A stretch of DNA of 64,000 nucleotides from Ferruginibacter sp. HRS2-29 (GTDB lineage Bacteria > Bacteroidota > Bacteroidia > Chitinophagales > Chitinophagaceae), in NCBI RefSeq assembly GCF_024343615.1, contig NZ_RJUB01000015.1, forward strand, positions 1 through 64,000, given 5' to 3'. Positions 1-64,000 of this stretch are shown here, one piece after another. Each line of letters starts with the position of its first letter. The stretch's first letter is position 1. Under the pieces are notes generated by a model, which did no database searches, had not been told where the DNA came from, and saw only the letters and a program-made list of their open reading frames with translations. A program made the translations under genes and the position numbers.

Positions 1-41
1 ATTATCCATTATTCAATTATCCATTATTCAATTATCCATTG
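1..41. repeat. 15-bp direct tandem repeat, about 2.7 copies
   Basis: The unit ATTATCCATTATTCA occurs twice in full and then partially, ending just before the stop codon of the L,D-transpeptidase gene. It may extend beyond the window edge. It resembles the short A/T-rich repeats seen in other intergenic gaps of this window. Confidence 0.8.
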
Positions 42-43
42 TT

Positions 44-1735
44 TTATTTTCCCGCAAAATATTTCTGTGCCAACGCCCTGTCATCCCCATAAATATCATC
101 GTAAAAGCGGATGCTTCCATTTACCAGTTCACAACCGAAATAGCGGATAAACAAAGGAAGCCTGTTTTTCACAGGGATCTTATGCCGTTCTTTGGCCGCG
201 ATCCAGCTCACGATAGAATCGCTGTTGTATTTCAAGGAATCCGGTTGTTTGGATAAAATGCTATCGTTTCTTACCAGGTAAAACGCCAGTTTCTGCCATT
301 CCTGCACCCGTACACAGCCATGGCTCAGGCTGCGCATGCTGTTGCCAAAAAGGTATCGCTGGTTGGTATCGTGCAGGTAGACGGAGTACGGGTTATCAAA
401 ATTAAATTTGATCACGCCCAATGCATTGTCGTCGCCGCTCCCCTGCTGCACCCTGTACGGGATGCCTTTGGAATATTTCGCCCAATTCACACTGTACGGA
501 TCCACACGCTCGCCTTTGTTATCAAGGAGGTAAAACCCTTTGCGGGCAAGATATCCGGGATTGCGTTTCAAAGCCGGCAATGTTTCTTTTGAAATGATGC
601 TGGTAGGTATTGTCCACGTAGGATAAACCATCATATCCGTGATGGCGCTGGTGAGCAATGGCGTTGGCGTGCCGGGCTTGCCGCAAATGATCTTCGATTC
701 GAGTGCAACAGAATCGCCTTCGTACAACTTCAGGTAATACGCCGGAAGATTCACCCAGATATATTTCTCCGGCATTTTCTCCGGAAGCTGTTTATAACGG
801 TCAAGCGTAAGCGCAATTCTCCTGAACCTTTCTTTATCCGTCATGTTCATTATTCTCACCAGGGCCGTCGAAATTTTTCCATCTGCTTTCAATCCTTTTT
901 TTGCCTGGTAATGTTTGATCGTATTGCTCAGGGCTGCAGAATCGAATTGGCCCGTAGAAGAAGTGATACCGCTTTCGGTCATCCGTTTCTGTATCTTTTT
1001 TATGAAAACCAACGAGTCCTGTGCATTTTTATAAGGGTATTCTATGTAGGTATAAACCTTATTATCCATGCTGTCTACAAACTTGCGTATGCCCGATTTC
1101 AGCAGGCTATAGCCCTTATTTTTCGGTTGCAATGCCGTGGTCACTGCCGCGAAAGAAGCGCCATTTCTTATCTTTTCCATCTCAGGGGTAAAATAAGTTT
1201 TGTACAACACTTCTTTATTTTTCCAGGCAAGGCTATCCGGCTGAAGTCGCCCTTGTTTGAGATCCTGCAGCAGGTGCATGAATGCATCGGTAAACAGCAA
1301 TTCGGCTTTTGCCCACGCAACTGCATCGGTTCTGTTCACCGAATCAGCATCCATCATTTTTTTGAAATTATTTATTTTACCAAACTGGTAATCTTCAGCG
1401 AACAGCCCATCCAATGCAGCCTCTTTGAGGTATGCGACAAGGCTATCCGCAGGCTGCTTCCATTTTTCCGAACTGCTCCATACGGGGGTGTAGTCATTCT
1501 GCCTGTAATAATATTTCAGCACGGGTAAAAAACGTAACTGCAGGCTGTCATCCATTTTTCCTTTATTGGCTTCGGCATTTTCGAGCAGCAAACGAATATT
1601 TTTGCTCACAAAACCATCCATGGAAGCAGGATCCGAAACAAGCTGTCTCTCTTTTTCTGTGCGTTTGGTATTACAGGAAAATAGCAGGATCGAAAATGCA
1701 GCCAGCAGGCAACAATATGTCTTCGTTAGGTTCAT
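44..1735 (-). CDS. L,D-transpeptidase lipoprotein (YcbB/LdtD-like)
   Basis: Predicted periplasmic enzyme that makes 3-3 cross-links between peptidoglycan stem peptides or attaches proteins to them. The 563-residue product starts with a lipoprotein signal ending in the lipobox LLFSC (Cys21). A scaffold region typical of YcbB-type enzymes follows, then a peptidoglycan-binding segment at about residues 255-300 (HYQAKKGLKADGKIS). A YkuD catalytic domain follows, with the active-site signature SLSHGCVRV whose Cys is the nucleophile. Length and domain order match the long YcbB/LdtD subfamily rather than the short ErfK type. Its start lies 36 bp from the divergent dipeptidase start, so the two wall enzymes probably share a control region. 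Family assignment is firm; which linkage it makes is inference. Confidence 0.9.
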   Translation of the reverse strand: MNLTKTYCCLLAAFSILLFSCNTKRTEKERQLVSDPASMDGFVSKNIRLLLENAEANKGKMDDSLQLRFLPVLKYYYRQNDYTPVWSSSEKWKQPADSLVAYLKEAALDGLFAEDYQFGKINNFKKMMDADSVNRTDAVAWAKAELLFTDAFMHLLQDLKQGRLQPDSLAWKNKEVLYKTYFTPEMEKIRNGASFAAVTTALQPKNKGYSLLKSGIRKFVDSMDNKVYTYIEYPYKNAQDSLVFIKKIQKRMTESGITSSTGQFDSAALSNTIKHYQAKKGLKADGKISTALVRIMNMTDKERFRRIALTLDRYKQLPEKMPEKYIWVNLPAYYLKLYEGDSVALESKIICGKPGTPTPLLTSAITDMMVYPTWTIPTSIISKETLPALKRNPGYLARKGFYLLDNKGERVDPYSVNWAKYSKGIPYRVQQGSGDDNALGVIKFNFDNPYSVYLHDTNQRYLFGNSMRSLSHGCVRVQEWQKLAFYLVRNDSILSKQPDSLKYNSDSIVSWIAAKERHKIPVKNRLPLFIRYFGCELVNGSIRFYDDIYGDDRALAQKYFAGK

Positions 1736-1771
1736 ATCAGGACGAAATTGAGTATCTTGAAGAAAGCTTTT

Positions 1772-2518
1772 ATGAAAAAAAATCCTTCACATACATACAA
1801 GATAATAATATGTTTCAGATATGTTATTATTTTAATGGTTGTTTTTTCAACAAGTATCGCCACGGCCGGTGCACAGGATACTACGCTGAATAAATACGGT
1901 CTCTGGGTGATCGGCAAGCCGGTTGTCTTCCAGCAAACTGTTGTACATTCTCCTTATAAAAAGATGGTAAACATCTATCAATTTGTGCCGGGCATCAGGC
2001 TCGATCTGCGTTATGCGGGCAAAAACAATTTCATGAAGCAGATATTGTATCCGCCTACTGCCACCACTTACCTGCGATTGCCTGCGGCAACAGCATTGGC
2101 TAAAGTGCAAAACGAGTTGAAACAAAAAGGCCTCGGGTTGAAAATCTGGGACGCATATCGTCCATACAGTATCACCGAAAAGATGTGGGAGCCGGTAAAA
2201 GATGACCGATATGCCGCCAATCCTGCATTTGGCAGCGGCCACAACCGCGGCGTTGCTGTAGACCTTACCATCACAGACCTGCTCACCGGCAAGGAAATAG
2301 ACATGGGCACGGGCTTTGATGATTTCAGCGATTCCGCTCATCATGATTATAAAAAATTGCCCGGGAATGTACTGGCAAACAGGCTGCTGCTGCGTACTCT
2401 CATGGAAAAATATGGCTTCAAGGCACTGGAATCCGAATGGTGGCATTATGCATTGCCGGAGGCAAAGAAATATGAACTGCTTGATCTTAGTTTTGAAGAT
2501 CTGAAAAAACTGAAATAA
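1772..2518 (+). CDS. D-alanyl-D-alanine dipeptidase (VanX/DdpX family)
   Basis: Zinc-dependent peptidase of the M15D family that splits D-Ala-D-Ala. In non-resistant bacteria this usually serves wall turnover or reuse of D-alanine. The zinc and catalytic motifs are visible as SGHNRGVAVDLT and EWWHYALPE, plus the family motif WDAYRPYS. A hydrophobic stretch followed by TAGAQ near residue 35 suggests Sec export. The frame is open from a TTG at 1748, but the ATG at 1772 follows an AGAAAG-like ribosome site and gives a normal signal peptide, so I chose it (248 residues). It is divergent from the L,D-transpeptidase. No vanH or vanA neighbours are present, so a vancomycin-resistance role is unlikely. 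Confidence 0.88.
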   Translation: MKKNPSHTYKIIICFRYVIILMVVFSTSIATAGAQDTTLNKYGLWVIGKPVVFQQTVVHSPYKKMVNIYQFVPGIRLDLRYAGKNNFMKQILYPPTATTYLRLPAATALAKVQNELKQKGLGLKIWDAYRPYSITEKMWEPVKDDRYAANPAFGSGHNRGVAVDLTITDLLTGKEIDMGTGFDDFSDSAHHDYKKLPGNVLANRLLLRTLMEKYGFKALESEWWHYALPEAKKYELLDLSFEDLKKLK

Positions 2519-2520
2519 GA

Positions 2521-2594
2521 GTTTCAAAGACACAAAGTTTCGCAATGAAATAATCTTTGCTTTAAGCCTTTGTGAAACTTTGTGCCTTGGTGAC
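2521..2594. repeat. Imperfect inverted repeat around CACAAAGTTTC
   Basis: CACAAAGTTTC at 2531-2541 is matched by its reverse complement GAAACTTTGTG at 2574-2584. Flanking bases (TTTCAAAGA / CCTTGGTGA) also partly pair. It sits between the dipeptidase stop and the lpxB promoter. It could act as a transcript end or be one copy of a dispersed element. Confidence 0.75.
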
Positions 2595-2612
2595 TTGGTG
2601 GTTCAAAACCGC

Positions 2613-2620
2613 TAAATTTG
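2613..2620 (+). promoter_or_regulatory. Bacteroidota -7 promoter element for lpxB
   Basis: TAAATTTG matches TAnnTTTG and lies 17 bp before the lpxB ATG, which predicts a leader of about ten bases. No clean TTTG -33 element was found at 19 bp. Confidence 0.5.
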
Positions 2621-2637
2621 CATCTGAACCATTCTCA

Positions 2638-3762
2638 ATGAAGTATTACATCATAGCCGGTGAAGCAAGCGGAGACCTGCACGGCAGCAACCTCATCAAG
2701 GAATTACACCGCCGGGATCCGGCAGCGGATATCCGTTGCTGGGGCGGCGATAAAATGCAGACTGCCGGGGCTACGCTGGTGAAACACTACCGCGACCTGG
2801 CTTTCATGGGTTTCACCGAAGTGATCAAAAATCTTCCGACCATTTTTCGCAATCTTTCTTTTTGCAAAAAAGATATCCTAGCCTATCAGCCGGATGCGTT
2901 GATACTGATCGATTACCCGGGGTTCAATCTGCGCATTGCAAAATGGGCGAAACAACAGGGATTGAAGATCATCTATTACATTTCGCCACAGGTGTGGGCA
3001 TGGAAAGAAAACCGCGTGAACGGCATTAAAAAGAATGTTGACAAAATGCTGGTGATACTCCCATTTGAAAAAGATTTTTACAAAAAATGGAAATACGAAG
3101 TAGAATATGTTGGTCACCCGCTGGTAGAAGTGATCGATGAATTCATTGAAACACATGAGCATTCCGATCTTCCGCTTATGCAAAAAAATGCAGGCACCAT
3201 AGCGTTATTGCCCGGCAGCAGGCAACAGGAGATATTAAAGAAGTTGCCCATCATGCTGCAGGTGGCCGAACATTTTCCTGACTATAGTTTTGTGGTGGCC
3301 AAAGCACCCGGCCTGGAAGATGATTTTTACAACGGGTTGCTCAGGCCTTATAAAAATGTATATGCTGTTGTGGGTAAAACCTACGACCTTCTATATCGCT
3401 CGAAAGCCGCACTGGTAACCAGTGGTACGGCTACGCTGGAAACTGCGTTGTTTGCCGTTCCGGAAGTGATCTGTTACAAAGGGAATAGCATTTCTTACGA
3501 GATCGCGAAGCGCCTGATCAAGATAAAATTCATCGGGCTGGTAAACCTCATCATGGATAAAGAAGTGGTAAAAGAGCTGATACAACACGAACTGACGGTA
3601 GAAAACCTCACTAAAGAATTGCAGGTATTGTTGCACGATACCGACCGCAAGATGACTTTGCAAAAAGATTATGCAGCACTCAAAAAATTATTGGGCGCCG
3701 GCGGGCATGCATCTTCCAATGCAGCTAAAAGCATTGTTACCTTCCTGCGGAACACCCCTTAA
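2638..3762 (+). CDS. lpxB: Lipid-A-disaccharide synthase
   Basis: Condenses UDP-2,3-diacylglucosamine with lipid X to give the disaccharide core of lipid A (glycosyltransferase family 19), acting at the inner membrane. The N-terminus MKYYIIAGEASGDLHGSNL is the family signature. Further landmarks are YYISPQVWAWKENRV, the LLPGSRQQEI loop of the nucleotide-sugar domain, and TSGTATLETALF. The 374-residue length is normal. The frame extends upstream to a GTG at 2572 inside an inverted repeat, but homology begins at the ATG at 2638, directly after a TAnnTTTG promoter. Its stop overlaps by 4 bp the stop of the small gene on the other strand. Confidence 0.95.
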   Translation: MKYYIIAGEASGDLHGSNLIKELHRRDPAADIRCWGGDKMQTAGATLVKHYRDLAFMGFTEVIKNLPTIFRNLSFCKKDILAYQPDALILIDYPGFNLRIAKWAKQQGLKIIYYISPQVWAWKENRVNGIKKNVDKMLVILPFEKDFYKKWKYEVEYVGHPLVEVIDEFIETHEHSDLPLMQKNAGTIALLPGSRQQEILKKLPIMLQVAEHFPDYSFVVAKAPGLEDDFYNGLLRPYKNVYAVVGKTYDLLYRSKAALVTSGTATLETALFAVPEVICYKGNSISYEIAKRLIKIKFIGLVNLIMDKEVVKELIQHELTVENLTKELQVLLHDTDRKMTLQKDYAALKKLLGAGGHASSNAAKSIVTFLRNTP

Positions 3763-3926
3763 TGCTTACGGAAAAGCCTAATGGCCAAAACGATCATGGC
3801 GAAAATAAACAGGAAAATAGATATCCTGTTGATGCCATGCATATATCTGGTAAACTTGCTGTTGTCGGCACCCGGATCTTTTTTCTTCAGATAAAGATAT
3901 TCCGCTACCTGTTTTAATATTCCCAT
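3759..3926 (-). CDS. Small single-pass membrane protein (DUF6728-like)
   Basis: A 55-residue product: a short basic N-terminus (MGILKQVAEYLYLKKKDP), then RYMHGINRISIFLFIFAM leading into one transmembrane helix and ending RLFRKH. It resembles a small family conserved next to envelope genes in Bacteroidota; I believe DUF6728, but from memory only. The ATG at 3926 was preferred over one eleven codons upstream because a TATTTTTG promoter element ends 4 bp before it, making the mRNA leaderless or nearly so. It converges on lpxB with a 4-bp overlap of stops. Function unknown. Confidence 0.65.
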   Translation of the reverse strand: MGILKQVAEYLYLKKKDPGADNSKFTRYMHGINRISIFLFIFAMIVLAIRLFRKH

Positions 3927-3930
3927 AAAA

Positions 3931-3938
3931 CAAAAATA
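3931..3938 (-). promoter_or_regulatory. TAnnTTTG promoter element for the small membrane protein
   Basis: Minus-strand TATTTTTG ends 4 bp before the chosen ATG. With initiation about 5-7 bases downstream of this element, the transcript would begin at or next to the start codon. Confidence 0.45.
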
Positions 3939-4072
3939 GTTCAAAAGTTGAAGGTTCAAAGTTTTTCGATCCGAGACGTTTTAACTAAAACGACGTATTT
4001 ACAAACTGTAAGTACCCTTTGAACCTTCAACTTTCAACCTTCAACTTTGAACTTTTTAAACTTTTAAACTAT
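3939..4072. repeat. Dispersed inverted repeat, GTTCAAAAG family, copy A
   Basis: The left arm begins GTTCAAAAGTTGAAGGTTC. The right arm reads CTTTGAACCTTCAACTTT and then iterates. The centre has its own small hairpin, CGTTTT-AACT-AAAACG. Copies B-E lie at 21243, 39427, 49334 and 51078. It occupies the gap before the guanine deaminase gene. Confidence 0.85.
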
Positions 4073-4080
4073 CTTCGGGT

Positions 4081-4554
4081 ATGACCAGGGAAGAAAAATT
4101 TATGCTGGAAGCGATCGGGTTATCGCAACAGGGAATCGATAATAATGATGGCGGCCCGTTTGGCTGTGTGATCGTGAAAGACGACAAGATCATTGGCCGC
4201 GGCAATAACAAAGTTACTTCTACCAACGATCCTACCGCTCATGCTGAAGTAGTAGCGATCCGGGATGCCTGTAAAAATCTGGGCACGTTTCAGCTTGATG
4301 GCTGCGAAGTATATACTTCCTGCGAACCATGCCCGATGTGCCTTGGCGCAATTTACTGGGCACGCCCTTCGGTGATTTATTATGCCAACAATCGTGAAGA
4401 TGCGGCCGATATCGGCTTCGATGACTCGATGATCTATGAAGAAATGAAAGCATCCATCAACGAAAGAAGAATCCCCATCATTTCCCTGAGCAGGGAAACT
4501 GCCCTTGCGGTTTTCAATAAATGGAAAACAAAATCTGATAAGACCAGTTACTGA
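4081..4554 (+). CDS. guaD: Guanine deaminase (CDA superfamily)
   Basis: Zinc enzyme converting guanine to xanthine, the entry step to the neighbouring purine catabolic operon. The 157-residue product has both cytidine-deaminase-superfamily zinc motifs: HAEVVAIRDAC and TSCEPCPMCLGAIYWA. The C-terminal WKTKSDKTSY resembles GuaD of Bacillus subtilis, which favours guanine deaminase over tRNA adenosine or cytosine deaminases. A TATCTTCG element, one base off TAnnTTTG, sits 3 bp before the ATG at 4081. Its 3' end overlaps that of convergent xdhC by 7 bp. Substrate choice is supported strongly by context. Confidence 0.9.
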   Translation: MTREEKFMLEAIGLSQQGIDNNDGGPFGCVIVKDDKIIGRGNNKVTSTNDPTAHAEVVAIRDACKNLGTFQLDGCEVYTSCEPCPMCLGAIYWARPSVIYYANNREDAADIGFDDSMIYEEMKASINERRIPIISLSRETALAVFNKWKTKSDKTSY

Positions 4555-5489
4555 TCCTTATTTTTTTCAAGAATGATCTCTGCAGCTATGCTCACCGCAA
4601 TCTCAGCCGGCGTCTGGCTTTTGATGGGTATGCCTATCGGTGAATGGATAGTTGAAACGATTTCCGGAGGATAACCAGAAAATAATTTGTTCACTTTATA
4701 CTTGCTGCCCAGAAGACCAATATACCGGAAATGTTTGTCCTGTAAGGCTTTCAGAGCTATATCATCTGTGCGGTATCCGAATGTCATGATCACCACGTAA
4801 ATATTTTTCCCGGAATGGATCAATTGGCGAAGCGATTCATAGCCTGCCACCACATGTTTTTCATGGGCATATATATTCGCCTCCATCGTATTCAGATCAC
4901 TACGTTCATCATACAGGTGAATGTAAAAATCCATATCACGCATCAGCTTTGCAAGCGACAATGCGCAATGCCCGCCGCCGATAATGTGCAGTGTATTTTT
5001 ATATCCTGTTCTTTCAACTAACGTAAATGCCTGCTCGCTTTTCGGTTCAAAGCAGAAATCACCCGGAGGTATTTCATCAGAAAACCTGATCCCTTCTTCA
5101 GTCAGGTGAAGAGTGCCTTGTTCATTTTTTTCCAGTGATGACAACAGGGAATTTATGGCAGCCATATCTTTATCCTGCATGGGATAAAGGAAAATAGTTT
5201 GCTCTCCGGAACAGATCATCCCGCTTTGATTTTTGCCTGCCGATTTATCGTGTATCTGCCGGTAAACAGCAGCAGCCATGCCTTTTTCAGCCAGCCGGGC
5301 TTTAGCCATTTCCACAAACTTGTGTTCCATCATTCCCCCGCCGATCGAGCCGCAGAAGTCACCATCTGAAGCCACAGCCATTTTGAAACCCTGCCGCCCA
5401 GGCGAACTTCCCAGGCTATGCAGCACATACAGCAAAACAACATTTGTTTTTGCCTGGTATTTTTGCGCTATGAATTGCCACACTTCCAT
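4548..5489 (-). CDS. xdhC: XdhC/CoxI family xanthine dehydrogenase maturation factor
   Basis: XdhC-type proteins bind molybdenum cofactor, help its sulfuration and insert it into xanthine dehydrogenase. The 313-residue product has the N-terminal XdhC/CoxI domain with GSSPGRQGFKMAV and GSIGGGMMEHKF, then a C-terminal Rossmann-like domain (HIIGGGHCALSLAKLM; GLLGSKYKVNKL). It is the last gene of the minus-strand purine operon, 14 bp after the CitE-like gene, separated from the enzyme subunits xdhA and xdhB by five genes. It cannot be confused with the catalytic subunits. Confidence 0.9.
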   Translation of the reverse strand: MEVWQFIAQKYQAKTNVVLLYVLHSLGSSPGRQGFKMAVASDGDFCGSIGGGMMEHKFVEMAKARLAEKGMAAAVYRQIHDKSAGKNQSGMICSGEQTIFLYPMQDKDMAAINSLLSSLEKNEQGTLHLTEEGIRFSDEIPPGDFCFEPKSEQAFTLVERTGYKNTLHIIGGGHCALSLAKLMRDMDFYIHLYDERSDLNTMEANIYAHEKHVVAGYESLRQLIHSGKNIYVVIMTFGYRTDDIALKALQDKHFRYIGLLGSKYKVNKLFSGYPPEIVSTIHSPIGIPIKSQTPAEIAVSIAAEIILEKNKDQ

Positions 5490-5503
5490 TCCTCAAATTA
5501 TAA

Positions 5504-6928
5504 TTATGCTTTCCTGTTTTCCAGGATTTTTTTGAATGAACGGCCACGAATCTCTTCCAATGTAAGTCCCGTCACCAGCACTTCTTCTTCGGTGATGGCG
5601 CCGCTGTTGAGGGCCCGCAAAAAATAATTCAACAATCCTTGCCCGGTTGCGGCATCATCAAATACATCGCCAATCAGCGTAGCGCGGGCAGCTTTTTCTA
5701 CAAATGTTTTTAATCGCTCTACCGCATCATCATAACTTTCCAGGAAGAACGCGAATACAGCAGCATATCGCATCGGGAATTGCGCCGGGTTAAGATCCCA
5801 GCCCTGGTAAAAGCCATTCCACAACGAATGACGGATATGCTCGTAACCCTTGCGCCACGCCCTGTGCACAGTTTCCCTGTTTTCTTTCAATTGCTCCTCA
5901 GTCATATCATCGCCGCGATGCGGGCCGATAGGCATCGTATTCGTAGCGCCATCACTCAGCCAGATGCCGGTATGCGCCAACGCTACTTTTGTCATGTGAT
6001 GCGCAAAGTCGCACACGGGGTGATCCATCTCCTGGTATTTAGCGGTAATGCTGCAGGAAGCAGTATAATCGTATGTTCCAAAATGCGTGGCAATGCATCG
6101 CCCTTTGCTCGCCTTCATAAAGCGGTACAACGGGTTTCGGCCATCCGCATCCATGATGGATTGCGTGGTTTCCACCATCATTTCCATTTTTAAAACACCC
6201 ACCGCCAGGTTGAGTTCTTCTTCCAGTATCTCAAAAAAATCCACGAGCGTTGCCACCTGTTCCGGGATGGTAACTTTTGGCAACATTACAATGAAATTTT
6301 CCGGCAGTATACCGCCGGTTTCTTTAACCAGTGTGCTGATAAATATATCCAGCGTACGCAAACCACGCTCTTTCATTTCTTCTGTGAACGGCTTGATGCG
6401 TATGCCGATAAATGGAGGCAAAGATTTTTTCTTCAATCCTTTCGCTACTTCTTTCGCGGCGCTTTCAGCGGTCGCGTCTTCTTCTTCATTGCTGCGGTTT
6501 CCATAACCATCTTCAAAATCGATACGGAAATCTTCCACCGCTTCAGATTTCAGTTTCGCTATAACTTTTTTATACACCTGGTAAGAAAGGTGGGCCGGAT
6601 GTTTTTTCTTTTCTTCCGCAGAAAGTTTTTCGTACTCCTCCGCTACTTTAGCAGCAGCACTTTCCTGATCGACCGCTTCAATACCTTCCAGCCGGAAAAC
6701 TTTTCCGAAACTTAAAAAATCAGGTGCATAGGTATCGAACGTCTCCAAAGCCCTGGCCCCTAAAGTTTTTGCAGCATCATGCTTAAAAAGATTAGCGCCA
6801 CCGTACACTGTATGTACGGCCTGTCTTTCGGGCCTGTCTCCGGGATATATTTTTTGAAAAGCCGTATTGGCTTCTTTCAGTTTTTCAAATATTTTCTTTC
6901 TCTTTTTTGAAGGAATTGATGTGCTCAT
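5504..6928 (-). CDS. HpcH/HpaI (CitE/malate-synthase-like) aldolase family protein
   Basis: A 474-residue soluble protein of TIM-barrel type. Visible motifs are EDFRIDFEDGYGNRSNEE, like the metal-binding DxEDG region of HpcH/CitE enzymes, then IGIRIKPF, VMLPKVT, and LKMEMMVETTQSIM containing the expected metal-binding Glu. The fold is therefore clear; the reaction is not. Uncharacterised DUF6986-type relatives exist that I cannot place more precisely. It lies between the uraD/uraH fusion and xdhC, after the hairpin array. A role in using glyoxylate or another two-carbon product of ureide breakdown is an attractive inference from position only. The first 25 residues are rich in lysine. Confidence 0.72.
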   Translation of the reverse strand: MSTSIPSKKRKKIFEKLKEANTAFQKIYPGDRPERQAVHTVYGGANLFKHDAAKTLGARALETFDTYAPDFLSFGKVFRLEGIEAVDQESAAAKVAEEYEKLSAEEKKKHPAHLSYQVYKKVIAKLKSEAVEDFRIDFEDGYGNRSNEEEDATAESAAKEVAKGLKKKSLPPFIGIRIKPFTEEMKERGLRTLDIFISTLVKETGGILPENFIVMLPKVTIPEQVATLVDFFEILEEELNLAVGVLKMEMMVETTQSIMDADGRNPLYRFMKASKGRCIATHFGTYDYTASCSITAKYQEMDHPVCDFAHHMTKVALAHTGIWLSDGATNTMPIGPHRGDDMTEEQLKENRETVHRAWRKGYEHIRHSLWNGFYQGWDLNPAQFPMRYAAVFAFFLESYDDAVERLKTFVEKAARATLIGDVFDDAATGQGLLNYFLRALNSGAITEEEVLVTGLTLEEIRGRSFKKILENRKA

Positions 6929-6960
6929 ATTATTTTTTTAGTGTCATCTTTTGTTACAAA

Positions 6961-7294
6961 CGCTCCGGGGTTGGGGGAAACCCCGGAGGTTTCTTTTAAC
7001 CTCCGGGTGTTTGGTCTAACCCCGGAGCTTTCTTTTAACCTCCGGGCGTTTGGTCTAACCCCGGAGGTTTTACTTTAACTCCGGGTGTTTGGTTTAACCC
7101 CGGATGTTTTACTTTAACCTCCGGGCGTTTGGTCTAACCCCGGAGGTTTTCTTTCACCTCCGGTGTTTGGTCTAACACCGGAGGTTTTACTTCAACCTCC
7201 GGGCGTTTGGTCTAACCCCGGAGGTTTTACTTTAACTCCGGGTGTTTGGTCTAACCCCGGAGCTTTCTTTTAACCTCCGGGCGTTTGGCCTAAA
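6961..7294. repeat. Minisatellite: eight 39-bp units with alternating hairpins
   Basis: This is the whole 377-bp gap between the uraD/uraH fusion and the aldolase gene, and I see no gene in it. Units begin at 6981, 7020, 7059, 7098, 7138, 7176, 7216 and 7255 (spacing 38-40 bp). Each contains CCGGAGGTT, a 7-nt A/T-rich loop, AACCTCCGG, then a GTTTGGTCTAA linker. Arms can also pair across the linker (CCTCCGG... with ...CCGGAGG). A related perfect 10-bp-arm hairpin (6963-6972 with 6979-6988) precedes the array. The last unit ends 12 bp from the uraD/uraH stop codon. Base composition is far richer in G+C than the flanking A/T-rich spacers. Confidence 0.95.
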
Positions 7295-7305
7295 ACCATG
7301 CCGGG

Positions 7306-8172
7306 TCAACTTCCACGATATGTCGAATATCCGTAAGGGTTGATCAATAATGGTATGTGGTAATGTGCTTCGTCCGGCACGGTGAAAAAGACTTCCACTT
7401 CCGGATAAAATCCTTTGATATTATTTGCCCTGAAATAATTAAATGTTTCAAATACCATTTTATAATTCCCCGGCACTACATACTTTTCTGCCGGAAGAAA
7501 ATCACCTACACGGCCATCCGCATTGGTAACGCCTTGCGCCAATGTGTACCAGGTATTGTTTACAAAATGTTTCAACCGAACAGTCATATTTTTTCCAGGT
7601 ACACCAAGCGATGTATCCAACACATGCGAAGTCAGTTGGCTCCCGTTCACTTTTGTCCAGTCTGCCGCAGGGATCACTTTTTTAAACCGCTGTATAGTTA
7701 TTTTCAATTGTTCGCCCATGGCGATGATAAGTTCCTCTTCATAATTATTGCTGCTCCTGTCCTGCAGGATACGCAACATTTCGGGGGCAGTTTTCCCGTT
7801 GGCAAAAACAATAAATATGAAACCGAATTTAGCTTCATACAGATCATTCGCTTTCGACAGCTGTTCGATCACATCCTCGGAAGCAGCATCTACACCAGAT
7901 TGCTCCGAACCTGCAAGGTGTTTTGTAGAAGGAAATTTTTCTGCAATACTTTTTGTATCACCGATCTTCGGGTGTTGCGAAAAAGCTTCCAGCCAATCCT
8001 GCCGCGAACAGCCATGATACCATATCTCCCCGGCAGAACGCACCAGTTCTTTTTCCGATTCAAAGGGAAACCTTGTCATGATCAGCGATTGCCAGGCACC
8101 CGATCCGCAGGTAGTTGCCAGCAACTCGTGTGCCTGATGTTTTTCCAGTTTGTTGAATTCCTGTAATGTCAT
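7306..8172 (-). CDS. UraD-UraH fusion: OHCU decarboxylase / 5-hydroxyisourate hydrolase
   Basis: One 288-residue protein carries the two steps after urate oxidation. Residues 1 to about 165 are OHCU decarboxylase, with the catalytic HPKIGDTKS motif, SEQSGVD and the helix KFGFIFIVFANGK. Residues from about 178 are a transthyretin-like 5-hydroxyisourate hydrolase, with LTSHVLDTSLG, DGRVGDFL and the diagnostic C-terminus YHIPLLINPYGYSTYRGS. The order decarboxylase-hydrolase matches plant allantoin synthase, so (S)-allantoin would be delivered without release of unstable intermediates. It starts 4 bp after puuD stops and is followed by the hairpin array. Both halves look complete. Confidence 0.95.
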   Translation of the reverse strand: MTLQEFNKLEKHQAHELLATTCGSGAWQSLIMTRFPFESEKELVRSAGEIWYHGCSRQDWLEAFSQHPKIGDTKSIAEKFPSTKHLAGSEQSGVDAASEDVIEQLSKANDLYEAKFGFIFIVFANGKTAPEMLRILQDRSSNNYEEELIIAMGEQLKITIQRFKKVIPAADWTKVNGSQLTSHVLDTSLGVPGKNMTVRLKHFVNNTWYTLAQGVTNADGRVGDFLPAEKYVVPGNYKMVFETFNYFRANNIKGFYPEVEVFFTVPDEAHYHIPLLINPYGYSTYRGS

Positions 8173-8176
8173 AATC

Positions 8177-9595
8177 TTATTTTAATGATGCCCCCTGGTC
8201 TATCCAGCAGCGTATAAGTTCACGTTCCTTTTCGGTCATGTTTGTTTTGTTATTCTGCGGCATGCTCTTCGTAAGGACCACACGCTGCATGATCTTGTCC
8301 TTCAGTTTCACAATATTATCCGGCGTATCGTATGTTATTCCATTGGGCGGCGCTGTATAAAAATCGTCTGTCGGGCTCGCGGAGTGACAACTGATGCAGC
8401 GTTGCTGTATGATCGCATTTACTTCCGCGAAGCTAACTACAGACTTACATTCGCCGGGTTTTTGCGGAGCAGAAATATAAGCAGCCGATAAAAGGATAAG
8501 GATGGAAACAGGCAATACCCAAACCGACAATTGCCCTTTCTCTTTGATGTTAAGATAATGTTTTACCCCCGCTGCTCCCAACGAAATGATAGCAAGTATC
8601 ACCCAAGGATACTCGAAACCGAATGTAGAGGGAAAATGGTTACTGATCATTACAAATAATACCGGCAGGGTAAAATAGTTATTGTGCAATGAGCGCAAAC
8701 CCGCATTCTTACCCAGTTTGGGATCAAGGGGTTTATTTTCAGCAGCGGCTTTTACCATAGCTTTCTGCGCGGGAATGATCACAAAAAAAACATTGGCCAC
8801 CATGATAGAACCAAGCATCGCACCAAAATGCATATATGCAGCACGTGCGCTGAATACATGGCAATAAAAATAAGCGAAGCCGGTACAGATGATAAATCCT
8901 GTGAGCGCAAACCAGATACCTTTTTGTACAAGCGATGTTTTGCAGATAAGATCGTACAATATCCAGGCTACCACAAAAGAACCAACACCGATCGATAGTC
9001 CCGCCAGCGGCGAAATATCCAGTACATTCTTATCGATCAACAAGGCTTTCGCATTAAAATAATACACTACAAATAATAAACAAAAACCTGAAAGCCACGT
9101 GAAATACGCTTCGTATTTGAACCAATGCAAATGTTTGGGAATTGTTTTGGGAGCAACTTTATATTTTTCCAGGTAATAAAAACCACCGCCATGTACCGCC
9201 CACAGATTACCTGCAAGTTCTTCGCGTACATCTTTTGTCCGGTTCAATGCATTCTCTAAAAACACAAAATAGAACGATGCGCCAATCCACGCGATACCAA
9301 ATGTGATGTGCATCAGTCGTATCACAATATTCATCCATTCCATCAGGTGCCCTTCCCAGATAGTGCCTTTAACGATGAGGTATAACGATACTACCATACA
9401 TACCGACGTTAGCACGATAGCAGTGTACACAAAAGTTTGAGCCGTTACTACATCTCTTACTTTGACAGTTGCGGGAGCATCTTCCCCGTCTTCGTCCTGC
9501 ACCTCCTGTTTGTCTACGGCACGCAGATAGTAGGTCATGATAACCAGCATGACCAACACAATAAATAATATGGATAATAAAACGTACCCGCTCAT
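8177..9595 (-). CDS. puuD: Membrane-bound urate hydroxylase PuuD with cytochrome c domain
   Basis: Oxidises urate to 5-hydroxyisourate at the inner membrane and passes electrons to a c-type haem rather than making hydrogen peroxide as soluble uricase does. The 472-residue product has about eight hydrophobic helices (the DUF989 region) and a C-terminal cytochrome c domain with the haem-binding motif CISCH near residue 395 and a likely Met ligand in VVLTKSMPQNN. It lies 2 bp after allantoicase and 4 bp before the uraD/uraH fusion, in pathway company. It needs cytochrome c maturation, encoded elsewhere. No soluble uricase gene is in the window. Confidence 0.93.
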   Translation of the reverse strand: MSGYVLLSILFIVLVMLVIMTYYLRAVDKQEVQDEDGEDAPATVKVRDVVTAQTFVYTAIVLTSVCMVVSLYLIVKGTIWEGHLMEWMNIVIRLMHITFGIAWIGASFYFVFLENALNRTKDVREELAGNLWAVHGGGFYYLEKYKVAPKTIPKHLHWFKYEAYFTWLSGFCLLFVVYYFNAKALLIDKNVLDISPLAGLSIGVGSFVVAWILYDLICKTSLVQKGIWFALTGFIICTGFAYFYCHVFSARAAYMHFGAMLGSIMVANVFFVIIPAQKAMVKAAAENKPLDPKLGKNAGLRSLHNNYFTLPVLFVMISNHFPSTFGFEYPWVILAIISLGAAGVKHYLNIKEKGQLSVWVLPVSILILLSAAYISAPQKPGECKSVVSFAEVNAIIQQRCISCHSASPTDDFYTAPPNGITYDTPDNIVKLKDKIMQRVVLTKSMPQNNKTNMTEKERELIRCWIDQGASLK

Positions 9596-9597
9596 AG

Positions 9598-10608
9598 TTA
9601 TGCTTTTTTGCCAAATAACCTCAGCCTGCTTACACCTCCATCGGGAAAAATATTCAATCGCACATGCGAAAAAATTTCTTTATTGCTGATATCAAATTCA
9701 TGTTCGGCATCCGCACCCAATTTTTGCGAAGGCAAGATCGTCTGCCATGCTACTTCATCATTGATCACTTTAGAATCCTCTTCCGCGTAGCAGGCTTCGA
9801 TGGTACAACTATCAGGATAATTGCCTTTGAAATGACCCGTATCCACCAAAGCTTTCTCTATTGTTCCTTTCGTAGCCAGCTTCACGATCACCCAATCCCT
9901 GTTGCCGGGAGTCCGGTTGCGCTTGGTTTCCCAGCCATCGCCCATGTTGGCGCCACGATTAGGCATGATAAGATTTCCCATATGACTGAAGAACATATCG
10001 TTGCAGGCGATGGAAACAGCACCATTGATGGCGGCAGCCAGATCTATCGTTTCATCGTTACCGGTAGTATCCCAGTTTTTGAAAATTTCTCCGTAAACCC
10101 TGAACCTCGCTACACCGCCATCAGGATAAATATGCAGACGGACATGTGTAAAAATTTCACTGCTGATACTTTCGTAAAAATTCTGACTGCCTGCATCGAG
10201 AGGTGATTTCGGCAATATTTCTTTCCATGGCACTGCTTCCCAATCGGTAACCTCTTCGCTGAGGTAAGCCGCTTCCACAGAAGCATGTGGCGGATGATTG
10301 CCAAGGAAAAAATTCGTATCAATATCAAAACCTTTTATACGGCCCGGCGCAGCCAATTGAATAACTGCCCAATCATGTCCCGGAGTACGTTTGCGCCTGC
10401 TTTCCCACCCATCCATCCATTTTCCCCGATCGGTATATTTATCGGTGATAAAGATCCCGCGACCTTGCAGGATAAGATTCTCTTTCTCCGCGAAAAAATC
10501 ATCCGTTGCATATAATACCTTTCCACCAAGTCTTGCCGCCGCAAGATCATTGAGCGCCGCAAAAGCAGGAGGGTTTTTAATTATTTCTTTTACTTTTTCA
10601 AAAGCCAT
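9598..10608 (-). CDS. alc: Allantoicase
   Basis: Hydrolyses allantoate to ureidoglycolate and urea. The 336-residue product consists of two homologous beta-sandwich repeats. The first has GRGIFITDKYTDRGKWMDGW and RRKRTPGHDWAVIQL; the second has RGANMGDGWETKRNRTPG and RDWVIVKL. This two-repeat arrangement is characteristic of allantoicase and excludes allantoate amidohydrolase. The 5' end overlaps the end of allantoinase by 19 bp and puuD begins 2 bp after its stop, so these genes are cotranscribed and probably translationally coupled. A ureidoglycolate lyase was not found nearby. Confidence 0.95.
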   Translation of the reverse strand: MAFEKVKEIIKNPPAFAALNDLAAARLGGKVLYATDDFFAEKENLILQGRGIFITDKYTDRGKWMDGWESRRKRTPGHDWAVIQLAAPGRIKGFDIDTNFFLGNHPPHASVEAAYLSEEVTDWEAVPWKEILPKSPLDAGSQNFYESISSEIFTHVRLHIYPDGGVARFRVYGEIFKNWDTTGNDETIDLAAAINGAVSIACNDMFFSHMGNLIMPNRGANMGDGWETKRNRTPGNRDWVIVKLATKGTIEKALVDTGHFKGNYPDSCTIEACYAEEDSKVINDEVAWQTILPSQKLGADAEHEFDISNKEIFSHVRLNIFPDGGVSRLRLFGKKA

Positions 10609-11921
10609 CGGCCAGCATTTTTATGAATGATCGTATTGTTTTTATAAACAGAAAAACCATTTACAATTGTTTCTTTTATAACACCAGTAAGGGTTTTACC
10701 GACATAAGGACTCGCTTTGTGCCGGTGCAAAATATCTTCTTCTCTGATCAATGACTCTTCTTCGGGATGCCACACCACCATATCGGCATCGTATCCCTTT
10801 TTCAAATATCCTTTTCTGTCATTTATTCCAAGAAAAATAGCAGGCTTCTCCGTCAGCATCGGTATGAACTGTTCCAGCGTTGCAGTGTCTTTCATCGCCG
10901 AATATCCTGAAGTTAATAAAAATTGTAAACCGGCTATTCCGCCCCAGGCTTTCAAAAGATTCCCGGTATCCAATTCTTTTACCGAAGGTGGCGCGGGTGA
11001 ATGATCTGTTGCCAGAAAATCAAGCGTACCATTTACCAGCGCAGCTTTCAACAATTGATTGTTGGCCGCTTCGCGGATGGGTGGTGCACATTTGTAAAGT
11101 GTATCGTTATCCGGGATCGATCCGGCATTAAAGAAAATATAGTGCGGGCAGGTTTCAGCAGTCAATGGCAGACCGGCTTTTTTTGCCGCAGCAATTGAGT
11201 CCAATGCTTCGGCAGAAGAAACATGAACGATATGTGTTTTACAATCATATTCCTCACACAACGAGATCATCAGACCGACCGCATCATTCTCCCATTTTTT
11301 TGGCCGGCTGGCAAGGTATTCCCGGTAATTTCCTGGAATTGTTTCGAGCCGGGTCTCTACCGGAGTATCATACAATTCACAATGCGCCAGCAACGGAATA
11401 CCGTATTTCGCGATGAGTGGCATCGCCTGCTCCATATCACTTCTGGTTACATTCGGAAATTCATCGATACCCGAATGCGTAAGAAAACATTTTATCCCCA
11501 GCACGCCTTCGTTCATCAGTCCTTCGAGTTCATCAACATTTCCGGGGACCAGGCCACCATAAAAACCAACATTCACATTCAGTTTGCCTGCAGAAGCTTC
11601 CAGTTTTTGTTTCAGCTTATCCGCTGAAACCGTTACCGGATCGGCATTCAACGGCATATCTATGATAGTGGTAATACCACCTGCGGCAGCTGCCTGCGTG
11701 GCCGTATCAAAACCTTCCCAATCGGTGCGGCCAGGTTCATTCACATGTACATGCGCATCGATCACGCCGGGCATCAACACCGCACCCTGCTTATCTTCAG
11801 CCCCGGGTATTTTTTCAAAAACAACCTCCGAGATCTTTCCATCGGTGATCGTAATTGTTGCAGGTTGCAGGCGGCCATCTATCCAGCACCGGTCACTATA
11901 TATGGTTCTTTTATTTATCAA
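10590..11921 (-). CDS. allB: Allantoinase
   Basis: Zinc amidohydrolase opening the hydantoin ring of allantoin to give allantoate. The 443-residue product shows the metallo-dependent hydrolase landmarks: DAHVHVNEPGRTDWEGF at about residue 56, GGITTIIDMPLNADP, the carbamylated-lysine region VLGIKCFLTHSG, IVHVSSAEAL, AETCPHY and LATDHSPAPP. These fit allantoinase better than dihydroorotase or dihydropyrimidinase, and the context agrees. It is 28 bp after xdhB and overlaps allantoicase by 19 bp. Confidence 0.95.
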   Translation of the reverse strand: MINKRTIYSDRCWIDGRLQPATITITDGKISEVVFEKIPGAEDKQGAVLMPGVIDAHVHVNEPGRTDWEGFDTATQAAAAGGITTIIDMPLNADPVTVSADKLKQKLEASAGKLNVNVGFYGGLVPGNVDELEGLMNEGVLGIKCFLTHSGIDEFPNVTRSDMEQAMPLIAKYGIPLLAHCELYDTPVETRLETIPGNYREYLASRPKKWENDAVGLMISLCEEYDCKTHIVHVSSAEALDSIAAAKKAGLPLTAETCPHYIFFNAGSIPDNDTLYKCAPPIREAANNQLLKAALVNGTLDFLATDHSPAPPSVKELDTGNLLKAWGGIAGLQFLLTSGYSAMKDTATLEQFIPMLTEKPAIFLGINDRKGYLKKGYDADMVVWHPEEESLIREEDILHRHKASPYVGKTLTGVIKETIVNGFSVYKNNTIIHKNAGRWLLKK

Positions 11922-11949
11922 ACAACAACTTTAAGATTCAGTGAAATAG

Positions 11950-14199
11950 TTATTTATCATACAACCCCATCAACACTTTTTCCGGTGTCATGGGTGCTGA
12001 AAAACCGATCGAGCTTTTTGGGTTAAAGGCTTTTACAGCATTTCGCAAGGCAAAAAATGTTCCGATACCATACATCAGAGGTGGCTCCCCTACTGCTTTT
12101 GAGCGAAATATAGCAAGGTTATCATTTTTTGTTTCAAGGAAATCTATTTCCAGCATTTGAGGAACCGAATAAATATCCGGCACTTTATAAGTGCTCAAAG
12201 TATTACTTCGTAACCGTCCCGCTTCATCATACACGATCTCTTCCATCGTCATCCAGCCGATACCCTGCACGATCCCGCCTTCTATCTGCCCCCTGTCGAT
12301 CAATGCATTCATGGTAGTGCCAAAATCATGTACCACATTCACCGCATCGATCTTATATGTGCCGCGTAGACAATCAACCGTAACTTCCGTGATGGCTGTT
12401 CCGTATACATGATAGGCGAAAGGATGGCCTTTTTCTTTTGATGCATCAAAGTGGATATCCGGCGTAGCGTAATGGCCACTTTCACTCAGGCTGATCCTTC
12501 TCAGGTAACTTTCCAGCACCAGGAAATCCCAGGATATTTCTGTTGCAGCATCATTTACATGTACAATTTCGTTTTTAATAGAAACCTCTGTAGCTGAGCA
12601 TTTCAGGATATCTGCCGCAACTGTTTTCATCCGGTCAAGAATATTATTACAGGCTATTTGCACCGCTTTCCCGTTCAGATCTGCAGTTGCACTGGCCGCT
12701 GAAGGAGAAGTATTTGCTACACGAAATGTACTCGTCGAATTCATTTTCACTTTCGCGGGATCTATTGAAAAGATCGTTGAAGCCACCTGCAACATTTTTG
12801 TATTAACGCCTTGCCCCATCTCCACCGCACCGGTACTCACATTCACGCTTCCATCCATATACACATGTACCAGCGCACGTGCCTGGTTCATCAATATTTT
12901 TGTAAAGGATATCCCGAAACATATCGGCATCATCGACATCCCTTTTTTATACAAAATATTTTCTGCATTAAATTTTTCGATCTCCTTTTTCTTCTTTGCA
13001 TGATCAAACAAACTCAAAGACCTATTCCAGCAAGGTAGTGCTTCACTCACCGCAAGCTGTCCGTAAGGAAATTCATCACCACTCTTTATCAGGTTTTTCT
13101 GTTGTATTTCAAATGCACTCACACCGATTTTTTCCGCGGCTTTAGCAATGGCAGCTTCTATCACAAACATTCCCTGTGGCCCACCGAATCCCCTGAAAGC
13201 TGTATTGGGCGGCAGATTCGTGCGACAGCTGTAAGCAGTGGCCGTTACATTTGGAATAAAATAACTATTGGTACAATGAAATAAAGTGCGCTCCAAAACC
13301 GCCGGAGAAAGATCGGCTGCCGCTCCTGCGTTTTGATGAAAAGTTGCCTCGTATGCAAGGATGTTCAATTCAGCATCGAGGCCGATCCGGAAATCGGAAG
13401 AATATGGGTTCCGCTTTCCGGTCATGCGCATATCTTCCATCCTGTGAAGGCTGTATTTTACAGGTTTCTTTAAATGATAAGCAGCCAATGCACAAAAGAT
13501 CGCCCAGGATGTAGCCTGATCTTCCTTTCCCCCAAATCCTCCACCAAGGCGGGTTACATCAATTTCCAGCTGATGCATCGGTACGCCGAGTACCTTTGCC
13601 ATATGGCGTTGCACCGCAGTAGGCCCTTGTGTTGAAGAGATCACTTTAATGGCCCCATGTTCCTGTGGCAATGCATAGGCACCTTGTGTTTCTATATATA
13701 AATGCTCCTGGCCGTTTGTTTCAGCAATTCCTTCAACTACATGCACACAATCTTTGAAGGCTGCATCGCTATCGCCTAATCGGAAAGTTCGAGGTGGCAC
13801 GATCAGCGAATTATTTTGCCTCGCTACCCGTGGATCTGTAACCACGGTTAACGGATCTATTTCGATGATAATTTTTTTGATCGCCGCCTGTGCATGTTCC
13901 ACAGAAGTGGCTACTACAAAGGCTACCGGCATGCCATTGAAGTCTACGATGTCTTCTGCAAACAATGGCTCATCTGGTACGATACCTCCTATCTGGTTCA
14001 CTCCCGGAATATCTTTCCAGGTAAATATCCGAACAACTCCTTCTGAAGCCATCGCTGCCGAAAGATCCAGTTTTTTGATTTTACCATGCGCTGCCGGCGA
14101 GCCGAAAATTGCGCCAAACAATGTTCCCTGCGTAAGCGGAACATCATCAAGATAAATTGACTCGCCTCTTGTATGTGTATATGAATCGATGTTCTTCAT
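11950..14199 (-). CDS. xdhB: Xanthine dehydrogenase, molybdopterin-binding large subunit
   Basis: Catalytic subunit oxidising hypoxanthine and xanthine to urate. The 749-residue product carries molybdenum-cofactor and substrate motifs in the expected order: RLGGGFGGKEDQA, NTAFRGFGGPQGMF, GAVEMGQGVNTKM, QIEGGIVQGIGWM, and KAVGEPPLMYGIGTF, which includes the catalytic Glu. The N-terminal segment DSYTHTRGESIYLDD is typical of the subunit form. Its ATG overlaps the TGA of xdhA by one base (TGATG), indicating coupled translation. Length matches the XdhB class; the FeS and FAD domains are on the separate xdhA product. Confidence 0.95.
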   Translation of the reverse strand: MKNIDSYTHTRGESIYLDDVPLTQGTLFGAIFGSPAAHGKIKKLDLSAAMASEGVVRIFTWKDIPGVNQIGGIVPDEPLFAEDIVDFNGMPVAFVVATSVEHAQAAIKKIIIEIDPLTVVTDPRVARQNNSLIVPPRTFRLGDSDAAFKDCVHVVEGIAETNGQEHLYIETQGAYALPQEHGAIKVISSTQGPTAVQRHMAKVLGVPMHQLEIDVTRLGGGFGGKEDQATSWAIFCALAAYHLKKPVKYSLHRMEDMRMTGKRNPYSSDFRIGLDAELNILAYEATFHQNAGAAADLSPAVLERTLFHCTNSYFIPNVTATAYSCRTNLPPNTAFRGFGGPQGMFVIEAAIAKAAEKIGVSAFEIQQKNLIKSGDEFPYGQLAVSEALPCWNRSLSLFDHAKKKKEIEKFNAENILYKKGMSMMPICFGISFTKILMNQARALVHVYMDGSVNVSTGAVEMGQGVNTKMLQVASTIFSIDPAKVKMNSTSTFRVANTSPSAASATADLNGKAVQIACNNILDRMKTVAADILKCSATEVSIKNEIVHVNDAATEISWDFLVLESYLRRISLSESGHYATPDIHFDASKEKGHPFAYHVYGTAITEVTVDCLRGTYKIDAVNVVHDFGTTMNALIDRGQIEGGIVQGIGWMTMEEIVYDEAGRLRSNTLSTYKVPDIYSVPQMLEIDFLETKNDNLAIFRSKAVGEPPLMYGIGTFFALRNAVKAFNPKSSIGFSAPMTPEKVLMGLYDK

Positions 14200-15605
14200 C
14201 AGCCGTGCAACAGGTTTTGTATGGGTAATGCAGGAAAAGATTTGATAAAATGAGCTTTGATAAGTTGGGATAACAACAATCGTTTATAGGCTTCCGAACC
14301 GCGGGCATCGCTGATGGGTGATATCTCAGACTGTACGATCTTCAGCAATTCCTCAATGTTTTCGGGCGTGATCTCTTTTCCTGTAAGAAATGCCGACCCA
14401 TTGGAAAGCCAGGCTGGTATTGGGCCCACGCCACCTGCAGAAATGGACGCAGATGAAACAACATTGCCTTCCATGCTTATTTTTATTGCAGAATTTACAC
14501 TCGCAATATCAAGATGCGTGCGTTTACTTACTTTTTCAAAATTGAAACGATCGGTTTCCGCAGGTAAAACAAAACTTATCTTTTCGATAAATTCATCCGC
14601 TTTTTTATCCAGTTGTTTATATCCTTTATAAAATGAACGCAGACTGATTGTTCTTTTTTGTGCGCCATCATTCAAAGTCAATTTTGCATCGAGCGCCAGG
14701 AAAATTATAGTAAGGTCTCCGATCGGCGATGCATTTGTAAAATTACCAGCCACAGTCGCCATGTTCCTGATCTGTGTGCTGCTCACCAGCTCGATATATT
14801 CTTTAAGTGCAGGAAAATATTTCTGAAAAACGGGAGATACAGCAATATCCGCTACAGTAGCGGCCCCGCCAATTTCACAAACATCATCGTATTGATTGAT
14901 ACCTTTCAATTCAGTTTTATCAAACAAAAATCCGATGGCTTCACCGGGCATGGTATCATGTTGCTGAACATACAGATCTGTACCACCTCCCAGGAATTTA
15001 TTTCCTGCTGTTGCAGACTGAGTATCCTGCCCATTCAATTTAAGCAGCCGCTCTTTTATCTTTAAAAAATAAGCCGGGATGATCCTGTTATCAACAGCAA
15101 ACTCAACAGGTTCCTGTGTACTACGTTGCCCCAGGATTTCTGTAAAATTCTTTGCTGCCCTTTCAATTGATTTGTAACCTGTGCAGCGACAGATGTTGCC
15201 ATTCATGGCATCAATAGATCTTTCGTAAGTCGGGGTAGATTTATCAAGGCTGAAGCCCGCGAGTGAAACGATAAAACCAGGTGTACAAAATCCACATTGC
15301 GTGGCGCCTTCTTTTGCAAAAGCCTCTTGTATCGCGTTGAGGCCGTCGATATTAATTCCTTCGATGGTAACAATGTGTTTTCCACAGGCATTCCCTATGG
15401 CCATCAGGCAACTGGTTGCGGTGGAATATTCAAGATGCCCGTTTTTTATTTCGCCAACGAGCACGGTACATGCGCCGCAATCTCCTTCCCGGCAACCGAT
15501 CTTCGTTCCGGTAAGTTGCTGATTGTAACGTATAAGGTCTAGCAATAACATCCCGGGCTTCAGATCAGTCTTTATTTCAACATCGTTGAGAATAAACTTT
15601 ATCAA
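14199..15605 (-). CDS. xdhA: Xanthine dehydrogenase small subunit (2Fe-2S and FAD)
   Basis: Electron-transfer subunit passing electrons from the molybdenum site through two 2Fe-2S clusters to FAD and NAD+. The 468-residue product has a plant-ferredoxin-type cluster (GCREGDCGACTVLVGE), the second cluster (CGFCTPGFIVS and NICRCTGYKSIERA), then an FAD domain with GNKFLGGGTDLYVQQHD and TVAGNFTNASPIGD. It is the first gene of the purine operon. An imperfect promoter-like TAACTTTA lies about 21-28 bp upstream on the minus strand. The preceding LOG-family gene is 84 bp away, so it may or may not be in the same transcript. Confidence 0.94.
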   Translation of the reverse strand: MIKFILNDVEIKTDLKPGMLLLDLIRYNQQLTGTKIGCREGDCGACTVLVGEIKNGHLEYSTATSCLMAIGNACGKHIVTIEGINIDGLNAIQEAFAKEGATQCGFCTPGFIVSLAGFSLDKSTPTYERSIDAMNGNICRCTGYKSIERAAKNFTEILGQRSTQEPVEFAVDNRIIPAYFLKIKERLLKLNGQDTQSATAGNKFLGGGTDLYVQQHDTMPGEAIGFLFDKTELKGINQYDDVCEIGGAATVADIAVSPVFQKYFPALKEYIELVSSTQIRNMATVAGNFTNASPIGDLTIIFLALDAKLTLNDGAQKRTISLRSFYKGYKQLDKKADEFIEKISFVLPAETDRFNFEKVSKRTHLDIASVNSAIKISMEGNVVSSASISAGGVGPIPAWLSNGSAFLTGKEITPENIEELLKIVQSEISPISDARGSEAYKRLLLSQLIKAHFIKSFPALPIQNLLHG

Positions 15606-15689
15606 GCGTTAAGTTTTAGTTACGCTAAAGTTAAGGGAAATGAGCTACGAAAAGACAATTGCAGCAAGGTTTTCGGAGATATCCGCTCC

Positions 15690-16427
15690 TTAATATTTAC
15701 CTTCAAAAAGCCACCATGCCTTTTTTTCACGGGCTTTCAATCCGAATTGCTTGATACTTTTTTCCTGCAGGTATTCGATCGCTTCATCTACAGAATCGGT
15801 GAAGAGGCACAGATCAAGGTCTTCGGGAGATATGGTTTGTTTATCTTTCATCAATTCAATATGCGAAATGATATCCTTATGAAATCCCTTATCGAAAATA
15901 ATGATCGGGAAACCGCTGATCTTTTTTGTCTGGATAAGCGTGAGCGCTTCAAAATACTCATCCAGCGTACCAAAGCCACCAGGCATTACCACAAAGGCAT
16001 AGGAATATTTTATGAGGAGATTCTTACGGACGAAAAAGTATTTTATGTCGACCCATTTGTCGAGATATTTGTTGTGAAATTGTTCGTGAGGCAACACAAT
16101 ATTACATCCAACACTCCTACCGCCAACAGCTTTTGCCCCGCGGTTGGCAGCCTCCATGATACCGGGGCCTCCGCCTGTCATGATCGTAAAGCCAAGCCTA
16201 GCGATCCTTCCGGCGATCTCTTCTGTTTGTTTGTAATATGGATGATCTTCTTTGAAACGTGCGGAGCCAAATATCGTAACGCATGGCCCCACGAAATGAA
16301 GCGTGCGGAAACCTTTTATAAATTCAAACAAAACACTTACCGTAAACTTAAAATCCTTCCAGCGGTTTTGCGGGCCGTCTAAAAATTTTATCTCTGATTT
16401 TGTCATGCGCTTATTTTGGGCTGACAA
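15690..16427 (-). CDS. LOG family (TIGR00730) Rossmann-fold protein
   Basis: The 245-residue product has the two signatures of the LONELY GUY/lysine-decarboxylase-like fold: TGGGPGIMEAANRGA and MPGGFGTLDEYFEALT. Family members hydrolyse the N-glycosidic bond of nucleoside 5'-monophosphates (cytokinin-activating LOG, PpnN-like enzymes). An AMP or related nucleotide phosphoribohydrolase role is therefore likely, which fits a place next to purine breakdown genes; true lysine decarboxylase activity is not expected. An alternative ATG seven codons downstream (16406) exists. The long N-terminal extension before the fold is moderately unusual. Confidence 0.85.
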   Translation of the reverse strand: MSAQNKRMTKSEIKFLDGPQNRWKDFKFTVSVLFEFIKGFRTLHFVGPCVTIFGSARFKEDHPYYKQTEEIAGRIARLGFTIMTGGGPGIMEAANRGAKAVGGRSVGCNIVLPHEQFHNKYLDKWVDIKYFFVRKNLLIKYSYAFVVMPGGFGTLDEYFEALTLIQTKKISGFPIIIFDKGFHKDIISHIELMKDKQTISPEDLDLCLFTDSVDEAIEYLQEKSIKQFGLKAREKKAWWLFEGKY

Positions 16428-16555
16428 TTTAATTCAAAATGCTGAAGATAACTTACGAATGAGGGATTTTTAACAAGGATAATGGATAATGGAGCGAAGA
16501 ACTGAGCGAACTTCAGTTATTACGAACATCCAGTATCCAGTATCCAGCATCGTTT

Positions 16556-18049
16556 TTATCCGTGCCTTTTCGGCATCATCGATTCCACATCCACTCCAAG
16601 GCCTTTCGCTATCTGCATTCCAAGCCCCATGTCGGCCCTGAACCAATGGCAAAGCTGGCGATTGATGATCTCGTTTCTTTTCGGGCCTTCTATACCACTC
16701 ATGGCGTCAACGATGTTTGCTACCGTATTCGCCTTTTCTTCCGGCGTCATCACATCGCGGAAAAGTATGCCTGGCTGAGTGTAATGATCGTCATCCCCGG
16801 GCCCGCTGTTGCGGTCATAATAATCCGCACGGCTGTTGCCTAATTCCATTGGATAGTCTTTGTATTTTTCATCCGGTATCACATCACCAAAACTGTTCGG
16901 GAAATAATTGGGCGAACTTCCTCCATTGTCATCAAAACGCATGGCGCCATCACGATGAAAATTTGCAGTCATGTACGGGCATTTGTTTACTGTAAGTTGT
17001 TCATAATTTACGCCAAGCCTGTAACGGTGGGCATCCGGATACGATAATATTCTTCCCTGCAACATCCTGTCGGGAGAAAACCCAACGCCATCTACTACAT
17101 TGGTAGGAGCAAATGCAGCCTGTTCCACATGTGCAAAATAATTATCCGGGTTTTCATTCAATTCAAGTACACCAACATCAATGAGCGGAAATTCTCCCTG
17201 AGGCCATGTCTTGGTAAGATCAAACGGGTTCCATCGAAAATCCGCAGCCTGTTCTTCCGTCATCACCTGTATCTTCAGGTCCCATTTTGGAAAATCTCCC
17301 TTGTCTATCGCTGCCACAAGATCACGCTGTGCAAAATCAGGGTCTTTCCCTTTCATTTCAACAGCTTCGGCATTGGTAAAATTGCGAATGCCTTGTTGCG
17401 TCTTGAAATGGAATTTCACCCACACCCTCTCATTCTGTGCATTGTAAAAAGAAAAGGTGTGGCTGCCAAATCCATGCATGTGGCGGTATCCCTGCGGTGT
17501 ACCCCTGTCGCTCATCAGGATCAATACCTGGTGAAGGCTTTCGGGATTCAGGCTCCAGAAATCCCACATCATTGCCGGGCTTTTGCAATGTGTACGGGGA
17601 TCACGTTTTTGTGTATGGATGAAGTCGCTGAATTTTTTCGGATCCTTGATGAAAAAGACGGGAGTGTTGTTTCCTACCACATCCCAATTACCATCTTCGG
17701 TATAAAATTTCAAAGCAAACCCACGTGGATCACGTTCAGTATCGGCACTTCCCTGCTCGCCCCCGACAGTGCTGAATCGCAAAAAAGTTTTTGTTTTCTT
17801 TCCGATCTCGCTGAATATTTTTGCTTTGGTGTACCTGGTAATATCGTGCGTAACGGTGAATGTGCCATAAGCGCCGGAACCTTTGGCGTGCACTACCCGC
17901 TCCGGGATCCTCTCCCTGTTGAAGTGTGCCATTTTTTCGTGAAGGATAAAATCCTGCAAAAGGATCGGCCCGCGTGGGCCAACGGTCATACTGTTTTCGT
18001 GCTCGTAATATGGCCTCCCGGAAGCGGTGGTCAGTTTTCTATTTTCCAT
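16556..18049 (-). CDS. katA: Monofunctional haem catalase (clade 3, KatA type)
   Basis: Decomposes hydrogen peroxide. The 497-residue length is that of small-subunit catalases. Visible active-site elements are the distal His in ERVVHAKGSGAYGTF, the distal Asn in VVGNNTPVFFIKDP, and the proximal haem-ligand Tyr in RILSYPDAHRYRLG. The frame is open to a TTG at 18079, but the first ATG is at 18049 (MENRKLTTASGRPYYEHENS), where family homology begins. A TAGGTTTG element 28-35 bp upstream and an OxyR-type palindrome beyond it indicate peroxide induction. It is divergent from oxyR across a 97-bp gap. Confidence 0.95.
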   Translation of the reverse strand: MENRKLTTASGRPYYEHENSMTVGPRGPILLQDFILHEKMAHFNRERIPERVVHAKGSGAYGTFTVTHDITRYTKAKIFSEIGKKTKTFLRFSTVGGEQGSADTERDPRGFALKFYTEDGNWDVVGNNTPVFFIKDPKKFSDFIHTQKRDPRTHCKSPAMMWDFWSLNPESLHQVLILMSDRGTPQGYRHMHGFGSHTFSFYNAQNERVWVKFHFKTQQGIRNFTNAEAVEMKGKDPDFAQRDLVAAIDKGDFPKWDLKIQVMTEEQAADFRWNPFDLTKTWPQGEFPLIDVGVLELNENPDNYFAHVEQAAFAPTNVVDGVGFSPDRMLQGRILSYPDAHRYRLGVNYEQLTVNKCPYMTANFHRDGAMRFDDNGGSSPNYFPNSFGDVIPDEKYKDYPMELGNSRADYYDRNSGPGDDDHYTQPGILFRDVMTPEEKANTVANIVDAMSGIEGPKRNEIINRQLCHWFRADMGLGMQIAKGLGVDVESMMPKRHG

Positions 18050-18076
18050 AATGATAAATTTATTGGTGATGGATTG

Positions 18077-18084
18077 CAAACCTA
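18077..18084 (-). promoter_or_regulatory. TAnnTTTG promoter element for katA
   Basis: Minus-strand TAGGTTTG matches the consensus exactly. No TTTG -33 element stands 19 bp upstream, which fits a promoter needing an activator. Predicted start of transcription is near 18070. Confidence 0.6.
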
Positions 18085-18127
18085 TGACAATTGTAATATA
18101 ATTTTAATCGATTAATTTTATAGTACC

Positions 18128-18142
18128 ATAGTTTAAAACTAT
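18128..18142. promoter_or_regulatory. OxyR-type operator in the katA-oxyR gap
   Basis: ATAGTTTAAAACTAT fits the OxyR half-operator ATAGnTnnnAnCTAT at every fixed position. It ends 4 bp before the oxyR start codon and lies roughly 60-70 bp upstream of the predicted katA transcription start. That placement suits autorepression of oxyR and activation of katA. A second complete half-operator at the usual 7-bp spacing is not obvious. A separate 12-bp palindrome TTAATCGATTAA lies at 18104-18115. Confidence 0.65.
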
Positions 18143-18146
18143 CATC

Positions 18147-19082
18147 ATGACTTTAACCCAATTGGAATACATCATCGCCCTCGATACTTTCAGGCATTTT
18201 GGAAAAGCTGCTGAAAAATGTTTTGTAACGCAACCCTCCCTCAGCATGCAGGTGCAAAAGCTGGAAGAAGAACTGAACGTGAAGATATTTTCGCGTAACA
18301 GCATTCCCGTAGAACCCACAGAGGTCGGGCTTTTGATCATCGAGCAGGCTAAAAAGATCCTGGCCGAATCGGCTTACATCCGGGAACTGATCCATGATCA
18401 TAAAAAGATCATCACAGGTTCCATAAAACTTGGCATCATTCCTACACTGGCTCCGTACCTGTTGCCATTGTTTTTACATACATTCATAAAAAAATATCCC
18501 GATGTTAAATTGTCTGTGAGCGAACTTACTACCGATAAGATATTGAAGCGGCTTCGCAACGGTACGCTTGATGCAGGCATCATGGCGACGCCGCTGCACG
18601 AACAGGGCATGATGGAAGAAGTATTGTTTCAGGAAGAATTTGTGGCATATGTATCCAAAAAAGAAACCTTGTTCAGGAAAAAATACCTGCTCCCTGCTGA
18701 TATAGATGTCAATAAACTGTGGTTGCTGGAAGAAGGCCATTGCCTGCGTTCGCAGGTGATCAACCTGTGTGCTTTGCAAAAAAGTGCGGCGATGGAAAAA
18801 CATTTTGATTATGAAACGGGGAGTATCGAAACGCTCAAACGGTTTGTAGAGCTTCATCATGGCATCACCCTCCTCCCCGAACTGGCAACATTAGGCATGC
18901 CTGCATCGAGAAAACAATTGCTCCGTTATTTCAAAAGTCCGGCGCCGGTAAGGGAGATCAGTATGGTAACACAAAAGAGTTTTATCAAGAGGAATCTTGT
19001 AGCATTACTGAAATCCGAGATCGTGGCGGCTTTGCCAGCTACCTTCCGGAAAAAGACTTCGCCCCTGATCCTGGATATTTAA
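18147..19082 (+). CDS. oxyR: Hydrogen-peroxide-sensing LysR-type regulator OxyR
   Basis: The 311-residue LysR-type regulator begins with a winged helix-turn-helix (LEYIIALDTFRHFGKAAEKC, then QPSLSMQVQKLEEEL). In the effector domain, GHCLRSQVINLCAL contains two cysteines nine positions apart, matching Cys199 and Cys208 that form the disulfide switch of Escherichia coli OxyR. This makes a true peroxide sensor much more likely than a generic LysR protein. The divergent neighbour is the catalase gene, its expected target, and a consensus OxyR half-operator sits just before its own start codon. Confidence 0.93.
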   Translation: MTLTQLEYIIALDTFRHFGKAAEKCFVTQPSLSMQVQKLEEELNVKIFSRNSIPVEPTEVGLLIIEQAKKILAESAYIRELIHDHKKIITGSIKLGIIPTLAPYLLPLFLHTFIKKYPDVKLSVSELTTDKILKRLRNGTLDAGIMATPLHEQGMMEEVLFQEEFVAYVSKKETLFRKKYLLPADIDVNKLWLLEEGHCLRSQVINLCALQKSAAMEKHFDYETGSIETLKRFVELHHGITLLPELATLGMPASRKQLLRYFKSPAPVREISMVTQKSFIKRNLVALLKSEIVAALPATFRKKTSPLILDI

Positions 19083-19093
19083 TTAAAATTGAT

Positions 19094-19124
19094 TTTGAAT
19101 AAAAGAACTATGCTCCTATATTTG
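19094..19124 (+). promoter_or_regulatory. Full Bacteroidota promoter for tRNA-Ala
   Basis: TTTG at 19094-19097, a 19-bp spacer, and TATATTTG at 19117-19124 match the two-part consensus TTTG-N19-TAnnTTTG. The tRNA begins 17 bp after the -7 element. Confidence 0.8.
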
Positions 19125-19140
19125 CAGTCCATTCTAATAA

Positions 19141-19213
<73 letters not shown>

Positions 19214-19216
19214 CGG

Positions 19217-19244
19217 AAAAGGTGTCTGATAATAGGCACCTTTT
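19217..19244 (+). terminator. Intrinsic terminator after tRNA-Ala
   Basis: AAAAGGTGTCT pairs with AGGCACCTTTT (11-bp stem with one G-U pair, 6-nt loop), followed by TTTTGTTTTTATT. Confidence 0.88.
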
Positions 19245-19296
19245 GTTTTTATTAAACTTTGATGTTTAAGGCCAAGCGTCGCGCCGCAGGGCGGGA

Positions 19297-19327
19297 AGGT
19301 CAGCGGTTCGACCCCGCTATTCTCCAC
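19297..19327 (+). repeat. Orphan duplicate of the tRNA-Ala 3' end
   Basis: 31 bases identical to 19184-19214 (variable loop, whole T arm, acceptor 3' strand, discriminator and next base), displaced by 113 bp. No matching 5' half precedes it; the upstream sequence is a G/C-rich stretch (GCGTCGCGCCGCAGGGCGGG) unlike the surroundings. It resembles an attachment-site duplication left at a tRNA gene, or the remnant of a second tRNA. Confidence 0.85.
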
Positions 19328-19804
19328 AGAACATTAACGGCATTCGGCCCAGGATATCTTTTTTATTTAATAACTGAAGAAGATATTTTTTTGAAAAGAA
19401 AAAAGGGGACAAGATCTAAATGAAGTCCCGATTTTCTTATAGGATATGGCTATTACTTTCGTAGGATATTGGATACGGTTGAGGTTATTGGATCAAGACG
19501 GTTTCATAGGTACCTACACATAGTTGCGATTAACATGCCAATAAAAATATATCTGTAGTATTATATCTACCTTTGAGATAATAAAAAGATAGCAGGCTAC
19601 TGGTTAACACTTTAAGAATATATAATAAGGTATTGATCCGCAGTGATTTTTTATGTAGCAGGCAAATAAAATTTTTAATTTTCATATTATAGTTTAATAA
19701 AAAAACTGCATCACTGCAGAATATTTTAAAACAACATTCTGCACTTCCATCCGCAAGAAAACAGGCACAACTATTGGATTAAAAAAGTTACGAAATCGAC
19801 TACC
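19328..19804. other. Gene-free A/T-rich stretch
   Basis: No credible coding frame. It holds a weak hairpin (GGGAC 19406-19410 with GTCCC 19425-19429, flanked by A- and T-rich arms) and a distant inverted pair GCAGTGAT (19640-19647) / ATCACTGC (19710-19717). The composition is lower in G+C than the genes around it. A small RNA cannot be excluded but nothing supports one. Confidence 0.5.
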
Positions 19805-20101
19805 ATGACTTTCCAACAAATGATAAATTCCGAAAAACCTGTGCTCGTAGATTTCTTTGCAGAATGGTGCGGGCCTTGCAAAATGATGTCGCCGATATTG
19901 CAGGACGTGAAAAAAGAATTGGGCGACAGTGCTTCCATCATAAAAATAGATGTAGATAAAAATCAGCAGGCGGCAGGCGTATACCAGGTACAGGGCGTTC
20001 CTACGTTGATCCTTTTTCAAAAAGGAAAGATCGTGTGGAGGCAGAGCGGCGTAGTACAAAAAAATGCCTTAGTCAATGTCATAAAAAATTTCACCGTTTA
20101 A
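19805..20101 (+). CDS. trxA: Thioredoxin
   Basis: A 98-residue single-domain thioredoxin reducing protein disulfides in the cytoplasm. It has the active site FFAEWCGPCKMMSPIL, the conserved cis-proline loop VQGVPTLILFQKGK and no signal peptide. It is slightly shorter than Escherichia coli TrxA (109 residues), mostly at the N-terminus. The downstream phosphatase-like gene begins about 60 bp later. Whether it is the housekeeping thioredoxin or an accessory one cannot be told from the sequence. Confidence 0.92.
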   Translation: MTFQQMINSEKPVLVDFFAEWCGPCKMMSPILQDVKKELGDSASIIKIDVDKNQQAAGVYQVQGVPTLILFQKGKIVWRQSGVVQKNALVNVIKNFTV

Positions 20102-20163
20102 TAACGGGGAAAAATAACGATGCTTTTAATTATCCTTACATTCGTTCCGTAAAACTTTTTTTT

Positions 20164-21243
20164 ATGGAAAAGAAATTATTGCTTTTACTCTTCTCTTTCG
20201 CTTGCGTGTTTCCTTCATTTTCGCAGCAGGGAAATGTCATCCTCATCACCATGGATGGAATGCGTTGGCAGGAAATTTTTACCGGTGCCGACACTTCATT
20301 GTTGAACAGCAAAAAATTTACTTCGCAGGATTCTTTAACTCTTGTAAAAAAATATGCACAGCCTGATGCCAACGACCGGCGAAAAATGCTCATGCCTTTT
20401 CTCTGGAACACGATCGCAAAAGATGGCCAGATCTATGGCAACCGTAAGTACAATAATTTTGTGAATGTCAAAAACCGCTACTGGTTCAGTTATCCCGGTT
20501 ACAATGAAATATTTACCGGCTACCCGGATACGTTAGTCAACAGCAATAAGTTTCCCGCGAACTACAATGAAAATATTCTTGAGTTTATCAACAAGCAACC
20601 GGCGTATAAAAACAAAGTAGCTTCTTTCGGAAGCTGGGATGCGTTCAGGCGGATATTGAATAAAGAGCGCAGCGGAATTTATATCAATGATGGATTTGAT
20701 GATGTTCCTGCGGATAAAAGTTCGCCGGCTATGGATGTGCTTAATAAAGCCCAACATTTATTACCCGCTATTTATGGCTCCGAAGAAAGGCTGGATGCCA
20801 TGACAGGCCTGATGGCGCTGGAATACATGAAACTGAAACATCCGAAAGTGTTGCATATTTCACTCGGCGAAACGGATGAATTTGCACATGAAGGAAAATA
20901 TGATTATTACCTGGAAGCGGCGCAGCACAATGATGCGATCATCCGGCTGATCTGGGAACAAGTACAATCGGATCCATTTTATAAAAATAATACGACGTTG
21001 CTGCTAACTACAGATCATGGCCGCGGGCTCAACGATCTCTGGACAAGCCACTGGAGCGATGTACCCAACAGCAATGAGATATGGTTTGCAGTAATAGGAA
21101 AAAATATTGCAGCAAAAGGAGAAATGAAAAATGAAGGACAATTATACCAGCAGCAATTTGCGCAAACTATTGCGTACTTAACAGGAATAGAGTTTAAAAC
21201 GAACCATCCGGTTGGAGAGAAGATATCGATACTCTTTAAATAG
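20164..21243 (+). CDS. Exported alkaline-phosphatase-superfamily protein
   Basis: The 359-residue product begins with a clear signal peptide (MEKKLLLLLFSFACVFPSFSQ), after which the mature part opens with VILITMDGMRWQEIFTGAD. This supplies the first metal-binding Asp and the nucleophile Thr of the phosphodiesterase/phosphatase superfamily. Later metal ligands are seen in GETDEFAHEGKYDYY and LLLTTDHGRG. It may be a periplasmic phosphodiesterase, phosphatase or sulfatase; the motif set cannot decide. The frame extends upstream to 20035, inside the thioredoxin gene, but the ATG at 20164 gives the signal peptide. A dispersed inverted repeat follows the stop. Confidence 0.8.
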   Translation: MEKKLLLLLFSFACVFPSFSQQGNVILITMDGMRWQEIFTGADTSLLNSKKFTSQDSLTLVKKYAQPDANDRRKMLMPFLWNTIAKDGQIYGNRKYNNFVNVKNRYWFSYPGYNEIFTGYPDTLVNSNKFPANYNENILEFINKQPAYKNKVASFGSWDAFRRILNKERSGIYINDGFDDVPADKSSPAMDVLNKAQHLLPAIYGSEERLDAMTGLMALEYMKLKHPKVLHISLGETDEFAHEGKYDYYLEAAQHNDAIIRLIWEQVQSDPFYKNNTTLLLTTDHGRGLNDLWTSHWSDVPNSNEIWFAVIGKNIAAKGEMKNEGQLYQQQFAQTIAYLTGIEFKTNHPVGEKISILFK

Positions 21244-21344
21244 TTCAAAAGGTTCAAAAGTTCAAGAGGTTCAAAAAGTTGAAATGCATTCAGTTAGAAT
21301 GTCAACCTTTTGAACCTCTTGAACTTTTGAACCTTTTGAACTTT
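21243..21344. repeat. Dispersed inverted repeat, GTTCAAAAG family, copy B
   Basis: Left arm of repeated GTTCAAAAG/GTTCAAGAG words, centre GAAATGCATTCAGTTAGAATG, right arm of the complementary CTTTTGAAC/CTCTTGAAC words. The centre is the reverse complement, with few changes, of the centre of copy C at 39427. It fills the gap between the phosphatase and citrate synthase stops and may end both transcripts. Confidence 0.9.
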
Positions 21345-21345
21345 A

Positions 21346-22671
21346 TTAATCTCCCCAGATATTATCTTTCCCTTCGAGCCATAACTTCACCAGATCTGTA
21401 GTGATTGATTTCGGCCTTTCGAGCGGGAAACCCAAAGCCCTGTCCCAGCAAAGGCTGGCGAGTACTCCCAATGCACGTGAAACGCCGAACAATACGGTGT
21501 AAAATTCGTATTCTTTCATGCCGTAGTGTACCAGCAAAGCACCGCTATGGGCATCCACATTCGGCCATGGATTTTTAATTTTGGCAATGGAGCCAAGTAC
21601 CGGTGGAACGGCTTCGTATACATTCCATACAGTTTGTACCAGCGGATCATCCGGCATATGTTTCTTCCCGAATTCCATTTGCGCTGTAAAGCGTGGATCG
21701 GTTTTGCGTAAAACCGCATGCCCGTAACCCGGCACTACTTTTCCTTCGCTTAATGTTTTCTTTACGTAATCTTCTATCTGCTCTTTTGTTGGCGCATCAC
21801 TTCCGATCTCTTCACGCAATTCGAATATCCATTTGATCACTTCCTGGTTGGCAAGGCCGTGCAGCGGGCCGGCAAGGCCGTTCATGCCTGCGGCAAAACT
21901 CAGGTAAGGATCGCTCAACGCCGAACCTACCAGGTGCGTTGTGTGGGCGCTTACGTTACCACCTTCGTGATCGGCATGAATGGTCATGTACAAACGCATC
22001 AGCTCTTTAAAACCGTCATCCTCATATCCCATCATGTGGGCAAAGTTTCCTGCCCAATCCAACAAACCATTCGGCTGGATATGTTCTCCCCATTTGTACT
22101 TACGGCGGTATATATATGCTGCGATCCTTGGCAGGCGTGCAATCAGGTCGAGTGCATCGTCAAAAGTCGCATTCCAGTAATCTTTTTTGTTCATGCCTTT
22201 CGCATACTTTTTTGCAAACTGGCTTTCCGTCTGCAGCGCCATGATGGCCACAACGAATTGTGTCATCGGGTGTGTACTGATCGGTAAAGCTTCAATGCTG
22301 GCGAATACATGGTTTGGTACATGGCTGCGGCGTTGCAGCGTACTGCTCAGGTGGTTTACATCATCCTCGCTTGGTAATTCTCCCACCAGCATAAGATAAA
22401 ACAATCCTTCCGGCAGTGGCTCGCTTCCACCTGGTGCCTTGGGCAATTTTTCCTGCAATTCAGGAATTGAATAACCGCGAAAACGGATACCGTCCTGCGA
22501 ATCCAACAAAGATGTTTCGGTTACAAGCCCTGTGATCCCGCGCATACCCTGGTATACCTGCGACAAAGTAACTTCACCAATCTTTTTATCCCCGTGCTCT
22601 TTCAGCAATGCTTTTATTTCAGCGGAAACAATATCTGCTTTCTCCTTAAACCTGTCTTTAATTATTCCCAT
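21346..22671 (-). CDS. gltA: Citrate synthase, mitochondrial-like type
   Basis: Condenses acetyl-CoA and oxaloacetate to citrate. The 441-residue product resembles the eukaryotic/mitochondrial type more than the hexameric type of Escherichia coli. It has GMRGITGLVTETSLLD and GIRFRGYSIPELQ near the N-terminus, the catalytic His in GYGHAVLRKTDPRF, and the catalytic Asp in PNVDAHSGALLVHYG. The second conserved His region is LAGPLHGLANQEV. A 244-bp gap separates it from the LptF/G-type gene; I saw no TAnnTTTG element in it. Family and activity are secure. Confidence 0.95.
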   Translation of the reverse strand: MGIIKDRFKEKADIVSAEIKALLKEHGDKKIGEVTLSQVYQGMRGITGLVTETSLLDSQDGIRFRGYSIPELQEKLPKAPGGSEPLPEGLFYLMLVGELPSEDDVNHLSSTLQRRSHVPNHVFASIEALPISTHPMTQFVVAIMALQTESQFAKKYAKGMNKKDYWNATFDDALDLIARLPRIAAYIYRRKYKWGEHIQPNGLLDWAGNFAHMMGYEDDGFKELMRLYMTIHADHEGGNVSAHTTHLVGSALSDPYLSFAAGMNGLAGPLHGLANQEVIKWIFELREEIGSDAPTKEQIEDYVKKTLSEGKVVPGYGHAVLRKTDPRFTAQMEFGKKHMPDDPLVQTVWNVYEAVPPVLGSIAKIKNPWPNVDAHSGALLVHYGMKEYEFYTVLFGVSRALGVLASLCWDRALGFPLERPKSITTDLVKLWLEGKDNIWGD

Positions 22672-22915
22672 AATATATTATTGAGTGTTTAAATTATTTA
22701 CGCAATCTGATGTTTGTTACCGGTATTGTTTTATGCATTATTTTCCCGGGAATCCCGGCTGCCATAACAATCGTGTGATAAGTTGATGGTTTCAGATAAG
22801 ACTGATCGAAGCGTTCAACCAGGTTAAAAAAACAATGCTTAAAATTACGATGACAAAGGCGGGTAAACAAAACTTTTGTTATAAAGTTTCATCGAAACCC
22901 GGAGAAAGATTTTGC

Positions 22916-24025
22916 TTATTTCGGGGCTTTTTTGTAGAGGTATAAAGCGAGCAGCCCGAAGATCACATTGGGTAGCCAGGCCGCCAGCCAGGGGCTGAAA
23001 GTGCCTTTAGTGGAGAATACCACACTGAACCTGCTGAAAAGTATGTACGATACGCTGATAAGTACGCCTATGGCGAGATGTGCTCCGCTGCCCCCCCTTA
23101 CTTTTCGCGAAGCTAGAGCGGTACCGATGATCGTCATGATCACCACCGAAACGGGTATGGCATCACGGTTATAACGTTCTACCAGCAGGGAACTCAACGA
23201 CTCAGAGCCCCGCATCTTTTCCATTTTTATGAAATTATTAAGTTCCGAAGTGGTCATCTGGTCTTTCAGGTAATCATCTTTACGAAGATCGATGGGTTTG
23301 AAGTTGTAATTCATCAGCAAGGTATCCGTGCGCTTCACCGTTTCATTTTCCGCATGCAGGTTCCTTTCCTGCACATTGCCCAATTGCCATTTATTGCGTA
23401 ATGTATCCCAGCGAAGGGTTGCAGCCCGGAGATTATATTTCAGCTGATTGTTTTCAAAACGTTGTACAAAGAAACGGGTACCTTCTTTCCTTACTGTATC
23501 ATATGTGCCGATACCTGCATAGGTGGAAGCATCAATGCGGAAATAAACATCCCTTTTGGAGGTATTGTCATTTAACCGTGCCGCTCCTTTGTTGACATCA
23601 ATATAAGTCTTTTCAAAATCAGCCCATTTGCGATTGGCCTTTGGTACCAGGAACTGGTATCCGAGCCATAACAGTAAAGCCAGGAAAACACCTCCGAAGA
23701 TAAATGGCATAGCAAACCTCCTGAAACTTACCCCGCTACTGAGAATAGCGATGATCTCCGAACGGCCCGCCATTTTGGAAGTGAAAAATATGACTGAAAT
23801 AAAAACGAATAAGGGAAAAAGCATCGCGACGATGCGGGGAATGAAACCGAAATAATAATCGCGGGTGATCTGCCAGGCCGTAAGGTTCGCTTTCACAAAA
23901 TCGTCCGTTTTTTCGCTGATATCCACCACCACCACGATTGCCGTAAACAGGAGCAGGCAAAAGAAAAACGTGGTCATGTACTTACCTAATATGTAGCGGT
24001 CGATCTTTTTCATCCAATGCGGCAA
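22916..24025 (-). CDS. LptF/LptG family permease (YjgP/YjgQ)
   Basis: One of the two inner-membrane permease subunits that, with the LptB ATPase, extracts lipopolysaccharide and sends it to the outer membrane. The 369-residue product has two N-terminal helix pairs (YILGKYMTTFFFCLLLFTAI; LFPLFVFISVIFFTSKMAGR), the family motif SEIIAILSSGVSFRR, a periplasmic domain at about residues 130-270, and three C-terminal helices. Whether it is F or G cannot be told. The alternative start at MKKIDRYILGKY (residue 5) is equally likely. The partner permease is not in the window; lpxB, for the same pathway, is 19 kb away. Confidence 0.88.
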   Translation of the reverse strand: MPHWMKKIDRYILGKYMTTFFFCLLLFTAIVVVVDISEKTDDFVKANLTAWQITRDYYFGFIPRIVAMLFPLFVFISVIFFTSKMAGRSEIIAILSSGVSFRRFAMPFIFGGVFLALLLWLGYQFLVPKANRKWADFEKTYIDVNKGAARLNDNTSKRDVYFRIDASTYAGIGTYDTVRKEGTRFFVQRFENNQLKYNLRAATLRWDTLRNKWQLGNVQERNLHAENETVKRTDTLLMNYNFKPIDLRKDDYLKDQMTTSELNNFIKMEKMRGSESLSSLLVERYNRDAIPVSVVIMTIIGTALASRKVRGGSGAHLAIGVLISVSYILFSRFSVVFSTKGTFSPWLAAWLPNVIFGLLALYLYKKAPK

Positions 24026-24133
24026 GATACTTCAAAATAGTGAATGGTGAATAGCCAATGGTCAAACCTTCGGACTGTTTCTGTTATAGGTGATGTTAAA
24101 ATTGGGCAACGCTGTATCAGGGCACATTCATTC

Positions 24134-25387
24134 TTAATTTCTACTTCTTAATTGCGCTGCTATCCATCCCGTCGTCCAGGCGTTCTGAAAATTGAAGCCG
24201 CCGGTTACGCCATCTACGTCTATCACTTCCCCGGCAAAAAACAGGCCTTTCACCAACCTGCTTTCCATCGTGGACGGATCTATTTCTTCGAGATTGATAC
24301 CACCGGCGGTTACAAATTCTTCCTTGAAAGTGGTTTTGCCTTTCACATCAAATTCGTGGGCGCACAATATTTTTACCAGCTTGTTTTGTTCCTTTGCAGG
24401 AAGATCGGCCCAGCGTACGTCGTCTTTTACGCCGCATTCGTTGAGCAAATATTCCCACAAGCGGGAGGGCAAACCAAAAGGATTGCGATTGTAAATCTTT
24501 TGTGCTGCCACATCAAACCTGACCTGCAGGATTTTTTCGCGAAGCGAATTCTCATTGTACTGTGGCAGCCAGTTGACCAGTATTTTGTATTCATAATTTT
24601 TTTCTGCCAATACTCTTGCCGCCCAGGCAGATGTTTTCAAAATTGCAGGTCCGCTCAGCCCCCAGTGTGTAATGAGCAGCGGGCCGCTTTGCTGTAGCTT
24701 TGTGCCAACGATCTTTACCACCGTTTCAGGCACGGCAATCCCCATCAGCGAAGTGATGTTATGGTGGGGAATATTAAAGGTAAATAATGATGGAACGGGT
24801 GATTGAATGCTGTGGCCGGTTTGAGTGAGCCAGTCGAACTGTGAAGATTTTGGGAAACCACCACTGGCAATGCAAAGATGATCGGCATGCAACACGCGAT
24901 CGCCCGACAATTTTATCTCGAACCGATCATTCACTTTTGCAAATGATTCTACGCCTGCATTCATCCTGATCTCCACTTTATATTTATTGGCTTCAGCGAG
25001 CAGGCAATCGATGATGGTCTGCGAATTATTGGTGATGGGAAACATCCTTCCATCGGCTTCGGTCTTTAATGACTCCCCGCGTTCTTTGAACCATTCAACA
25101 GTATCTGTTGTAAAAAAATGATGGAATGTTTTCTTTACAAAATTCTCCCCTCGTGGGTAACGCTTTACCATTTCGGAAATGCTGAAACAGGCATGCGTTA
25201 CATTGCAACGCCCGCCACCACTCACTTTTACCTTACTTAATAATTTGGAACTTTTTTCCAGGATGATCACCTTCAGGCCGGGATGCAGGCGGGCGGCATT
25301 TACTGCGCAGAAAAAACCTGCAGCGCCTCCGCCGATGACGATAAGCGATTTTTGTGAATAGTCAATAGTGAATAGTGAATGGTCCAT
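24134..25387 (-). CDS. BaiN/HI0933-family FAD-dependent oxidoreductase
   Basis: Flavoprotein of about 417 residues with an N-terminal dinucleotide fold (SLIVIGGGAAGFFCAVNAAR), the family motif KVKVSGGGRCNVTHA, GGFPKSSQFDWL, and a C-terminal FAD motif FFAGEVIDVDGVTGGFNFQNAW. The biological substrate of most family members is unknown; BaiN itself acts on bile-acid intermediates, which need not apply here. The first twelve codons (MDHSLFTIDYSQ) are read entirely from a dispersed AGTGAATGGTC-type repeat, and the last codons (LRSRN) from a CTTAATTTTTAATT-type repeat. Both protein ends therefore appear shaped by repeats. No better start codon lies before the Rossmann motif. Confidence 0.85.
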   Translation of the reverse strand: MDHSLFTIDYSQKSLIVIGGGAAGFFCAVNAARLHPGLKVIILEKSSKLLSKVKVSGGGRCNVTHACFSISEMVKRYPRGENFVKKTFHHFFTTDTVEWFKERGESLKTEADGRMFPITNNSQTIIDCLLAEANKYKVEIRMNAGVESFAKVNDRFEIKLSGDRVLHADHLCIASGGFPKSSQFDWLTQTGHSIQSPVPSLFTFNIPHHNITSLMGIAVPETVVKIVGTKLQQSGPLLITHWGLSGPAILKTSAWAARVLAEKNYEYKILVNWLPQYNENSLREKILQVRFDVAAQKIYNRNPFGLPSRLWEYLLNECGVKDDVRWADLPAKEQNKLVKILCAHEFDVKGKTTFKEEFVTAGGINLEEIDPSTMESRLVKGLFFAGEVIDVDGVTGGFNFQNAWTTGWIAAQLRSRN

Positions 25388-25474
25388 TCGGTTGAAATGT
25401 CTTTCAAAAATTATAAACTTATATAAAAAGTAGGTTCTCGTGAAAGTAATTGACTATTGACCATTCACTATTGC
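25356..25474. repeat. Inverted pair of AGTGAATGGTC-type repeats
   Basis: The left copy (25356-25386) covers the start codon of the flavoprotein gene. The right copy (25448-25474) is in opposite orientation (TTGACTATTGACCATTCACT). Single copies of the same family are at 24041-24070, 43226-43252 and 48318-48346. Confidence 0.8.
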
Positions 25475-25475
25475 C

Positions 25476-26276
25476 TTAATAGCTCCACGTCAGGTTCGGA
25501 TTCCCCTTCTCTGCCGCTTCAATTTCTTCAAATGAAGAAAGAATGTCCGGTTCGCCTTTGGTGATGCAGACATCATGTTCAAAATGGGCAGATGGTTTAC
25601 GGTCTTTGGTAAGGATCGTCCAGCCATCTTCAAGATGAACTACTTCCTTTACCCCAAGGTTGATCATCGGCTCGATGGCCAATACCATTCCTTCTTTCAG
25701 CTTTGCCCCCGTGCCTCTTTTGCCATAATTAGGCACCTGTGGTTCTTCGTGCAGGTTGCGGCCAACGCCATGTCCTACCAGTTCCCTGACCACACCATAA
25801 CCATGTTTTCTTTCCGTATGCTCCTGGATAGCATTAGCGATATCACCCACACGATTTCCCTGGCGGGCTTTTTTAATTCCGAGATACAATGATTCTTTAG
25901 TAACCCTGAGCAACTGTTTTACTTCATCCGCAATTTCTCCTATAGCGTAAGTGTAAGCACTGTCTCCATGAAAACCATTTTTATAAACGCCGATGTCCAA
26001 TGAAATGATATCGCCACTCTTCAACACGTGTTCGCCGGGAAACCCGTGTACCACCGCTTCATTCATGGAGATGCAGGTAGCATAAGGAAAGCCGTTGTAA
26101 TTTTTAAAAGTTGGTGTGCCGCCATTATCGAGGATAAATTGTTCTACAATATTATTCACCTGCATGGTGGTCATCCCTTCTTTCATCACTTTTGCCGCTT
26201 CGGCATGCGCTTTACCTACCAGCAGGCAGCTGTGGCGCATGATCTCAATTTCTTCTTTCGATTTATACTGTATCAT
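25476..26276 (-). CDS. map: Type I methionine aminopeptidase
   Basis: Removes the initiator methionine from nascent proteins using two metal ions. The 266-residue product has the expected ligands in order: LDIGVYKNGFHGDSAYTY (two Asp), VGHGVGRNLHEEP (His), EGMVLAIEPMI (Glu) and SAHFEHDVCITKGEP (Glu). The frame runs up to a TTG at 26306, but the ATG at 26276 (MIQYKSKEEIEIM) is the family's usual start. It is 73 bp after secY, the classical arrangement, though a hairpin lies in that gap. The genes normally following map (infA, rpmJ, rpsM) are absent here. Confidence 0.95.
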   Translation of the reverse strand: MIQYKSKEEIEIMRHSCLLVGKAHAEAAKVMKEGMTTMQVNNIVEQFILDNGGTPTFKNYNGFPYATCISMNEAVVHGFPGEHVLKSGDIISLDIGVYKNGFHGDSAYTYAIGEIADEVKQLLRVTKESLYLGIKKARQGNRVGDIANAIQEHTERKHGYGVVRELVGHGVGRNLHEEPQVPNYGKRGTGAKLKEGMVLAIEPMINLGVKEVVHLEDGWTILTKDRKPSAHFEHDVCITKGEPDILSSFEEIEAAEKGNPNLTWSY

Positions 26277-26297
26277 CGTGAAATAGTTTATTAAAAG

Positions 26298-26326
26298 AAG
26301 CCCCAACGATTATTTCGTCAGGGCTT
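26298..26326 (-). terminator. Terminator-like hairpin between secY and map
   Basis: On the minus strand AAGCCCTGACGA pairs with TCGTTGGGGCTT (12 bp including two G-U pairs, 5-nt loop), followed by CTTTTAATAAAC. The T run is short, so partial termination or attenuation before map is possible. Confidence 0.55.
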
Positions 26327-26349
26327 TATAAAGTAAGTGTATGTTGTTT

Positions 26350-27684
26350 TTAGATACCAGATGTTACCGCTTGCCTGCCCTGCATCCTTCCACTGCTCAT
26401 CAACCCGTCGTACTGACGCATCAACAACTGTGTTTCGATCTGCTGCAATGTATCGAGAATAACACCTACCATGATCAGCAATGAAGTACCGCCGAAGAAG
26501 GTAGAAAAATTCTGCTGCATACCAAACAATAACTGGATCAATCCGGGCAGGATACCAACAGCCGCGAGTAATACCGCACCTGGCAAAGTGATCCTGTCCA
26601 TGATGGTACCGATGTAATCAGCGGTTGGCTGACCTGGCTTAACACCCGGGATGAAACCGTTGTTACGTTTCAACTCGTCGGCCATCTGTTTTGGATTAAA
26701 GATCAAGGCGGTGTAGAGGAAAGTAAATGCTATCACGCAGACAGAATAAACAACCATATATACCCAGTTGGTATGATCTGTAAAATATTTAGCCCAGCCA
26801 TCACCGGTGAAACCTGTGAAGATGGTAGGTAAGAACAAGATTGCCTGTGCAAAGATGATCGGCATAACGCCGGCAGCGTTCACTTTCAGCGGCAGGAAGT
26901 TCCTTGCTCCACCGAACTGGCGGTTACCAACGATCTGTTTTGCATAGTTCACCGGAACTTTTCTTGTACCCTGAACCAGCATGATCAATCCCATGATGAT
27001 ACCGATCAGGAGCAATATTTCTACGAGGATGAACAAAAGTCCACCTGCGCCCCTTGTGGTACGTGCTGCCCATTCCTGGCCGATGGCTTCAGGGAAACGT
27101 GCAAGGATACCGATCATGATGATGAGAGAAGTACCGTTACCCAACCCTTTATCAGTGATCTTTTCACCTAACCACATTACGAATAATGTACCTACGGTGA
27201 GGATGATGATAGTTGAAGGCAGGAACAAAGCGCTGTATCCCGGGATAAGAGCATCTTTAATTGCAGGACTGTTAAGGTACCCGATGTATGCGCCAGCCTG
27301 GAAAGCTGTAACAATCACTGTCAGGTAACGGGTCCATTGGTTGATTTTTTTTCTGCCGCTTTCTCCTTCCTTCTGGATTTTCGCCATTTGTGGTACCAGG
27401 ATGGTAACCAGCTGCATGAAGATGGAAGCGGAAATGTATGGCATGATACCTAATGCGAAGATGGATGCTTTAGAGAATGCACCACCTACGAATGCATCCA
27501 GCAAACCAAGCATCCCTGACTGGGCGCTCTTATGCAAGGCATCGAGTTTATTCGGATCTATCCCCGGAAGAATGATGTAAGAACCAACGCGGTAGATAAA
27601 AAGCAATACGAGTGTAAAAACTATTTTATTTCGCAGTTCCTCAATGCTCCAGATATTCTTTAATGTTGTAACAAACTTCTTCAC
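26350..27684 (-). CDS. secY: Preprotein translocase subunit SecY
   Basis: Channel-forming subunit of the Sec translocon in the inner membrane. The 444-residue product has ten hydrophobic helices. The N-terminal helix and plug region read RVGSYIILPGIDPNKLDAL and GGAFSKASIFALGIMPYISA, and the conserved cytoplasmic loops include MWLGEKITDKGLGNGTSLII and RKVPVNYAKQIVGNRQFGG. Length is normal. It is preceded by rplO across a gap that holds a strong terminator-like hairpin, and followed by map. Confidence 0.97.
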   Translation of the reverse strand: MKKFVTTLKNIWSIEELRNKIVFTLVLLFIYRVGSYIILPGIDPNKLDALHKSAQSGMLGLLDAFVGGAFSKASIFALGIMPYISASIFMQLVTILVPQMAKIQKEGESGRKKINQWTRYLTVIVTAFQAGAYIGYLNSPAIKDALIPGYSALFLPSTIIILTVGTLFVMWLGEKITDKGLGNGTSLIIMIGILARFPEAIGQEWAARTTRGAGGLLFILVEILLLIGIIMGLIMLVQGTRKVPVNYAKQIVGNRQFGGARNFLPLKVNAAGVMPIIFAQAILFLPTIFTGFTGDGWAKYFTDHTNWVYMVVYSVCVIAFTFLYTALIFNPKQMADELKRNNGFIPGVKPGQPTADYIGTIMDRITLPGAVLLAAVGILPGLIQLLFGMQQNFSTFFGGTSLLIMVGVILDTLQQIETQLLMRQYDGLMSSGRMQGRQAVTSGI

Positions 27685-27723
27685 GAATTATAATCGGTTT
27701 AAATATTGTTCTAAAAGTAAAAA

Positions 27724-27744
27724 TACCCCGCTACTCGCGGGGTA
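27724..27744 (-). terminator. Intrinsic-terminator-like hairpin between rplO and secY
   Basis: Minus-strand TACCCCGC-GAGTA-GCGGGGTA (8-bp stem, 5-nt loop) runs directly into TTTTTACTTTTAG. It has the form of a complete intrinsic terminator inside the spc cluster. Confidence 0.7.
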
Positions 27745-27759
27745 ACAAATATCGTGAAA

Positions 27760-28209
27760 TTATTTCACTATTTCAACAGTACCGCCGGCTGCTTCAATTG
27801 CTGATTTAGCTTTTTCGCTAATGGCGTTTACTTTGAAAGCGAACTTACCTTTGATCTCACCATTACCCAACACTTTCAGCAGGTCTGTCTGGCTCAACAG
27901 GCTGTTGATGTAAAGTGTTTCCGGGCTGATCTCAGTGAAACCGTATTTTTCAGCAAGCTGATCTACCTGTCCGATGTTGATCACTTTGTAATCTACACGG
28001 TTGATATTAGTGAAACCACGTTTTGGTATACGACGCTGAATTGGCATCTGTCCACCTTCGTGAGCTTTTTTGCTTTTGTAACCTGCACGGCTCTGACCAC
28101 CTTTGTTACCTTTTGTAGAGGTACCACCTTTACCACTTGCCTCACCACGGCCGATACGTTTTTCTTTGTGCGTTGCGCCTTTTGCAGGCTTAAGAGAATG
28201 TAAATTCAT
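27760..28209 (-). CDS. rplO: 50S ribosomal protein L15
   Basis: Late-assembling protein of the large subunit contacting 23S rRNA. The 149-residue product has the glycine- and basic-rich N-terminus (GRGEASGKGGTSTKGNKGGQ) and the conserved FEGGQ-like element, here HEGGQMPIQRRIPKRGF. It lies between rpmD and secY in standard order. The gap to rpmD holds a perfect 31-bp inverted repeat, and the gap to secY holds a terminator-like hairpin. Confidence 0.97.
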   Translation of the reverse strand: MNLHSLKPAKGATHKEKRIGRGEASGKGGTSTKGNKGGQSRAGYKSKKAHEGGQMPIQRRIPKRGFTNINRVDYKVINIGQVDQLAEKYGFTEISPETLYINSLLSQTDLLKVLGNGEIKGKFAFKVNAISEKAKSAIEAAGGTVEIVK

Positions 28210-28254
28210 TGTTGTTGATTTTTGACTTACGGGGTATCACCCCTCGCGTTAATT

Positions 28255-28337
28255 AATTACGAATTATCAATTACGAATTACGAATTATCTTCTCAACGGG
28301 AACTACATTCGTAATTCGTAATTGATAATTCGTAATT
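28255..28337. repeat. Perfect 31-bp inverted repeat between rplO and rpmD
   Basis: Arms 28255-28285 and 28307-28337 are exact reverse complements, built from AATTACGAATT words, with a 21-nt loop. The stem is A/T-rich. It occupies nearly the whole spacer between two cotranscribed ribosomal genes. Confidence 0.95.
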
Positions 28338-28341
28338 GCTT

Positions 28342-28524
28342 TTATTTTACTTCTTCCACTTTCACCAGGTGGTTCACTTTAGTGACCATGCCCAGGATCT
28401 GCGGAGTAGCTTCTACTTCTACAGTAGCGTTGATTTTTTTCAAACCCAAAGCCACCATTGTTCTTTTCTGGCGCTCTGACCGGTCGATCACGCTTTTCAC
28501 CTGTGTTACTTTAATCTTTGCCAT
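28342..28524 (-). CDS. rpmD: 50S ribosomal protein L30
   Basis: A 60-residue protein with the L30 pattern: MAKIKVTQVKSVIDRSERQK, then TMVALGLKKINATVEVEATP and MVTKVNHLVKVEEV. The bacterial short form, positioned rpsE-rpmD-rplO as usual. Its upstream gap carries five tandem GTATGAT-type heptamers. Confidence 0.96.
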   Translation of the reverse strand: MAKIKVTQVKSVIDRSERQKRTMVALGLKKINATVEVEATPQILGMVTKVNHLVKVEEVK

Positions 28525-28534
28525 TTTCTTTAAT

Positions 28535-28569
28535 GTATGATGTATGATGTAGGATGTATGATGTGTGAT
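28535..28569. repeat. Heptamer tandem repeat GTATGAT x5 between rpmD and rpsE
   Basis: GTATGAT, GTATGAT, GTAGGAT, GTATGAT, GTGTGAT in direct succession. CATCATACAT at 28584-28593 is complementary to part of it, so a hairpin can form. Confidence 0.85.
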
Positions 28570-28598
28570 GGAAGAAGATCAACCATCATACATTTGTA

Positions 28599-29117
28599 TT
28601 ATCCGTTAAATACTTTCTTTAATGATACGTTGCGGATCTTAGCTACTGCGATTGGTTCACGCAAAGTTGCCAAAGCTTTTACTGTTGCTTTCACTACGTT
28701 TGCAGGATTAGCAGAACCAAGGTTCTTCGCCAATACGTCGGTGATACCAGCGCTTTCCAAAACCGCACGCATGCTACCTCCGGCGATAACGCCAGTACCA
28801 TGGGCTGCTGGTTTTATCAGCACCTTTGCAGCACCTTCTTTGGTGAACTGCTCGTGAGGAATAGTACCGTGCATAACCGGAACCCTGATCAGGTTCTTCT
28901 TAGCATCTTCGATACCTTTTGTGATAGCTTCCTGAACCTCTTTAGCTTTGCCAAGGCCATGGCCTACAACACCAGCTTCGTTACCAACAACCACCAGGGC
29001 AGAAAAGCTGAACGCACGTCCACCTTTGGTTGTCTTTACAACACGGTTGATCGCTACTACCTTTTCTTTCAACTCAAGGTCACCAGCTTTCATTTTATTT
29101 GTTATTACGTTTGACAT
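28599..29117 (-). CDS. rpsE: 30S ribosomal protein S5
   Basis: Small-subunit protein near the mRNA entry and decoding regions, important for accuracy. The 172-residue product has the RNA-binding N-terminal domain ([20 protein letters not shown]), [12 protein letters not shown] and [19 protein letters not shown]. Standard length and position between rplR and rpmD. Confidence 0.97.
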
Positions 29118-29144
29118 TTAAACCTATTTAATTTTTTCTTTTAA

Positions 29145-29501
29145 TTAAAATTCCAGACCAGCTTCCCTTGCGCCGTCAGCTACTGCTTTAACGCGTCCGT
29201 GGTAGATGTAACCGCTACGATCGAAGATCACTTTTTTTACACCCAGTTCGGTTGCTTTCCTTCCGATAGCTTCACCAACCAGTTTGCTTTTTTCGATCTT
29301 CGGTGCTTTCTGGGCACTGATATCTTTCTGACGGGAAGATGCTGCCGCGATGGTTACACCGTTTGCATCATCTATCAATTGTGCATAGATATCGCTGTTG
29401 CTCCTGAAAACTGTAAGACGTGGAGCTGCGGCAGTTCCGCTGATCTTTTTGCGGATACGGTACCTGATCTTTTGTCTTGCGCTTGATTTACTGTTACTCA
29501 T
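29145..29501 (-). CDS. rplR: 50S ribosomal protein L18
   Basis: 5S rRNA-binding protein of the central protuberance. The 118-residue product has the basic start RQKIRYRIRKKISGTAAAPR, LTVFRSNSDIYAQLIDDANG, and the C-terminal VIFDRSGYIYHGRVKAVADG. The order rplF-rplR-rpsE is canonical. Confidence 0.97.
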   Translation of the reverse strand: MSNSKSSARQKIRYRIRKKISGTAAAPRLTVFRSNSDIYAQLIDDANGVTIAAASSRQKDISAQKAPKIEKSKLVGEAIGRKATELGVKKVIFDRSGYIYHGRVKAVADGAREAGLEF

Positions 29502-29556
29502 TGTATTTTATTTTGCGATTCCCGATACTGCCGGAAATTCAGTTGATTAGTTGTTA

Positions 29557-30111
29557 TTATTTACCAGCAGATTTACCAGCTTTCCTACGTAATACTTCAC
29601 CCACGAATTTAACACCCTTCCCTTTGTATGGTTCTGGTTTACGTAAGCTGCGTATTTTAGCACATACCTGGCCCAACAGCTGTTTGTCGATACTCTGCAA
29701 AGTGATGATCGGGTTCTTCCCTTTTTCCTGAGCTGTAGCGATAGTCAGTTCTTTTGGTATTTCCAACACGATGTTGTGAGAGTACCCCAAAGCAAGGTCA
29801 AGCAGGTTGCCCTGGTTAGATGCTTTGTAACCCACACCCACCAATTCAAGTTCTTTTTTAAAACCTTCAGTAACACCTTTTACCATGTTGCTGATCAATG
29901 AACGGTACAGACCGTGCATTGCCCTGTGGCGGATCTGGTCTGTAGGACGTACGAATTCTACAGTTTCACCTTTTACTTCTACTTTAATATCCCTGTCGAT
30001 GGTTTGTTTCAACTCACCTTTAGGACCTTTTACGGTTACGATATTATCCGGGCTAACTGTGATGGTAACACCACTTGTTATGCTTACCGGCTTTTTACCA
30101 ATTCTAGACAT
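29557..30111 (-). CDS. rplF: 50S ribosomal protein L6
   Basis: Large-subunit protein near the factor-binding site. The 184-residue product begins MSRIGKKPVSITSGVTITV and contains VTEGFKKELELVGVGYKASN, where the two homologous domains join, and ends with the basic signature RSLRKPEPYKGKGVKF. Normal length and place between rpsH and rplR. Confidence 0.97.
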   Translation of the reverse strand: MSRIGKKPVSITSGVTITVSPDNIVTVKGPKGELKQTIDRDIKVEVKGETVEFVRPTDQIRHRAMHGLYRSLISNMVKGVTEGFKKELELVGVGYKASNQGNLLDLALGYSHNIVLEIPKELTIATAQEKGKNPIITLQSIDKQLLGQVCAKIRSLRKPEPYKGKGVKFVGEVLRRKAGKSAGK

Positions 30112-30225
30112 AGTCGATTTTTGTTTTTTGTTATGAAAGATGGTCTGTGTTCAGCCACGACTAAGAGGCTTAATTATCGGACCAGTATATTTAACGGTCC
30201 CAACTGTACAGTCGGGACCATTGTA

Positions 30226-30624
30226 TTAATAAATGTTACACAAAACTTCACCACCTACATTCTGAGCTTTTGCTTCTTTATCAGTCATTACACCTTTAGA
30301 TGTAGAGATGATGGCAACGCCCAAACCATTTTTCACACGTTTGAAGTCTTCTGGTTTTGCGTAAGTACGCAAACCCGGACGGCTGACCCTTTCGAGGCTC
30401 TGGATAACCGGTAATTTGGTAGATGGATCATATTTCAAAGCGATCTTGATAACGCCTTGTTTGCTGTCATCTTCAAATTTATATTTCAAAATGTACCCTT
30501 TATCGTACAAAATTTCAGTGATACGTTTTTTCAGGTTGCTTGCAGGAATTTCCACAATACGGTGATTAGCCATCTGTGCGTTACGAATTCTTGTCAAATA
30601 ATCTGCAATTGGATCAGTAACCAT
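30226..30624 (-). CDS. rpsH: 30S ribosomal protein S8
   Basis: Primary 16S rRNA-binding protein of the central domain. In Escherichia coli it represses the spc operon by binding L5 mRNA. The 132-residue product starts [20 protein letters not shown] and ends with [19 protein letters not shown], the conserved C-terminal RNA-binding signature. The gap to rpsN holds CCCCCTTCAGGGGG-type repeats. Confidence 0.97.
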
Positions 30625-30677
30625 TGTTATTTCTGTTAATTGATTTAATAATTTTTTTACAATGCGATATCCTCGTT

Positions 30678-30699
30678 CCCCCTTCAGGGGGTCAGGGGG
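30678..30699. repeat. CCCCCTTCAGGGGG palindrome between rpsN and rpsH
   Basis: CCCCC and GGGGG around TTCA, then TCAGGGGG again. A shorter relative (CCCCTTCAGGGGTCAGGGG) stands at 36296-36314 before rplW's stop codon. Confidence 0.75.
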
Positions 30700-30701
30700 T
30701 A

Positions 30702-30971
30702 TTACCAGCTGGCTTTAGTTACACCTGGAATTTTACCTTGTACTGCCATGTCCCTGAACATGATACGGCTGATCCCGAAATGACGCATATAACCTCTCCC
30801 ACGGCCGGTAAGCTGGCAACGGTTTTTAAGGCGAACCGGTGAAGCGTTCTTAGGCAGCAGATCTAATGCTGCGTAATCACCTGCTTCTTTTAATGCTGCT
30901 CTTTTTTCTGCAAACTTCGCAACAATAACTGCTCTTTTCCTTTGCCTGGCTTGTATTGATTTTTTTGCCAT
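30702..30971 (-). CDS. rpsN: 30S ribosomal protein S14, zinc-independent form
   Basis: Protein of the 30S head. The 89-residue product ends with the conserved [20 protein letters not shown] and [19 protein letters not shown]. The four zinc cysteines of the short form are absent, so this is the longer zinc-free type and would not depend on zinc supply. It lies between rplE and rpsH as usual. Confidence 0.96.
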
Positions 30972-31001
30972 AATTGTTTTTTATTAAAAACTTATTCTTA
31001 A

Positions 31002-31568
31002 TTATTTTTTTACATTCTTAAACGGCATACCCAGCTCTTTCAACAATTCGTAAGCTTCTTCGTTGGTATTAGCTGTAGTTACGAAAGTGATGTCAAGACC
31101 TGTGATCTTATTTACCTTATCGATATCGATCTCAGGGAAAATGATCTGTTCGGTAACACCCAGTGTATAGTTTCCACGGCCATCGAATGCTTTATCATTG
31201 ATGCCTTTGAAATCACGTACACGTGGCAGGGAAACGGATACCAGCCTGTCCAGGAACTCATACATTTTCACACCACGCAAAGTAACACGAGCGCCGATCG
31301 GCATGTTCTTACGCAGTTTGAAGTTTGAGATATCCTTCTTGGACATGGTAGCTACTGCTTTCTGACCAGTGATGTTTGTCAGCTCATCGATGGCAACATC
31401 AATCAGCTTCTTATCAGTTACTGCGCCGTTCACACCACGATTCAAACAAATCTTGGTCAGCTTAGGAGCCTGCATTACAGTTTTGTAACTGAATTTTTTC
31501 ATTAGAGCAGGTATCACTTCTGAAGTGTACTTATCTGCTAATCTTGGGTTGTTTGTTTTTGTGCTCAT
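31002..31568 (-). CDS. rplE: 50S ribosomal protein L5
   Basis: Binds 5S rRNA and helps form the bridge to the 30S head. The 188-residue product contains [17 protein letters not shown], the [20 protein letters not shown] region, the [16 protein letters not shown] motif and [19 protein letters not shown]. Its start codon overlaps the last base of the rplX stop codon by one base (31568), implying coupled translation. Confidence 0.97.
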
Positions 31569-31906
31569 TATTTGATTACCTCCCCTGATTTTTTAGCTAT
31601 ACGAACTAGTTTACCATTTTCGCGGGTGCGTTTTACCTTGCTGGGTGCGCCTGCTTTAGCATCCCAAAGCATAACGTTGCTGATAGCAATCGGTGCTTCT
31701 ACTTTTACGATACCGCCTTTGGTGTTCTGTGCGGTAGGCTTAGTGTGCTTGGTTACGATGTTTACACCTTCCACCAATACACGGGCTTTATCGATGATCA
31801 CTTCCAACACTTTACGTGGTTTCTTCAGGTCCTTATCTTCACCAGTAATGACTACTACTGAATCACCTTTTTTAATGTTGAACTTTGGTTTAAATCTTGT
31901 ACTCAT
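31568..31906 (-). CDS. rplX: 50S ribosomal protein L24
   Basis: Assembly-initiating protein binding the 5' domain of 23S rRNA. The 112-residue product has the KOW motif [20 protein letters not shown] and [14 protein letters not shown]. Standard position between rplN and rplE, with a one-base overlap with rplE. Confidence 0.97.
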
Positions 31907-31916
31907 TGTTTATCTA

Positions 31917-31945
31917 TTTGCAAACCTGCAAATATGCAGGCCGCA
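31917..31945. repeat. TGCAAA-type short repeats between rplX and rplN
   Basis: TTTGCAAACCTGCAAATATGCAGG repeats the word TGCAAA and resembles the longer TGCAAAT cluster at 32988-33077. Confidence 0.5.
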
Positions 31946-31972
31946 TATTTCAGATTCATGTTGTTTTTTAAA

Positions 31973-32341
31973 TTATAACACTTCAGGAGCAAGAGAAATG
32001 ATCTTCATGTAACCTTTATCCCTCAATTCGCGGGCTACCGGGCCGAAGATACGTGTACCTCTTGGTTCGTCTGAGTTATTCAGTAATACAACCGCGTTGT
32101 CATCAAAACGGATGTAAGAACCATCTTTACGACGCAATTTGTTCTTTGTCCTTACGATAACAGCTTTACTAACTGTACCTTTTTTAACACCACCTGCAGG
32201 CATGGCATCTTTTACAGTCACAACGATCTTATCGCCGATCTTTGCGTAATCCTGGCCGCTGTTACCAAGTACACGGATACACAATACCTCTTTGGCACCA
32301 CTGTTGTCCGCTACGTTTAGTCTACTTTCTTGCTGAATCAT
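31973..32341 (-). CDS. rplN: 50S ribosomal protein L14
   Basis: Large-subunit protein at the intersubunit bridge B8. The 122-residue product begins [19 protein letters not shown], contains [18 protein letters not shown] and [20 protein letters not shown], and ends SLAPEVL. All are strong L14 signatures. It lies between rpsQ and rplX. Confidence 0.98.
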
Positions 32342-32451
32342 TTTTCTATTTTTATGACCTGCGATGATCGCATCCAGATCAGTTTAAACTTTTATTAAGT
32401 AAAGCGGCAGTAAGAATTTGCATTCCGGATCCGCCGATCGAACGAATAGTA

Positions 32452-32736
32452 TTATTTTACTTTTTCGATCACTTCTACCAATCTCCAACGTTTTGTTTTG
32501 CTCATAGGGCGGGCTTCCATGATACGAACTGTATCACCGATGCTGCACTCGTTCTTTTCGTCATGAGCATGAAAACTGGTGGTTTTCTTTACGAATTTTC
32601 CGTAAAGCGGATGTTTTACTTTCCTTTCCACTTTAACAGTGATGGTTTTATCCATTTTGTTGCTGGATACCACACCTGTCCTGGTTTTCCTTAAATTCCT
32701 TTCAACGCTTGTTGTAGTTGCTGTTGCTTCCATCAT
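32452..32736 (-). CDS. rpsQ: 30S ribosomal protein S17
   Basis: Primary 16S rRNA-binding protein with an OB fold. The 94-residue product contains [20 protein letters not shown] and [20 protein letters not shown]. The N-terminal dozen residues ([12 protein letters not shown]) are an extra tail; the second Met is an equally good start. It lies 16 bp after rpmC. Confidence 0.97.
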
Positions 32737-32752
32737 TTATTATTTTATTGGA

Positions 32753-32962
32753 TTAAGCTCCAATTTGTGTTTTGCGTAATTGAGTTTTTAAACGTGCTAT
32801 ATCCCTCCTCAAAGAACGGATGCTCTGAGGATTTTCAAGCGGAGCGATCGCATGAGCAAAACTTAATTTTTTCATACGCAACTCATCTTCCTGGATCTTT
32901 GCTATCAGTTCTGCCTCACTCAATCCAGTCAGGCTTTTTTGGAAATCAACTTTTTTAGACAT
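32753..32962 (-). CDS. rpmC: 50S ribosomal protein L29
   Basis: A helical protein at the peptide exit tunnel. The 69-residue product has LSEAELIAKIQEDELRMKKL and the signature LENPQSIRSLRRDIARLKTQ. The upstream gap to rplP is 115 bp and contains TGCAAAT repeats. Confidence 0.95.
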   Translation of the reverse strand: MSKKVDFQKSLTGLSEAELIAKIQEDELRMKKLSFAHAIAPLENPQSIRSLRRDIARLKTQLRKTQIGA

Positions 32963-32987
32963 TTTGTTTATTATTTGATATTCTGTA

Positions 32988-33077
32988 AAATGTGCAAATC
33001 TGCAAATGGGCCGATGTGCAAATCAGTGTGCGGTCTGTGCACTTTTGCTAGTTGCAAATGTGCACTTCTGCAAATTA
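32988..33077. repeat. TGTGCAAATCTGCAAAT repeat cluster between rplP and rpmC
   Basis: Words TGTGCAAATCTGCAAATG, GATGTGCAAATC, GTTGCAAATGTGCAC and TCTGCAAAT recur. GTGCAC-type palindromes (33037, 33060) are included. It fills most of a 115-bp spacer in an operon. Confidence 0.7.
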
Positions 33078-33503
33078 TTAGGCTGTTGCGTTATAATCCC
33101 TGCTTACGATGAACTTGGTAAGGATCGGTAATTTCTGAGCAGCCAATGCAAATGCATGCTTTGCTACTTCTTCGGTTACACCATCCGCTTCAAACAGGAT
33201 ACGGCCTGGTTGTACGATAGCTGCCCAACCTTCAGGGTTACCTTTACCTTTACCCATCCTCACTTCAGCTGGTTTTGCAGTGATCGGTTTATCCGGGAAT
33301 ATCCTGATCCATACATTACCTTCTCTTTTCATCGCACGCGTCATTGCCTGACGGGCACTTTCAATTTGTCTGCTGGTAAGCCAAACACTGTCAAGGGCTT
33401 TCAAACCAAAGGTTCCAAAAGCTAAGGTAGCACCACGTTTAGTGTCTCCCTTCATTCTGCCTTTTTGTGTTTTCCTGTGTTTGGTTCTTTTTGGTGATAA
33501 CAT
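33078..33503 (-). CDS. rplP: 50S ribosomal protein L16
   Basis: Protein close to the A-site tRNA and factor-binding region. The 141-residue product has [37 protein letters not shown] and [20 protein letters not shown]. Order rpsC-rplP-rpmC is canonical. Confidence 0.98.
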
Positions 33504-33570
33504 TTTATATCAGTTTAGAGTTGAGAGATCAGTGTTCAGAGTTACCTTTTCTAACACCTGCTCTCCACAA

Positions 33571-33600
33571 TTTTTAATTCTTAATTTTTAATTCTTAATT
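33571..33600. repeat. TTTTTAATTCTTAA tandem pair between rpsC and rplP
   Basis: Two exact 14-bp direct copies ending just before the rpsC stop codon. The same words recur at 24130-24151, 39525-39550, 40283-40318 and 40439-40470. Confidence 0.8.
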
Positions 33601-33605
33601 GAGCA

Positions 33606-34415
33606 TTAGCGCCTTCCGCCCTGTGCACCGCCGCGTGAGCCACCCTGGCCACCACCTCTGCGGTCACCACCACGGTCTCCGCCCCTGCGGTCGCCGCCAC
33701 GGTCATCCCTGCGGTCGAATCCACCTGGCCTTTCCGGTCCATCGTTCTTACCACCGGCAAGTACGTTCGGGTTAAGATCCCTTTTACCAAGTACTTCACC
33801 TTTACAGATCCATACTTTGATACCTATTTTACCATATACAGTCAGGGCAAATACATTTGCATAATCGATATCCATACGCAAAGTATGCAACGGTGTACGG
33901 CCTTGTTTGATTTCTTCGCTGCGAGCGATCTCAGCACCACCCAAACGACCACCAACTTTTACTTTGATACCTTCTGCACCCATACGGAGAGCTGAAGCGA
34001 TCGCCATTTTGATAGCACGTTTGTAGTTGATACGATTTTCCAATTGACGGGCAATTGTATCTGCAACAATGTTTGCATCCAGTTCAGGGCGACGGATCTC
34101 GAGGATGTTGATCTGCACGTCTTCTTTACCACACAGTTTCTTCAACTCTTCTTTGATACGATCCACTTCGCCACCACCTTTACCAATGATGATACCTGGT
34201 TTGGAGGTGTGGATAGTAACGATCAGTTTGTTAAGCGTACGCTCAATAACGATCTTAGCGATACCACCTTTGTTGATACGAGCGTTCAGGTAATTCCTGA
34301 TCTTATCGTCCTCGATCAATTTGTTGGCGTAGTCTTTTTTGTGAGCATACCAGTTACTATCCCAACCACGTATGATCCCTAACCTTTGACCTATCGGATT
34401 TGCTTTCTGACCCAT
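33606..34415 (-). CDS. rpsC: 30S ribosomal protein S3 with RGG-rich tail
   Basis: Part of the mRNA entry tunnel of the 30S subunit. The N-terminal KH domain shows [18 protein letters not shown], and the C-terminal domain shows [19 protein letters not shown] and [19 protein letters not shown], as in all S3 proteins. Unusually, about 46 residues follow (from about 224 to 269), almost entirely Gly, Arg and Asp in DRRGGDRGG-like repeats, ending QGGRR. Such RGG tails often bind RNA; here it could extend along the mRNA path, which is inference. Ordinary S3 lacks most of this tail. Confidence 0.96.
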
Positions 34416-34466
34416 AGTATTTATTTAGCTCCTCCCGAATATGATCGGGAAGAATTTATTAGTTTA

Positions 34467-34928
34467 TTATGCTGTTTCTGAATTAGTTTTTTTCCTGGCA
34501 GGAGCTTTCTTCTTAGCTGGTGCTTTTGGAGCTTCTACTTCTGCTTTTACAGTTTCGGTTTTAGAAACCTTCACCGCTTTTTCAGTTGCCACGCCTGCTG
34601 CATCAACAATCACTGTTACGTGGTTGCTGCGTTTGCGAACCCTGTAACCACGACCTTGTGGTGCCGGCCTCATACGTTTGATAACCCTTGCGCCATCTAC
34701 CATGATCGTTTTAACGATCAAAGCATTTTCGTCAGCACCTTCGTTCTTTGCCTTCCAGTTGCTGATGGCAGAAATTACCAATTTGCGTAAAGGAACTGCA
34801 GGATGTTTTGGATTGTGATCCAAAATAGCCAGCGCTTTTTCCACCTTCATTCCACGGATCAGATCTGCCAATAAGCGCATCTTGCGTGGTGATGTTGGAT
34901 AATTATTCAATTTTGCTACTGCTTCCAT
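34467..34928 (-). CDS. rplV: 50S ribosomal protein L22 with Lys/Ala-rich tail
   Basis: Lines the peptide exit tunnel. Residues 1 to about 112 match L22: [40 protein letters not shown] and [19 protein letters not shown]-type beta-hairpin sequence. About 40 further residues form a Lys/Ala/Pro/Val-rich extension ([16 protein letters not shown]), which standard L22 lacks. The gap to rpsS holds four AGTTGTC heptamers. Confidence 0.95.
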
Positions 34929-34936
34929 TTTTATTT

Positions 34937-34964
34937 AGTTGTCAGTTGTCAGTTGTCAGTTGTC
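34937..34964. repeat. Heptamer tandem repeat AGTTGTC x4 between rpsS and rplV
   Basis: Four exact direct copies, followed by the related AGCACTCAG. Copy number could vary between strains. Confidence 0.92.
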
Positions 34965-35003
34965 AGCACTCAGTACTTACGACTTAAACTTATCACTTAG
35001 TTA

Positions 35004-35273
35004 TTACATTTTTTTACTTGAGTGACCACGGAAATTCCTTGTTGGTGCAAATTCACCTAGTTTATGGCCTACCATAAATTCAGTTACATAAACCGGGATG
35101 AATTTGTTCCCGTTGTGTACTGCGAAAGTGTGTCCAACGAAGTCAGGAGAAATTGTGCTCCTGCGGCTCCAGGTCTTGATAACACCTTTTTTGTTTTTCC
35201 CTTCATTGATAGCGAAGATCTTGTTCTCAAGCTTTGCTTCGATATAAGGGCCTTTTTTTAACGAACGACTCAT
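35004..35273 (-). CDS. rpsS: 30S ribosomal protein S19
   Basis: Protein of the 30S head contacting 16S rRNA with S13. The 89-residue product begins [19 protein letters not shown] and has [39 protein letters not shown] and [16 protein letters not shown]. All are diagnostic. Order rplB-rpsS-rplV is canonical. Confidence 0.98.
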
Positions 35274-35336
35274 AGTATGTATTTGTTTGTTGATTTTCCC
35301 GATTGATCACCGGGATATTTTAACAATGATGAATGC

Positions 35337-36179
35337 TTATTTGTTAGGCAGTTTTTTACCGTTACGACGGGTAAGGATCATTTTGTCAGAACCTTTACCC
35401 CGGGTACGGGTGATCTGGCCTTTAGCGTATTTACCTTTACGGCTACGTGGATGACCACCTGAAGCACGACCTTCACCACCACCCATCGGGTGATCTACCG
35501 GGTTCATCGCTACCGCACGTGTACGTGGACGGATACCTTTCCAACGGTTACGGCCCGCTTTACCCATGCTTTCCAGGCTATGATCGCTGTTGGAAGTAAC
35601 ACCAACTGTTGCATAACAATTGATCAATACTTTCCTCAACTCACCACTTGGCATTTTGATTACGGCATATTTGCCTTCTTTGTTATTCAGCTGTGCAGAT
35701 GTACCGGCACTACGTACCAGGATACCACCCTGTCCAGGCTGCATTTCAATGTTGTGAACGTTAGTACCGAGAGGCATGTTTTTCAACATCAACGCGTTTC
35801 CTAATTCAGGAGCTACGTCATCGCCGCTTTCTACTTTTTGTCCAACCTGGAGACCTTGCGGAGCCAGGATATAACGTTTTTCACCATCTGCATAAGACAA
35901 AAGAGCGATGAACGCTGTACGGTTCGGATCGTACTCAATGGTTTTTACAGTTGCCGGAATGTTCTTTTTGTTCCTCTTGAAATCAATCACACGGTACATA
36001 GTTTTGTTACCGCCGCCCATGTAGCGCATTGCCCTTCTACCCTGTGAGTTACGACCGGCAGTATTCTTTTGCGGTTCAAGCAAAGATTTTTCAGGAATGT
36101 TGGTAGTGATCTCTGCATAAGCATTTCCTATTCTCCAACGGGTACCTGCTGTGACCGGTTTGTATTTTCTAAGTGCCAT
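35337..36179 (-). CDS. rplB: 50S ribosomal protein L2
   Basis: Largest conserved 50S protein, needed for subunit joining and peptidyl transferase activity. The 280-residue product contains [36 protein letters not shown] and the catalytic-region signature [20 protein letters not shown] with its essential His. The normal order rplW-rplB-rpsS is kept. Confidence 0.98.
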
Positions 36180-36316
36180 TTTTAATTACTTTTACCCTAA
36201 ATCCCTAAAGGGACTTTCGGACCTTTTTTAAAATCTCTGCATTTTGCGGTAGCAGAATTACCATACGTTATAAGTCTTATTCTTCGCTCCTGTTCCCCTT
36301 CAGGGGTCAGGGGTGA

Positions 36317-36616
36317 TTATACTGTTGTATACAGGTCGATCGTTTCGCCTTCAGCAACTGTTACTACAGCTTTTTTCTTAGCTGGCTTACGGCCAACGAT
36401 GAAACCGGCTTTGGTATATTTTGCTTTCAGTTTGGAAGGCATTACCATAGTATTCACTTCTTCAACCTGTACGCCGTAGAAAGATTCTACTGCTTTTTTG
36501 ATTTCGAGTTTGTTAGCCTTACGAGCCACTACGAAAGTGTAACGGTTCATTTTTTCTGATTGCTTGTTAGCTTTCTCAGACAAAATCGGCTTAATTAAAA
36601 CGTCAGATGGTTTCAT
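36317..36616 (-). CDS. rplW: 50S ribosomal protein L23
   Basis: Tunnel-exit protein and docking site for trigger factor and SRP. The 99-residue product has MKPSDVLIKPILSEKANKQS, YTFVVARKANKLEIKKAVES and FYGVQVEEVNTMVMPSKLKA. The gap after it (36180-36316) contains CCCTTCAGGGG-type palindromes. Confidence 0.96.
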   Translation of the reverse strand: MKPSDVLIKPILSEKANKQSEKMNRYTFVVARKANKLEIKKAVESFYGVQVEEVNTMVMPSKLKAKYTKAGFIVGRKPAKKKAVVTVAEGETIDLYTTV

Positions 36617-36672
36617 CTTTTCTATTTTGTAATTTGCTATCAGCTAAGCTGATGAAATCGGTTTGTTATTTA

Positions 36673-37308
36673 TTATGCTTCGGCAGCTGCTGCTTCTGAG
36701 AATAATTTCGCTGCGCTTTCTGTCAACACCAGCACGTTTGCGTTCAGAATATCGTAAGTGTTCATGTCATTTACAACAGTACCAGCTACACCTGTTACAT
36801 TACGTAAGCTCAGGTAGAAGTTGTCGTTGTATTCAGGGATCACGAACAGAGTTTTCTTACGGCCTACGTTCAGGCTTTTCAGGATACCAGTGAACGTTTT
36901 TGTCTTTGGAGCTTCCAGGTTCACATCTTCGAGTACCACGATGTTGTTTTCCTTCGCTTTGTAAGACAATGCGCTCATCTTAGCCAGGTCTTTCACTTTA
37001 CGATTCAGTTTGATATCGTATTTGTGTGGTTTCGGGCCGAAGATGCTACCACCACCTTTGTAGATAGGGTTACGCAGGTTACCCTTACGGGCACCACCTG
37101 TACCTTTTTGTTTGTGAAGCTTCTTGGAAGAACCTTTCACTTCCATACGGGTCTTTACCTTGTGCGTACCCTGGCGCTGAGCACCCTGGTATTGTTTAAC
37201 AGCCAGGTAAATAACGTGGTCGTTTGGCTCGATACCGAAAATATCTTCCGGCAGTTCAATTGTCCTTCCGGTTTTTTCGCCTTTTGTATTTATAATATCT
37301 AGTTGCAT
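36673..37308 (-). CDS. rplD: 50S ribosomal protein L4
   Basis: Lines the exit tunnel; in Escherichia coli it also represses the S10 operon through its leader. The 211-residue product has RQGTHKVKTRMEVKGSSKKL, HKQKGTGGARKGNLRNPIYK and GGGSIFGPKPHKYDIKLNRK, the L4 tunnel loop and its basic surroundings. Whether leader-based control exists here cannot be seen. Confidence 0.97.
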   Translation of the reverse strand: MQLDIINTKGEKTGRTIELPEDIFGIEPNDHVIYLAVKQYQGAQRQGTHKVKTRMEVKGSSKKLHKQKGTGGARKGNLRNPIYKGGGSIFGPKPHKYDIKLNRKVKDLAKMSALSYKAKENNIVVLEDVNLEAPKTKTFTGILKSLNVGRKKTLFVIPEYNDNFYLSLRNVTGVAGTVVNDMNTYDILNANVLVLTESAAKLFSEAAAAEA

Positions 37309-37362
37309 TTTCGTTGTTTTATTAAGTTCAATGTTGATGGTTTGTGATACGTTTTGTTGTTA

Positions 37363-37980
37363 TTATTTCTGTATCAAAACGATTGAACCGTTGTGGCCCG
37401 GAACTGATCCGCTTACCAAAATGTAATTTTTTTCTGCGAAGATCTTCACCACTTTCAGGCCTTTCATCTTCACCCTGTCGCCACCCATACGGCCTGCCAT
37501 GCGCATACCTTTGAATACACGGCTCGCATCGGAAGAGTTACCGATAGAACCCGGTGCACGCTGACGGTCATGCTGACCATGGGATTGCTCACCAACACCA
37601 CTGAAGCCGTGACGTTTAACAACACCCTGGAAGCCTTTACCTTTGGTGGTACCGACAACTTCAATGCTATCGCCCTCAGCAAAGATGTCAACCGTAATGG
37701 TTTCACCAACTGCCTGGGTAAGTTCGCTATCGCGGATTTCCTGAACGAATTTTTTAGGAGCTGTATTAGCTTTTGCGAAGTGGTTCACTTCGGCTTTGAT
37801 GGAGTGCTTTTCTTTCTTGTCGCCGAATGCGATCTGAAGGGCGTTGTAACCGTCTGTTTCTACGGTTTTCTTTTGAGTGACTACACACGGGCCAGCTTCA
37901 ATGATAGTAACCGCAGTCTGTTTGCCGGTCGTATCAAAGATACTGGTCATGCCAATCTTCTTTCCAATAATACTTTTCAT
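37363..37980 (-). CDS. rplC: 50S ribosomal protein L3
   Basis: Early-assembling protein reaching the peptidyl transferase centre. The 205-residue product begins [20 protein letters not shown] and contains [39 protein letters not shown] and [19 protein letters not shown], including the methylatable Gln region. It is 108 bp after rpsJ; that gap has a CTTCGCC-GG-GGCGAAG hairpin. Confidence 0.97.
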
Positions 37981-38088
37981 TGTATCTGTTTTATGCTCAG
38001 CGGTACCTTATGAAGGGTACTTGAGCGTTCATATTTTTCTTTTTAAGAGCTTACCTGGTGCCTTTCTTCGCCGGGGCGAAGAGGTTCA

Positions 38089-38394
38089 TCAAGCCTTGAT
38101 TTCTACATCCACACCACTAGGCAAATCCAGTTTGCTCAGAGCATCAACCGTACGGCTGCTGCTGGTGTAAATGTCTAACAAACGTTTGTGCGTACACAAT
38201 TGGAACTGCTCACGAGCTTTCTTGTTAACGTGAGGAGAACGCAATACAGTAAAGATTTTCTTATGCGTAGGTAAAGGAATTGGACCTGTTACCACTGCGC
38301 CAGTACTGCGTACAGTTTTTACAATCTTTTCAGCTGACTTATCTACTAAGTTGTGGTCGTAAGACTGTAATTTGATTCTGATTCGTTGTGACAT
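38089..38394 (-). CDS. rpsJ: 30S ribosomal protein S10 (NusE)
   Basis: Small-subunit head protein that also links RNA polymerase and ribosome through NusG. The 101-residue product begins [20 protein letters not shown], with [20 protein letters not shown] and [19 protein letters not shown]. It is first in the cluster. The usual upstream genes (rpsL, rpsG, fusA) are not here; instead a divergent outer-membrane gene follows a TACCTTTG promoter. Confidence 0.98.
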
Positions 38395-38436
38395 ATGTAA
38401 AGAACTTTAAAAAATACCGTTTTTTAATTTGGAGTG

Positions 38437-38444
38437 CAAAGGTA
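38437..38444 (-). promoter_or_regulatory. TAnnTTTG promoter element of the S10 cluster
   Basis: Minus-strand TACCTTTGCACTCC contains the -7 consensus about 45 bp before rpsJ, giving a leader of roughly 35 bases. No exact TTTG -33 element was found 19 bp upstream. Confidence 0.65.
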
Positions 38445-38570
38445 AGGGTCTGTTCTTAAATAGAAAAGAAATAACTAAAGTTTTTTTAGAAAAAATATAC
38501 CTGCAGTTTAGGAATGGTTTTTGGTAAAGGTTAACACACACCATTTTCACTTATCATTCCTTAATATTAT

Positions 38571-39428
38571 ATGAAAAAATACCTCCCGCTGATATGCATT
38601 GCACTGATGCCTTATCTTGCTCATTCTCAACGCCTTCACGCCGATCTGCAACTGGGTGTGGCCAATTACCAGGGCGATCTGCAAACCAAAGGATATACTT
38701 TCAAAGGAGCGAAACCAGCCGTCGGGCTCGGACTTTCCTACGATATAAACGACCATGTTGTTCTACGCGGAATGGCAAGTTTTATGTCGCTCCGTGGCGA
38801 TGATAAGGATAAGGAAGGTGTCATCAACCCCCGAAACCTCAATTTCAAGTCGCGGATATGGGAGGCCCAGCTCGGACTCGAATACAATATTTTCGATATA
38901 CAGGAAAAAAGTTTCACCCCTTATCTTTTTGCTAGCGTAGCGGCTTTCCATTTCAACCCCTATTCGTACGATACTTCCGGAAACAAGGTCTTCCTGCGGA
39001 CGCTCGGCACCGAAGGGCAGGGCCTGGCTGCCTATCCTGAAAAGAAATTATATAAGAATAACCAGCTGGCGATCCCTTTTGGCGGCGGTATAAAATTCGC
39101 TTTCACCGAAAACCTGCAGGTAGGTATCGAAGTGGGCCTCAGGAAGTTATTTACCGATTACCTGGATGATGTGAGCGGCACTTATGCCGATTCTACCCTG
39201 TTGCTGGCTGGGCGTGGCCCGCAAGCCGTAGCATTTGCTTACCGCGAAAGCGAGATACATGGCGCATCATCCTACCCCGCTGCCGGAGCGGTGAGGGGCA
39301 ATCCCGATAAAAAAGACTGGTATTACGTTACCGGCCTCCGTATCAGCTATCGCCTGGGTGCAGGCGGCGGAGGTGGTGGCAGGGGCGGCGGAAAGAACAA
39401 GCTGGGCTGCCCTAAGCCGGTTTATTAG
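38571..39428 (+). CDS. Outer-membrane beta-barrel protein (DUF6089/PorG-like)
   Basis: The 285-residue product has a signal peptide (MKKYLPLICIALMPYLAHSQ) and then alternating hydrophobic strands: LHADLQLGVANYQGDL, AVGLGLSYDINDHVVLRGMA, IWEAQLGLEYNIFD, LQVGIEVGLRKLFTDYLDD. The pattern matches small barrels of the DUF6089 group, related to the T9SS accessory protein PorG. A T9SS role is only a possibility. The C-terminus is odd: a run of glycines (AGGGGGGRGGGK) before KLGCPKPVY, rather than a terminal aromatic strand. It is divergent from rpsJ. Confidence 0.72.
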   Translation: MKKYLPLICIALMPYLAHSQRLHADLQLGVANYQGDLQTKGYTFKGAKPAVGLGLSYDINDHVVLRGMASFMSLRGDDKDKEGVINPRNLNFKSRIWEAQLGLEYNIFDIQEKSFTPYLFASVAAFHFNPYSYDTSGNKVFLRTLGTEGQGLAAYPEKKLYKNNQLAIPFGGGIKFAFTENLQVGIEVGLRKLFTDYLDDVSGTYADSTLLLAGRGPQAVAFAYRESEIHGASSYPAAGAVRGNPDKKDWYYVTGLRISYRLGAGGGGGGRGGGKNKLGCPKPVY

Positions 39429-39529
39429 AAGTTAAAAAGGTTTAAAAGTTCAAGAGGTTCAAAAAGTTGACATTCTATCGGAATGCATTTCAACCTTTTG
39501 AACCTCTTGAACTTTTGAACTTTTGAATT
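39427..39529. repeat. Dispersed inverted repeat, GTTCAAAAG family, copy C
   Basis: Centre TTGACATTCTATCGGAATGC is the reverse complement type of copy B, so this copy is inverted relative to B. It fills the gap between two convergent genes and runs into a CTTAATTCTTAATTTTTAATT stretch that supplies the stop codon of the GIN-domain gene. Confidence 0.9.
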
Positions 39530-39544
39530 CTTAATTCTTAATTT

Positions 39545-40246
39545 TTAATTTTCTTTACTTACACTTCCCCCACTGCTTTCCTGTTTCTTCACTACTGCTG
39601 CCGCACCTTTGTAATCAATATCGCTGCCGCTGCTGGCATTGGCTTCGATGGATACGCTGGCAAAAACGTCGATGCTGGAACCACTGCTGGCTTCCGCTAC
39701 AGTATTTTCGCTCAGCAATTCGAATGCTTTGATAGTAGAAGCGCTGGAGCTGTTGGCATTTACATTGCGGGTGCGTCCCGATACTTTTATTTCGGAAGCA
39801 CTGCTGGCTTCCATGTGCACTTCCGGCGCTTCTACCGAAGTGGTGATGCTCGCCGCACTGGAAGCATCCAGCGAAACAGTGCCTGAACTTACAAGTGGAT
39901 CCTTTACTTCCACGGAAGCCGCGGACGAAGCCTTGATGGAACTGATATCATTCGCCGTAACAAAAACCCTGATGTGTACATCGTGCAGGCTGGTATGATC
40001 CTTTATGCCTATTTTCAATGTACCATTTTCCACTTCCGTTTCGATGAATTCCATCAGGTTGTCATCCGCTTCCACGGTAACGGATCCTGGACCTTTACGA
40101 AGTTCTACTTCGATGCCTGAACTAACACTCAGTTTGGTAAATCCGGTTGCAGAGCGTTTTTGGGTGATCACATGGCCACTCCCGCTTTCACTGTCGCAAC
40201 TGCTGAAAAGCACGCCTGCGGCAATAATGATTAATAATTTTTTCAT
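39545..40246 (-). CDS. Head-GIN domain (DUF2807) lipoprotein
   Basis: The 233-residue product starts with a lipoprotein signal (MKKLLIIIAAGVLFSSC; Cys17). The rest is a repetitive Ser/Ala-rich beta-helix: FTKLSVSSGIEVELRKGPG, then repeats of the ASSAASIEV type such as IKASSAASVEVKDP, LDASSAASITTSV and MEASSASEIKVSG. This is the DUF2807 pattern, common in Bacteroidota and of unknown function, probably a cell-surface or periplasmic scaffold. Its stop codon lies inside an A/T-rich repeat. A TATCTTTG promoter element lies 24-31 bp upstream. Confidence 0.82.
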   Translation of the reverse strand: MKKLLIIIAAGVLFSSCDSESGSGHVITQKRSATGFTKLSVSSGIEVELRKGPGSVTVEADDNLMEFIETEVENGTLKIGIKDHTSLHDVHIRVFVTANDISSIKASSAASVEVKDPLVSSGTVSLDASSAASITTSVEAPEVHMEASSASEIKVSGRTRNVNANSSSASTIKAFELLSENTVAEASSGSSIDVFASVSIEANASSGSDIDYKGAAAVVKKQESSGGSVSKEN

Positions 40247-40269
40247 GGTTGATGTTTTTATACTTTGCG

Positions 40270-40277
40270 CAAAGATA
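40270..40277 (-). promoter_or_regulatory. TAnnTTTG promoter element for the DUF2807 gene
   Basis: Minus-strand TATCTTTG, with CTTG about 18 bp further upstream as a possible -33 element inside the AAGAATTAAAAATC repeat. Confidence 0.5.
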
Positions 40278-40282
40278 TTTTT

Positions 40283-40318
40283 AAGAATTAAAAATCAAGA
40301 ATTAAAAATCAAGAATTC
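40283..40318. repeat. AAGAATTAAAAATC direct repeats
   Basis: About two and a half copies of a 14-bp unit, the reverse complement of the unit at 33571. It belongs to the A/T-rich TTAATTTTTAATTC family. Confidence 0.75.
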
Positions 40319-40331
40319 CTAAACTACTCCT

Positions 40332-40405
40332 GCTGTCAGCCTGAGCTTGTCGAAGGCAAATCCATACCAATTTTATTTCACCTTCGACAAGCTCAGGCTG
40401 ACAGC
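40332..40405. repeat. Perfect 25-bp inverted repeat (CCTGAGCTTGTCGAAGG type)
   Basis: Arms 40332-40356 and 40381-40405 are exact reverse complements around a 24-nt A/T-rich loop. The core is TCAGCCTGAGCTTGTCGAAG. The element is G/C-richer than its surroundings. It lies between two divergent promoters (DUF2807 gene and guaA). I recall similar sequences as dispersed repeats in many bacteria. Confidence 0.95.
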
Positions 40406-40469
40406 CGTTTTCAAGATCAAACTTACAGTTGTAACATTCATTCTTAATTTTTAATTCTTAATTATTAAT

Positions 40470-40477
40470 TAGATTTG
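40470..40477 (+). promoter_or_regulatory. TAnnTTTG promoter element for guaA
   Basis: TAGATTTG ends 6 bp before the guaA ATG, so transcription would start at or within a base or two of the start codon: a leaderless or nearly leaderless mRNA. It is at the edge of a TTAATTATTAATT repeat. Confidence 0.5.
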
Positions 40478-40483
40478 CGCTTT

Positions 40484-42019
40484 ATGACAGAAAAAATAAT
40501 CATCCTCGATTTCGGATCCCAATATACCCAGCTGATAGCCCGTGTTGTAAGGGAAGCCAATGTATACTGTGAGATCATTCCCTTTCACAAAAACATCGAA
40601 TATACCCCGGAATTGAAAGGTGTGATCCTTTCCGGCTCGCCTTTTTCAGTAAATGAAGAAAATGCTCCAACAGTTGATGTGAGCGCCATTGCGGAAAAAG
40701 TTCCGGTATTCGGCGTTTGTTATGGTGCCCAGCTTACTGCCAAACTATATGGCGGGCAGGTGGCCAAAAGCGACAAGCGGGAATATGGCAGGGCGAATTT
40801 TACCGTAGTAAGAGGAGATGAGATACTGGAAGACGTTTCCATCAATTCGCAGGTATGGATGAGCCACAGCGATACCATCAAGCAGCTTCCTTCCGGCTTT
40901 GAATTGCTGGGCACAACAGAAAGCATTCCGGTAGCTGCTTTCAAAAGTGGATCAACCAATGCACACGTGATCTATGGATTACAGTTCCACCCTGAAGTAT
41001 ATCATTCTACGGAGGGTAAAACCATTATCCGTAATTTCCTGGTGAATACCTGTGGCTGTTCGCAGGACTGGACTTCGGCGCATTTCATCACCGATACGGT
41101 GGCTGCGCTGAAAGAAAAACTGGGCGACAGCAAAGTGGTGATGGGATTGAGTGGTGGTGTAGACAGTACCGTTGCGGCCACGCTGATCCATCGCGCCATC
41201 GGCGATAATCTTTTCGGGATCTTCGTGGATAACGGGGTGCTGCGCAAAAATGAATTTGAAGAGGTTTTAAAAATATACAAACAGCTTGGCCTGAATGTAA
41301 AAGGCGTAGATGCCAAAGAGCATTTCTATTCGAAGCTGGCAGGTAAAACGGATCCTGAAGAAAAGCGCAAAGCCATCGGCAGCGGTTTCATCGAGATATT
41401 CGACCAGGAAGCGCATAAACTCACCGGTATCGAATACCTGGGGCAAGGCACCATTTATCCTGATGTGATCGAATCCGCGGCGGTACACGGCCCTTCGGTC
41501 ACCATCAAATCGCATCACAATGTGGGCGGGCTTCCCGAAACCATGAAGCTTAAGCTGGTAGAGCCTTTGAGGGCATTGTTCAAAGATGAGGTAAGGAAGA
41601 TCGGCGCAGAACTTGGTATCCCTGCGGAAATGCTGAACAGGCATCCTTTCCCGGGCCCGGGACTCGGTATCCGCATCCTCGGGGAAATTACTCCGGATAA
41701 GGTACGGTTATTGCAAGATGCAGACCTGATATATACAGATTGCCTTAAAAAATTCGGATTGTATGATAGCGTCTGGCAGGCCGGCACCATTCTTTTACCT
41801 GTAAAAAGTGTAGGTGTAATGGGTGACGAAAGGACGTATGAGTTCACTGTTGCCCTCCGTGCGGTAACTTCAGTAGACGGGATGACGGCGGATTGGGCGC
41901 ACCTGCCTTACGAGTTCCTGGGGGCCGTAAGCAACGAGATCATCAACAATGTAAAAGGCATCAACCGGGTAGTATACGACATCAGCAGTAAACCCCCGGC
42001 CACTATCGAGTGGGAATAA
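40484..42019 (+). CDS. guaA: GMP synthase (glutamine-hydrolysing)
   Basis: Converts XMP to GMP using glutamine and ATP. The 511-residue product has a class I amidotransferase domain with nucleophile Cys in [14 protein letters not shown] and the His in [12 protein letters not shown]. An ATP-pyrophosphatase domain with the P-loop [15 protein letters not shown] follows, and the C-terminal dimerisation domain ends KPPATIEWE. The frame extends three codons upstream, but the ATG at 40484 starts the family ([18 protein letters not shown]). It is followed 19 bp later by a periplasmic-binding protein gene, probably cotranscribed. It is the synthetic counterpart of the guanine breakdown cluster. Confidence 0.97.
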
Positions 42020-42038
42020 CAGCAAAGAAAACCTCTAT

Positions 42039-43226
42039 ATGAAAAAAAGATTCGGACTCGTTTTATTGCTTGTTGCCATCTGCGCAGCAAACACTTTTGC
42101 TCAGACCGGTGCGCCAAAAAATTACAGGACCTACAAAGTGGGCATTTTTGCACCGCTCTACCTTGATTCTGTTTTCAACGAGAACGGCTATCGCTACAGC
42201 AGCAGGAGCTTCCCGAAGTTTACGGTTCAGGGGCTCGACTTCATACAAGGGGCACAGATAGCCCTCGACAGCATGCCGCTTTTCAATGGCAATATCGATG
42301 CAACTTTTTACGATTCGAAATCATTTACCAAACCGGTAAGCGATCTTATCCTCAATAAATCCATCGACAGCCTCGACCTCATCATCGGTGCGGTAAAGGA
42401 TCAGGAATATGTACAGCTGGCAAATTTTGCGCAGCAAAGAAATATCCCGTTCATATCTGCGGTATACCCGAATGATGGTGGCATTGTAGCGAACCCGTTC
42501 CTGGTGATTGTAAACTCCACACTGAAAGCGCATTGCGAAGCCATCTATAGTTATCTCCTGCAAAATCATGGGAACGAAAAGATCGTGCTGGTAAAAAAGG
42601 CGGGGACACAGGAAGATAAAGTGGCGGGGTATTTCAAAAATATCAATGATCAGGATGGCAAATCGTTGCTGAACATTACGGTGGTGAACATCACAGATAA
42701 TAATTTCAGCGGGTTGAAATTTAAGCTGGACAGCCTTCACCGTAATATCATCATCGGCGGCAGCCTCAACGAAGAATTTGCCCTGAAACTGGCTACGGAA
42801 TGCGCTGCCATCAATAAAACGTACAGCAGCACATTAATCGGCATGCCCAACTGGGATGGTTTTGCATTTGTAAGCAAAAAAAACACATTAAAAGATTACC
42901 CGATCTATTATACTACTCCTTATTACAATGCAAAGTGGGATGCACAGAGCAAAATGATACAGGCATTTTATAAAAAAACGTACAAGTCTACCCCGTCAGA
43001 CATGACTTACAAAGGTTTTGAATCTGTATTTCTCTTTGCCCGCCTGCTTACCAGGTACCCCGACGATTATATGGGGCACCTGAATGATTATCCTTATAAA
43101 GTTTTTAACGAGTATATTTTCAAGCCGGTTTTCCTTTCAAAAAAGTCCGGTGTTCCTGATTATTTTGAAAACAAAAGATTGTACTTTATGAAGGCGGTGG
43201 GTGGTAATGTGACGAAAGCCTGGTAA
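42039..43226 (+). CDS. Exported periplasmic-binding-protein (type I) family protein
   Basis: The 395-residue product has a signal peptide (MKKRFGLVLLLVAICAANTFAQ) and then the type I periplasmic-binding fold seen in amino-acid ABC receptors. Examples are YKVGIFAPLYLDSVF, VQGLDFIQGAQIALDSMP, LDLIIGAVKDQEYVQLANFA and IPFISAVYPNDGG. No ABC transporter subunits are nearby. In Bacteroidota such orphan proteins often carry wall-related domains, which I do not see here. Ligand unknown. It lies 19 bp after guaA and ends in a strong terminator. Confidence 0.75.
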   Translation: MKKRFGLVLLLVAICAANTFAQTGAPKNYRTYKVGIFAPLYLDSVFNENGYRYSSRSFPKFTVQGLDFIQGAQIALDSMPLFNGNIDATFYDSKSFTKPVSDLILNKSIDSLDLIIGAVKDQEYVQLANFAQQRNIPFISAVYPNDGGIVANPFLVIVNSTLKAHCEAIYSYLLQNHGNEKIVLVKKAGTQEDKVAGYFKNINDQDGKSLLNITVVNITDNNFSGLKFKLDSLHRNIIIGGSLNEEFALKLATECAAINKTYSSTLIGMPNWDGFAFVSKKNTLKDYPIYYTTPYYNAKWDAQSKMIQAFYKKTYKSTPSDMTYKGFESVFLFARLLTRYPDDYMGHLNDYPYKVFNEYIFKPVFLSKKSGVPDYFENKRLYFMKAVGGNVTKAW

Positions 43227-43252
43227 GTGAATGGGCAATAGTGAATGGTCAA
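43226..43252. repeat. AGTGAATGGTC-type repeat, single copy
   Basis: AAGTGAATGGGCAATAGTG followed by AATGGTCAA, directly after the stop codon of the periplasmic-binding protein gene. Confidence 0.6.
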
Positions 43253-43291
43253 GCCTCCAAAGTTTAATATATTTCTACAACTTTTTAATTT

Positions 43292-43316
43292 GCCGAAGCT
43301 AAGCTTCGGCTTTTTT
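43292..43316 (+). terminator. Intrinsic terminator after the guaA transcript
   Basis: GCCGAAGCT-A-AGCTTCGGC followed by TTTTTT. The effective stem is 7 bp or more with a small loop. Confidence 0.85.
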
Positions 43317-43484
43317 ATGGAATCTTCCACGGGAATACCACGAGTATACCATCTCCATACGATCTAATGAGTAAATTCACCAATGTTCCACGAGCGAAGC
43401 TTGAGCGAACCTACAGCGAACCTACAGCGAACCCATCCTCTTCGTTATCTCTGCGGCATTACTAAATGTTCCACGGCAATTTTT

Positions 43485-44124
43485 ACCTTAATAATTCTGC
43501 GATCACCCTATTCAAGTCTTCCGCTTTATTCAAGGTCATCAGATGATTGCCATTATTGATAGTAATATCTGCAGTGACAAATTTGAGCGGCAACACTTTG
43601 TCCGCACTGCCATGAATATGCACCAGGTTATCATAAATGATCCTGTTGTCCCAGTTCACTATTTTATCAATAGCCCATTTTAAAAACACGGGATCTGTAT
43701 CTTTTAAAATGGCTGCAAGCATAAGTTTCTCTTCCGTGGAACCTGCTCCAAAAAACCAGCTGCTGATCCTGTTAGGATATTTCAGCAGGCCGGCAGGAAC
43801 CAGCTTATGCAAAGAAACCCATCCCGCTAAGCGGTAATAAAAAGGAAGTTCGTTCCGGTTTTTTACCGATGCGATGATGATGACCTTTTCAGTTGGTATG
43901 AGTTTCGAAACCTCAATGGCCATAATTCCCCCGAAAGATAAACCTATCAGAATGGGATGCTCAGTACTTACCTGCTCAAGCAACCGTTTTGCATACGCTG
44001 CAAGCGGTTCGTTCCGCAAAGCTGTTATCCATTTGATATGCACAATATGATGACCCGGGAATTTCAGGTATTTGAAAACCCTTTCATCTGCCCCCAACCC
44101 ACTGAATAGGTAAATTGTCTTCAT
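43485..44124 (-). CDS. Alpha/beta hydrolase family protein
   Basis: A product of about 213 residues with the nucleophile elbow IGLSFGGIMAIEV, an N-terminal MKTIYLFSGLGADERVFKYL loop that may form the oxyanion hole, and a C-terminal IHGSADKVLPLKF giving the acid Asp and NGNHLMTLN giving the His. The triad is therefore complete. Substrate unknown. The ATG at 44124 begins this motif and was chosen over an upstream one at 44163. The stop is at 43483-43485. It stands alone between two terminators. Confidence 0.78.
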
Positions 44125-44208
44125 TTGCACGCAAAGATGCAAAGAAGTTTCATGTAAAGGCACAAGTGCAGTTATTGACTTCTGTAATTACTCTTTAAGG
44201 AAAATAAA

Positions 44209-44236
44209 AAGGCCGCTTCCTTTCAGAAGCGGCCTT
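44209..44236 (-). terminator. Intrinsic terminator of the metalloprotease gene
   Basis: AAGGCCGCTTC pairs with GAAGCGGCCTT (11 bp, 6-nt loop). On the minus strand it runs into TTTTTATTTTCC, 30 bp after the stop codon. Confidence 0.92.
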
Positions 44237-44266
44237 CAATTTTATGGTAATTGATTATTCTATTGA

Positions 44267-47200
44267 TTACCTGCGGATCACCACTTTACCGGTAGCGATA
44301 CGTTTGCCAGCTGCATCGGTCAGGTCGATGAAGTAAACACCTGCTCCTGCGCCAACCATGTTAACAGCCATTTTCGCATATACACCTGTAAGAGTGTATT
44401 GTTGCTTGAATACCTGTGCACCCTTTGAATCATAGATAGACAGTGTGCGTGTGTGCGCTGCACCACCCCTGTTGTAGTATCTCACTTCAAACTTGCCGCT
44501 TGATGGGTTAGGATAAACGAACAGTGCATCTGAAGCAAGATCAGACAAGGTAACTGCGTCTGATACATCGAAACAACCGGTAACGGTATTGGTAGCCATC
44601 ACAGTATAAGTTCCGAAATCATCCACAGAAACCGGCAATGGTGAAGTTCCAACGCCATTCAGCAAATTGCCATTTTTATACCATGCATAGGTGTAAGGAC
44701 CAACTGCAGGGCTTACTACAGGGAATAAACCTGTCCTGATAGCCGGAGTGATATTGGCATAAGATTGTAATGCCAGTTCAACGGTCGGGGTCTGATTCAC
44801 AGTCAATGTAGCTTCCGCTGAGTTAACCGCTCCGCAAGGAACACCGGATACCACCACACGGTATTTGTAACCGTTATTCAATGTTGTAACGCTAGTAAGG
44901 GTAAGCGTATTGGTAGTAGCACCGCTGTAGATACCAGCGTTGGTAACATTTACATAAGGGCCGCCGTTCACGCTCACCTGCCATTGGTAAGTGATGGTAG
45001 AACCGGTTGCAGTTACAGCAAATGTGGCGTTATCGCCAGAACAGATACGTTTGTTCTGAGGCTGTGCGCTGATGTTTACCGGAGTATTTACGGTAAGGGT
45101 TGCTACAGCTGAATTCAATGAAGGAGTACATGTACCGCTCAATACAACACGGTATTTGTAACCGTTCATTGTTGCAGTAAGGTTGGTCAATGTAAGTGTA
45201 GCCGCAGTAGCACCGGTGATGTTGGCGAAGTTTGTTCCGCCATCAGTGCTTTGCTGCCATTGATATGTAAGGCCGGTTCCTGCTGCTGCAACAGTAAATG
45301 TACCGTTAACAGTGCCGGTTACTGGCAAACAGATAGAGAAATCTACAGGCTGAGTAGAGATCGTTACAGGAACGTTCACTGTCAGCAACACACAAGATGA
45401 AGTGACAGGTCCGCAAGCTCCACCTACGATCACCCTGTAAGCACCTGCGTTTGCAGTGGTTACGTTAGTGAGCGACAAGGTTGCTGCAGTCTGTCCGGCC
45501 AGGTTGGTAAATGTACCTGCGCAGGTCGCGGCATATTGCCATTGGTAAGTAAGTGCTGTTCCTGTTGCAGCTACGCTGAAGGTAGCAGTAGCGCCAGAAC
45601 AAACTGTAGAAGCTGCAGGCTGTGTACCGATCGAAACCGGAGTATTCACAGTAAGAGTGGCAGCCGAAGAAGTGATGCCTGTAGGAGTACAGCTGAATAC
45701 GATCACCCTGTACTGGTTGCCGTTTTGAGCAGCAGTAGTAGCCGGAATAGTATAAGTTGCTGAAGTAGCACCTGCAATATCTGCAAAAGCAGGAGCAGCG
45801 ATCGTACTCACCTGCCATTGGTAACCTGTTGGTGTACCGGTAGATGTTACGGTGAAGCTGGCAGCAGCTCCTGCACAAACTACCTGCGCTGCAGGGCCTG
45901 TAAGGGTTGGAGCTGTACCCGGAGATACTACAAAGCTAACTACCTGGGTCTGGTTGATAGCGCCCGATATACCTGTGATAGTAATATTATAAGTACCTGC
46001 AGAAAGAGTATTTACGTTATTCAATGTAACAACAGAGCTGTTACCTGGTGTAACAGGGTTTGTTCCGAAAGTAACGGTTGTACCGGCCGGAACTCCTGCT
46101 GTTGCAGACAGGTTGATCGGAGTGGTATAACCACCGAGTGAAGTTGTAGCCAAAGTTACAGCCGCAGTTGCTGGTCCGCCGCACGCTACAGTTGCAGGAG
46201 AAGGAGGAGTGAAACCGAATCCAGAAACCGGAGCAGTGATGGTGAAGTTGGTATTAGAAATATCGTAGAAGATATTTCCGATCGCTTCTACCTTGATCCT
46301 CGCTGTAGTGGTTGCTGTAGCAGGCATAGTAACCGGTTCAGAACCGTCATTAGCCGTACTTGCTGCAAGAACAGTCGGGAAGGTGAGGCCACCATCCGTT
46401 GAGATAGATATTTTTACGTTGGTAACGTTGAAAGGAGCAGCATTTGTTCCTACAACGTTCCAGGTTACAGTCTGTGTGGTATTACCTGCATAACTTTCGC
46501 CACCATTTGGTGAAGTAATGGCAAACGGCTGTGTACCTGAAGCAGTGATAATGATATCAGCTGGTCCCTGGCAACCGCTGCCGCTGCTTACAACACCGCC
46601 GCCACCTGCACGGTTATCCCTTACAGTCAGCCTGAATTTCATCGGCCTGGCCACCTGTGGCAAAACTTCCCCCCTTAACCCGTCCATTGCAGAAGGAGCT
46701 GCAAGGCCCGGATAGTTGGCTGCAATTACCCTTGGATCAGGGAATGTGCGGCTACCGGTAGTTTTAGATAAACGGGTCCTGAACAAAGGACGGGTAGTGC
46801 TGGTTCCAGCGCTGATCCACGTGCCTGCTGTACCAAAATCCCATCCATCCCAATTATAAGAGATAGCATCACCGTCCGCATCAGTTGCGGTACCTGTGAG
46901 GGTAAATGGCGTTCCGATCGGAATAGCAGTTGCAGGAGTTACTGAAGTGATCACCGGTAATGTATTACCTGTTGGAGTACTTACACCACAACCGCCATTT
47001 CCTGAAGTCAGGAAGTTGCTGATCGCATCGAAGCTGTCCGGATGGAAGATCGCATCACTGTTCGGCTGAATGTTTTCATTGGCAGCGCAAATACCCGCAT
47101 ACGCCATGATGGTGGTACCACCACCTGGTTCGTAAGAACCACCGGCACTGGCGCAGGTATTACTATTAAATGTGTGCGGAGCACCAAACTGGTGACCCAT

Positions 47201-48232
47201 TTCATGCGCTACGTAATCGATATCGTAACCATCACCTACCAGTACCTGCGCACCTGTTGCACCACCACCTTTGTTAGGTCCGCAAACAGAAGCAAGATAG
47301 GCTACACCATTATCATTGGAAGTAAACAAGTGACCAATGTCATAGTTAGCGCTTCCGATCACCGCATTGATGTTGGAAGTGTTCTGGTTCAACTGGCCAG
47401 TGTTAATCAGGTTGGTGTAAGGATCTGTTGCAGGATCGAGGTATTCGATCAGGTTGTTATTAGCGATCAATACCATCCTGATAGCCAGTTCTACTTCATA
47501 TACACCAGTAATCCTGTTGGTAGAAGTAACAATAGCCGCATGTGTTGGGCCTGCAGCACCGCCACCAACAGCCTGAGCATATTCACCTGTACAGGCGATT
47601 GCAAGACGGTAAGTAGTTAACTGAGTACCGCGGCAAGGACCGGCCAATGTACCCCTGTTCTGTACCGGAGAAACTACCGGATCAGGAGTAAGACAAGAGA
47701 AATTGGTTTTACGGTGGTTATCTGCATGGAAATAGCTGATGAAAGCATCCGTGTTTCCTTTGATGTAAGGATCGATGTAGATCCTTCCTGTAGCAGCAGA
47801 CAATATCTGTGCGTGGAAACCAGTGTACGGGTTGTAATCCATCCTTATTGTAGCGTAAGGATCATCGATCCCCTGGCCGGCAAAGGTTTTGATCTCAGGA
47901 AAACGTGCTTCAAGAGCCGCTTCCTGGATACTGCTTTCCCATACGTTGAAACGGGCCATGGTACCATCCGGCATGGGGATGAGCATCACCGGCGCATTGA
48001 TACGGCTGGGAAGAATATTTTTTTCTGATGGCAAAGACCAGAGAAAGCTTTTCAGCTCGTCTTTCTTAATACCGATAGTACGGTATTTGTCGGGGATGAG
48101 CAACCTTTTAGCAGTTCCTTTCTGGATGGAACTTTCGGCGATGTCCGGGAAGAAGCTCTTCTGGGCCGATGCTGAAAAAGATGTCACCAGGACAGCTAGG
48201 ACTGCCCATAAAGTTTGGTAGATTTTTCTCAT
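44267..48232 (-). CDS. Secreted reprolysin-like metalloprotease with Ig-like repeats and T9SS type A sorting domain
   Basis: The 1321-residue product has a signal peptide (MRKIYQTLWAVLAVLVTSFSASA) and a propeptide-like region. A zinc protease domain follows with the extended motif HEMGHQFGAPH (three His and catalytic Glu, about residue 340) and a Met-turn (TTIMAYAGIC). A further region, then a string of four or more immunoglobulin-like repeats of about 90 residues, is marked by ITYQWQVSVNGG, LTYQWQYAATC and LTYQWQQSTDGG. The C-terminal domain (ALFVYPNPSSGKFEVRYY ... GKVVIRR) is the type A sorting signal of T9SS, so export to the surface is expected. Substrate unknown. Confidence 0.9.
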   Translation of the reverse strand: MRKIYQTLWAVLAVLVTSFSASAQKSFFPDIAESSIQKGTAKRLLIPDKYRTIGIKKDELKSFLWSLPSEKNILPSRINAPVMLIPMPDGTMARFNVWESSIQEAALEARFPEIKTFAGQGIDDPYATIRMDYNPYTGFHAQILSAATGRIYIDPYIKGNTDAFISYFHADNHRKTNFSCLTPDPVVSPVQNRGTLAGPCRGTQLTTYRLAIACTGEYAQAVGGGAAGPTHAAIVTSTNRITGVYEVELAIRMVLIANNNLIEYLDPATDPYTNLINTGQLNQNTSNINAVIGSANYDIGHLFTSNDNGVAYLASVCGPNKGGGATGAQVLVGDGYDIDYVAHEMGHQFGAPHTFNSNTCASAGGSYEPGGGTTIMAYAGICAANENIQPNSDAIFHPDSFDAISNFLTSGNGGCGVSTPTGNTLPVITSVTPATAIPIGTPFTLTGTATDADGDAISYNWDGWDFGTAGTWISAGTSTTRPLFRTRLSKTTGSRTFPDPRVIAANYPGLAAPSAMDGLRGEVLPQVARPMKFRLTVRDNRAGGGGVVSSGSGCQGPADIIITASGTQPFAITSPNGGESYAGNTTQTVTWNVVGTNAAPFNVTNVKISISTDGGLTFPTVLAASTANDGSEPVTMPATATTTARIKVEAIGNIFYDISNTNFTITAPVSGFGFTPPSPATVACGGPATAAVTLATTSLGGYTTPINLSATAGVPAGTTVTFGTNPVTPGNSSVVTLNNVNTLSAGTYNITITGISGAINQTQVVSFVVSPGTAPTLTGPAAQVVCAGAAASFTVTSTGTPTGYQWQVSTIAAPAFADIAGATSATYTIPATTAAQNGNQYRVIVFSCTPTGITSSAATLTVNTPVSIGTQPAASTVCSGATATFSVAATGTALTYQWQYAATCAGTFTNLAGQTAATLSLTNVTTANAGAYRVIVGGACGPVTSSCVLLTVNVPVTISTQPVDFSICLPVTGTVNGTFTVAAAGTGLTYQWQQSTDGGTNFANITGATAATLTLTNLTATMNGYKYRVVLSGTCTPSLNSAVATLTVNTPVNISAQPQNKRICSGDNATFAVTATGSTITYQWQVSVNGGPYVNVTNAGIYSGATTNTLTLTSVTTLNNGYKYRVVVSGVPCGAVNSAEATLTVNQTPTVELALQSYANITPAIRTGLFPVVSPAVGPYTYAWYKNGNLLNGVGTSPLPVSVDDFGTYTVMATNTVTGCFDVSDAVTLSDLASDALFVYPNPSSGKFEVRYYNRGGAAHTRTLSIYDSKGAQVFKQQYTLTGVYAKMAVNMVGAGAGVYFIDLTDAAGKRIATGKVVIRR

Positions 48233-48317
48233 AAATAAATTAATTAATGGCGTAAATTAGGGAAAAACGTTGTAATTATTTCTTTTGACCAGGAAAAAAC
48301 GGTAAAAAGTGCGTAAA

Positions 48318-48346
48318 ATAGTGAATGGTCAATGGTCAATAGTGAA
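48318..48346. repeat. AGTGAATGGTCAATGGTC-type repeat, single copy
   Basis: ATAGTGAATGGTCAATGGTC followed by AATAGTGAA, in the gap between dapD and the metalloprotease gene. Confidence 0.65.
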
Positions 48347-48438
48347 ACCTTCTGAGTTTTACCGGGCCTTGGTGTTTATTTTAAGGGTATATATTAATAT
48401 ATATGTGTACGAAGAAATGATCTTTGCCCGGGTGTGGC

Positions 48439-48482
48439 AAAAACGGAAAGCAGATATTTATAAATATCTGCTTTCCGTTTTT
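48439..48482 (-). terminator. 44-bp perfect palindrome after dapD
   Basis: AAAAACGGAAAGCAGATATT and two more bases are followed immediately by their exact reverse complement (22-bp arms, no loop). T runs flank it on both strands, so it could terminate dapD and anything entering from the other side. Confidence 0.85.
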
Positions 48483-48491
48483 ATCTTAAGC

Positions 48492-49304
48492 TTACACCGA
48501 TACGTTGAAATCGCGTAAAGCATCGTTCAGGCTCGTCTTGAGATCGGTGCTTGGTTTGCGCTGGCCGATGATGAGCGCACAGCTTACCCCATATTCCCCT
48601 GCCGGGAATTTTTTATTGTAAGTACCCGGTATCACCACGCTTCTGGGAGGTACATATCCTTTTGTTTCTATCGGCTCGCTGCCACTTACATCGATGATCT
48701 TAGTGCTTTGTGTCAATACCACATTTGCCCCCAGCACTGCTTCCTGCCCTACCCTTACACCTTCTACCACAATACAACGGCTTCCGATAAAACAGCCGTC
48801 TTCAATGATCACAGGGCTGGCCTGCACGGGTTCCAGCACACCACCGATCCCCACTCCACCGCTGAGGTGTACGCCCTTGCCGATCTGAGCACAGCTTCCA
48901 ACAGTTGCCCAGGTATCCACCATAGTACCTTCATCCACATAAGCGCCAATGTTGACGTAGGAGGGCATCAGTACCACATTCTTTCCAAGGAATGCGCCAT
49001 AACGGGCCACAGCATGCGGCACCGCTCTCACACCAAGTTCCTTGTAGCCCGTCTTAAGTTTCATCTTATCATAAAACTCAAACGGCGGAAGGCTGTGAGT
49101 AAGCATCTTCTGCACCCCGAAATATAATAGTATCGCCTGTTTCACCCACTCATTCACCTGCCAGCCGTCACTAACGGGCTCGGCTGTACGAAGCTTTCCT
49201 TTATCCACACTTTCGATCACATCCTTGATCGCTTCCACATATGTTTCATCTTCCAGCAACGCCCGGTTTGCCCATACTTCGGCTATTAATTGTTTCACTT
49301 CCAT
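48492..49304 (-). CDS. dapD: 2,3,4,5-tetrahydropyridine-2,6-dicarboxylate N-succinyltransferase
   Basis: Succinylase branch of lysine and diaminopimelate synthesis. The 270-residue product has a helical N-terminal domain and a left-handed beta-helix of hexapeptide repeats: MPSYVNIGAYVDEGTMVDTW, GSCAQIGKGVHLSGGVGIGG and VIIEDGCFIGSRCIVVEGVR. The C-terminus carries the CoA/succinate region (PPRSVVIPGTYNKKFPAGEY). It is preceded by a TAAATTTG promoter element and followed by a long palindrome. Whether diaminopimelate feeds the wall crosslinks made by the L,D-transpeptidase is general knowledge, not shown here. Confidence 0.95.
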   Translation of the reverse strand: MEVKQLIAEVWANRALLEDETYVEAIKDVIESVDKGKLRTAEPVSDGWQVNEWVKQAILLYFGVQKMLTHSLPPFEFYDKMKLKTGYKELGVRAVPHAVARYGAFLGKNVVLMPSYVNIGAYVDEGTMVDTWATVGSCAQIGKGVHLSGGVGIGGVLEPVQASPVIIEDGCFIGSRCIVVEGVRVGQEAVLGANVVLTQSTKIIDVSGSEPIETKGYVPPRSVVIPGTYNKKFPAGEYGVSCALIIGQRKPSTDLKTSLNDALRDFNVSV

Positions 49305-49320
49305 GGTTAAAAATTTCTTG

Positions 49321-49328
49321 CAAATTTA
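49321..49328 (-). promoter_or_regulatory. TAnnTTTG promoter element for dapD
   Basis: Minus-strand TAAATTTG lies 17 bp before the dapD ATG, next to dispersed repeat copy D. Confidence 0.55.
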
Positions 49329-49333
49329 AGCCA

Positions 49334-49474
49334 TTAGAAGTTCAGAAGGTTCAAAAGGTTCAAGAGGTTCAAAAGGTTGCCGGACCTCCTGAGACTTTTA
49401 AAAACTCTGAACTTTTGAACTTTTGAACTTTTGAACTTTTGAACTTTTGAACCTCTTAAACCTTTTGAACTTTT
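49334..49474. repeat. Dispersed inverted repeat, GTTCAAAAG family, copy D, with GAACTTTT tandem array
   Basis: The left arm has GTTCAAAAGGTTCAAGAGG words. The right arm includes five exact tandem copies of GAACTTTT (49409-49448), then CCTCTT and CCTTTTGAAC. It lies between the divergent dapD and glycosyltransferase genes and holds at least one of their promoters. Confidence 0.9.
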
Positions 49475-49489
49475 ATTTACCTTCGGTTC

Positions 49490-50491
49490 ATGAATACCCC
49501 CAACATATTGATACGGTTGCCCAACTGGCTTGGGGATATGGTGATGAGTACTGCTTTTGTACATGCTGTAAAAGAAGCTTATCCGGGTGCAACGATAGAC
49601 CTCATCGCCAAAAAGGGGGTCGATTTCCTGCTGGATTATTTTCCGGATCACGGGCACCGGTATATATTTTCCAAAGATGAATACAAAGGGCTGAGCGGCG
49701 CATTGAAATTTGGCAAAAAGATAAAAGCACGCAAACGATACGATATATTTTTTTGTCTCCCCGATTCGTTTTCTTCTGCAATGATGGCGTATGCTTCGGG
49801 AGCAAAAAAAAGAGCAGGGTTTAAAAATGAGATAAGGTCGTTGTTACTCACAGATACTTTCACCAGGAAAAAAGACACACACCGGGTAGAAGAATATGTG
49901 AACCTGCTGCAGCAATACCTGAAAAAAGATATCACCATTCCGGAAGTGCGGCTGGAAAATAATGCGACGCAGATCAAGAACAGCCTGCTGATCAATATCA
50001 ACTCCGAAGCGGCTTCGCGACGGTTGCCGGTGGCGAAAGCCATCAGCATGATACAGACCTTACGCGAAAAATTACCGCAGGATTTTGTATTACTCGGAAG
50101 CCCGAAAGAAAAAACTTTTGTAGATGAAGTGTACGAAGGGCTTGCTTCTAAAAAAGGCATCCGTAATATGGCGGGTAAAACAACTCTTCCGCAGCTGATC
50201 GAAACCATAGCCGGCATCCCTGTGATGCTCACCACCGACAGCGGCCCTGCCCATGTGGCCAATGCGCTTGGCACCCACAGCATCGTACTTTTTGGTGCGG
50301 GAAATGAAAACAACACTGCGCCTTATAATAAAAAAGACAGGACAATCATCCGCCTTGGTGAACTCGGGTGTGAACCCTGTACAAAAAATACCTGTAAATT
50401 GTATGATCAGCCCAAATGCCTGACACTGCTCGATGATAACTTCATTGCGCAGCAGGTGGAAGAAGTATTAAATAAAACCAACCACAAATAA
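49490..50491 (+). CDS. Glycosyltransferase family 9 (heptosyltransferase-like)
   Basis: The 333-residue product starts with the family signature ILIRLPNWLGDMVMSTAFVH and has DSGPAHVANALGTHSIVLFG near the C-terminus, the nucleotide-sugar site of ADP-heptose:LPS heptosyltransferases. It ends with a Cys-rich segment (GELGCEPCTKNTCKLYDQPK) also known in WaaF-type proteins. A role in lipopolysaccharide core assembly at the cytoplasmic membrane is likely; the donor sugar cannot be told. A TACCTTCG element lies 4 bp before the ATG. It is 7 bp from the Sua5/YciO gene and probably cotranscribed with it. Confidence 0.88.
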   Translation: MNTPNILIRLPNWLGDMVMSTAFVHAVKEAYPGATIDLIAKKGVDFLLDYFPDHGHRYIFSKDEYKGLSGALKFGKKIKARKRYDIFFCLPDSFSSAMMAYASGAKKRAGFKNEIRSLLLTDTFTRKKDTHRVEEYVNLLQQYLKKDITIPEVRLENNATQIKNSLLININSEAASRRLPVAKAISMIQTLREKLPQDFVLLGSPKEKTFVDEVYEGLASKKGIRNMAGKTTLPQLIETIAGIPVMLTTDSGPAHVANALGTHSIVLFGAGNENNTAPYNKKDRTIIRLGELGCEPCTKNTCKLYDQPKCLTLLDDNFIAQQVEEVLNKTNHK

Positions 50492-50498
50492 TCATCAA

Positions 50499-51068
50499 GT
50501 GATCTTCGAACACGATATTGAAGCCTGCCTGGAAGTATTGCACAACGGCGGATTGATACTTTACCCTACTGATACCGTATGGGGCATCGGATGTGACGCC
50601 ACCAATGAAAAAGCCGTATCAAAAATCTATACATTAAAGAACCGTAACGAACAGAAGAGTATGATCATCCTGCTGGCGGATGAAGCGGATGTTCCCGCGT
50701 ATACGGACCAGGAAAATGTGACCATTTTTGATTACATCAAAGGAATTCAGAAACCTACCACCGTCATTTACGACAAAGCGAAAAACCTTGCCAGGAACCT
50801 GCTGGCCGAAGATGGCAGTGTGGGCATGCGCATTGTAAAAGATAAATTCTGCAAAAGACTCATCACCGAATTCGGCCGCCCCATCGTATCTACCTCCTCT
50901 AACGTTAGCGGCTACCCGCCGCCAATGGTATTTTCGGATATCGATGTGCGCATCAGTGAGGGAGTGGATTATGTAGTGAAATACCGGCAGGACGATACGG
51001 AACCCGCATTGCCCAGCACGGTGATCCGATTGAATGAAAATGGATCGATAACAATTTTACGGCCGTAG
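50499..51068 (+). CDS. Sua5/YciO/YrdC-type protein (threonylcarbamoyl-AMP synthase family)
   Basis: The 189-residue product has the YrdC fold: GGLILYPTDTVWGIGCDATN, the KNRNEQKSMIILL substrate loop, VGMRIVKDKFCKRLI and RPIVSTSSNVSGYPPP. If it is the true enzyme it makes threonylcarbamoyl-AMP for the t6A modification of tRNA. The YciO subgroup is alternative, and the motif set does not separate them. The start is GTG at 50499, 7 bp after the glycosyltransferase stop. The last codons and the TAG stop lie in a 10-bp-arm palindrome (TTTTACGGCC / GGCCGTAAAA). Confidence 0.85.
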   Translation: MIFEHDIEACLEVLHNGGLILYPTDTVWGIGCDATNEKAVSKIYTLKNRNEQKSMIILLADEADVPAYTDQENVTIFDYIKGIQKPTTVIYDKAKNLARNLLAEDGSVGMRIVKDKFCKRLITEFGRPIVSTSSNVSGYPPPMVFSDIDVRISEGVDYVVKYRQDDTEPALPSTVIRLNENGSITILRP

Positions 51069-51077
51069 GCCGTAAAA
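51055..51077 (+). terminator. Palindrome over the stop codon of the Sua5/YciO gene
   Basis: TTTTACGGCC-GTA-GGCCGTAAAA includes the codons for Leu-Arg-Pro and the stop. No U run follows directly, so it may be a weak terminator or mRNA end-stabiliser. Confidence 0.45.
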
Positions 51078-51146
51078 CAGGTTCAAAAGTTGAAGGCATT
51101 CTATTAGAATATATCAACCTTTTGAACCTCTTGAACTTTTAAACAT
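51078..51146. repeat. Dispersed inverted repeat, GTTCAAAAG family, copy E
   Basis: GGTTCAAAAGTTGAAGGCATT, centre ATTCTATTAGAAT, then CAACCTTTTGAACC and CTTGAACTTTTAAAC. Shortest copy; convergent gene ends flank it. Confidence 0.85.
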
Positions 51147-51155
51147 CTGGAACAT

Positions 51156-51737
51156 TTATAACGTTATCCCCAGCCCCACCTGGAAGCTCTGGCTTTTCCA
51201 TTTTTCCGAAGAAGTGATATCATTGAGATTGCTCAAGCCAAGTGCGTAACGGCCATACAGGCGCAGTTTGAGGATATTGAGCTGTATGCCTCCCACCATG
51301 CTGAAGTCCCCACCTTTGAATGCATTTTTACCGTTTTCGATGGCAGTCTTGTCCTTATCGAGCAATACACCAAATTGCGGGCCTACCTGTAATGATACGA
51401 ACTGATTGGCGTTGTAATTAAGCAGGATCGGGATCTTCAGGTATTTCAGTTTTGCATCAGGGAAACCATTGATCTTATAAATGTCGCTGAAATTGCTGGT
51501 GGTATCTATATTGATCTGGCTCAGTAATATTTCGGGTTGTATGCCCCATTTATCATTTACATTGATCTGGCTGAAAACCCCGAGCTGGTAACCATAAGAA
51601 AAAGCTTCTTTAAAGGATTTACCGTTTATCTTGTTGATATCGGCTCCGCCTTTGATACCAAATTTTACACTTTGCGCCTGCGCACCGGCAGAAGCCGCCA
51701 TTATTAAAATGGTTACGAGGAAAGGTTTTAGTTTCAT
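51156..51737 (-). CDS. Small outer-membrane beta-barrel protein (PorT-like family)
   Basis: The 193-residue product has a signal peptide (MKLKPFLVTILIMAASAGAQAQ) and alternating-hydrophobic strands typical of eight-strand Bacteroidota barrels: SVKFGIKGGADINKINGKSF, YQLGVFSQINVNDKWGIQPE, FVSLQVGPQFGVLLDK and LRLYGRYALGLSNLND, ending SQFQVGLGITL-like. No enzyme motif. Function unknown. It converges on the Sua5/YciO gene across repeat copy E. Confidence 0.75.
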   Translation of the reverse strand: MKLKPFLVTILIMAASAGAQAQSVKFGIKGGADINKINGKSFKEAFSYGYQLGVFSQINVNDKWGIQPEILLSQINIDTTSNFSDIYKINGFPDAKLKYLKIPILLNYNANQFVSLQVGPQFGVLLDKDKTAIENGKNAFKGGDFSMVGGIQLNILKLRLYGRYALGLSNLNDITSSEKWKSQSFQVGLGITL

Positions 51738-51844
51738 TTCTGTAGGTTTTAAAGTTCATAATCATTTTCAACTTATATGCCAATCATTTAACACGATGAA
51801 TACTACCTTGTTAATATAAATGCAATTATTAAAAATAAAAGCCG
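51738..51844. other. A/T-rich gap upstream of the helicase leader
   Basis: No gene. It should contain the minus-strand promoter of the beta-barrel gene and the upstream part of the helicase promoter; no exact TTTG/TAnnTTTG pair is visible for the barrel gene. Confidence 0.4.
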
Positions 51845-51852
51845 TACATTTG
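51845..51852 (+). promoter_or_regulatory. TAnnTTTG promoter element of the DEAD-box helicase
   Basis: TACATTTGCGG is an exact -7 match and lies 220 bp before the start codon, far more than for other genes here. Confidence 0.65.
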
Positions 51853-51858
51853 CGGCGA

Positions 51859-52071
51859 TTTTAGAATTTCTGAGAATTACATGACTATGCTCAGACGCTG
51901 TTGATAGCAGGTAGTTTAAATTACTACCACCAGGATTACAAAGTTTCCCCAACGGCCAGAAGCATTACATGTGACCATCAAAAAGCTTTTTTTTGACCAC
52001 ATGAGTTTTGCTATCGGCCCATAACTGGCCTGGCAGTATTACACGGTCTTCATTTTAAAAAACATTATACA
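51859..52071 (+). promoter_or_regulatory. Long structured 5' leader of the DEAD-box helicase
   Basis: About 210 bases without a reading frame. Several stems can form: GGTAGT/ACTACC at 51910-51928; an outer pair GGCCAG (51954-51959) with CTGGCC (52025-52030) enclosing CATGTG (51968-51973) with CACATG (51998-52003), whose interior has TCAAAAAGC facing a run of eight T. Long leaders of helicase genes in other bacteria act in cold-shock or autoregulation; here the role is inferred. Confidence 0.5.
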
Positions 52072-53829
52072 ATGAGTGCATCTTTTGAAGCATTGGGCCT
52101 AAACGAAAACATCGTTCAGGCAATTTCCGACCTTGGCTTTTCCGAGCCGACACCTATTCAGTCACAAGCTATTCCGGTACTGTTATCAGGTACGACGGAT
52201 TTTGTAGGGCTTGCACAAACCGGTACCGGTAAAACAGCCGCGTTTGGTTTACCGTTATTACAATTGATGAATGCCGCCGATAAATTTCCGCAGGCATTGA
52301 TCGTTTGCCCTACAAGGGAATTGTGTTTACAGATCACCAATGATCTGATGGATTTCATGAAACACAGCAAAGGCATCATGAGCGAAGCCGTTTATGGTGG
52401 AGCATCCATCATGATGCAGATACGCAACCTGAAAAGGGGCGTGCAGATCGTGGTAGCCACTCCCGGTCGCCTGATCGATCTGATCGAACGTAAAGCAATC
52501 GATCTTCAGAAAGTAAAATATGTAGTGCTGGATGAAGCCGATGAAATGTTGAACATGGGTTTCCGTGATGATATCGACTTCGTATTGAAAAATACCGTGA
52601 ACAGGGAAAGCATCTGGCTATTCAGCGCTACCATGCCACCTGAAGTAAGGGCAATCGCCAAAAACTTCATGGAGAATCCCAAAGAAATTACTGTGGGTAA
52701 AAAGAACAGCGGTAATGTAAATATCGATCACCAGTTTTATGTTTCGCCTGCGCATAGCCGTTATGAAACATTGAAACGCCTGATCGACTTCAACCCGGGC
52801 ATGTATGGCATTATCTTCACAAGGACCAAAGCCGATGCTCAGGATATTTCAGAACGCCTTTCCAAATCCGGATACGAGATAGAAGCCCTGCATGGCGATC
52901 TTACGCAGCAGCAGCGCGACCGCGTCATGGCTCGGTTCCGTACGAAAGCGCTGCAGTTACTGATTGCAACCGACGTAGCGGCACGTGGTATCGACGTGGA
53001 TGGTATCACTCACGTGATCAACTACGAACTGCCGGACGATATGGAAGTATATACTCACCGTAGCGGCCGTACCGGGCGTGCAGGGAAAACGGGTATCTGT
53101 CTTTCTATCTGCCACAGCAGGGAAACCTACAAGATCCGCAGCCTGGAAAAAATGGTGAACTCGCAGTTCCACAAACTGGATATCCCGAGTGGCAAAGATG
53201 TGTGCCGCAAACAATTCTTCCATTTCATGGACAAACTGATCAGTACGGATATTTCTCATGGTGATTATGAAACTTATCTTCCGGACCTGATGACGAAGTT
53301 TGAGAACGTAAGTAAAGAAGAAGTATTGCAACGTGTGGCTGCGCTGGAGTTTGACCACTTTTTGAAATACTATGAAAATGCTGAAGATCTGAATGCAAAA
53401 GACAGCAGCCGCAACAGGGAACGTTTTGATGGCAACAAGGACGACAGCAGCCGTAAAGAGCGTACATCGTTCAACAGGAAAGACAATGGTTACACCCGTT
53501 TGTTCATTAACCTTGGAACGAAGGATGGGTTTTACAAAGCCAGTTTTTTGCAATTCATCCTTGATGAAAGCAGCCTGAAAAAAGAAGTGCTGGGCAAGAT
53601 CGATATGCGTGATATGAATACATGGGTGGAAGTGGATCACAGCAGCGCTGCGAGCATGATAAAAGCGATCGACGGCAAACGTTACAACAACCGAACTGTA
53701 CGCATGAATGAAGCCGATGGGGGTTTCAAACGCCCCAGCGACGAACAACGCGGTAACCGTGAAGTTGGTGGACAACGCAGGGAAAGCGGCGAAAGAAGAA
53801 GAACTTTTGCTCCAAGGGATAGAAAATAA
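52072..53829 (+). CDS. DEAD-box RNA helicase with DbpA-type RNA-binding domain
   Basis: ATP-dependent RNA unwinding enzyme. The 585-residue product has the helicase core at about residues 1-370: LAQTGTGKTAAFGLPL, PTRELCLQI, VLDEADEMLNMGF, LFSATMPPEV and HRSGRTGRAGKTG. A DbpA/CsdA RNA-binding domain follows at about 480-555 (YTRLFINLGTKDGFYKASFL), and an Arg-rich tail RRRTFAPRDRK. This fits the DeaD/CsdA group used in ribosome assembly and cold adaptation. The unusual long leader suggests RNA-level control. It ends in a clear terminator. Confidence 0.95.
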   Translation: MSASFEALGLNENIVQAISDLGFSEPTPIQSQAIPVLLSGTTDFVGLAQTGTGKTAAFGLPLLQLMNAADKFPQALIVCPTRELCLQITNDLMDFMKHSKGIMSEAVYGGASIMMQIRNLKRGVQIVVATPGRLIDLIERKAIDLQKVKYVVLDEADEMLNMGFRDDIDFVLKNTVNRESIWLFSATMPPEVRAIAKNFMENPKEITVGKKNSGNVNIDHQFYVSPAHSRYETLKRLIDFNPGMYGIIFTRTKADAQDISERLSKSGYEIEALHGDLTQQQRDRVMARFRTKALQLLIATDVAARGIDVDGITHVINYELPDDMEVYTHRSGRTGRAGKTGICLSICHSRETYKIRSLEKMVNSQFHKLDIPSGKDVCRKQFFHFMDKLISTDISHGDYETYLPDLMTKFENVSKEEVLQRVAALEFDHFLKYYENAEDLNAKDSSRNRERFDGNKDDSSRKERTSFNRKDNGYTRLFINLGTKDGFYKASFLQFILDESSLKKEVLGKIDMRDMNTWVEVDHSSAASMIKAIDGKRYNNRTVRMNEADGGFKRPSDEQRGNREVGGQRRESGERRRTFAPRDRK

Positions 53830-53852
53830 TCCGTAAAAAATTATAGTAATAG

Positions 53853-53878
53853 AGCCCTGGCGAATGCCGGGGCTTTTA
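53853..53878 (+). terminator. Intrinsic terminator of the helicase gene
   Basis: AGCCCTGGC-GAAT-GCCGGGGCT (9-bp stem with one G-U pair) followed by TTTTATTTT. Confidence 0.92.
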
Positions 53879-53921
53879 TTTTAATTACCAAGGGCTTAAG
53901 CTCTGGGGGCAATTAAAAAAC

Positions 53922-53964
53922 TTTCAGAATTGGAGGACGCAATTTGCGTCCTCCAATTCTGAAA
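53922..53964. repeat. Perfect palindrome with 21-bp arms (GGAGGACGCAA type)
   Basis: Arms 53922-53942 and 53944-53964 are exact reverse complements around a single T. The core AATTGGAGGACGCAA recurs inside the ORF6N gene at 54269-54297. It ends 11 bp before that gene's stop codon. Confidence 0.95.
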
Positions 53965-53974
53965 CCCTTGCTGG

Positions 53975-54424
53975 TTAAGGTTTAAAGCCGATTCGCCTTC
54001 TTGGTTCGGGAGGTGGATTAATGAGTTGTTTTAGGTAAACAAAGATCAGTTTTATGTCATCATCATGCGCAGTAAGCCTGGTCTCTATCTTCTGTAGCTG
54101 AAGCAAAATATCTTTATGTGCTATCAGCATTTCCTTCATCCTGGCAAAAAGCCTGATGATCTGGATATTCACCTGTATTGACCGTTCACTATTTAAGATA
54201 CAGGAAAGCATGGTAACTCCCTGTTCGGTAAAACAAAACGGAGGATGCCTCAGCCCCACTTTATCTTCATTGGAGGACGCAAATTGCGTCCTCCAATTTT
54301 CAAATTCCTTTTTATTCATTTCAAACATGAAATCTTTTGGAAACCTTGTACTGTTGCGTCGCACAGCCTCCTTTAAACGTTTTGTTTCCACTTCATACAA
54401 AATTGCAAGATCACGATCGATCAT
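53975..54424 (-). CDS. ORF6N domain DNA-binding protein, N-terminus lost by frameshift
   Basis: The 149 residues match the ORF6N family from VMIDRDLAILYEVETKRLKE onward: RFPKDFMFEMNKKEFENWRT, FCFTEQGVTMLSCILNSERS and QVNIQIIRLFARMKEM, then a helical tail. ORF6N domains are predicted DNA-binding modules found in phage and mobile-element proteins and in many Bacteroidota chromosomes. The normal first 26 residues are in another frame directly upstream (54411-54506). One extra base in an A6 tract on the coding strand (54428-54433) breaks the frame. Translation could begin at the internal ATG 54424, giving a truncated product. The coding sequence contains a palindrome (54269-54297). Confidence 0.8.
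   Translation of the reverse strand: MIDRDLAILYEVETKRLKEAVRRNSTRFPKDFMFEMNKKEFENWRTQFASSNEDKVGLRHPPFCFTEQGVTMLSCILNSERSIQVNIQIIRLFARMKEMLIAHKDILLQLQKIETRLTAHDDDIKLIFVYLKQLINPPPEPRRRIGFKP
54269..54297. repeat. Palindrome inside the ORF6N coding sequence
   Basis: ATTGGAGGACGCAA (54269-54282), one A, TTGCGTCCTCCAAT (54284-54297). It shares its core with the palindrome at 53922-53964 and encodes ENWRTQFASSNED-like residues of the ORF6N domain. Confidence 0.95.
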
Positions 54425-54506
54425 TACTTTTTTGTCCCCTGATAAGATATATCTTACTCAGTATTTTTTCGTCAGTGGCACTGATTGGATGAATTGACTT
54501 AGCCAT
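54411..54506 (-). pseudogene. Out-of-frame N-terminal fragment of the ORF6N gene
   Basis: An ATG at 54506 opens MAKSIHPISATDEKILSKIY and continues LIRGQK, the expected ORF6N N-terminus, then leaves frame and stops at 54411. Removing one base from the A6 tract joins ...IRGQK to VMIDRDLA... exactly as in family members. A TACATTTG promoter element 17-24 bp upstream supports 54506 as the original start. Confidence 0.75.
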
Positions 54507-54522
54507 AAATTATTACTATGGT

Positions 54523-54530
54523 CAAATGTA
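54523..54530 (-). promoter_or_regulatory. TAnnTTTG promoter element of the ORF6N gene
   Basis: Minus-strand TACATTTG, 17 bp upstream of the original start codon at 54506, about 10 bases of leader. Confidence 0.55.
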
Positions 54531-54637
54531 AATTTCAAGAGCCTGAAAAAATCTGTTGAAATCACCGGTAAATGATGTTATTTTCCTACCGTAATTGTAG
54601 TTTATTCACCAGATTTTCAATCTTACATTTTACCCAC

Positions 54638-55108
54638 ATGACAAAGTCAACCTACCGTGGAGCAGTAAAAGCATTGCTTGCAGAAAATGAAAAAGCCATC
54701 CGCGAACTTCAGCAGGTACTCGTAACCGTAAGTGATCAACAACTCGCCGCTATTGTTGATCACGATACGCCTAATCCCGATTGCCGCTCGATACAAACTA
54801 TCATGACCCATGTAGTGGCTGCCGGTTTTTCGTATTGCGTGTACATCCGCAATCATCGCGGAGGTGATGACCAGCGGCCGCAGCGAAGAACTTTTGCCAC
54901 AGCGGCCGAATATATCGCTGCGTTGGAAGATGTAAATGTTTACACACACGAGACTTTCAATAACATCTATGATCATGAGCTGGAGTTTTTCAACGAGTCG
55001 GAAAAGATCCTGACCCGCTGGAAGCAGCATTACGACTACGAGCAACTGATGGAACATGCGATCGTACACATTCTGCGTCACCGCAGGCAGATCGAAGGGT
55101 TTCTTTAA
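54638..55108 (+). CDS. DinB/YfiT-like four-helix protein
   Basis: The 156-residue product is helical, with the DinB-fold features RELQQVLVTVSDQQLAAIVD, HVVAAGFSYCVYIRNHRGG, and the C-terminal metal-site helix LMEHAIVHILRHRRQIEGFL, where His residues of the usual HxxxH pattern are visible. The fold is common in proteins acting on small thiols or of unknown function. The frame begins at 54572, but the ATG at 54638 (MTKSTYRGAVKALL) gives the family's start. It lies alone between the ORF6N gene and an AraC-type regulator. Confidence 0.72.
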   Translation: MTKSTYRGAVKALLAENEKAIRELQQVLVTVSDQQLAAIVDHDTPNPDCRSIQTIMTHVVAAGFSYCVYIRNHRGGDDQRPQRRTFATAAEYIAALEDVNVYTHETFNNIYDHELEFFNESEKILTRWKQHYDYEQLMEHAIVHILRHRRQIEGFL

Positions 55109-55177
55109 ATACTATCAAACAAGTAAAAAGTACCACAAAAACCCTGTAATATTCTATAAAATCATTTTTCATCTGCG

Positions 55178-55185
55178 TAGTTTTG
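55178..55185 (+). promoter_or_regulatory. TAnnTTTG promoter element of the AraC-type gene
   Basis: TAGTTTTG ends 16 bp before the ATG at 55202. Confidence 0.5.
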
Positions 55186-55201
55186 TACCATAAACGGATA
55201 C

Positions 55202-56083
55202 ATGCTCAAACAGGTGCTCCCCATATATGCGATCTGCAATCTGAATGATCATCCCGGCGGGGATGACGAACTGATAGCGGCCCGTTTTTCGGATTACCTG
55301 CTGGCGCACCAGGACCTTCATTTTCCACACAAACATTCCTTTTTTCACCTGGTATATTTCACCAAAGGAAGTGGTACACACTCTATCGATTTTGTGCAAT
55401 ATCCTGTAACGCCCGGCCAGATCTATTTCATGATCCCCGGCCAGGTGCATACCTGGGATTTTGAAAAAGCACCCGATGGCTTCATCGTAAATTTTTCCGC
55501 TCATTATCTCGAAAGCCTGATCGCTGATCCGAGATACACGGACAGGTTCAGTTTTTTTTCAGGCGCCTCCAACGACCAGGTATTGCAGCTTCCTGCATCA
55601 GCTCAGCCGGTGATCAAAAAAGTATTGGAAAATATCGTCAAGGAAAATCATCTCCGGAGCAGGCTTTACAAGGATCTGGTGAGGGCACTGCTGATCGAAT
55701 TATTCATTCTTACCGAAAGGTGTGTATCAAAAGAGGAATCGCTGCCGTCAACCAGGCGTAAACAATCGCTGGTCCGTGAATTTCAGCAACTGGTAGAAGT
55801 TCATTACAAAGAAAAAAAACTGACGAAAGATTATGCCGACATGTTGCATATAACACCCAATCACCTGAACGCTTTGTGCAAAAGAAATTCAGGCATTCCG
55901 GCTGGTGAAGTTATCCGTGAAAGAATATTGCTCGAAGCAAAAAGATTACTCATCAATGCACAGATGACAATAGCGGAAATAGCGCTGGAATTGAATTTCG
56001 CCGACAATTCCTATTTCTCCAGGTTCTTTAAAAAATACGCAGGGGTAACTCCTCAAACATTCAGAAAACAAGTTTTAAAATAA
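55202..56083 (+). CDS. AraC-family transcriptional regulator with cupin sensor
   Basis: The 293-residue product has an N-terminal cupin-type region (HFPHKHSFFHLVYFTKGSGT, VTPGQIYFMIPGQVHTWDFE) that would bind a small effector. The C-terminal double helix-turn-helix reads KDYADMLHITPNHLNALCKR, MTIAEIALELNFADNSYFSR and FFKKYAGVTPQTFRKQVLK. It probably activates transcription. The neighbouring DUF983 gene begins 5 bp after its stop and is cotranscribed; the true target and effector are unknown. Confidence 0.92.
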   Translation: MLKQVLPIYAICNLNDHPGGDDELIAARFSDYLLAHQDLHFPHKHSFFHLVYFTKGSGTHSIDFVQYPVTPGQIYFMIPGQVHTWDFEKAPDGFIVNFSAHYLESLIADPRYTDRFSFFSGASNDQVLQLPASAQPVIKKVLENIVKENHLRSRLYKDLVRALLIELFILTERCVSKEESLPSTRRKQSLVREFQQLVEVHYKEKKLTKDYADMLHITPNHLNALCKRNSGIPAGEVIRERILLEAKRLLINAQMTIAEIALELNFADNSYFSRFFKKYAGVTPQTFRKQVLK

Positions 56084-56088
56084 GATAT

Positions 56089-56577
56089 ATGGAAACGATA
56101 CACCTGGCTTCCGCCAAAGAGCTCAATCAACAGGAGAATTATTCCCCAACTGTGCTCAGCCTGCTTAAATGCAAATGCCCGCGCTGCAGAAAAGGCGATA
56201 TGTTTGCCGAAAAAAATCCATGGAACCTGAAAAAGACCATGAAGATGAATCACGAATGTGCGGTGTGCGGACAAACGTTCGACCTTGAAGTTGGCTTTTA
56301 TTATGGATCAGGTTATATCAGTTATGCACTCACCGTCGCATTGAGCGTGGCTACATTTGTTGCGTGGTGGGTATTATTCGGCTTTTCGATCCGCGATAAC
56401 CGGATATTTTACTGGCTGGGTGTAAATGCATTCCTGTTGATTGCTTTGCAACCTTACCTGATGCGGGTTTCGCGTACAGGTTGGCTCGCATTTTTTGTAC
56501 GCTACGATCGCAACTGGAAAAACAATAAGCCGAAAGCACCGGAACGCACCAATAAAGATCTGGAGAATTACTGGTAG
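56089..56577 (+). CDS. DUF983 family membrane protein
   Basis: The 162-residue product has a zinc-ribbon-like pair (CKCPRCRKGDMF and CAVCGQTFDLEVG), then two or three membrane helices (ISYALTVALSVATFVAWWVL, FYWLGVNAFLLIALQPYLMR) and a basic tail ending LENYW. It belongs to the DUF983 family, whose role is uncertain. It is 5 bp after the AraC gene. The N-terminal 25 residues precede the ribbon and look unordered. Confidence 0.82.
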   Translation: METIHLASAKELNQQENYSPTVLSLLKCKCPRCRKGDMFAEKNPWNLKKTMKMNHECAVCGQTFDLEVGFYYGSGYISYALTVALSVATFVAWWVLFGFSIRDNRIFYWLGVNAFLLIALQPYLMRVSRTGWLAFFVRYDRNWKNNKPKAPERTNKDLENYW

Positions 56578-56607
56578 TACTACGGGCAATGGTGCCGGGT
56601 ATTTTCC

Positions 56608-59600
56608 CTATCGCAATAACATAACAGTGCCTTTGATGTCATGTATGGAGTTAGCCGTAGGCCTCAATATATATACATAAGATCCCTGTGGCTGCGGCTG
56701 TCCTTTAAATGTTCCGTCCCACCAGCGTCCTCCGCCTTTTGACTGGAAAACTATTTGTCCATAGCGGTTGAATACTATCAGCATTGCATCAGGATAAAAT
56801 TCCAGTGCAGGTATCTTCCAGGTATCGTTGCGGGTATCGTTGTTAGGCGTAAACGCAGATGGTACATAAATGTCCGTCACTATTTTCACTATCATACTGT
56901 CGTAGCCAATGCATTTGCTCGCAGGGTTTATAGCCATCAGCCTGTAAGTCACATTGGAAGCCGGCGTTGTTACTGGATTTAATATAGCAGCATTGTTAAG
57001 ATATGTTGACGGCGACCATAAGAACTGGTATTGTGAAGGATTCGAAATGCTGGCCTGGATGGTTTTACTGCTACCCGATTCTATGGTCAGGTCCGGACCG
57101 GCATTCACCAAAGGTGTGGCCCCGATGGCGATCGTTTTATTTGCAAGGTTAGAGCCACATCCTGCAGTGTTGAACACTTTCAGGCTAACGCTGTAATTTC
57201 CTGCAACAGCATAGGAACGGGTAAAAGGGGGAACACTGCTTCCTGTTCCGTTTCCAAAATTCCAGTTCCAGCTCGTGACCGCTGTATTTACCGGCGCAAT
57301 AAAACTGAGTGGTTTATTTTCACAAAGTGTATCTCCCAGTATGCTGAAAACAGCTGCCGGATTAGGGTTTATTATGGAAATGATGGTATAAACAGTATCG
57401 CTGGCACAGCCTGTTTTTACTGCATGGCGTACGGTAACATTTGTCAACTGTGAACTGTAGGCATGTGTGGCTGAATTGGATGTGTTGCTGACCAGTGTTT
57501 GACCATCACCAAAATCCCAGTACCAGGTGGCAGGAGCACTGCTGTTGAAAGGAAGGGATGAAACAAAGCTTACGGCACTGTCGATACACATTTTTCCATT
57601 GCTGGTAAAGCTGACTACCGGCTTAGCAGTAACCAATACCGGCAATTTAAATGAATCACTTTTGCATCCGTTGCTACCCGTCACCACCAGTGAAACAGTA
57701 AAATTGCCCGCGCTGGTGTAGGGATGATTGAAAGGAATGTGGTTAACATTATTTGCTGTATTCCCATCGCCAAAGTTCCATTGCCATGTGATAAGACTTT
57801 GCCCTACATAGGAACTATCGCTGAAGCGCACTGATTCGCTGATACAAATATCTTTATCAAAACCAAATTTGGCCACTGGCTTCGGAAGTATGCTGAACGT
57901 GCGTTTGAGCGTATCACTTTTGCAGCCTTTGTCGGAAGTTACTACCAGGTATACCGTATAACTTCCGGCGGTAATGTATTGATGCGTAAACGTGGCCCCG
58001 CTGCTTCGTGTTTCAGATTGGCCATCGCCAAAGTTCCATTGCCAGCTCACGATACTTCCGTTAACCACCGAAGAAGTATCGGTAAACTCTACATTGCTGC
58101 CGGCACATAACGTAGCCCCATAGCCGAACTTTGCTACAGGGCTTTCCAGTATGTTCACCACTTTGGTCGTATCCCCGGTACAGCCGTTGTCCGCAAATAT
58201 CCTGTACCGTACATCCTGAGGGCCGGCTATGTTGAATTTTTTTACAGTGTTCACCGTACCGGCGCTGGTATTATCTTCAAATGTCCAAAGGTACTGAGTG
58301 ATATTGAATCCCGCCGATGTGGGGATACCGCTGAAGCGAAGCGAATCATTCAGGCAATTTTGTGCGGACACGCTGAAATCGGCGGATGGACCGGGCTTGA
58401 CCACTACAGTAATACCCGAAGTTTCTGTGTGACCGCAATTATCTATATCCGGCGATTGATAAGTGACCGGGATTGTATAAGTCCCCGGTGTGGTAAACGT
58501 AAAATCCTGTTGAAGTGTATAGGTGTAATATTTTCTTCCGTTTATGGTTTCATTACCTAAGGGAACAGGGTTGTTTATGACCGAATCAACATTTGGGTTC
58601 AATCCGCCGCCAGCCTCGCTCAGTTTCCAATGTATGCTGGTTAAGAGGTAGGCTGTTTTGATGAATAATCTGGATTGCGTCTTCGGGCAGGTGAATGTAT
58701 CGATGTTGCCGGATGTGTTAAAAGTATTTTTGATGCTTCCGTATGAATTCAGGTTATTGATAAAGCAGCCAACATTGTACCCGTAGCTTTCATAGTTACC
58801 GATGCCGTATACAGTAGCTGTGAATGCTTCATCGCAGGTGATCCTGTGTTGTGCGGCAGCGCCAATAAAACGCACCAATGCTACGGAATAAGCCGGATAA
58901 TTGGGATGCGGGATGATCTGTGCTGCCGGTACCACATTTCCATCCACCCGGAGAGAAGCTGTTGCTGCCGTGGGCAGGTGAATATTAGCGTACACGTAGT
59001 CGATAGATGACTTGCGGCTGGTATAAAACAGCACCGACTTCTGCCCCTGCTCTATCGGGCTCAGGTAAAACATTTCGGGGTCGCCATAAGATGGCGGCGA
59101 AGGGGTGGTGGTTGGAAAATTCCAGCACTGGTTTTTATTAGGAGTGTATTGAGAAACAATAACCGGTTTATCCGATTCGATAAAATCCCCGCCGGTAGAA
59201 TCCATGTATTCGTAAAAGAAATTTTTGATCAGGCCCGTCATCACTACACCGTTCTTTTTTACTACAGCCGTCGGATCGGCCACACAAATCCGGTAATAAT
59301 TGCGGTTTGTTTCCCTGATATCGGTATTCGTATTATTGGCCGTATGATACGTCAGATAACGTGTGCCCCAGGCCTGTGCAGGAAAAACCTGCTGGTGCAC
59401 AAATTCTCCCCCATCGCCCCGGCAAAGGCGGATACCGCCAGATCCGGAAAAAACGCCTACGGGGTGACACTTGCCATCGGCCCCGGCTATTGATAGTATC
59501 TTGCTTCCCGTCATATCCTTGCTGGCTTTTGCGGGATCGCCATTAAAGATCGCTTTGCCAAATACATGATAAGATTCCCCTTTGTTGAGGTTGACAGTGT

Positions 59601-60177
59601 ACGTCTGCCCCGGCAACCAGCCATTCTTTGTGGTATCCGATGGAGTGATCTCCAGCCTGGTGTTGTCTTCGGTAGCCACGGCATAGAACCAGGAGTACCA
59701 ATCGTTCGGGCTGCTCTGCGAGGTAGTCTGATAATAGTTGATGGAATAATAGGTGTACCCGTATGTTTCAACAGGCATCAGCATCGTTGCGCCAGACACC
59801 ATGGTAGAATACACGTGTGCGTATACGGCCACGGGCACATTGCTTACAATGTGGATACCACGGTTGTTCAGCCCGTCTGTAAGCGTCCTTGCATCATCGG
59901 GCCCCGATTTAGGAATGAGGATGCTGGCATTTACCGTATTAGCCGGAATGATCAGCGTTTGGGTGTAACCGGTATTCGTGATGGATACCGTAACGGTAGC
60001 AGCCTGCTCAGTGCTGATATAAAGGGCGAGTTCCTGGAAGTTGACCGGCGTTTCATTGAAAAAGCTGTAATCATAGCCGTAAGCCAGCCAGAACTCCTTT
60101 CCCCTGTTGGATTTATCCTGGGCGCTCAACACTATCGTAACGTGCAACAGGATCAATGTAAACAACAGTCTAAGCAT
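56608..60177 (-). CDS. Giant PKD-domain T9SS cargo protein with IgGFc-binding-like N-terminus
   Basis: The 1189-residue product has a signal peptide (MLRLLFTLILLHVTIVLSAQ). An N-terminal region (SNRGKEFWLAYGYDYSFF, AATVTVSITNTGYTQTLIIP, ILIPKSGPDDARTL) resembles the IgGFc-binding-type domain of animal and bacterial surface proteins. PKD domains at about 590-970 show WQWNFGDGQSETRSSGATFT and similar repeats. The C-terminal type B sorting domain (PSAFTPNNDTRNDTWKIPAL ... FNRYGQIVFQSKGGGRWWDG) directs secretion through T9SS. Ligand unknown. It is divergent from the second giant protein. Confidence 0.85.
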   Translation of the reverse strand: MLRLLFTLILLHVTIVLSAQDKSNRGKEFWLAYGYDYSFFNETPVNFQELALYISTEQAATVTVSITNTGYTQTLIIPANTVNASILIPKSGPDDARTLTDGLNNRGIHIVSNVPVAVYAHVYSTMVSGATMLMPVETYGYTYYSINYYQTTSQSSPNDWYSWFYAVATEDNTRLEITPSDTTKNGWLPGQTYTVNLNKGESYHVFGKAIFNGDPAKASKDMTGSKILSIAGADGKCHPVGVFSGSGGIRLCRGDGGEFVHQQVFPAQAWGTRYLTYHTANNTNTDIRETNRNYYRICVADPTAVVKKNGVVMTGLIKNFFYEYMDSTGGDFIESDKPVIVSQYTPNKNQCWNFPTTTPSPPSYGDPEMFYLSPIEQGQKSVLFYTSRKSSIDYVYANIHLPTAATASLRVDGNVVPAAQIIPHPNYPAYSVALVRFIGAAAQHRITCDEAFTATVYGIGNYESYGYNVGCFINNLNSYGSIKNTFNTSGNIDTFTCPKTQSRLFIKTAYLLTSIHWKLSEAGGGLNPNVDSVINNPVPLGNETINGRKYYTYTLQQDFTFTTPGTYTIPVTYQSPDIDNCGHTETSGITVVVKPGPSADFSVSAQNCLNDSLRFSGIPTSAGFNITQYLWTFEDNTSAGTVNTVKKFNIAGPQDVRYRIFADNGCTGDTTKVVNILESPVAKFGYGATLCAGSNVEFTDTSSVVNGSIVSWQWNFGDGQSETRSSGATFTHQYITAGSYTVYLVVTSDKGCKSDTLKRTFSILPKPVAKFGFDKDICISESVRFSDSSYVGQSLITWQWNFGDGNTANNVNHIPFNHPYTSAGNFTVSLVVTGSNGCKSDSFKLPVLVTAKPVVSFTSNGKMCIDSAVSFVSSLPFNSSAPATWYWDFGDGQTLVSNTSNSATHAYSSQLTNVTVRHAVKTGCASDTVYTIISIINPNPAAVFSILGDTLCENKPLSFIAPVNTAVTSWNWNFGNGTGSSVPPFTRSYAVAGNYSVSLKVFNTAGCGSNLANKTIAIGATPLVNAGPDLTIESGSSKTIQASISNPSQYQFLWSPSTYLNNAAILNPVTTPASNVTYRLMAINPASKCIGYDSMIVKIVTDIYVPSAFTPNNDTRNDTWKIPALEFYPDAMLIVFNRYGQIVFQSKGGGRWWDGTFKGQPQPQGSYVYILRPTANSIHDIKGTVMLLR

Positions 60178-60444
60178 GGTATTCGATCTGTATTAGAAAA
60201 AGTTGGAACTGTACAAATTAACCACTTAAATATCACCTTCAACCCAATACCAGTATGATTTTTAGCCGAAAGCACAAAATTGAGTAGTAACACCTATTTA
60301 TCAAATGGAGTAGTTATGCTCATAAATAAAATATGTTTAAAATATACTTTTATGGCCTTTAATAAAAAGTACGTTTCCCGCTTAAAATCCTTTTTTAATA
60401 TTCCGGTTCTGCAACGTCTATTTTAACCAAACAATTAAAACAAA
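60178..60444. other. Gap between the two divergent T9SS cargo genes
   Basis: 267 bp, A/T-rich, holding both promoters. No exact TAnnTTTG element is obvious on either strand; TTAATTTG on the minus strand near 60218-60225 is one base off. Confidence 0.4.
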
Positions 60445-63400
60445 ATGAGAAGAAACTTCATGAGAAAAAATTTTACACTTTACCTGGTGGTGATTTTTGC
60501 GCTGCTGGCCGGTGCGGCTCATGCCCAGGTGGTTGGACAAGGATCTTACAATACCGTTAATTGGAAATTCAGCAATCCCAGGCAATTCGGGTTTACCGTA
60601 CTCGATGTTGATTTCCTGGATAACAACAATGTGATTGCTGTTGGAAGCGATGGAGGCATAGCAAAAAGCACTGATGGAGGCGCCAACTGGACCTACGGGC
60701 CGTTCACCTTTGTAAACGCAGCGGGACTTCGCACCAAATCAAGCCTTAGCGATATCCACTATGTATCGTCCAGCGTGGCGTACGTAGTAGGTTCTGCCGG
60801 TTGTATGGCCAAGACCAACGATGGCGGAACTACCTGGAATTTCATCCAGACACCTCTTTTCGGCAACGCCAGGAACATCAACACCTGCTGGTTCATCAAT
60901 GAGAACAAAGGATACATTGCCGGGCAATTCAACACGCTCGATTCTATCCCCAAATTATATTTCACCATTAACGGAGGTGCTACCTGGGATTCATTGAATG
61001 CGCCCATCGGCGGCAAAACCGTTGTTGGTTATATCAACAATCCGAACCTGCCTCCACTGGCATGGAACATCGACGCCAAAGGAAAGGAAATTCATCGCAT
61101 ACAGTTTGCCGACGATAACACGGGTTATATCACCGGCGGAGGCTCCAGCCTTTTCCCAAGATTCCCCTCAGCAGTTGCCGCTACCTGTTTACCAACAGGA
61201 ACGACTACCAGTACAGGCTCCAACAATGCTTCCCTTGTCTGGAAATTTAAGAACGGCACACTCACTGATTATTCTTTAAGCAAAGAACGGCTGGGTTACA
61301 CCGGTATCAATACCAATACCATTACCTGTACCACTACTTTCGGGAGCATTACGCCGCAAAGCCAGCTGTTCAGGGCGCTGAGCATCATCAACGATTCTAC
61401 GATCGTATTGATGTCTTTCAACAACAACATCGTGGTAAAAGTAAAAACGGGGGTAAACGACAGCACACTCAATGTAAATCTTCCGGGCGTATATGAGAAA
61501 GGAAAATACGAACTGCTCAATTTCCCTTTCCCGCCAACGGCAGGCCCCAATGCAGGCCCGTCTATTCCTAACCCGCAGGTATTGCTTGCCAGCAATCCAT
61601 ACACGATCAAAAAAGCAGCAAACGGAAAACTATATGCCCCGGCTAACTTTGGTAACCTATGGACGTCCGTAGATACCGGCCGCAACTGGATACAGGAAAA
61701 AAGCCTTCCGCAAGGCAAGAACTTCAGCGACAATGCCACCTGGGCAATGGACATATCACCTTCCGGTAAATTCCTCACCATGGGTGCAAATGGCGTAGTA
61801 GCCGATTCCACCGCCGGAGGCGTATTCCAAAGCACGTATCGTTCCATACCGCTCACCGCTTCCCATTCCGATGCGGAGTTTCCCGATTGCAACAATGGTA
61901 TCCTCGCGGGTGGCTCAAACATTAGCGTAACCGAAGATGGCGGCAATACATGGCTCGACAAGAGCAGGCCCGATTTTGCCGCATCCTTCTACAGCATCGG
62001 CGGGTTAGCCTACCCTACACTTACCAAATCCTATTTCGCGGTAAGCAACGGCGTGGTATATGTTTCCACCGATAAAGGAACAACACTCGATCCGGCTTAT
62101 TCCAACTTCAACTTCCAGATGCTGGATGTAGCAGCCATTGGCAACGATACGGTATGGGCCGTAGGATACAGCCAGTTCAGCGTTCCGTCCGCATCAAGAA
62201 CATCCAGTGTTTTCAGGTCCATTGACGGAGGCGCCACCTGGACCGCGATAGGCGGTTTCCCTATGGGAACAACTGCCCCCAACTTATCAAAAATATCTTT
62301 TGCCAGCAGGAACGTAGGTTACCTGGCAGGATCAAGGAACTCCATTTATAAGACAACAGATGGCGGTACCACATGGACCAGCATCAATCCCTTCCCGGCT
62401 TTAAATGAAGGCCCGACCGGCTTTCCAAATGCTTTCATTTCTTATACCGAAATAAAGGCATTGGATGAAAACACCGTTTTCGCTATCGGCAACATGTTCA
62501 CCAGCACCGGTATCAAACGGGTGTACAAATCCACCAATGGCGGTACTACCTGGACAGATATCACGGGCAACATCCCTGCATTATTCCCGGTGGGCAACCT
62601 GATCGGGCTCTGCATGTCGGACGCCAACAATGGTTATGTAACCGCCGGAAGCTCATTGTTTAAAACCACTGATGGCGGTACTACCTGGACAATGGATATA
62701 GCGCCCATCAACAGCCTGTTTGAAACCATGGCATTCTCTCCACGCACTGTTCCGGCAGGTATTCCTTTCGAAAACAGGAAGCTGATCGTAAGCGGTTTTT
62801 CTGCCCCGGTAGCCAACGGCGCTATCATGGAATATGGCAACCCGGCAAACATTGCCGTAAATACTACCGAAGTAATTACCAATACCAACTGCGCTACCGC
62901 CAATGCGGGAAGCATCGTGATCAATGCTACCGGTGGCTTGCCTCCCTATTCTTACAGCATCAATGGAGGCGCATTCCAGCCTTCCGGCAGCTTTACAGGA
63001 TTGACACAGGGCAACTATACGATCACTGTTAAAGACGCTTTCTGCGGCCTGCTGACTAAAACTGTAGCGATCGGTTTTACCGACAACCTTACTGTAGCGG
63101 TATCTCCATCGGATACTACCGTTTGCTCCGGCGCTCCGGTGCAGCTCACGGCTACCAGCCTGGCCGGCGCTACGTATGCCTGGTCGCCTGCTGCGGGCTT
63201 ATCATCGGCCAGCATCAGCAACCCGGTTGCTACTGCCGGGAACAGCAATACCGTTTACACCGTTACTGCTACTTTGGGCGCTTGCGTAAAAACGGCTACC
63301 AGCTCGTTTACCATTAAAGCCAGCCCTGTCATCAGCGCGGGTGCTGACAAAACGATCGTTCAGGGGGATGCTGTATTACTGGAGGGAACTGTGTTCAACG

Positions 63401-63837
63401 GCGCAGGCTCTATTGCCTGGACACCGGCGGCAACACTCAGCAATGCCAATACCCTGGCGCCATTGGCCAAGCCAACTACCACCACGGTGTATACATTAAC
63501 CGTAAAAGACAACAACAGCTGTACTTCTACCGATGATGCTACGGTAACCGTATTGCCTTATTGCATCAAAATAAACAATGCGTTTACACCTAATGGCGAT
63601 GGCATCAACGAAAGATGGATCGTTACCAACGGCAGCGCCTGTACCACACAGATCGGCGCAAAAGTATATAACCGGTATGGCAGCCTCGTGTACAGCAATG
63701 ATAATTACAGCAATGACTGGGATGGAACCTACAAAGGAAAACCTGTTCCGGATGCCACTTATTATTATGTACTTACGTACAGGCTGATCAATAATAAAAC
63801 AGTGACATTGAAAGGTGACGTAACTATCTTAAGGTAA
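60445..63837 (+). CDS. Giant YCF48-like T9SS cargo protein with SprB-type repeat
   Basis: The 1130-residue product has a signal peptide (MRKNFTLYLVVIFALLAGAAHA). A beta-propeller-like series of YCF48/BNR units follows, marked by KSTDGGANWTYG, KTNDGGTTWNF, KTTDGGTTWTSI, KSTNGGTTWTDI and others. A SprB-type repeat is at about 820-870 (GGLPPYSYSINGGAFQPSG), then Ig-like segments. The C-terminal type B sorting domain reads NNAFTPNGDGINERWIV and VYNRYGSLVYSNDNYSNDWD. It is probably secreted or attached at the surface, in adhesion or gliding; both are inferences. A PorP/SprF gene starts 19 bp after its stop, the usual arrangement for such cargo. The start could also be five codons downstream (60460). 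Confidence 0.87.
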   Translation: MRRNFMRKNFTLYLVVIFALLAGAAHAQVVGQGSYNTVNWKFSNPRQFGFTVLDVDFLDNNNVIAVGSDGGIAKSTDGGANWTYGPFTFVNAAGLRTKSSLSDIHYVSSSVAYVVGSAGCMAKTNDGGTTWNFIQTPLFGNARNINTCWFINENKGYIAGQFNTLDSIPKLYFTINGGATWDSLNAPIGGKTVVGYINNPNLPPLAWNIDAKGKEIHRIQFADDNTGYITGGGSSLFPRFPSAVAATCLPTGTTTSTGSNNASLVWKFKNGTLTDYSLSKERLGYTGINTNTITCTTTFGSITPQSQLFRALSIINDSTIVLMSFNNNIVVKVKTGVNDSTLNVNLPGVYEKGKYELLNFPFPPTAGPNAGPSIPNPQVLLASNPYTIKKAANGKLYAPANFGNLWTSVDTGRNWIQEKSLPQGKNFSDNATWAMDISPSGKFLTMGANGVVADSTAGGVFQSTYRSIPLTASHSDAEFPDCNNGILAGGSNISVTEDGGNTWLDKSRPDFAASFYSIGGLAYPTLTKSYFAVSNGVVYVSTDKGTTLDPAYSNFNFQMLDVAAIGNDTVWAVGYSQFSVPSASRTSSVFRSIDGGATWTAIGGFPMGTTAPNLSKISFASRNVGYLAGSRNSIYKTTDGGTTWTSINPFPALNEGPTGFPNAFISYTEIKALDENTVFAIGNMFTSTGIKRVYKSTNGGTTWTDITGNIPALFPVGNLIGLCMSDANNGYVTAGSSLFKTTDGGTTWTMDIAPINSLFETMAFSPRTVPAGIPFENRKLIVSGFSAPVANGAIMEYGNPANIAVNTTEVITNTNCATANAGSIVINATGGLPPYSYSINGGAFQPSGSFTGLTQGNYTITVKDAFCGLLTKTVAIGFTDNLTVAVSPSDTTVCSGAPVQLTATSLAGATYAWSPAAGLSSASISNPVATAGNSNTVYTVTATLGACVKTATSSFTIKASPVISAGADKTIVQGDAVLLEGTVFNGAGSIAWTPAATLSNANTLAPLAKPTTTTVYTLTVKDNNSCTSTDDATVTVLPYCIKINNAFTPNGDGINERWIVTNGSACTTQIGAKVYNRYGSLVYSNDNYSNDWDGTYKGKPVPDATYYYVLTYRLINNKTVTLKGDVTILR

Positions 63838-63856
63838 AATTTAAACTACAACAATC

Positions 63857-64000
63857 ATGAAAAAATATATCCTGTTGGTATTTATCTTAAGCACAGCTTA
63901 TATTACCAACGCACAGCAATTGCAAAACTCTTCCTTTTATGATATGCAGGGGATAATTAACAATCCGTCCATGGCGGGTGTATTTCAAAAGCCTGAAGTA
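63857..64000 (+). CDS. PorP/SprF family T9SS outer-membrane protein, 5' part
   Basis: The gene begins at ATG 63857 and runs off the window after 48 codons. A signal peptide (MKKYILLVFILSTAYITNA) is followed by QQLQNSSFYDMQGIINNPS and MAGVFQKPEV, matching the start of PorP/SprF proteins (QDPQFSQY..NP...NPA.AG type). These outer-membrane proteins partner type B cargo such as SprB. It follows a large type B cargo gene by 19 bp, so an operon is likely. Confidence 0.85.
   Translation, partial: MKKYILLVFILSTAYITNAQQLQNSSFYDMQGIINNPSMAGVFQKPEV

Follow-up and report, generated by a model that had tools for sequence, protein, structure and literature searches.

The closest published description of the RAYT and repeat reported here, among the texts compared, is that of TnpAREP subclass 2.6 (Bertels group 5). 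According to the text consulted, this subclass is found mostly in Bacteroidetes with a median protein length of 179 aa, and its genes lie between 'atypical secondary structures' that recur in other places of the genome and were found by manual inspection (PMC6006769, 2018). Better described are the GTAG- and CGTC-tagged REPs, which are portrayed, in the part of the text compared, as dispersed palindromes of 20-40 bp located mostly downstream of coding regions, between both unidirectional and convergent genes. They form tandem BIME-like clusters, and some are intragenic (PMC3733652, 2013). The TnpAREP of E. coli cuts single-stranded REP, and by the account compared its activity is lost when a regular stem is restored (PMC8266576, 2021).

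Our window, the whole stretch of 64,000 nucleotides analysed from Ferruginibacter sp. HRS2-29, contains a palindromic array inside a purine operon. We consider it probable, at about 0.82, that this array is a REP/BIME-like tandem cluster of a palindromic repeat family belonging to a RAYT gene of the same genome (G000:C125:96374-96994). The best reading is that the array is of an atypical Bacteroidota RAYT type, adjoins a stop codon and was locally amplified. The features of the locus are as follows.

4548 to 5489, minus strand: xdhC (PF13478, PF02625)
5504 to 6928, minus strand: DUF6986 protein, the next gene of the operon (PF22484 at 606.7 bits; PF03328 at 22.9 bits against a cut-off of 25)
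6959 to 7293, no strand assigned: whole palindromic array, one leading arm and then eight arm-loop-arm units
6959 to 6972, plus strand: leading arm AACGCTCCGGGGTT, whose partner is the first arm of unit 1
6979 to 7017, plus strand: unit 1, right arm with a bulged T
7018 to 7056, plus strand: unit 2, left arm GAGCTT unmatched by its own right arm; close to unit 8
7057 to 7095, plus strand: unit 3, one C missing from the right arm; 97% identical to unit 7
7096 to 7135, plus strand: unit 4, left arm GATGTT unmatched by its own right arm
7136 to 7173, plus strand: unit 5, right arm CCTCCGGTGTT, the perfect partner of the left arm of unit 6
7174 to 7213, plus strand: unit 6, left arm AACACCGGAGG
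7214 to 7252, plus strand: unit 7, tandem unit
7253 to 7293, plus strand: unit 8, ending 12 bp off the uraD/uraH 3' end
7306 to 8172, minus strand: uraD/uraH fusion (OHCU decarboxylase and HIUase/transthyretin; PF09349 and PF00576 above cut-off), whose stop codon the array adjoins
8177 to 9595, minus strand: urate oxidase, upstream in the operon (PF06181)

Tandem Repeats Finder (TRF) delimited the array to 6979-7293, with a period of 39, 8.1 copies and a score of 440; a period of 157 scored 514. The units start at 6979, 7018, 7057, 7096, 7136, 7174, 7214 and 7253 with the letters AACCCCGG or AACACCGG, and are 38-41 bp long depending on the cuts used. Both the reading of the sequence and TRF thus bear out the unit starts given in a preliminary description of this DNA, each shifted by -2 bases, and the distance of 12 bp from the uraD/uraH stop was also correct (array end 7293, ORF 7306-8172). 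The TGGTCT linker is near-identical from unit to unit, and the loops resemble one another; with the cut used, units 2 and 8 are 93% identical. The covariance model R2, which these same units helped to build, matched 8 of 8 window units at 43.0 to 57.2 bits. A hairpin with 10-bp arms, described earlier as preceding the array, is real (6963-6988, 10 pairs, loop of 6), but its right arm doubles as the first arm of unit 1. The arm type of the leading arm also precedes the hairpin in other copies of the repeat, for example at loci L004 and L014. The gene neighbours had been named correctly, except that the putative aldolase is the DUF6986 protein, in which the HpcH/HpaI match falls below the cut-off.

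The window holds other short arrays as well. At 21243-21344, two tandem arrays of GTTCAAAAG-like units of 8-9 bp face each other as the arms of an inverted repeat whose loop measures about 20 bases, and a similar arrangement of facing GTTCAAAAG and TGAACTTT unit arrays lies at 49340-49474. More short-unit arrays are found at 39425-39552, 28255-28338 and 40283-40471.

The repeat family is dispersed in its own genome. Searching the genome with the array by blastn gave 69 matches, including the array itself and matches on the reverse strand. A covariance model of a 38-position hairpin, made from 60 aligned units, found at least 145 matches on 32 contigs with both strands counted, a lower bound because 150 of the 4949 candidates were scored. 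We examined 66 sites in this genome, so that the hairpin occurs at 65 sites besides the window; hits at L040 and L042, apparently a single site split by a contig break, were left out of this number. The other sites carry single hairpins or arrays with a period of roughly 41 to 70 bp, and the eight-unit array of the window is the longest among the 66. The basic element can be written as AAACCCCGGAGGTTT - loop - AACCTCCGGG(c/t/a)GTTT, in which the right arm usually has one bulged base. Counted by regular expression, one extra base is present in the right arm of 51 of the 60 aligned units (35 C, 9 T and 7 A), with two cases ambiguous by eye, at window position 7134 (counted) and at L036:5751 (uncounted). 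With a palindromic unit and many dispersed copies, the repeat fits a REP/BIME element in the broad sense. The GT[AG]G tetranucleotide is absent from the 5' foot of the hairpin in the 60-unit alignment, where the foot consensus is AAAAC and the other end is GTTTG. Membership of the canonical GTAG REPs is ruled out by this missing tetranucleotide. Apparently the same copy of the repeat lies, in opposite orientation, at two contig ends (L040 1-75 and L042 1-75); the repeat therefore seems to break the assembly. At L052 (4112-5239) the element lies within a called ORF, which may be a truncated gene.

Units of the family stand on both sides of the RAYT (TnpAREP) gene of contig C125, which encodes a protein of 207 aa. 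In the extracted locus (L034) the gene, at about 6375-6998, lies between repeat copies at 6064-6280 and 7048-7293. The N-H-x-H and Y-x-x-x-N columns, corresponding to the HUH and tyrosine motifs, are invariant in 20 of 20 aligned homologues. The HUH motif of the protein itself reads N-H-F-H (NH[LIV]H in subclass 2.6), the middle residue being F, V or T in the others, and its tyrosine motif reads YVHKNA, where the alignment consensus is YIHxNP and the subclass 2.6 motif is YIH[QN]NP. The NCBIfam model REP_Tyr_transpos (NF047646) matches all 20 aligned members, and it matches the RAYT of C125 at 55 bits and E 8e-15 (52.1 bits when the genome was searched), short of the curated cut-off of 80. Pfam gave no match for this protein, and Y1_Tnp matches 4 of the 20 homologues at E 0.01. 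The only sequence match in the PDB at E 1 was TnpAREP 4er8 (E 8e-6). An AlphaFold model of the homologue at L176 (pLDDT 93.7) aligned with 4er8 over 150 residues at Z 16.1 and rmsd 2.4 A, with a Foldseek E of 1.6e-9 for 4er8 and a Z of 9.2 for the next-best entry. By way of this homologue's model, the RAYT is predicted to have a Y1 HUH fold like that of 4er8. The earlier suggestion that the array might bind a protein has thereby gained a likely candidate, namely the RAYT encoded between copies of the array's own repeat.

The genome contains nine RAYT/Y1 genes (L054-L057, L031-L033, L328 and L329), eight matched by NF047646 and one more by Y1_Tnp. In seven of the nine, the two 700-bp flanks share a word of at least 14 bp, different for each gene, and two have none; no control set accompanies this count. 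Seven exact word patterns taken from the other RAYT repeat families of this genome are all absent from the window. The RAYT gene of L056 is flanked by direct repeats of the GTTGACTACCCGGA type, about 16 bp long and with no clear hairpin (1370-1430 and 2201-2340).

The association of RAYT genes with flanking repeats extends to other genomes. A word of at least 14 bp was common to both flanks at 19 of 32 RAYT loci (33 loci without L079, which has short flanks), as against 0 of 23 uraDH control loci (from 24) and 8 of 326 mismatched flank pairs. Among the best 80 of at least 390 RAYT relatives, such a word was shared at 40 of 79 loci, L241 being set aside for its short flanks, compared with 1 of 69 for distant flanks, where 11 of the 80 were omitted for the same reason. 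Mismatched pairs of this larger set gave 43 of 1000, many of them with shared family motifs. The two sets overlap in five loci, and the wider trimming used in the larger one dropped words seen in the smaller (L058/L178 and L060/L182). No shared 14-bp word was present at 13 of the 32 and 39 of the 79 loci. Many of the shared words have the form AAACCTnnnAGGTTT, and the three closest RAYT homologues found (50, 44 and 43% identical) carry AAACCTATAAGGTTT or a near copy of it on both sides. A sister TATA palindrome (ACCTATAAGGTTT.., the AAACCTATAAGGTTT pattern) is present in 19 of 195 genomes of the family. RAYT genes (at 1e-20) were found in 9 of these 19 genomes and in 36 of the 176 lacking the palindrome (p = 0.013), which leaves 10 of the 19 without a RAYT at that threshold. 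With a cut at five or more copies, chosen post hoc, the figures were 5 of 5 genomes versus 40 of 190 others (p = 5e-4). For the CCGGAGG model the same 195 genomes showed no association with RAYT, which occurs in 4 of the 24 genomes that the model matches and in 41 of the 171 that it does not (p = 0.86); matches of the model outside the own genome are mostly weak. By these results, RAYT and repeat are linked in general, but not in every case.

Copies of the repeat also lie in frame inside four tandem sensor histidine kinases on contig C13 (L038 = G000:C13:38000-54656, 2718-9847). The insert occupies the loop between an NLLTNAFYAVN-type (YAVN) motif and the YEPTV strand. This loop is 55-67 residues long in 4 of 4 of these kinases, for which paralogues were sought at E 1e-40 and four found, as against 31-42 residues in the relatives, where 19 of 26 loci match the motif and the other 7 are left out of the comparison. 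No such stretch is present in the kinase loop at those 19 loci. In all six pairs of the four kinases, the DNA of the inserts is more alike (0.75-0.89) than that upstream (0.68-0.74) or downstream (0.60-0.67), the excess being narrow in two pairs (0.75 and 0.76 versus 0.74). Since the inserts are more alike than their flanks, they may have been inserted or homogenised after gene duplication, or may be under some other constraint. Of all the signs that the element behaves as an insertion, the kinase inserts are the clearest.

The preliminary description had drawn attention to two pairing registers in the array, one across a TTACTTT-like loop and one across the TGGTCT loop, and both indeed exist. 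The transcribed strand folds to -180.2 kcal/mol with a z of -12.0, which 0 of 100 shuffles equal. The consensus arm AAACCCCGGAGGTTT, however, is identical to its own reverse complement at 12 of 15 positions, so that every arm can pair with either neighbour, and two registers are to be expected on that account. Among the arm duplexes of the window array, those formed within a unit have a mean of -16.6 kcal/mol, those spanning the TGGTCT loop one of -18.5 and the other combinations one of -17.1. When partners were shuffled, the TGGTCT-loop register beat them at 0.029 (one-sided, two registers tried), while the TTACTTT-loop register was no better than shuffled partners (1.0). The stem across TGGTCT is thus mildly favoured, and the preference is weak because two registers were tried on one array. 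The pair of arms singled out earlier as a compensatory change is present as described: CCTCCGGTGTT (7157-7167) and AACACCGGAGG (7174-7184) form a duplex of -21.9 kcal/mol, compared with -17.0 and -16.9 for the within-unit partners of the same arms.

Perfect arms could also be produced by template switching during replication (quasi-palindrome correction). That this process, and not selection on an RNA, generated the co-changed arms is a tentative explanation to which we give somewhat less than even odds, and it is compatible with the REP/BIME-like reading. It agrees with the finding that only 1 of 7 neighbouring arm pairs has co-changed to a perfect stem, and with the nearly self-complementary arms, but its outcome is inseparable from that of selection with one array.

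The placement of the repeat bears on whether the array was retained for a function at the end of the gene. By a crude home-made gene caller, 59 of the 66 sites are intergenic, 5 lie inside ORFs and 2 at contig edges. The intergenic sites comprise 40 co-directional, 13 convergent and 6 divergent gaps; convergent gaps thus hold 13 of the 59 sites, while 29 of all 198 gaps are convergent. Of 58 intergenic sites, 37 have a stop codon no more than 25 bp away, L036 7769-8048 being excluded from the distance table as a gene was called over it. In co-directional gaps, 26 of 39 sites are within 25 bp of a stop, versus 11.9 expected from random placement within the same gaps. At 12 bp from the uraDH stop, the window array therefore occupies the usual position for its family.

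REPs of E. coli have been described as protectors of 3' ends or dampeners of read-through. The array could likewise be a copy of a mobile repeat that was domesticated, kept for protecting the 3' end of uraDH or for dampening read-through. The proximity to stop codons, the share of convergent gaps and the very stable fold speak for such a role, which we nevertheless regard as doubtful. Counter-selection elsewhere can yield the same location, and the transcribed strand has no terminator-like site: a search for intrinsic terminators in 6850-7400 found none on the transcribed minus strand and 6 (1.9 expected) that were all on the plus strand.

The preliminary description proposed a dedicated cis-acting RNA, in which two stem sets would switch and tune expression of DUF6986 and xdhC relative to uraDH. 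Besides the strong fold, the one co-changed arm pair and the TGGTCT-loop result, two covariation measures are in its favour. In 56 distinct units from the whole genome, tested with 500 shuffles, 93.6% of the cells of the alignment pair. Six two-sided cells were reached by 8 of 500 shuffles and the covariation score by 19 of 500, but the 2 pairs with two-sided changes were reached by 232 of 500 and the 7 further pair types by 435 of 500. Four of the six two-sided cells represent one shared change in the single array L036, and the covariation tool warns that relatedness alone can yield such an excess. RNAalifold kept 5 pairs, of which 0 changed on both sides. Covariation as proof of an RNA structure was rejected on these mixed measures, and the evidence for the maintained second stem that had been proposed is weak and mixed.

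A conserved cis-regulatory RNA would need to be present at the same operon junction in relatives. We looked at 93 genomes of the genus including the own one, of which 32 had a uraDH match and 30 loci were taken in. The junction set leaves out L106, which ends before DUF6986, and L112-L116, which have separate uraD and uraH matches; in L111, the uraDH reading contains internal stop codons. At 23 of 23 congeneric uraDH-DUF6986 junctions the array is missing, and the spacers there are 9-137 bp long compared with 377 bp in the window. The repeat of the RAYT flanks matched 2 of the 93 genomes at E 0.001, its own and one with a 31-bp match that by eye is not the palindrome. We found no close strains with and without the array. 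In two other species, the uraDH-DUF6986 spacers (L095 and L101) contain by eye unrelated palindromic sequences, as if the site tolerates such elements. Rfam 15 gave 3 matches at E 1 or below in window positions 5400-9000, all far below gathering.

These results, with the repeat at 65 other sites and registers that follow from self-similar arms, make the switching RNA very unlikely, and the idea of an element dedicated to this operon is not supported. Near relatives that lack the array while having identical operon expression had been named as an argument against function; since relatives of the same gene order lack the array, half of this is what we observe. The expectation that copy number would vary is supported by other array lengths at other sites and by the lack of an array in the 23 congeners. 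Least probable of all is a plain minisatellite made by replication slippage with no tie to a transposase, as slippage agrees with the linker and loops common to the units and with the high identities of units 3 and 7 and units 2 and 8, and explains growth, but not the dispersal of single copies or their presence on both sides of the RAYT gene.

Because the repeat is scattered over the genome and flanks a RAYT gene, the array is most likely a product of a mobile repeat and not a dedicated RNA switch. In the REP/BIME-like reading, the RAYT of C125 would cut and re-join a single-stranded hairpin, seeding a copy after the uraDH stop. The eight-unit array would then have grown by local duplication, which we infer from the linker and loops that its units share. 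The two registers would be a consequence of near self-complementary arms, and any effect on the polycistronic mRNA, such as a 3' shield or pausing, a possible by-product. It is also conceivable, if rather improbable, that the unit recognised by this Bacteroidota RAYT type is a single near self-complementary arm (AAACCnnnnnGGTTT) and not a fixed hairpin. If so, any two neighbouring arms would constitute an element, the transposase could grow or trim arrays arm-wise or unit-wise, and in-frame insertion in exposed loops could edit proteins, as in the four kinases.

What looked like an RNA switch can thus be read as belonging to a class that has been little described, namely REP-like repeats of Bacteroidota RAYTs. 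The kinase copies and the nine RAYT/Y1 genes offer concrete substrates and insertion sites for studying whether these domesticated transposases still move DNA, and by what means. A literature search covering the top-ranked matches, including those to the repeats' own letters, found no paper on these repeats, subscription papers, figures and supplements being outside its scope. Nested-palindrome arms and kinase insertions are likewise details not found in the published text compared, figures and supplements aside.

The system is like the REPtrons of subclass 2.6, as far as their published text describes them, in pairing an HUH and tyrosine protein with flanking repeats that have copies elsewhere (PMC6006769). 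Beyond that text, the repeat is here spelled out and counted, with AAACC...GGTTT arms, an eight-unit array and kinase copies; overlap with the structures noted there is possible. To the tagged REPs, as described in the text compared, it is similar in palindrome size, dispersal, 3' placement, tandem clusters and some intragenic copies, but it has no GTAG or CGTC, and instead an AAAC/GTTT foot and a stem in which about 14 pairs are interrupted by one bulge (PMC3733652). Like the y and z REPs of E. coli in the account compared, it is an imperfect palindrome with a bulge, here in 51 of 60 units; those REPs have a two-base mismatch bulge and a GTAG foot, whereas here the bulge is a single C, T or A and GTAG is lacking (PMC8266576). 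The in-frame copies recall, by their description in the same text as the tagged REPs, the Rickettsia palindromic elements (RPE), which are in-frame palindromes in protein genes (PMC3733652). The hosts of RPE are Rickettsia, whereas here a RAYT-linked repeat lies in the loops of histidine kinases.
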